From an uncultured Clostridia bacterium (lineage in GTDB: Bacteria > Bacillota_A > Clostridia > Oscillospirales > Oscillospiraceae), in the NCBI GenBank assembly GCA_949289625.1, contig CASEPH010000318.1, forward strand, positions 1-16,870: DNA of 16,870 nt, read 5' to 3'. The first letter of the stretch is position 1, and every line of letters begins with the position of its first letter. The position numbers were made by a program, and so were the translations under genes. Of the stretch, positions 1-16,870 are shown one piece after another. The notes under the pieces were generated by a model, which saw only the letters and a program-made list of their open reading frames with translations, was not told where the DNA came from and did no database searches.

Positions 1-179
1 AGGACTTCATAGGCCTCGCCGATTTCTTTGAATCTGGCCTCCGCAGCCTTATCCCCGGGGTGCAGGTCAGGGTGATTGGCCTTGGCGGCTTTTCGATATG
101 CTTTTTTGATCTCGTCCTCGGTGGCGGATTTGTCTACGCCAAGGACTTCATAATAATCTCTTTTTTCTTGATCAGCCAT
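1..179 (-). CDS. dnaJ: Chaperone DnaJ (Hsp40), N-terminal part, cut by window edge
   Basis: Only the first 59 codons are visible. They encode a J domain: the start [15 protein letters not shown], a helix II rich in Lys and Ala, and the HPD tripeptide (in NHPDLHPGD, near residues 40-48). The HPD loop of this family stimulates ATP hydrolysis by DnaK, so that substrate is locked into the partner chaperone. The ATG at 179 has a good ribosome site, GAGGTGA, at 186-192. It is the last visible gene of the hrcA-grpE-dnaK-dnaJ operon, 81 bp after dnaK, and a strong stem-loop lies in that gap. The Gly/Phe, zinc-finger and C-terminal domains would lie outside the window, so full-length DnaJ rather than another J-domain protein is inferred from gene order. 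Confidence 0.95.
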
Positions 180-213
180 AATCACTCACCTCGTCAGATG
201 GATCTACACACAA

Positions 214-247
214 GGTGGAGCGTGAAGGTAAGGCTCCACGCTCCACC
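214..247 (-). other. Perfect 11-bp stem-loop between dnaK and dnaJ
   Basis: GGTGGAGCGTG at 214-224 is the exact reverse complement of 237-247, with a 12-nt loop. It starts 13 bp past the dnaK stop codon. On the transcribed (minus) strand it is followed by TTGTGTG rather than a T-run, so it is not a standard intrinsic terminator. It may stabilise or process the mRNA, or attenuate transcription, so that dnaJ is made in smaller amounts than dnaK. The structure is seen; the role is inferred. Confidence 0.7.
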
Positions 248-260
248 AATACTGCATAAA

Positions 261-2090
261 TTACTGATCGTCGTCCACGACTTCGTAGTCTGCGTCCACC
301 ACGCCGTCGTCGTTGGGAGCGGAACCGGCAGCACTTGCGGAACCGGCGTCGGCCTGCGCCTGCTGCTGATACAGCTTTTCAGAGATGCTGTAGAAGGCCT
401 TCTGGACTTCATCTGTGGCAGTCTTGATAGCCTCCACATCGGAGCCTTTCAGCGCCTCGCGGAGCTTTTCGATGGCCGCCTGAATGGGAGCCTTCTCGCT
501 GTCGGAAACCTTGTCGCCCAGCTCCTCCAGAGTCTTTTCGGACTGATAGATCACCTGATCGGCAGCGTTACGGGCATCCACCTCGTCCTTCCGTGCCTTA
601 TCTTCGGCGGCGTACTGCTCAGCTTCCTTCACAGCCTTTTCGATGTCCTCCTTGGAGAGGTTGGAGGAAGAGGTGATGGTGATATGCTGCTCCTTGCCGG
701 TGCCCTTGTCGGTGGCGGAGACGTTTACGATGCCGTTGGCATCAATGTCAAAGGTAACTTCGATCTGCGGAACACCGCGACGGGCAGGAGCAATGCCGTC
801 CAGATGGAACTTGCCCAACGTCTTGTTGTAGGCAGCCATCTCGCGCTCGCCCTGGAGCACATGGACTTCCACGGAAGTCTGGTTGTCTGCAGCGGTGGAG
901 AAGATCTGGCTCTTCTTGGTGGGAATAGTGGTGTTACGCTCAATGAGCTTGGTGAACACGCCGCCCATGGTCTCAATGCCCAGGCTCAGCGGGGTCACGT
1001 CCAGCAGCAACAGACCCTTGACGTCGCCGCCCAGCACGCCAGCCTGAATGGCAGCGCCCACGGCCACGCATTCGTCGGGGTTGATGCCCTTGAAGCCTTC
1101 CTTACCGGTGATCTTCTTCACGGCTTCCTGCACAGCGGGAATACGGCTGGAGCCGCCCACCAGCAGGACCTTGGACAGGTCGGAGTTGGAAAGACCGGCG
1201 TCGCTCATAGCCTGGCGAACAGGCACCATGGTCTTTTCTACCAGATCGGCGGTGAGTTCATTGAACTTGGCCCGGGACAGGGTCACGTCCAGATGCTTGG
1301 GGCCGGTGGCGTCGGCGGTAATATAGGGCAGGTTGATGTTGGAGGTGGTGACGCTGGAGAGCTCGATCTTTGCTTTCTCAGCGGCCTCCTTCAGACGCTG
1401 CATAGCCACCTTGTCGGCGGTCAGGTCAATGCCGTTTTCCTTTTTGAACTCGGAAGCCAGATAGTTCATGATTCTCTGGTCGAAGTCGTCGCCGCCCAGA
1501 TGGGTGTCGCCGGCAGTGGCCAGAACCTCGATGACGCCGTCGCCGATCTCCAGGATGGAGACGTCGAAGGTACCGCCGCCCAGGTCATATACCATGACCT
1601 TCTGGTCTTCCTCTTTGTCCACACCGTAGGCCAGTGCAGCCGCGGTGGGTTCGTTGATGATACGCTTGACGTCCAGACCGGCGATCCGGCCGGCGTCCTT
1701 GGTGGCCTGACGCTGGGCGTCGTTGAAGTATGCGGGGACAGTGATAACAGCCTCCGTCACGGTCTGGCCCAGATAGGCCTCGGCGTCCGCCTTCAGCTTC
1801 TGCAGGATCATGGCGGAGATCTCCTGGGGGGTGTAGTGCTTGCCGTCCACAGTAACCTTCTGATCCGTGCCCATCTTACGCTTAATGGATGCGATGGTCC
1901 GGTCGGGGTTCTGGATGGCCTGGCGCTTTGCCACCTGACCTACCATACGCTCACCGGTCTTGGAAAATGCCACCACGGAAGGGGTAGTTCTGCTGCCCTC
2001 AGCGTTTGCGATAACCACGGGCTCGCCGCCCTCCATCACTGCAACGCAGGAGTTTGTAGTGCCCAAATCAATACCAATCATTTTAGCCAT
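261..2090 (-). CDS. dnaK: Chaperone DnaK (Hsp70)
   Basis: ATP-dependent cytoplasmic chaperone that binds exposed hydrophobic peptides, working with DnaJ (ATPase stimulation) and GrpE (nucleotide exchange). The 609-aa product has all Hsp70 marks: phosphate-binding GIDLGTTNS at residues 6-14, [14 protein letters not shown] at 167-180, the adenosine motif [10 protein letters not shown] at 311-320, and the interdomain linker with [15 protein letters not shown] at about 357-371. The substrate-binding domain and an acidic C-terminus ending in [11 protein letters not shown] follow. The stretch around residue 75-85 is short, as expected for Gram-positive DnaK, which lacks the insert found in proteobacteria. 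The ATG at 2090 has a strong site, AGGAGGAA, at 2098-2105. It is third in the HrcA-controlled operon, 50 bp after grpE. A long open frame on the opposite strand is treated as an artefact. Confidence 0.99.
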
Positions 2091-2140
2091 AATAAAGTTC
2101 CTCCTATATGAAAATCTATATTTTACAAAATCAAATGGGG

Positions 2141-2707
2141 CTAGTTCGCAGTTTGCACCATGGCAAACCGTATGACCTTCTCGCCCAGTTTAAAACCTTT
2201 TTGGAATACTTGGACGATCTCGCCCTCTTTGTAATTGTCGTCTTCTATGTGCATCACGGCGTTGTGCAGCTCCGGGGAGAAGATGTCGCCGGGCTCACCG
2301 TAAATCGTGACGTCCAGTTTTTTCAGAATTTCCTGCAGACCGGTCATGGTCATCTCCACGCCCTTTTTATAGGCGGCATCGGCGGTGTCCTGATCCAGAG
2401 CTCGACTAAGATTGTCGAAAACCGGCAGAAACTTTTCCACGGTATCCGCCTTGGCGTCCCGGTAGAGGTTATCCTTCTCCTTCTGAGAACGCTTGCGGAA
2501 GTTGTCATATTCCGCAGCCAGACGGAGATATTGCTCATGCTCCTGTTGGAGCTTTTTTTCGGCCTCCTCCAGGGGATCCGGCTGGGGCTCCTGGACTGTT
2601 TCGGGAGCTTCGTTTTCTGCGGTATTCTCAGGTGCAGCTTCCTCCGAAACTTTGGTTTCTTCCAAGTTCTCCGCTGTTTCCTGTTGATTTTTCAAATTTT
2701 CATCCAT
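2141..2707 (-). CDS. grpE: Nucleotide exchange factor GrpE
   Basis: Homodimeric cofactor that releases ADP from DnaK. The 188-aa product has the usual build: an acidic, disordered N-terminus (residues 1-46), a long helix rich in Glu, Gln and Lys (about 46-95), and the C-terminal beta domain with the GrpE signature in [14 protein letters not shown] (143-156) and [17 protein letters not shown] (164-180). The ATG at 2707 lies 6 bp past the hrcA stop codon, and its ribosome site, AGGAGG (2719-2724), is inside the last codons of hrcA. The two genes are therefore probably translationally coupled. In many bacteria the long GrpE helix acts as a thermosensor, but nothing here tests that. Confidence 0.98.
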
Positions 2708-2713
2708 CGGACA

Positions 2714-3790
2714 TCAATCCTCCTGTTTGTGGGTGTCTGGGGCATCCGGAACCGAGGGGGATGGGGGAAGCGCCTTTGAAAACATCTTGCCCAATCCCTC
2801 GGCAAAATATGAAAGCCGGGCAGCCACCTGGGCGTAGTCCATTCGCGTGGGTCCCACCACACCCAGCATGCCTTGCATACCGTCGCCTAAATCGTACCGT
2901 GCCATGACCACGCTGGTCTCTTTCAGGGCCTGGGACACGTTTTCCGGACCCACCAGGATTTTGACGCTGGAATCCGCATCCGGCACTGGCAGTGTGGAGA
3001 TCACATCCTCATCCAGATGAGAGATCAGCTCCGTGGCCTTGCCAATGTCCTGATATTCGGGCTGTCCCAGCAGCTTGGTCTGACCGGTGACGAACACCTC
3101 TTTTTTCTGCTCGTCTTCAATGGTCTTCATGGCGAATTCCACGATGACGGAAACCAGATTGGCGGCGGACCCCGCATTGCGCTGGATCTTGCTCATAAGC
3201 TGGGGGGTGATCTCATCGTGGGTCAAATCAGTCAGGGACGCGTTCAGCATGGCCACAAGACTTTTCAGATCCTGGGGATCCGCATTGACCGGCAGCTTAA
3301 TGAGCTTATTGTAGACCGCCTCTGTGCTCATCAGCAGCACCAGAATAAAGGAATAGGGGGCGGTCTGGATCAGCTCGAACCGCTGGACCGTAACTGCGCG
3401 GCTTTTGGTGGCCACTGCGTAGGCTGGCAGGTTTGTCAGCTTAGAAATGAGCTGCCCCACCTGGGCGATGGCTTTATCAAATTCCTCCAGCTTGTCGGTC
3501 ATGACCTGACTGAGACTCTGGGTCTCGTCCCGGCTGAGCCGGTAGTCCTGCATGAGCTCGTCGATATATAGCCGGTAGCCGGCCGGAGAAGGAATACGAC
3601 CGGCGGAGGTGTGGGGCTGTTCCAGCAGACCCTGCTCCGTCAGATAGGCCATCTCATTGCGGATCGTGGCGGAGGAGTATTGCATATCCGGCTGTGCGGC
3701 AATGGCCTTGGAACCCACAGGCTCCGCAGTTGCCACATAGCTGTCCACCACAGCGCGGAGGATCTTTTTCTGCCGCTCTGTAAGATCCAC
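2714..3790 (-). CDS. hrcA: Heat-inducible transcription repressor HrcA
   Basis: Repressor of class I heat-shock genes; it binds the CIRCE operator and needs GroEL for folding in the systems studied. The 358-aa product opens with a winged helix-turn-helix: TERQKKILRAVVDSYVATAEPVGSKAI at about 4-30 holds the first helices, YSSATIRNEM at 38-47 the recognition region, and EQPHTSAGRIPSPAGYR at 57-73 the wing typical of HrcA. The dimerisation and GAF-like part follows. The start is GTG at 3790, with an excellent ribosome site AAGGAGGT at 3798-3805. It is the first gene of the operon and is preceded by one CIRCE element, so it represses itself together with grpE, dnaK and dnaJ. Confidence 0.98.
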   Translation of the reverse strand: MDLTERQKKILRAVVDSYVATAEPVGSKAIAAQPDMQYSSATIRNEMAYLTEQGLLEQPHTSAGRIPSPAGYRLYIDELMQDYRLSRDETQSLSQVMTDKLEEFDKAIAQVGQLISKLTNLPAYAVATKSRAVTVQRFELIQTAPYSFILVLLMSTEAVYNKLIKLPVNADPQDLKSLVAMLNASLTDLTHDEITPQLMSKIQRNAGSAANLVSVIVEFAMKTIEDEQKKEVFVTGQTKLLGQPEYQDIGKATELISHLDEDVISTLPVPDADSSVKILVGPENVSQALKETSVVMARYDLGDGMQGMLGVVGPTRMDYAQVAARLSYFAEGLGKMFSKALPPSPSVPDAPDTHKQED

Positions 3791-3808
3791 GTTACATACC
3801 TCCTTGGT

Positions 3809-3835
3809 TTAGCACTCAAACTCTCTGAGTGCTAA
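3809..3835 (-). promoter_or_regulatory. CIRCE operator (HrcA-binding site)
   Basis: A perfect TTAGCACTC-N9-GAGTGCTAA inverted repeat, with no mismatch to the consensus. It begins at about the predicted transcription start (near 3833) and covers the leader of hrcA. HrcA bound there would block initiation or clearance. Only one copy is seen. Confidence 0.98.
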
Positions 3836-3839
3836 AATA

Positions 3840-3868
3840 AATGTACCACTACTTCCCACCAATGTCAA
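3840..3868 (-). promoter_or_regulatory. Sigma-A promoter of the hrcA-grpE-dnaK-dnaJ operon
   Basis: On the minus strand: -35 TTGACA (3863-3868, consensus), 17-bp spacer, -10 TACATT (3840-3845). The predicted start near 3833 falls at the edge of the CIRCE element, the usual arrangement for HrcA-controlled operons. Confidence 0.88.
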
Positions 3869-3906
3869 TAGCCCTTTGTGAATTATTTTGAAACATTTTA
3901 TAGGGC

Positions 3907-3945
3907 AAAAAAATAGGCCGCTGTGTCTGGTTAGACACAGCGGCC
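3907..3945 (-). terminator. Intrinsic terminator of the membrane-protein gene
   Basis: A perfect 13-bp stem (3916-3928 with 3933-3945, GGCCGCTGTGTCT) with a 4-nt loop. Read on the minus strand it is followed by a T-rich run (3907-3915). It lies 20 bp past the stop of the gene ending at 3965 and insulates that gene from the heat-shock promoter. Confidence 0.93.
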
Positions 3946-3964
3946 GGGAGTAAAGATTTTGCAG

Positions 3965-4765
3965 TTATTTCCGGGTGGTCCGCTGGCGGGATTTCGGCAT
4001 ATCCGGAACCGGATCGGCATCCCTTGGTTCCAACAGATCCCAGATCACGGGGAACTGCCATAGAAGGAATCCGCCGTAGGTGATGATGGTGGAGAGACTC
4101 AGGTCCATGATCCCATCCATGATAGCGGCAGCGCAGAAGAACACGGCACCCATGGCGCAGAACAGGGTACGCCGGGGTTTGCCTAGGTCGAAAACAAACC
4201 CGGCACCATAATAAAAGGCCAGCAGGCTAAAGATCAGCGCGAACAGAATCACGCAATAATCCAAGATGATGGGATCGGTGCTCCAGCCCTTAAAGTTCAG
4301 GATCAGCTTCACCAACAGATAGAGAATGGGCGCCAACTCCACAAAGGGGTACCTTGGGCCGGACCGGCGTCGAAACCAGGCAGTGAGGCAGCAGCAGATG
4401 CCGCCCAAGAGGCCCAGCAGGCACATGATTGGTGCGGAAATGCCGGGGCCGGACAAAAGCGCTTCGGCAAATTCCGCGCAGGAGCCCAGCAGAATTAGGA
4501 TGGAAGCCACCAGACTGCAAAGAAATCCGCCTTTGCCGTATAGCAGGACCTGACTGCTGCCGCTGCGCCCTGGGGAGCGAAAGGACAGGAAAAGGGCCAG
4601 CAGCAGGAACAGCGCTGCTACGGCGATCAATAGAATCGTAGACAAATGCATGATGGGGAGACCCTGGTCGTCTACCGCAACAAAGAGGTTCCAGAGCCGC
4701 AAGCCGGCTGCCATAAGTGCAAAGAGCAACGTTAAAAAATATGCGGCAGAAGAATGATACTTCAT
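3965..4765 (-). CDS. Multi-pass integral membrane protein, unknown function
   Basis: I do not recognise a family. The 266-aa product is almost wholly hydrophobic, with about seven or eight candidate membrane segments (near residues 6-28, 41-62, 79-98, 111-130, 142-158, 168-190, 201-218 and 224-243). Short basic loops such as FRRRSGPR (131-138) and GKPRR (195-199) lie between segments, and the hydrophilic tail ends in KSRQRTTRK. Cysteines cluster in one segment (GGICCCL, 121-127). The ATG at 4765 was chosen over in-frame upstream starts because it has a ribosome site GGGAGG (4774-4779) 8 bp away and a promoter at 4802-4830. Longer versions would run into the icd start. It has its own promoter and terminator and so forms a single-gene unit, divergent from icd. 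No catalytic motif is visible. Confidence 0.8.
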   Translation of the reverse strand: MKYHSSAAYFLTLLFALMAAGLRLWNLFVAVDDQGLPIMHLSTILLIAVAALFLLLALFLSFRSPGRSGSSQVLLYGKGGFLCSLVASILILLGSCAEFAEALLSGPGISAPIMCLLGLLGGICCCLTAWFRRRSGPRYPFVELAPILYLLVKLILNFKGWSTDPIILDYCVILFALIFSLLAFYYGAGFVFDLGKPRRTLFCAMGAVFFCAAAIMDGIMDLSLSTIITYGGFLLWQFPVIWDLLEPRDADPVPDMPKSRQRTTRK

Positions 4766-4773
4766 GAGACGAG

Positions 4774-4779
4774 CCTCCC
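4774..4779 (-). promoter_or_regulatory. Ribosome-binding site fixing the membrane-protein start
   Basis: GGGAGG on the minus strand, 8 bp before the ATG at 4765. It argues for the 266-aa form over an 87-residue longer open frame. Confidence 0.75.
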
Positions 4780-4801
4780 GGATTCCTGGATTATGGAAAC
4801 C

Positions 4802-4830
4802 ATTATAACAGGTTGCAGTCCGGTTTTGAA
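4802..4830 (-). promoter_or_regulatory. Promoter of the membrane-protein gene
   Basis: On the minus strand: -35 TTCAAA (4825-4830), 17-bp spacer, -10 TATAAT (4802-4807) preceded by TGT, an extended -10. The predicted leader is about 30 nt. Confidence 0.75.
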
Positions 4831-4968
4831 GTGGAAAAGCCTGTGTAAAGAGAGGAAATTTTTCAAAGGGACAGGCAAAAGGGCTGCAGCGGGAAGAGAT
4901 GGTGGGTCTGCCGTAGAACCTGACCGGAAAAAGCGGAAGAATCCCTGCGTCTTTGTGAAAAAAGCCGA

Positions 4969-4997
4969 TGTAAAAAATACTGAGAATCCGGTATAAT
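4969..4997 (+). promoter_or_regulatory. Candidate promoter of icd
   Basis: A perfect -10 TATAAT at 4992-4997 lies 28 bp before the icd start. The -35 position at 17-bp spacing (4969-4974, TGTAAA) matches the consensus poorly, so an activator or an A-rich upstream region may contribute. The -10 is convincing and the -35 weak. Confidence 0.55.
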
Positions 4998-5025
4998 GAC
5001 AGAAAAAAGATGGGGGTAGAGACCA

Positions 5026-6240
5026 TTGGAGAGAATTAAGATGCGGACGCCGCTGGTGGAGATGGACGGCGACGAAATGACCCGGGTTCTTTGGAAGGAG
5101 ATCAAGGCCAAGCTGATCGAACCCTTTGTGGAGCTAAAGACAGAATACTATGATTTGGGGCTGCCCAATCGGGACGCCACCGGAGATCGGGTTACCGTGG
5201 AGGCAGCGGAGGCCAACCGGAAATATGGTGTGGGCGTCAAATGTGCCACCATTACCCCCAACAAGGCCCGGATGGAGGAATACCAGCTCCATGAGATGTG
5301 GAAGAGTCCCAATGGGACCATCCGTGCCATTCTGGATGGGACGGTGTTCCGTGCGCCGATTCTGGTGGAGGGGATCTCTCCTGTGGTGCGGACATGGAAA
5401 AAGCCCATTACCATTGCCCGGCACGCCTATGGAGATGTGTATAAGGCCACGGAAATGCGAGTACCGGAGGGCACTGCAGAACTGGTCTTTCGGGACAAGT
5501 TCGGCGCAGAGCAGAGAAAGACCATTTACGACTTTGAATGCGGCGGCGTTCTCAGCGGCCAGTACAACAAGGATTCTTCCATTGCATCCTTTGCCAGAAG
5601 CTGTTTTGCCTACGCCCTGGCCAGCGGACAGGACCTGTGGTTTTCGGCCAAGGATACCATTGCCAAGCAGTATGACGGTACATTCCGAGATACCTTCCAG
5701 CAAATCTACGAGACGGAATACCAGGAGCAGTTTCAGAAGGCGGGACTCACCTATTTCTATACGCTGATCGACGATGCAGTGGCCAGAGTGATCCGGTCCC
5801 AGGGCGGCTTTATCTGGGCCCTGAAAAACTACGACGGCGATGTTATGAGCGATATGGTCTCCACAGCCTTTGGCTCTCTGGCCATGATGACTTCTGTGCT
5901 GGTTTCCCCAGACGGAAATTACGAGTATGAGGCGGCCCACGGCACGGTGACCCGACACTACTATAAATATCTTCGGGGAGAGGAAACCTCCACCAATCCC
6001 ATTGCCACCATTTTTGCCTGGAGCGGGGCACTGCGGAAACGGGGGGAGAAGGACGGTCTCAAAGATCTGATGGCCTTTGCAGATCATCTGGAAGCGTGCA
6101 GCTTGGATGTGATCCGCTCCGGGGTTATGACCGGAGATCTGTGCCAGCTGTGGGAGAAGGGCGACGCCAAAAAAGTATCTTCATCGGAGTTTATGGATGC
6201 CATTGCGGCAGAATTGAAAAAGATCTACGAATCTGCATAA
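5026..6240 (+). CDS. icd: NADP-dependent isocitrate dehydrogenase (eukaryote-like type)
   Basis: Converts isocitrate and NADP+ to 2-oxoglutarate, CO2 and NADPH, supplying carbon for glutamate and reducing power. The 404-aa product matches the homodimeric, eukaryote-like IDH group along its full length. Visible marks: NGTIRAILDGTVFRAPI (96-112) and RHAYGDVYKATE (132-143), in which Arg132 corresponds to the isocitrate-binding arginine of human IDH1. The metal-binding aspartates are in LIDD (247-250) and NYDGDVMSD (268-276). AAHGTVTRHY (303-312) has the Arg that contacts the NADP 2'-phosphate. The start is TTG at 5026 (MERIKM, as in relatives) after GGGGGT at 5012-5017. An in-frame ATG at 5041, with GGAGAG before it, would lose five residues. 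Single gene, closed by a terminator. Confidence 0.95.
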   Translation: MERIKMRTPLVEMDGDEMTRVLWKEIKAKLIEPFVELKTEYYDLGLPNRDATGDRVTVEAAEANRKYGVGVKCATITPNKARMEEYQLHEMWKSPNGTIRAILDGTVFRAPILVEGISPVVRTWKKPITIARHAYGDVYKATEMRVPEGTAELVFRDKFGAEQRKTIYDFECGGVLSGQYNKDSSIASFARSCFAYALASGQDLWFSAKDTIAKQYDGTFRDTFQQIYETEYQEQFQKAGLTYFYTLIDDAVARVIRSQGGFIWALKNYDGDVMSDMVSTAFGSLAMMTSVLVSPDGNYEYEAAHGTVTRHYYKYLRGEETSTNPIATIFAWSGALRKRGEKDGLKDLMAFADHLEACSLDVIRSGVMTGDLCQLWEKGDAKKVSSSEFMDAIAAELKKIYESA

Positions 6241-6241
6241 T

Positions 6242-6281
6242 AAAGAGAGGACCCGGGGCGAACCGGGTCCTCTCTTTTTTT
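6242..6281. terminator. Terminator after icd, possibly bidirectional
   Basis: A 15-bp stem (6242-6256 with 6263-6277), 6-nt loop, and a T-run at 6275-6281 for the plus strand. It sits between the convergent icd and lipoprotein genes. On the minus strand the trailing bases are CTTTATTA, a weaker signal, but it may also end the lipoprotein transcript. Confidence 0.93.
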
Positions 6282-6285
6282 GAAA

Positions 6286-7659
6286 TTATGGGTCCCATTG
6301 GGTCCAATCCAGCAAGAAATAGGTATTGCCACAGCTGGAGTTGGCCCAGATGGTCCAGGAACAGGCCACAGGACGGGAAGACGCATAAGCGGAGATGGCG
6401 TCGCTGAGGGATTCCCAGGTCAGTTCCTGACCGAATAGCATGGTATAAAAAGTGGACTGACCCTGATTTTGTCTGGTTTCATAGAGATAGGCGGCCATTT
6501 CGTTGACATCGGTAAAGACGGTGCCGAAGCCGGCTTCACCGCAGGTGTAATAGAACAGGCTGGTATCGGTGATGGCAGCCACAGGAGCCGTTTCAGAAAC
6601 GGTGTTCCAAGTGCGGGAGGCACACAGGTCGAGCCCCACGTTTAGCCATTGATAATTGAGAGGACGGTTGCCGGCATCGCCAGAGCTTGCGTCGTAAGTT
6701 ACGTCCACAATGTACCACTGCCCGTTTCGCTCGATGGTGTTCCAGCGGTGGGGTTCCCCGGTATCCCAGCCGTCCTGCCGCCTTACTTGAAACCCTGCCA
6801 GTTCGCCCAACAGGAAAAAGGCATCGGAGAATCCCTGGCAGTTGGCCTGGCCATATACCAGTGCCCCTACGGCGGTAAGAATGGTGTGGGGCGTATTGTC
6901 CTCGGGTAGGACGACGTCCTCAAAGCCCACATAGGTTACGGTCTGGCACAGGTAGTCGTGGAGCGCTTTTTCCAGCTGCAGATCGGAGGAGGTGTTGGCT
7001 TTCGCCTGGTTGACCACAGCCATGGCAGTGTCATAGGCGGACAGTTCTTCCGGGGTCAGATAGGAAAAATCTCCGGTTTCGGCGGCATGGAGAATGCGGG
7101 TTCCAGCATAATAGCTGGGCTCCATGGTGAGAAGACCAGTGCTGACATCGGTGGTATATTGAAAAGAATACTCCATCAGCAGTTCCCGTACCCATGTGGT
7201 CCAATCTGGTTCCTGGATAAGGATACTTAGATCGTCCAGATAGATGGAGATGGTTTCGGGGCATTGGGCGGCAGCTTCCCGCAAATAGTCTCTGGCGTCT
7301 GATAAGGTAGCGAACCTGGGCACACCGGGATCATCCGGCGTCGGCGTGGGGCTGGGCGTTGGTGTAGGTGTAGAAAGCGGACTGGGAGTAGCCGTGGGGG
7401 GTGAACTGATTGATGGGGTAGATGTGGGCGATGGTTTTTGAAGAATCGCAGGCGGGGTGGTCTGTACCGTGTCAGAAGGCGTGTTCCCGGATATTTGCGG
7501 TGTCCGCAGTGGGGACAGGGAGGGCCATATGGTAATTTCAGCAGAGGAAGAAGGGCGAGAGATCGTGGAAAAAGGAGATGCCGGGGAAGCGACACATGCT
7601 CCGATGGACAACAGCAGGAGCAGACAAACGACCAAGGGGAAATGCCGACGTTTTTTCAC
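6286..7659 (-). CDS. Lipoprotein with transglutaminase-like (cysteine protease fold) domain
   Basis: A 457-aa surface lipoprotein. It has a basic start and hydrophobic segment (residues 1-18), then lipobox IGAC with Cys22 as the lipid anchor. A Pro/Thr/Ser-rich stalk (about 30-112, ending in many Thr-Pro pairs) probably spans the cell wall. The C-terminal half is transglutaminase-like, with the three expected catalytic positions in order: Cys274 in QANCQGFSDAF, His304 in PHRWNTI, and Asp319 in YIVDVTYD. Family members act as proteases, peptide amidases or cross-linking enzymes, and the substrate cannot be told here. The start is GTG at 7659 with AAAGGA (7669-7674) upstream. It is monocistronic, convergent with icd, and shares its upstream region with the small Xre gene. 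Confidence 0.85.
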   Translation of the reverse strand: MKKRRHFPLVVCLLLLLSIGACVASPASPFSTISRPSSSAEITIWPSLSPLRTPQISGNTPSDTVQTTPPAILQKPSPTSTPSISSPPTATPSPLSTPTPTPSPTPTPDDPGVPRFATLSDARDYLREAAAQCPETISIYLDDLSILIQEPDWTTWVRELLMEYSFQYTTDVSTGLLTMEPSYYAGTRILHAAETGDFSYLTPEELSAYDTAMAVVNQAKANTSSDLQLEKALHDYLCQTVTYVGFEDVVLPEDNTPHTILTAVGALVYGQANCQGFSDAFFLLGELAGFQVRRQDGWDTGEPHRWNTIERNGQWYIVDVTYDASSGDAGNRPLNYQWLNVGLDLCASRTWNTVSETAPVAAITDTSLFYYTCGEAGFGTVFTDVNEMAAYLYETRQNQGQSTFYTMLFGQELTWESLSDAISAYASSRPVACSWTIWANSSCGNTYFLLDWTQWDP

Positions 7660-7689
7660 AAGACCACGTCCTTTGCTAATGTTGCGTAT

Positions 7690-7718
7690 AGCATATCATA
7701 ATATTGACACTGTGACAA
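7690..7718 (-). promoter_or_regulatory. Promoter of the transglutaminase-like lipoprotein gene
   Basis: On the minus strand: -35 TTGTCA (7713-7718), 17-bp spacer, -10 TATGCT (7690-7695). It lies 30 bp before the GTG start. A plus-strand TTGACA at 7704-7709 overlaps it but lacks a good -10. Confidence 0.6.
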
Positions 7719-7767
7719 CGGGAGAAATTACAACGGAGCAGCGAACAGAAAGACGCTGTTTGCGTGA

Positions 7768-7797
7768 TTGCTTTTTGAGCAAAAGGGCTGTTACAAT
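7768..7797 (+). promoter_or_regulatory. Candidate promoter of the small Xre gene
   Basis: -35 TTGCTT (7768-7773), 18-bp spacer, -10 TACAAT (7792-7797), 40 bp before the ATG. The -10 is good and the -35 weak. Confidence 0.4.
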
Positions 7798-7837
7798 AAA
7801 ACTGCGGCCGCAAGATTCAAATGAGGAGGGATCGTCC

Positions 7838-8002
7838 ATGACTATTGGAGAGAGGATCCGGACACTGCGTTTGGAAAACCATATGACCCAGGAAAGGCTT
7901 GCCCGGCAGCTCAAAATCTCCCCGCAGACGGTGTCGAAGTGGGAAAAAGATATTACAGCGCCGGATATTTTGCTTTTAGGAGAAATTTTTCCAGAAGTTT
8001 AA
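7838..8002 (+). CDS. Short Xre/Cro-type DNA-binding protein, probably truncated
   Basis: A 54-aa product that is nearly all helix-turn-helix: MTIGERIRTLR, then ENHMTQERLARQLKISPQTVSKWEKDITAPDI (about 14-44), a clear HTH_3/Xre pattern with the recognition helix at SPQTVSKWE. Relatives usually continue after PDI..L with another helix and then a sensor or dimerisation part. Here the frame stops at once (LLLGEIFPEV, then TAA). The ATG at 7838 has GAGGAGGGA (7823-7831) and a candidate promoter. I cannot see a continuation in another frame before 8104, so it is either a remnant or a mini-regulator. Longer open frames upstream of 7838 are not protein-like and overlap the lipoprotein gene. Confidence 0.6.
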   Translation: MTIGERIRTLRLENHMTQERLARQLKISPQTVSKWEKDITAPDILLLGEIFPEV

Positions 8003-8054
8003 TTTAAGACTATATGTGTTTATACTAAAATGCTTTTGAAAGGTGCTTTTAAGT

Positions 8055-8086
8055 AAAAAAGGGGCCCGTTCCATTGGAACGGGCCC
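8055..8086 (-). terminator. Intrinsic terminator of the solute-binding lipoprotein gene
   Basis: An 11-bp GC-rich stem (8062-8072 with 8076-8086, GGGCCCGTTCC), a 3-nt loop, and on the minus strand a T-run (8055-8060). It lies 17 bp past the stop of the gene ending at 8104. Confidence 0.92.
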
Positions 8087-8103
8087 ACACAATTCTTTAG
8101 AAA

Positions 8104-9900
8104 TTAACGCCCGTCGGCGTAGTACTCGTCGTAGGCGTTCTGATAAACGGCGATGATCTCGGGCAGACCCATGCTCTCACAGGTAGCAACATAGGTATCC
8201 CAGTTCTCGTCGTTGAGCTCCAGAGAGCCGTCCAGGAACTTCAGGCACTGCTCAGCAGCGTAAGTCAGGAAGTCGGACTCATAATCGGCAATCTCCAAGG
8301 TCTCGTCGGAAGTCAGAGTGTTCTTCACAGCGGAGGGATAGTACCGATCATCGGTGGAGCCGTCGATGGTCCACAGCTCTACAGCGTCAAGACCGGTCTG
8401 GGGGAAGGTGGGCAGCAGCATATCGTTGTCCACATAGAAGCTGGCAAAGCGCAGCATGGTGAACAGCTGCTGAGCCATCTCAGCGTTGGGGGCGTTTCTG
8501 CCGGTAACAGTAACGGGCTGATCCCAATCAAAGACAGGAGTGTCGCCGTCCATGTGATAGCTCTCGCCCTCGGTGCCGTAGTTGCCCAGGTAGTAGCCGT
8601 CGGTGGTCCAGAAGTAGTTCTCCCACTGGCAGACCAGCTCGGGGTTATCACAGTTGGCGGACAGGGAGAAGCCAGCCATGGAGGACACCAGGGCTACTTC
8701 GTCGTTCCATACATACTGAGCGGAGGGATCCTGAGCCACGCGAGGCAGAGCCTGCACGGTCAGCTCGGGGTAATCGGCACCGTAGGTGTCTACAATCTCC
8801 TCGATCTTATCAGCATTGGACTGCCATACGCCGATGGCACCGCTGGCCTGCATGGTGTTGGTTACCATACGGTCGGTGTCCAGGGACAGGAAATCCCGAG
8901 CCATGATGCCCTCGTCAAACATCTGCAGAACCCACTCCAGGTACTCCCGGTAGCCGTCGGTGGTCCAGCCGGACATAACCTCGTCGCCCTTGCGGAAGAT
9001 GGCGGAGGTGACCATGGTCATAAAGCCGTCGCCGTTGAGCACGGGAATTTCCGTATCAAAGGCAGCTTCCAGGCCCACGGTGCCATCATACATATAAATG
9101 GTATTAGAGCAGTTGTAGGCGCTGTAGATGGTGCGCAGATACTCGGTGAACTCATCCAGAGAGATCACGTCGCCGGAGAAGGTGATGCCCTGCTCGGCAA
9201 TCCAGTCGCCACGGGACACAAAGCCGTTTCCGGAATAGGTGCCATCCTTGATCTGATAGAAAGCCAGGGTCATGCCATCGGTCAGAGTAGCCTTTACGGT
9301 GGACTCATCCAAGCAGTCACGAACTGCCAGATAGTTGGGCATGTTGTCTTCCATGTAATCATTGATGTCCAAAATGATGCCGTCCTCGTAGGCTTTGGAC
9401 AGGCCGCCGGAGTAGTACTCCATAACGGGGAGCAGATCGGGGTAATCGCCGCCGGCTACCATCACGTTGAACAGCTCACTGGTGGACTGGGAGCTGACTT
9501 CGGTGAACTCCAGCTTCACACCTGTGGCCTCTTCTGCGGCGGCCAGGGCGTTAAAGCTGTTGTTGGAATCCATGAAGTCCTGATAGGGAGGAATGTAGTA
9601 CCACATAGAAATGGTGTTGTCTCCCTCCAGGGGGTAGGAGATGTACTCTTCTGCCATAGCGGCGAAAGGATCGCCGACGGTTTCCGCAACCGTTCCGGAT
9701 TCCTCGGCAGAAGTGGGTTCTGCGGCAGAATCGGGAGTTTCCGGTGCAGCAGCTTCGGGTTCGGTGCTTGTTTCTGGTGCAGTGGTCTCCTCGGAAGCCG
9801 CAGAGGCTGCGGACTCGGTGGAAGAGGACTCGGTGCCACAGGCGCTGAACAGAGCCAGCACCATGGTGAGAACCAGAAGAAGCGACAGGATTTTCTTCAT
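8104..9900 (-). CDS. Extracellular solute-binding lipoprotein (ABC transporter type, family 1-like)
   Basis: A 598-aa lipoprotein: signal peptide MKKILSLLLVLTMVLALFSAC, with Cys21 in the lipobox FSAC. A Ser/Glu/Ala/Thr/Pro-rich linker follows (22-75), then a large binding domain (about 80-598). Length, order and features such as NTISMWYYIPPY (95-106), VMVAGGDYPDLLP (146-158) and many Trp, Tyr and Asp residues fit the large oligosaccharide-type binding proteins (LipO/YtcQ-like) of Firmicutes. The ligand is unknown; a sugar polymer fragment is the usual type. The ATG at 9900 has TGAGGT (9908-9913). It has a near-consensus promoter and a strong terminator, so it is a single-gene unit. No permease or ATPase gene is visible in the window, so its transporter must be encoded elsewhere. 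Confidence 0.88.
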   Translation of the reverse strand: MKKILSLLLVLTMVLALFSACGTESSSTESAASAASEETTAPETSTEPEAAAPETPDSAAEPTSAEESGTVAETVGDPFAAMAEEYISYPLEGDNTISMWYYIPPYQDFMDSNNSFNALAAAEEATGVKLEFTEVSSQSTSELFNVMVAGGDYPDLLPVMEYYSGGLSKAYEDGIILDINDYMEDNMPNYLAVRDCLDESTVKATLTDGMTLAFYQIKDGTYSGNGFVSRGDWIAEQGITFSGDVISLDEFTEYLRTIYSAYNCSNTIYMYDGTVGLEAAFDTEIPVLNGDGFMTMVTSAIFRKGDEVMSGWTTDGYREYLEWVLQMFDEGIMARDFLSLDTDRMVTNTMQASGAIGVWQSNADKIEEIVDTYGADYPELTVQALPRVAQDPSAQYVWNDEVALVSSMAGFSLSANCDNPELVCQWENYFWTTDGYYLGNYGTEGESYHMDGDTPVFDWDQPVTVTGRNAPNAEMAQQLFTMLRFASFYVDNDMLLPTFPQTGLDAVELWTIDGSTDDRYYPSAVKNTLTSDETLEIADYESDFLTYAAEQCLKFLDGSLELNDENWDTYVATCESMGLPEIIAVYQNAYDEYYADGR

Positions 9901-9948
9901 ACGGGTTACCTCATTTCCTTAATATCTTGGCAATATACCAACGGCATT

Positions 9949-9961
9949 ACTATACAAAATG
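9949..9961 (+). repeat. 13-nt direct repeat, copy 1 (covers the -10)
   Basis: ACTATACAAAATG, repeated exactly at 10033-10045, 84 bp away. This copy includes the -10 of the lipoprotein promoter. Confidence 0.6.
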
Positions 9962-9977
9962 AAACAACTCGTGTCAA
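9949..9977 (-). promoter_or_regulatory. Strong promoter of the solute-binding lipoprotein gene
   Basis: On the minus strand: -35 TTGACA (9972-9977, consensus), 17-bp spacer, -10 TATAGT (9949-9954). The predicted start near 9942 gives a leader of about 42 nt. Confidence 0.85.
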
Positions 9978-10000
9978 TAATTGCGCACAAACTGACAAAA

Positions 10001-10021
10001 CAATTCGTAGAGAACAAATTG
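10001..10021. promoter_or_regulatory. Candidate operator upstream of the solute-binding lipoprotein promoter
   Basis: A 21-bp dyad of the form CAATT-n-GT-n5-AC-n-AATTG (7 of 8 half-site positions pair). It is centred about 69 bp upstream of the predicted start, a typical activator position. The regulator is unknown, and chance is possible in this AT-rich stretch. Confidence 0.35.
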
Positions 10022-10032
10022 CCTCTCGTCAA

Positions 10033-10045
10033 ACTATACAAAATG
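10033..10045 (+). repeat. 13-nt direct repeat, copy 2
   Basis: ACTATACAAAATG, identical to 9949-9961. No -35 fits at the usual distance here, so it is not a second working promoter. Confidence 0.55.
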
Positions 10046-10111
10046 TGCTGTTTTGCTCTGGGGAGAATCACGAAAAAGTAAAATTTGGTAGTTCGAAAAT
10101 GGAATGCAACC

Positions 10112-10969
10112 TCATTCGCTGCCGGTATGCTGTTGATGTTGCCGCAAAAGGACATCTTCCCTTAGTTCACGACCTTGCTGGAGAAGGGCGCGTACTGTTG
10201 TAAGATCGCCGTCTCCTAGGGCTTTGCGGAAAACAGAAAGGTTTTCGATCAGGGTATCCAGTTCCCGAAGCAGGGGGCCGTGATTCAGGGCAAAGAGGCT
10301 GGTCCACATATCCGGGTCCAGCTTGGCAACACGGGTCATATCCTGAAAGCTGCCGGCGGTAAAGCCTAGCGTCAGCGCAGCGGTGGGACTTTTAATGTAA
10401 GCGGAGGATACCACATGGGCTAGCTGAGAAGTATAGGAAATGATGGTGTCGTGACGCTGAGGATCGGTAATTTCAATGCGGGTAAAGCCAATGGCGGAGG
10501 CCAAGGCGCGCAGTGTTTCCACCGCATCGCCATCAGTCAGCGGTGTGGGTGTGATAATATAGCTGGCGTTTTTATAGAGATCCACATCGGAATTGGCGAA
10601 GCCAGCCACTTCCTTTCCGGCCATGGGGTGGGTGCCAACATAACGGACGCCGTGCTCGTGGTAAAGGACGTCAACGGCGTCTATAATGGGCTGCTTCACG
10701 CCGCAGATGTCTGCGACGATGGCTCCCTGCTTAAATTCTCCCACATGGGCGGTGAGATAATCAATGGTTGCCTCCGGAGGTAGGGCCACAAAAACCAGAT
10801 CCGGCTGCGAGAGATCGGTTAGGGCGTCGTCGATGGCCCCTACGGACCTGGCGAAGGCCACGGTTTTCTGGTTTCTCGTGTGACCCAAAACAGTGTGGGG
10901 CGTGTATTGCTTAATCGCACGGCAGAGGCTGCCTCCAATGAGGCCCATGCCGACAACTGCGACAATCAT
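10112..10969 (-). CDS. tyrA: Prephenate dehydrogenase (tyrosine biosynthesis)
   Basis: Oxidises and decarboxylates prephenate to 4-hydroxyphenylpyruvate with NAD(P)+, the branch to tyrosine. The 285-aa product begins with a Rossmann fold (VVGMGLIGGSLCRAIK, 5-20, GxGxxG at 7-12). It carries the TyrA signature THPMAGKEVAGF (113-124), with the substrate-region His114, then DPQRHDTIISYTSQLAHVV (169-187) and TAGSFQDMTRVAKLDPDMW (204-222). There is no C-terminal ACT domain, so tyrosine feedback by that route is not expected. The ATG at 10969 is preferred over a GTG nine bases upstream because GAGGT (10977-10981) is spaced for it. The gene stands alone, without other aromatic genes, and is divergent from the sigma-factor gene. 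I see no clear terminator in the 210 bp after it. Confidence 0.94.
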   Translation of the reverse strand: MIVAVVGMGLIGGSLCRAIKQYTPHTVLGHTRNQKTVAFARSVGAIDDALTDLSQPDLVFVALPPEATIDYLTAHVGEFKQGAIVADICGVKQPIIDAVDVLYHEHGVRYVGTHPMAGKEVAGFANSDVDLYKNASYIITPTPLTDGDAVETLRALASAIGFTRIEITDPQRHDTIISYTSQLAHVVSSAYIKSPTAALTLGFTAGSFQDMTRVAKLDPDMWTSLFALNHGPLLRELDTLIENLSVFRKALGDGDLTTVRALLQQGRELREDVLLRQHQQHTGSE

Positions 10970-10976
10970 GTCTATC

Positions 10977-10981
10977 ACCTC
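10977..10981 (-). promoter_or_regulatory. Ribosome-binding site fixing the tyrA start
   Basis: GAGGT on the minus strand, 7 bp before the ATG at 10969. It overlaps the alternative GTG at 10978, which argues against that start. Confidence 0.7.
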
Positions 10982-11021
10982 GTATTGATCTGCACGGCAG
11001 AAGAAGCTGTGCTTTCCTATC

Positions 11022-11049
11022 AGAATAACAGGAATCCGCAGGAAATCAA
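11022..11049 (-). promoter_or_regulatory. Candidate promoter of tyrA
   Basis: On the minus strand: -35 TTGATT (11044-11049), 16-bp spacer, -10 TATTCT (11022-11027) with a TGT extension. No leader peptide or T-box motif was recognised in the short leader. Confidence 0.45.
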
Positions 11050-11076
11050 GTATTTAGAAAAAAATAAAAAAAGAAC

Positions 11077-11105
11077 TTGCACTTAGTTTGAAAATGTGGT
11101 ACTAT
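11077..11105 (+). promoter_or_regulatory. Promoter of the primary sigma factor gene
   Basis: -35 TTGCAC (11077-11082), 17-bp spacer, -10 TACTAT (11100-11105) with a TGG extended -10 and an A-rich stretch just upstream. The leader is about 95 nt. Confidence 0.7.
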
Positions 11106-11206
11106 AGCAGTTGCCTAACTTAAAATCAGCATACTGCGCCGTGTTCGACGATTTCAATATTTTGGCTGATTAAGAAGGACTTCTCTTATATCAAAGGAAG
11201 TGCAAT

Positions 11207-12319
11207 ATGGCAAGCGCGAATAATGCCACAGCAAAACTGAGCGAGGAAGCAAAGGCGCCTGTTTTGTCTCTTCTTGCAAAGGGACAGAAGGCTGGCGTAT
11301 TGCAGTCCTCTGACATCCTAAGTGTTCTGGAAAAACTGGATATTGACGCAGAACAGATCGAGCATATCTATGACACCATTGAAAGCCTTGGGATCCAGAT
11401 CGTCGGAGCCGAGCTGGAACTGGAGCCGGCGGATGATTCCGTCATTGAAGAAGAGGAATTGGTGGATCCGGTGGAACTGGCGGCCGAGTACAACCTGGAT
11501 GATCCGGTTCGGATGTATCTCAAGGAGATTGGACAGATCCGGTTGCTGACACCGGAAGAGGAGCAGGATCTGGCGGCCCGGGTGGCCCAAGGAGACAAAT
11601 ATGCCAAGGACAAGCTTACGGAGGCAAATCTCCGGCTGGTGGTCTCCATTGCGAAAAAGTATTCTGGCCGGGGCCTGCACATACTGGATCTGATTCAGGA
11701 GGGAAACACGGGGCTGATCCGCGCCGTGGACAAATTCGACTATACCAAAGGCAACAAGTTTTCTACCTATGCGACCTGGTGGATCCGGCAGGCCATTACC
11801 CGTGCCATTGCCGACCAGGCCAGGACCATTCGGGTTCCGGTACATATGGTGGAGGTCATCAACAAGGTCACCCGCTGTAACCGGAAGCTTGTGCAGGAAC
11901 TGGGGCGGGAACCCACTATGGAGGAGATCTCCGAGGATCTGCATATTCCCATCGAAAAGGTGATTGAAGCCACCAGAACCTCCGCCGATACCCTGTCTCT
12001 GGATACCCCGGTGGGCGATGAGGAGGATACCACCATCGGTTCCTTCGTAGAGGACGACAATACACCAGGGCCTGCGGATGCTACCTCTAAAACGCTTTTG
12101 GCAGAGGCGCTGGATGAAATCCTGCAGACATTGACGGACCGAGAAGCGGATGTGCTTCGGATGCGGTTCGGCATGTTCGACGGCAGGACCCATACCCTGG
12201 AGGAAGTGGGGCAGATTTTCGGTGTAACCCGAGAGCGTATCCGGCAGATCGAAAACAAGGCCATTCGCAAACTCCGTCATCCCAGCCGAGCCAAGAAAAT
12301 CAAAGATTTTTATTGCTGA
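11207..12319 (+). CDS. rpoD: RNA polymerase primary sigma factor (SigA/RpoD)
   Basis: Directs RNA polymerase to the -10/-35 promoters seen across this window. The 370-aa product has the full housekeeping layout. Region 1.1 is at about 14-65, followed by a short acidic linker (68-90). Region 1.2 is at 98-130 ([22 protein letters not shown]). Region 2 is at 138-208, including [12 protein letters not shown] and the -10-reading [10 protein letters not shown] (188-197). Region 3 is at about 215-290. Region 4 is at 303-365, with the -35 helix-turn-helix [20 protein letters not shown] (330-349). The ATG at 11207 has AAAGGA (11193-11198). Its length equals that of Bacillus-type SigA. In many Firmicutes it follows dnaG; here it is a single-gene unit next to tyrA, with its own promoter and terminator. 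Confidence 0.97.
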
Positions 12320-12324
12320 GAAAA

Positions 12325-12366
12325 AGCAGCCCAGGGCGCTTAAGCGCCCTGGGCCGCTGCTTTATT
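12325..12366. terminator. Bidirectional terminator between rpoD and the MerR gene
   Basis: A perfect 10-bp stem (12330-12339 with 12344-12353, CCCAGGGCGC) with loop TTAA, extended by GCAGC/GCTGC with a small bulge. The plus strand continues TTTATTT. On the minus strand TTTTTCTC follows. It serves the two convergent genes. Confidence 0.88.
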
Positions 12367-12380
12367 TGGAAAAGAGAGAG

Positions 12381-13028
12381 TCAGTCATCCTTGGAATTCA
12401 TCAAGAGATTGTAGGCGGCAATTTTTTGGGCGTTGCTGATATCAAATCCGCCTCCCTTGCCGCCGGTGGCCATGCTGTTGGATGGTGTGTTTTGCGCACT
12501 GAAAGCGGCATACATGGCGGCATTTTGCGCAGCAATCTTGTGCTGCAGCTTTTCTTCCTTTGTCATGGACTGTTTCTTCTTTTTCATGTTGTATACCTCC
12601 TCTAGCTCGTCGAGATAGCGGAACCGGGGATGGATGTCTACCTTGGGCAGTGGGAATTCCACAGACACATCTTCCATCCGGTTGATCAGTTCCTGGGCAG
12701 AGGTCAGGGCTTCGGAGTCGATGGTATCCGCCACGGAAAGAATGTTTTTCAGATTCTTCTGTTCCGTCCGAAGGCGATCCCGATAGGCGGTGAAAATGGA
12801 GGGGATCTCCTCCGGGCAGGTCTGGATGCGCCGAATCTCATCCACCGAAAAGCGAGCTCTGCGCAGAGTGGCGATGTCAAAAAGCTGCTGAATGTTTTCC
12901 TCGGAATAGGTGCGGTACTCTCTTCCGTTCTGGCAGCTTTTTTCTGGGGATAAAAGTCCCTGGGCCTCATAGAAGCGAATGGTCTTTTTGCTCAGTCCGG
13001 TCCGTTGGCTGACATCCTTGATCTTCAT
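12381..13028 (-). CDS. MerR-family transcription regulator, soluble paralogue
   Basis: A 215-aa regulator. The N-terminal MerR winged helix-turn-helix is clear: MKIKDVSQRTGLSKKTIRFYE (1-21), then GLLSPEK, NGREYRTYSEENIQQLFDIATLRRARFSVDEI (34-65). A dimerisation helix follows to about 120. The rest fits no effector domain I know: a segment with PLP..D..P.F..LD..EE (126-144), then a Lys-rich patch (149-163) and an Ala/Gln/Gly-rich tail. The first 144 residues align without gaps to the membrane-anchored MerR encoded next to it. The ATG at 13028 has AAAGGGGG (13040-13047). Its promoter has a 19-bp spacer with an inverted repeat, so it probably regulates itself. The inducer is unknown; there is no obvious metal-binding cysteine cluster. 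Confidence 0.9.
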   Translation of the reverse strand: MKIKDVSQRTGLSKKTIRFYEAQGLLSPEKSCQNGREYRTYSEENIQQLFDIATLRRARFSVDEIRRIQTCPEEIPSIFTAYRDRLRTEQKNLKNILSVADTIDSEALTSAQELINRMEDVSVEFPLPKVDIHPRFRYLDELEEVYNMKKKKQSMTKEEKLQHKIAAQNAAMYAAFSAQNTPSNSMATGGKGGGFDISNAQKIAAYNLLMNSKDD

Positions 13029-13055
13029 ACCGCTGGATACCCCCTTTCTACTCCC

Positions 13056-13086
13056 ATTATAGAATGTTCCCTAAGGGGAATGTCAA
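13056..13086 (-). promoter_or_regulatory. MerR-type promoter (19-bp spacer) with operator
   Basis: On the minus strand: -35 TTGACA (13081-13086) and -10 TATAAT (13056-13061), both perfect, but 19 bp apart. The spacer begins with the inverted repeat TTCCC-CTTA-GGGAA (13067-13080). Overlong spacers with an internal dyad are the hallmark of promoters that MerR proteins switch on by twisting the DNA. The predicted leader is about 20 nt. Confidence 0.9.
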
Positions 13087-13089
13087 TAG

Positions 13090-13111
13090 TTTTTCAAATT
13101 ATTTTGAAAAA
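13090..13111. repeat. AT-only inverted repeat beside the -35 of the MerR gene
   Basis: TTTTTCAAA (13090-13098) and TTTGAAAAA (13103-13111) with a 4-bp spacer, 3 bp upstream of the -35. It may act as an UP element or a second protein site. On the plus strand it lacks a GC-rich stem, so it is not a terminator. Confidence 0.5.
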
Positions 13112-13176
13112 ATTTTGCAAAAAAGAGATATATTCCAATAAATGCTGACAAAAGAGCAGCTATGCCACCGGATGGT

Positions 13177-14607
13177 TTAGGATGCCGCAAGTGTTCGGAG
13201 AAGGGCTACAGCAAAATCATATTCCTCTTGGGTAGCGCTTTGCGAAATACATCCATAGACGGAGAGATCCTCCAGTTCAATAGCCCGGAATAAAGCTGTT
13301 CCGCTAAGATCTACCCCATAGGGATTTTCAGGGGACGCCAGATCCTCCGGCAGCGCCCGGCAGGCCTGTTCAAAATCAAAACTGCTGTAGATGTTAAAGG
13401 AATCCCATTCCAGATCGGAGATGAAGGCTAGAGGGTACTCTCCCTGGGTAATGAGATAAGCCAGTTCTTCCGGGCCGTAGTTGGAGATAGACGGATACTG
13501 CTGGACACAAATCTCGTCCAGAGCTAGATAAAAGCCATTGGTATCTGGAAGCTCCCTCGAAACAGCGCGCAACGCCTTTTCCATCTTGTTTAGGTCTGCG
13601 CTTGTAATGTGGGCAGGGACTGCAAATGCAACCCGAAAATTCGGTTTGGAGGGAAGATGCGTGTAGACTGCCAGAACCAGGCCGGCCAGAAGGATGCCGC
13701 CTGCCACACCGGTCAGGAGAATGATGCTTCGCTTTTGCCGTCGTTTTTGCAGCGAATGGGGATCTTCTTGCCCGCCCTGTCGTGCGGCGTCCGACTGCTG
13801 GGCCGCACGAAGCCACCGGCGATGCTCCAGCCACCGGGGTGCCACGAAAAAGCCGATCCGCAGCAGCAGTAGGACGGCAAACAGGATCTTGGGCCAGAGC
13901 CGGGTAGCATAGTGGACGGCAAGTCCAAGACTGACCAACACCAGCAGTGTTAGAAAGCCGGAAAGAAGCCGATACCACCGGGGAAAATAGTAGGTTTTTT
14001 GGACAGGACCGGAGGATTCTTGTTTTTGCGGTTTCCGCAGATCATTGTATTGACCGAATGCAAGATGTATGTTGTTGGTCCGGTCCTTGTCCAGTATCAG
14101 GTTGACCTGACGAAAGGTTCTGGCGTCTGGTACTGTTTCGTCAAGCACTGTCTGAGGTTCCACATGACGGGGGCTTTCTTCCGTGGCGTCAAGACGCTTG
14201 AAGTTTGGTTTCAGATCCATGGTTGGCAGGGGCATACGGGACGCGGACGCGGATAGCTGGTCGGTTAATTGCGCGGTACTGCACAGATCCGTTAAAGCCA
14301 TCCCTTTTGCGGCCTGACGCAGCTGATGGAATTGCTGTTCCTGCTGCTCTAGCCACTGGGCGTAGTGGGCAAAAATATGGGGGATCTGGTCCGGGGATTC
14401 CTGCATGGTTTTGATCTCGTCCATGGTGAACAGGGCACGGCGCAAAATGGCGATCTGCTGAAGCTGCTGTTGCAGCTCCGGCGTGTACTCCCGGTATTCC
14501 CGTCCGTTTCTATAGGTTTTTGCTGGTGCGATCAGGCCTTTTTCCTCGTAAAGCCGCAGGGTTTTTATTGACAGGCCTGTAGCTTCACAGATTTCTTTCC
14601 TGGTCAT
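13177..14607 (-). CDS. Membrane-anchored MerR-family regulator with extracytoplasmic domain
   Basis: A 476-aa protein joining a MerR head to a membrane module. Residues 1-70 are the winged helix-turn-helix (MTRKEICEATGLSIKTLRLYE, NGREYREYTPEL, ILRRALFTMDEI). A Gln-rich helix (about 82-100) and the shared PLP..D..P.F..LD..EE segment (126-144) follow. Candidate membrane spans are near 213-232, 238-256 and 295-315. The loop between spans two and three is strongly basic (RWLEHRRWLR, QKRRQKR) and so cytoplasmic. This places the last 160 residues outside the cell; I recognise no family for that domain. The ATG at 14607 has AAAGGA (14617-14622). No frameshift joins the parts: it is one continuous frame. 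The likely role, a one-component sensor regulating itself and perhaps neighbours, is inference. Confidence 0.85.
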   Translation of the reverse strand: MTRKEICEATGLSIKTLRLYEEKGLIAPAKTYRNGREYREYTPELQQQLQQIAILRRALFTMDEIKTMQESPDQIPHIFAHYAQWLEQQEQQFHQLRQAAKGMALTDLCSTAQLTDQLSASASRMPLPTMDLKPNFKRLDATEESPRHVEPQTVLDETVPDARTFRQVNLILDKDRTNNIHLAFGQYNDLRKPQKQESSGPVQKTYYFPRWYRLLSGFLTLLVLVSLGLAVHYATRLWPKILFAVLLLLRIGFFVAPRWLEHRRWLRAAQQSDAARQGGQEDPHSLQKRRQKRSIILLTGVAGGILLAGLVLAVYTHLPSKPNFRVAFAVPAHITSADLNKMEKALRAVSRELPDTNGFYLALDEICVQQYPSISNYGPEELAYLITQGEYPLAFISDLEWDSFNIYSSFDFEQACRALPEDLASPENPYGVDLSGTALFRAIELEDLSVYGCISQSATQEEYDFAVALLRTLAAS

Positions 14608-14654
14608 ATGCAGCAGTCCTTTCTGGCTAGTCCGTGGCGTAGTGTTCTGAGTTC

Positions 14655-14685
14655 AATTTAACCTGGGCCCCTGGGGCCTTGTCAA
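14655..14685 (-). promoter_or_regulatory. MerR-type promoter (19-bp spacer) of the membrane-anchored MerR gene
   Basis: On the minus strand: -35 TTGACA (14680-14685), 19-bp spacer, -10 TAAATT (14655-14660). The spacer carries a perfect palindrome, GGCCCC-A-GGGGCC (14666-14678). It has the same architecture as the neighbouring MerR gene but a different operator sequence; both share a CCCC...GGG core. Confidence 0.82.
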
Positions 14686-14690
14686 GAAAA

Positions 14691-14734
14691 ATTTTCCACT
14701 TTATTATGAACCTGCAAAAATATCTGTGGAAAAT
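14691..14734. repeat. Perfect 9-bp inverted repeat in the divergent intergenic region
   Basis: ATTTTCCAC (14691-14699) and GTGGAAAAT (14726-14734), 26 bp apart. They lie just upstream of the -35 of the membrane MerR gene and 14 bp upstream of the opposing promoter at 14748. It could be a site shared by both promoters. Confidence 0.45.
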
Positions 14735-14747
14735 CGGAGAAATCCCA

Positions 14748-14776
14748 TTGCAATCCAGCTATGAACAACGTAAAAT
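14748..14776 (+). promoter_or_regulatory. Promoter of the hypothetical gene at 14886, probably also of alaX
   Basis: -35 TTGCAA (14748-14753), 17-bp spacer, -10 TAAAAT (14771-14776). The leader of about 100 nt holds a small hairpin, CAAAGC/GCTTTG (14815-14832), and no recognised riboswitch. Confidence 0.65.
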
Positions 14777-14868
14777 AAAAGAAAGCGTACAGTCCTTGCC
14801 GCAGAAGGTACCGTCAAAGCTGGAAGGCTTTGCGTAGAATAGATAGCAGCCCATTGAAAGAACGCGGA

Positions 14869-14875
14869 AAAGGAG
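14869..14875 (+). promoter_or_regulatory. Ribosome-binding site fixing the 14886 start
   Basis: AAAGGAG, 10 bp before ATG 14886. An upstream in-frame GTG at 14877 lies only 1 bp away from it and is too close to be used. Confidence 0.7.
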
Positions 14876-14885
14876 CGTGGAACCC

Positions 14886-15404
14886 ATGATCATCAAAACC
14901 ATGTCTGAGGAAAAAGCAGTAGATCTGCTGCGGGAATGGAGCGGCAAAAACCCCAGCGCCAGAATGACCGAGGCAGAACGGATGTTCCGAACGGCCTGCG
15001 ACCGGTATGTGCTGGTGGAGGTGGAGAATCAGCAGGAGCTGAACCGGCTCTACACGCTGGAGGAGTATCTGACGGGAGGGCGAGGATTCTACCTCTATCT
15101 GCGTTGCCCCAACGATGTAGTGGCCGCCATTCGGGCTGGAAAAACCGCGCTGCCCCATTTTTTCCACCGGGCAGAGGGCCGATACAGCAGCGCTTACAGC
15201 CGGGGAACGGTAAAGATCCTGCTGGGCCTTTTGCAGGAGCAGCTGGACCGTCGCTATGACATGGGGCTGTTTATTGATATTCTGGCCCGGCAGCGGCAGC
15301 GTGCGGAACAACCGATGGAGGAAGCGTCAGTCCAAACGGGGAGACCAATCCAGGACCAGCGGGCCAATGTGACGAGTTATCGCTTCGGAGGGCAGGGCTA
15401 CTAA
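14886..15404 (+). CDS. Conserved-looking hypothetical protein, unknown function
   Basis: I do not recognise this 172-aa family. It is soluble and charged, with no signal peptide or membrane span. The body (residues 1-140) looks folded and alternates helices with aromatic strands, such as GGRGFYLYLRCPNDVVAAI (about 62-80) and TALPHFFHRAEGRYSSAYS (83-101). The C-terminal 35 residues are Gln/Arg-rich and probably disordered. The ATG at 14886 is chosen for its AAAGGAG site. It is divergent from the membrane-anchored MerR gene across a 278-bp region that holds both promoters. It lies 59 bp upstream of the alanyl-tRNA editing gene, with no terminator between (only a 5-bp GGGGC/GCCCC hairpin at 15412-15427 without a T-run), so the two are probably co-transcribed. 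Confidence 0.75.
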   Translation: MIIKTMSEEKAVDLLREWSGKNPSARMTEAERMFRTACDRYVLVEVENQQELNRLYTLEEYLTGGRGFYLYLRCPNDVVAAIRAGKTALPHFFHRAEGRYSSAYSRGTVKILLGLLQEQLDRRYDMGLFIDILARQRQRAEQPMEEASVQTGRPIQDQRANVTSYRFGGQGY

Positions 15405-15453
15405 AAGATTCGGGGCAAAGAGGCCCCAGGCGCGCAATGAAAATGATTTCTAC

Positions 15454-15459
15454 GGAGGT
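15454..15459 (+). promoter_or_regulatory. Ribosome-binding site fixing the alaX start
   Basis: GGAGGT, 4 bp before ATG 15464. It argues for that start over the in-frame ATG at 15437, which has no good site. Confidence 0.6.
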
Positions 15460-15463
15460 CTGT

Positions 15464-16612
15464 ATGGAAACGGAAAAACTCTACGATCAGGATGCCTATC
15501 TCACAACCTTTACCGCCCGGGTGGTGGATTGCAGACAGCGAAAAGACGGCTGGGCTGTGATCTTGGACAAAACCTGTTTTTATCCCGAAGGGGGCGGTCA
15601 GCCAGGTGACAGAGGGCGGCTCAACCAGATCCTGGTGACAGATACCCACGAAAAGGACGGACAGGTGCTCCACTATACAGAAGCTCCCCTGGAAATTGGC
15701 CAGGAAGTGTCTGGTGAAATCGACTGGGCCCATCGGTTTGATCTGATGCAGCAGCATACTGGGGAGCATATGGTATCCGGTGTGGTGCACCGGATCTATG
15801 GCTTTGACAATGTGGGCTTCCATATGGGAGCCGACGCGATTACTATTGACTTTTCCGGGGAATTGACGGAGCAGCAGCTGCAGGAAGTGGAGCGGGAAGT
15901 CAACGAGAGAATCTGGCAGGATGTGGCCATTCGCTGCTGGTATCCATCTCCCGAGGAACTGCAAAAGATCCCCTATCGCAGCAAAAAGGAGCTGACGGGA
16001 CGGGTGCGGATCGTGGAGGTGCCGGGGGCGGATATCTGCGCTTGCTGCGGCACTCATGTTCGTCGGACTGGAGAGATTGGGCTGGTAAAGTTTTTAAATG
16101 TGGAAAAGTTTCACAGCGGCGTCCGGGTAGAGATGCTTTCCGGCGGTAGGGCCTATGCCTATCTCAGCGACATTGTAGCCCAAAATCGCCGGGTGTCCCA
16201 GTTGCTTTCTGCCAAGGTCCGGGAGACGGCGAAAGCGGTGGAGAATCTGTCGGCAGAGCTGGAAGCCAAAAAACAACAAATTTTTGCCATGGAAAACGCC
16301 CAGTTTGCTGGGAAGGCCCAGGAACTTCAGGGAAAGGGCGATGTATTTGTCCAAATGGAGGGGCTGACGCCGGACGGGGTACGTCGGGCGGCCATCGCCA
16401 TTCAGGAGACCTGCGGCGGCCGGGCGGCGGTGTTTTCCGGGGATGAGACCAGCGGCTATAAATACGCCGTGGGACTGCCCGGCGGGGATCTTCGGGACTG
16501 GGTCAAGGAGCTCAACCGGACCCTGAACGGCCGGGGCGGCGGAAAGCCCGGATTTGTTCAGGGCTCTGTCAGTGCCAAATGGGACGAAATTGTTGCATTT
16601 ATGTCCCGATGA
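15464..16612 (+). CDS. alaX: Alanyl-tRNA editing protein AlaX (long form, with DHHA1 domain)
   Basis: A free-standing relative of the AlaRS editing domain. It hydrolyses tRNA-Ala wrongly charged with serine or glycine, protecting translation. The 382-aa product has the N-terminal barrel with FYPEGGGQPGDRG (39-51). The zinc-binding editing site follows: HTGEH (His98, His102), then CCGTH (Cys194, His198), followed by RRTGEIGLVKF. A helical, coiled-coil-like linker (about 240-290) leads to a C-terminal DHHA1-like part ending in GRGGGKPGFVQGS. There is no aminoacylation domain, so it is not a full alanyl-tRNA synthetase. The start at 15464 is favoured by GGAGGT just before it. It is probably in an operon with the preceding hypothetical gene. 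The gene ends about 50 bp before a terminator. Confidence 0.93.
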   Translation: METEKLYDQDAYLTTFTARVVDCRQRKDGWAVILDKTCFYPEGGGQPGDRGRLNQILVTDTHEKDGQVLHYTEAPLEIGQEVSGEIDWAHRFDLMQQHTGEHMVSGVVHRIYGFDNVGFHMGADAITIDFSGELTEQQLQEVEREVNERIWQDVAIRCWYPSPEELQKIPYRSKKELTGRVRIVEVPGADICACCGTHVRRTGEIGLVKFLNVEKFHSGVRVEMLSGGRAYAYLSDIVAQNRRVSQLLSAKVRETAKAVENLSAELEAKKQQIFAMENAQFAGKAQELQGKGDVFVQMEGLTPDGVRRAAIAIQETCGGRAAVFSGDETSGYKYAVGLPGGDLRDWVKELNRTLNGRGGGKPGFVQGSVSAKWDEIVAFMSR

Positions 16613-16622
16613 AGGGTTTTTC

Positions 16623-16651
16623 TTGCGGTGCTATTGGGGAAAAGCTATAAT
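16623..16651 (+). promoter_or_regulatory. Candidate promoter of the gene starting at 16713
   Basis: -35 TTGCGG (16623-16628), 17-bp spacer, perfect -10 TATAAT (16646-16651). The predicted start (near 16658) falls immediately before a terminator-like hairpin. Confidence 0.55.
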
Positions 16652-16661
16652 AAAATGCAGA

Positions 16662-16693
16662 CGGGCGGAGACGTTTGTCTCTGCCCGATTTTT
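16662..16693 (+). terminator. Terminator-like hairpin after alaX, downstream of a promoter
   Basis: An 11-bp stem with one G-T pair (16662-16672 with 16677-16687), a 4-nt loop, then five Ts (16689-16693). It ends the alaX transcript. Because a promoter-like TATAAT lies upstream, it may also sit in the leader of the next gene. Confidence 0.8.
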
Positions 16694-16712
16694 ATGGAAA
16701 GAAGGGATTTTT

Positions 16713-16870
16713 GTGGCATATATGGTCTATGAGCATACCCCGGGAGCGGAACGGGAGACCACCATCGACTTTGAGGCCCAGACTGCCCGGGTGGATATTG
16801 CACCGGGACAGTGGGCAACGGTACCGTTTTTGGAGCCGGCCCAGGTGCAGGATGGGGCTTTTTCCTTCCG
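16713..16870 (+). CDS. Unrecognised protein, N-terminal part, cut by window edge
   Basis: An open frame from GTG 16713 to the window end (52 codons). It is preceded by AGAAGGGA (about 16700-16707) at normal spacing. It begins MAYMVYEHTPGAERET, with later IAPGQWATVPFLEPA. There is no signal peptide or membrane span in the visible part, and no family I recognise. An ATG at 16694 in another frame reaches a stop after about a dozen codons and is not the start. Codon use resembles the neighbouring genes, and the frame continues past the edge. Confidence 0.65.
   Translation, partial: MAYMVYEHTPGAERETTIDFEAQTARVDIAPGQWATVPFLEPAQVQDGAFSF

Follow-up and report, generated by a model that had tools for sequence, protein, structure and literature searches.

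A predicted membrane-anchored MerR regulator behind a MerR-type promoter in an uncultured Clostridia bacterium

Activators of the MerR family repress their promoters and afterwards make both promoter boxes usable for RNA polymerase by distorting the DNA, and a palindrome lying within a spacer of 19-20 bp is a signature of this mode of control (PMC9909328, PMC1526738). TipA has been called a minimal autoregulated system (PMC7762955). A 2021 review of the family describes a C-terminal ligand-binding part, and the word "membrane" is absent from the main text of that review (PMC9909328). Membrane-integrated proteins are reported to make up 3% of one-component systems, and in ToxR and CadC a cytoplasmic N-terminal DNA-binding head, a membrane span and a C-terminal outside domain are combined in a single chain (PMC5936718). 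A 2023 census reported over a hundred DNA-binding domains in transmembrane transcription regulators; in its main text "merr" occurs only as an author name in the references, and membrane MerR proteins may have been counted in its supplement without being described (PMC10269533). Whether tethering limits the access of a regulator to DNA is an open question (PMC11856585), and a DNA-shape-changing MerR protein held in the membrane would be a sharp form of it.

A gene predicted to encode such a protein lies in the 16,870-nucleotide stretch of DNA analysed here (the window; contig CASEPH010000318.1). Like MerR, CueR, BmrR and TipA, its product has a head of the MerR kind, here followed by a helix that may serve dimerisation, and a promoter with a dyad in a 19-bp spacer is present, in this case in front of its own gene; unlike those activators, it continues after the head into three predicted membrane spans and an outside domain. 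With ToxR and CadC it shares the order of head, membrane part and outside domain, but these cross the membrane once and have another type of head, and it is set apart by its MerR head, its three spans and its MerR-type core promoter. A preliminary description, made from the sequence of the window, had named no described system with this layout and had likened a transmembrane MerR to ToxR and CadC. We likewise found no description of a membrane MerR in the titles and abstract openings of the open-licence papers listed. The kind of layout is already known from ToxR and CadC; what is new is the MerR head in it and the promoter end.

Domain layout and predicted topology

The features of the locus are as follows.

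14655..14685, minus strand: MerR-type promoter of the membrane gene, TTGACA, 19 bp with the GGCCCCAGGGGCC dyad, TAAATT
13177..14607, minus strand: membrane-anchored MerR gene (predicted), an open frame of 476 aa with a MerR_1 match
14398..14607, minus strand: MerR winged helix-turn-helix, residues 1-70 (Pfam MerR_1, PF13411, E 3.9e-13)
14305..14394, minus strand: predicted dimerisation helix, residues 72-101 (AlphaFold2 helix, monomer model)
14047..14232, minus strand: conserved cytoplasmic linker, residues 126-187 (PLPxxDxxPxF ... FRQ ... AFGQ), of low model confidence
13912..13971, minus strand: predicted span TM1, residues about 213-232, in to out (hydropathy and model helix 210-232)
13840..13896, minus strand: predicted span TM2, residues about 238-256, out to in (hydropathy and charges of the flanking loops)
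13663..13725, minus strand: predicted span TM3, residues about 295-315, in to out (hydropathy and a K/R-rich preceding loop)
13180..13659, minus strand: predicted extracytoplasmic domain, residues 317-476, with a predicted fold like a single lobe of type II solute-binding proteins
13056..13086, minus strand: MerR-type promoter of the soluble paralogue, TTGACA, 19 bp with the TTCCCCTTAGGGAA dyad, TATAAT
12381..13028, minus strand: soluble MerR paralogue, 215 aa, the next gene downstream (MerR_1, E 1.9e-17)

The preliminary description had proposed a 476-aa frame in which a canonical MerR head is joined to three membrane segments and an outward-facing domain of about 160 residues. The frame exists and runs on the minus strand from 14607 to 13177, the plus-strand reading of the same stretch being full of stops. 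Its first 70 residues are indeed a MerR winged helix-turn-helix; only MerR families reached the cut-off on the head, whereas ToxR and CadC carry an OmpR-type winged helix, and a Pfam scan of the 476-aa protein gave no match at the cut-off past residue 70. The helix at 72-101 occupies the position of the coiled coil of the MerR family (PMC9909328). Cys7 of the head is invariant in the 110 full-length family members (the window protein and 109 homologues). Its equivalent was also seen in the two-span relatives whose sequences were read, and soluble relatives mostly have Ser or Ala at that position. A PADLOC match to "mad1" covered the helix-turn-helix only and was obtained for the soluble paralogue too, and is not read as a sign of a defence role.

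A structure prediction had been suggested as a check on the proposal, and the resulting AlphaFold2 model (a monomer computed from a 22-sequence alignment, with a mean pLDDT of 78.0 and a pTM of 0.41) contains the head, the long helix 72-101, a poorly modelled linker (pLDDT <50 at residues 131-170, 172-175 and 190-203), three long helices over the hydrophobic segments, and an alpha/beta C-terminal domain. The outside domain models well (pLDDT 91.9).

The topology rests on hydropathy, charge counts and this model, and is a prediction rather than a measurement. Hydrophobic segments at residues 214-232, 237-255 and 295-313 are overlain by the model helices 210-232, 237-276 and 283-316, and three such segments are found in 106 of the 110 family members, the other four having two. 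Across the 110 sequences the stretches expected to lie inside carry on average 3.4 (residues 200-213) and 8.2 (the TM2-TM3 loop, 256-294) lysines and arginines, against 0.7 in the TM1-TM2 turn (232-238) and 1.5 in residues 316-340, which are expected to lie outside, and the net charge of the outside domain is negative in every member. Because the charges fit the positive-inside rule and three segments are present in 106 of 110 members, the last 160 residues are predicted to lie outside, and the DNA-binding domain, the spans and an outside C-terminal domain are thus predicted to form one chain. A topology check giving no membrane segments at all had been named as one refutation of the proposal of three segments and an outward-facing domain; hydropathy gave three, and the proposal came through.

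Homologues and modular relatives

A search of 5.8 billion proteins (best 120 of 124 matches listed) returned at least 109 full-length homologues (109 of the 120 listed) from several sources, 449-511 aa long and matching 99-100% of the query, so that the search for proteins with the same domain order, another check that had been put forward, came out in favour of the layout. Among the matches listed, the closest is 98% identical and the remaining full-length homologues are 38-51% identical; three (P0110-P0112) are shorter than the full-length class, and P0113-P0120 (280-301 aa) match the front part only. In seven of these last eight, two hydrophobic segments pass the threshold, P0114 having one and a weaker one, and P0113, P0114, P0115 and P0117 end soon after the segment pair and therefore lack the outside domain.

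By HrcA identity the nearest genomes are G576 (88%), G423 (88%), G625 (82%) and G514 (79%), which belong to one genus; all four hold relatives of the head, and none of the 13 matches (E<=1e-15) reaches the outside domain. At the same threshold 11 of 300 genomes of the bacterial family contained relatives, whatever their form, as did 5 of 99 relatives of G514 and none of the 42 genomes of the genus of G036; a class-wide search at the stricter E<=1e-20 gave 0 of 391, a count that carries no information unless some genome is known to match. Two scans of genome contigs returned no relative past the bare head, and no relatives were found on plasmids and viral contigs. In the genomes searched, the full three-span form is rare.

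The relatives at 15 further loci (L024-L038), in which segments were counted by hydropathy above a threshold, differ in what follows the head. There is no hydrophobic segment at L029, L032, L036 and in the first gene of L035; two segments follow at L024, L031 and L034, and one, in a similar layout, at L026 and L028. L025 and L030 have three or two segments and then a repeat-like outside part (that of L030 matched DUF5050 at a Pfam E of 0.12, below the cut-off), and L027, L038 and the second gene of L035 have one segment with other parts behind it. At L037 (5230-7401) a MerR-headed protein of 723 aa has hydrophobic segments at 170-188, 431-449 and 691-709.

In a tree of 35 heads, a quick build with SH-aLRT as its only support measure and with four long branches, 14 three-span rows of the window type group together (SH-aLRT 98) within a set of 26 rows (SH-aLRT 97) that also holds nine rows labelled as two-span, two repeat-like rows and one one-span row; these labels were assigned by hand, and L026, L028 and L030 fall one span short of their label when segments are counted above the hydropathy threshold. 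The other one-span forms fall outside the 26-row set. With its long branches, the tree allows a tentative reading in which the hairpin anchor is original and outside parts joined it on more than one occasion.

No conserved neighbourhood naming a target was found among the matches listed: a run of non-MerR neighbours is common only to L026 and L028, and scattered single neighbour matches occur elsewhere among the loci read. At L024 (4784-8769) the two-span MerR gene lies between nrdD and a radical-SAM gene, the latter resembling that of the NrdD activase (nrdG).

Promoters of the membrane MerR genes

The promoter of the membrane gene, in full TTGACA-AGGCCCCAGGGGCCCAGGT-TAAATT, has a dyad with 6 of 6 pairs in its 19-bp spacer, as is seen in the MerR family; its -10 box, TAAATT, is weak, and its distance from the ATG is about double that seen in most relatives. 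The soluble paralogue is preceded by TTGACA-TTCCCCTTAGGGAACATTC-TATAAT. Both sites are exact, and a scan of the window allowing up to two mismatches gave three matches against 0.11 expected, a number also reached by 1 of 200 shuffles.

We compared these promoters with those of relatives in a set of 18 MerR-family genes (2 in the window and 16 in L024-L038), of which 12 are membrane forms, 5 are soluble and 1 is cut by a contig end (L033); within this set the window gene alone combines three spans with this outside domain, the other 11 membrane genes being of other types. All 18 have TTGAC[AT]-19-TAnnnT upstream. The dyad around spacer position 8 averages 5.3 of 6 pairs, in spacers that were chosen with 19 bp in mind (the one at L037 by eye, nothing being listed for it under the mismatch rule) and with ties given to position 8; when ties are not so resolved, this position alone is the best dyad centre in 16 of the 18, and in the other two it is tied with 7.5 or 8.5.

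A count that sets no spacing beforehand, and is the fairer test in this respect, was made over 192,673 bases (the window and 15 loci, the latter fetched for their MerR genes), and gave 21 pairs of boxes at a spacing of 17 bp, 1 at 18, 20 at 19 and 1 at 20. With the dyad measured at one position throughout, at least 4 of 6 pairs were found in 20 of 20 of the 19-bp cases versus 1 of 21 of the 17-bp cases. Eighteen of the 20 belong to MerR genes, and the other two, both in L027, lie within about 3 kb of a membrane MerR start.

A strict scan of 12 genomes, 11 of them picked for holding relatives, found a site in 10 and 21 sites altogether, against none for the reversed pattern; two of the 21, on C64 and C171 of G514, are identical in sequence and stand near contig ends, and they may be a single site. 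Nineteen sites precede a MerR gene of the family (18 by script and one, L052, by reading), and the remaining two are at an ECF sigma gene (L055) and at L044, where the dyad differs and the site is probably due to chance. When one mismatch was allowed in the four genomes of the genus, 15 sites were found against none for the control; 13 stand before MerR genes, one is again that of the ECF sigma gene, and one lies at the frame of a small membrane protein that directly follows a membrane MerR gene (L060).

Given that this geometry precedes the membrane members and is hardly found elsewhere in the scanned genomes, their heads look like working MerR heads for which self-control is the rule; promoter control of the MerR type seems to survive tethering and to be directed mostly at the genes of the heads themselves. 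The preliminary description had remarked that such a protein must twist DNA while tethered, and a MerR-type promoter before this gene and 17 others turns the remark into a concrete claim. Predictable operators, together with outside parts that differ, make the question of tethering testable.

Three observations on individual loci may be added. About 3 kb from a one-span MerR start, a strict MerR-family promoter precedes the ECF sigma gene (L055, or L027 around 9896). At L035 (1-2566) three frames follow one another, those of a soluble MerR protein, of a MerR protein with one span and of a small membrane protein; each stands behind a dyad site with a 19-bp spacer, the last with one mismatch, and the arrangement recalls the tandem pair of the window. 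Around 1531 of L039, in G423, a MerR start behind a strict site runs into a stop after 21 codons, and is either a broken copy or a base error.

A proposed tethered switch and its alternatives

We propose, with a probability of roughly two in three, that the protein is a one-component membrane regulator in which an outside signal switches a MerR head bound at its own promoter without that head leaving the membrane. The layout, the topology, the conserved family, the predicted fold of the outside domain and the MerR geometry of the promoter are supported by computation. For the working of the switch we infer that the head would dimerise and bind its own promoter at the dyad within the 19-bp spacer, and perhaps also the promoter of the neighbouring soluble MerR paralogue and other genes with such sites. 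The two-helix membrane hairpin and the third span would anchor the regulator, and the 160-residue outside domain would receive a signal, for which a ligand or a partner protein is the likeliest candidate; this signal would rearrange the spans and the linker, upon which the DNA-bound dimer would pass from a repressing to a DNA-distorting, activating state while still in the membrane. No regulated effector gene is evident in the genomes and loci scanned, where most sites lead back to MerR genes. Such a family could yield MerR-based sensors for outside ligands.

The outside domain might instead dock onto another protein of the membrane or the wall (a transporter or a solute-binding protein, for example) and read the state of this partner as CadC does with LysP, a reading that we consider somewhat unlikely. 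Solute-binding proteins hold their ligand in a cleft between two lobes. As modelled, the domain resembles one lobe of the type II proteins SfuA, MalE3 and AgtB, 117-127 residues aligning within chain stretches of about 250-300, but at 160 residues it has no room for two lobes and the ligand cleft between them, and it sits in a membrane regulator. A single lobe (about 120 residues aligned) without the two-lobe cleft would suit docking, as would the state of the D-x-D-G-N-G loop, which is kept in 102 of the 110 family members and is degenerate in the window's copy, so that a ligand site may have been lost there; CadC, moreover, senses lysine through LysP only (PMC5936718). On the other hand, no partner gene travels along among the matches listed for the loci read, and the solute-binding-protein gene of the window (8104-9900) ends about 3 kb away and has no profile similarity to the domain. 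For want of that similarity, descent of the domain from this solute-binding protein is likewise unsupported.

Searches with the domain gave no Foldseek match at E<=1e-3 and, with its profile against PDB sequences, a best E of only 0.25; when 16 aligned members were scanned with Pfam and NCBIfam, all matches were at chance level and had no relation to one another. Cys416 and Cys453 are both kept in 104 of the 110 family members.

Proteolytic control of membrane-held transcription factors is established, and the full-length protein could be a dormant precursor whose outside domain triggers cleavage, the freed soluble head then acting like the paralogue. The linker, modelled with low confidence, may be accessible, and a soluble paralogue of roughly the freed size (215 aa) adjoins. 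However, the mean majority-residue frequency of 0.87 over linker residues 126-187 in the 110-sequence family set is above what would be expected of a mere cleavage linker, no intramembrane protease was found among the eight window proteins scanned, and CadC, once thought to require cleavage, does not (PMC5936718); we regard regulated proteolysis as unlikely.

The soluble paralogue is like the membrane protein in its related head, in the start of its linker (PLPxxDIxPxF) and in its promoter type, but it has no membrane part, no hydrophobic segment being found by hydropathy, and it has a C-terminal tail of its own. This tail (FDISNAQKIAAYNLL...DD) is kept in L029 and L032, and a 66-aa frame of L027, behind a promoter with a 19-bp spacer, ends in a similar tail (DLGNEQKLAIMQMLRDD); the tail is a possible docking motif.

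We think it very unlikely that the gene is autonomous and self-limiting, with a head that only represses its own promoter and a membrane part that is a tether or a selfish module. The preponderance of MerR genes behind the sites in the four genus genomes (13 of 15) and the scarcity of other targets would follow from it, but it sits poorly with the conservation of the linker, the outside domain and the Cys pair of this domain in homologues that are 38-51% identical, and with the two further sites, at the ECF sigma gene and the small membrane-protein frame, near membrane MerR genes. That a MerR gene and a membrane-protein gene were fused by a sequencing or assembly error, a doubt raised in the preliminary description and to which the presence of the outside domain on single-span proteins without MerR lends something, is almost certainly wrong, because 109 of the 120 listed homologues, from several sources, keep head and membrane part as one gene, in an unchanged order that spans 99-100% of the length.

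The switch that works from within the membrane may also be placed in a wider frame, although here we would sooner bet against than for: the predicted membrane MerR proteins may form a modular class of switches with exchangeable outside parts (a solute-binding-like lobe, repeat-like domains and others), each behind its own promoter with an overlong spacer and each with its gene drawn to the membrane by transertion. The product would be inserted during its synthesis, the gene would be pulled to the membrane, and the tethered head would meet its operator locally. Were this true, each switch would be a private, self-reinforcing circuit, and the search problem of other membrane regulators would be gone.

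Three other features of the window may be recorded. A 175-aa gene on the plus strand (14877-15404) is divergent from the membrane MerR gene and gave no Pfam or NCBIfam match. The 683-codon open frame at 60-2111, plus strand, is antisense to a dnaK-like gene (261-2090, minus strand) and is probably a by-product of codon usage. At 7457-8002, plus strand, the end of a frame is the short beginning of a helix-turn-helix (MTIGERIRTLRLENHMTQERLARQLKISPQTVSKWEK...) and looks like a truncated XRE-type regulator.
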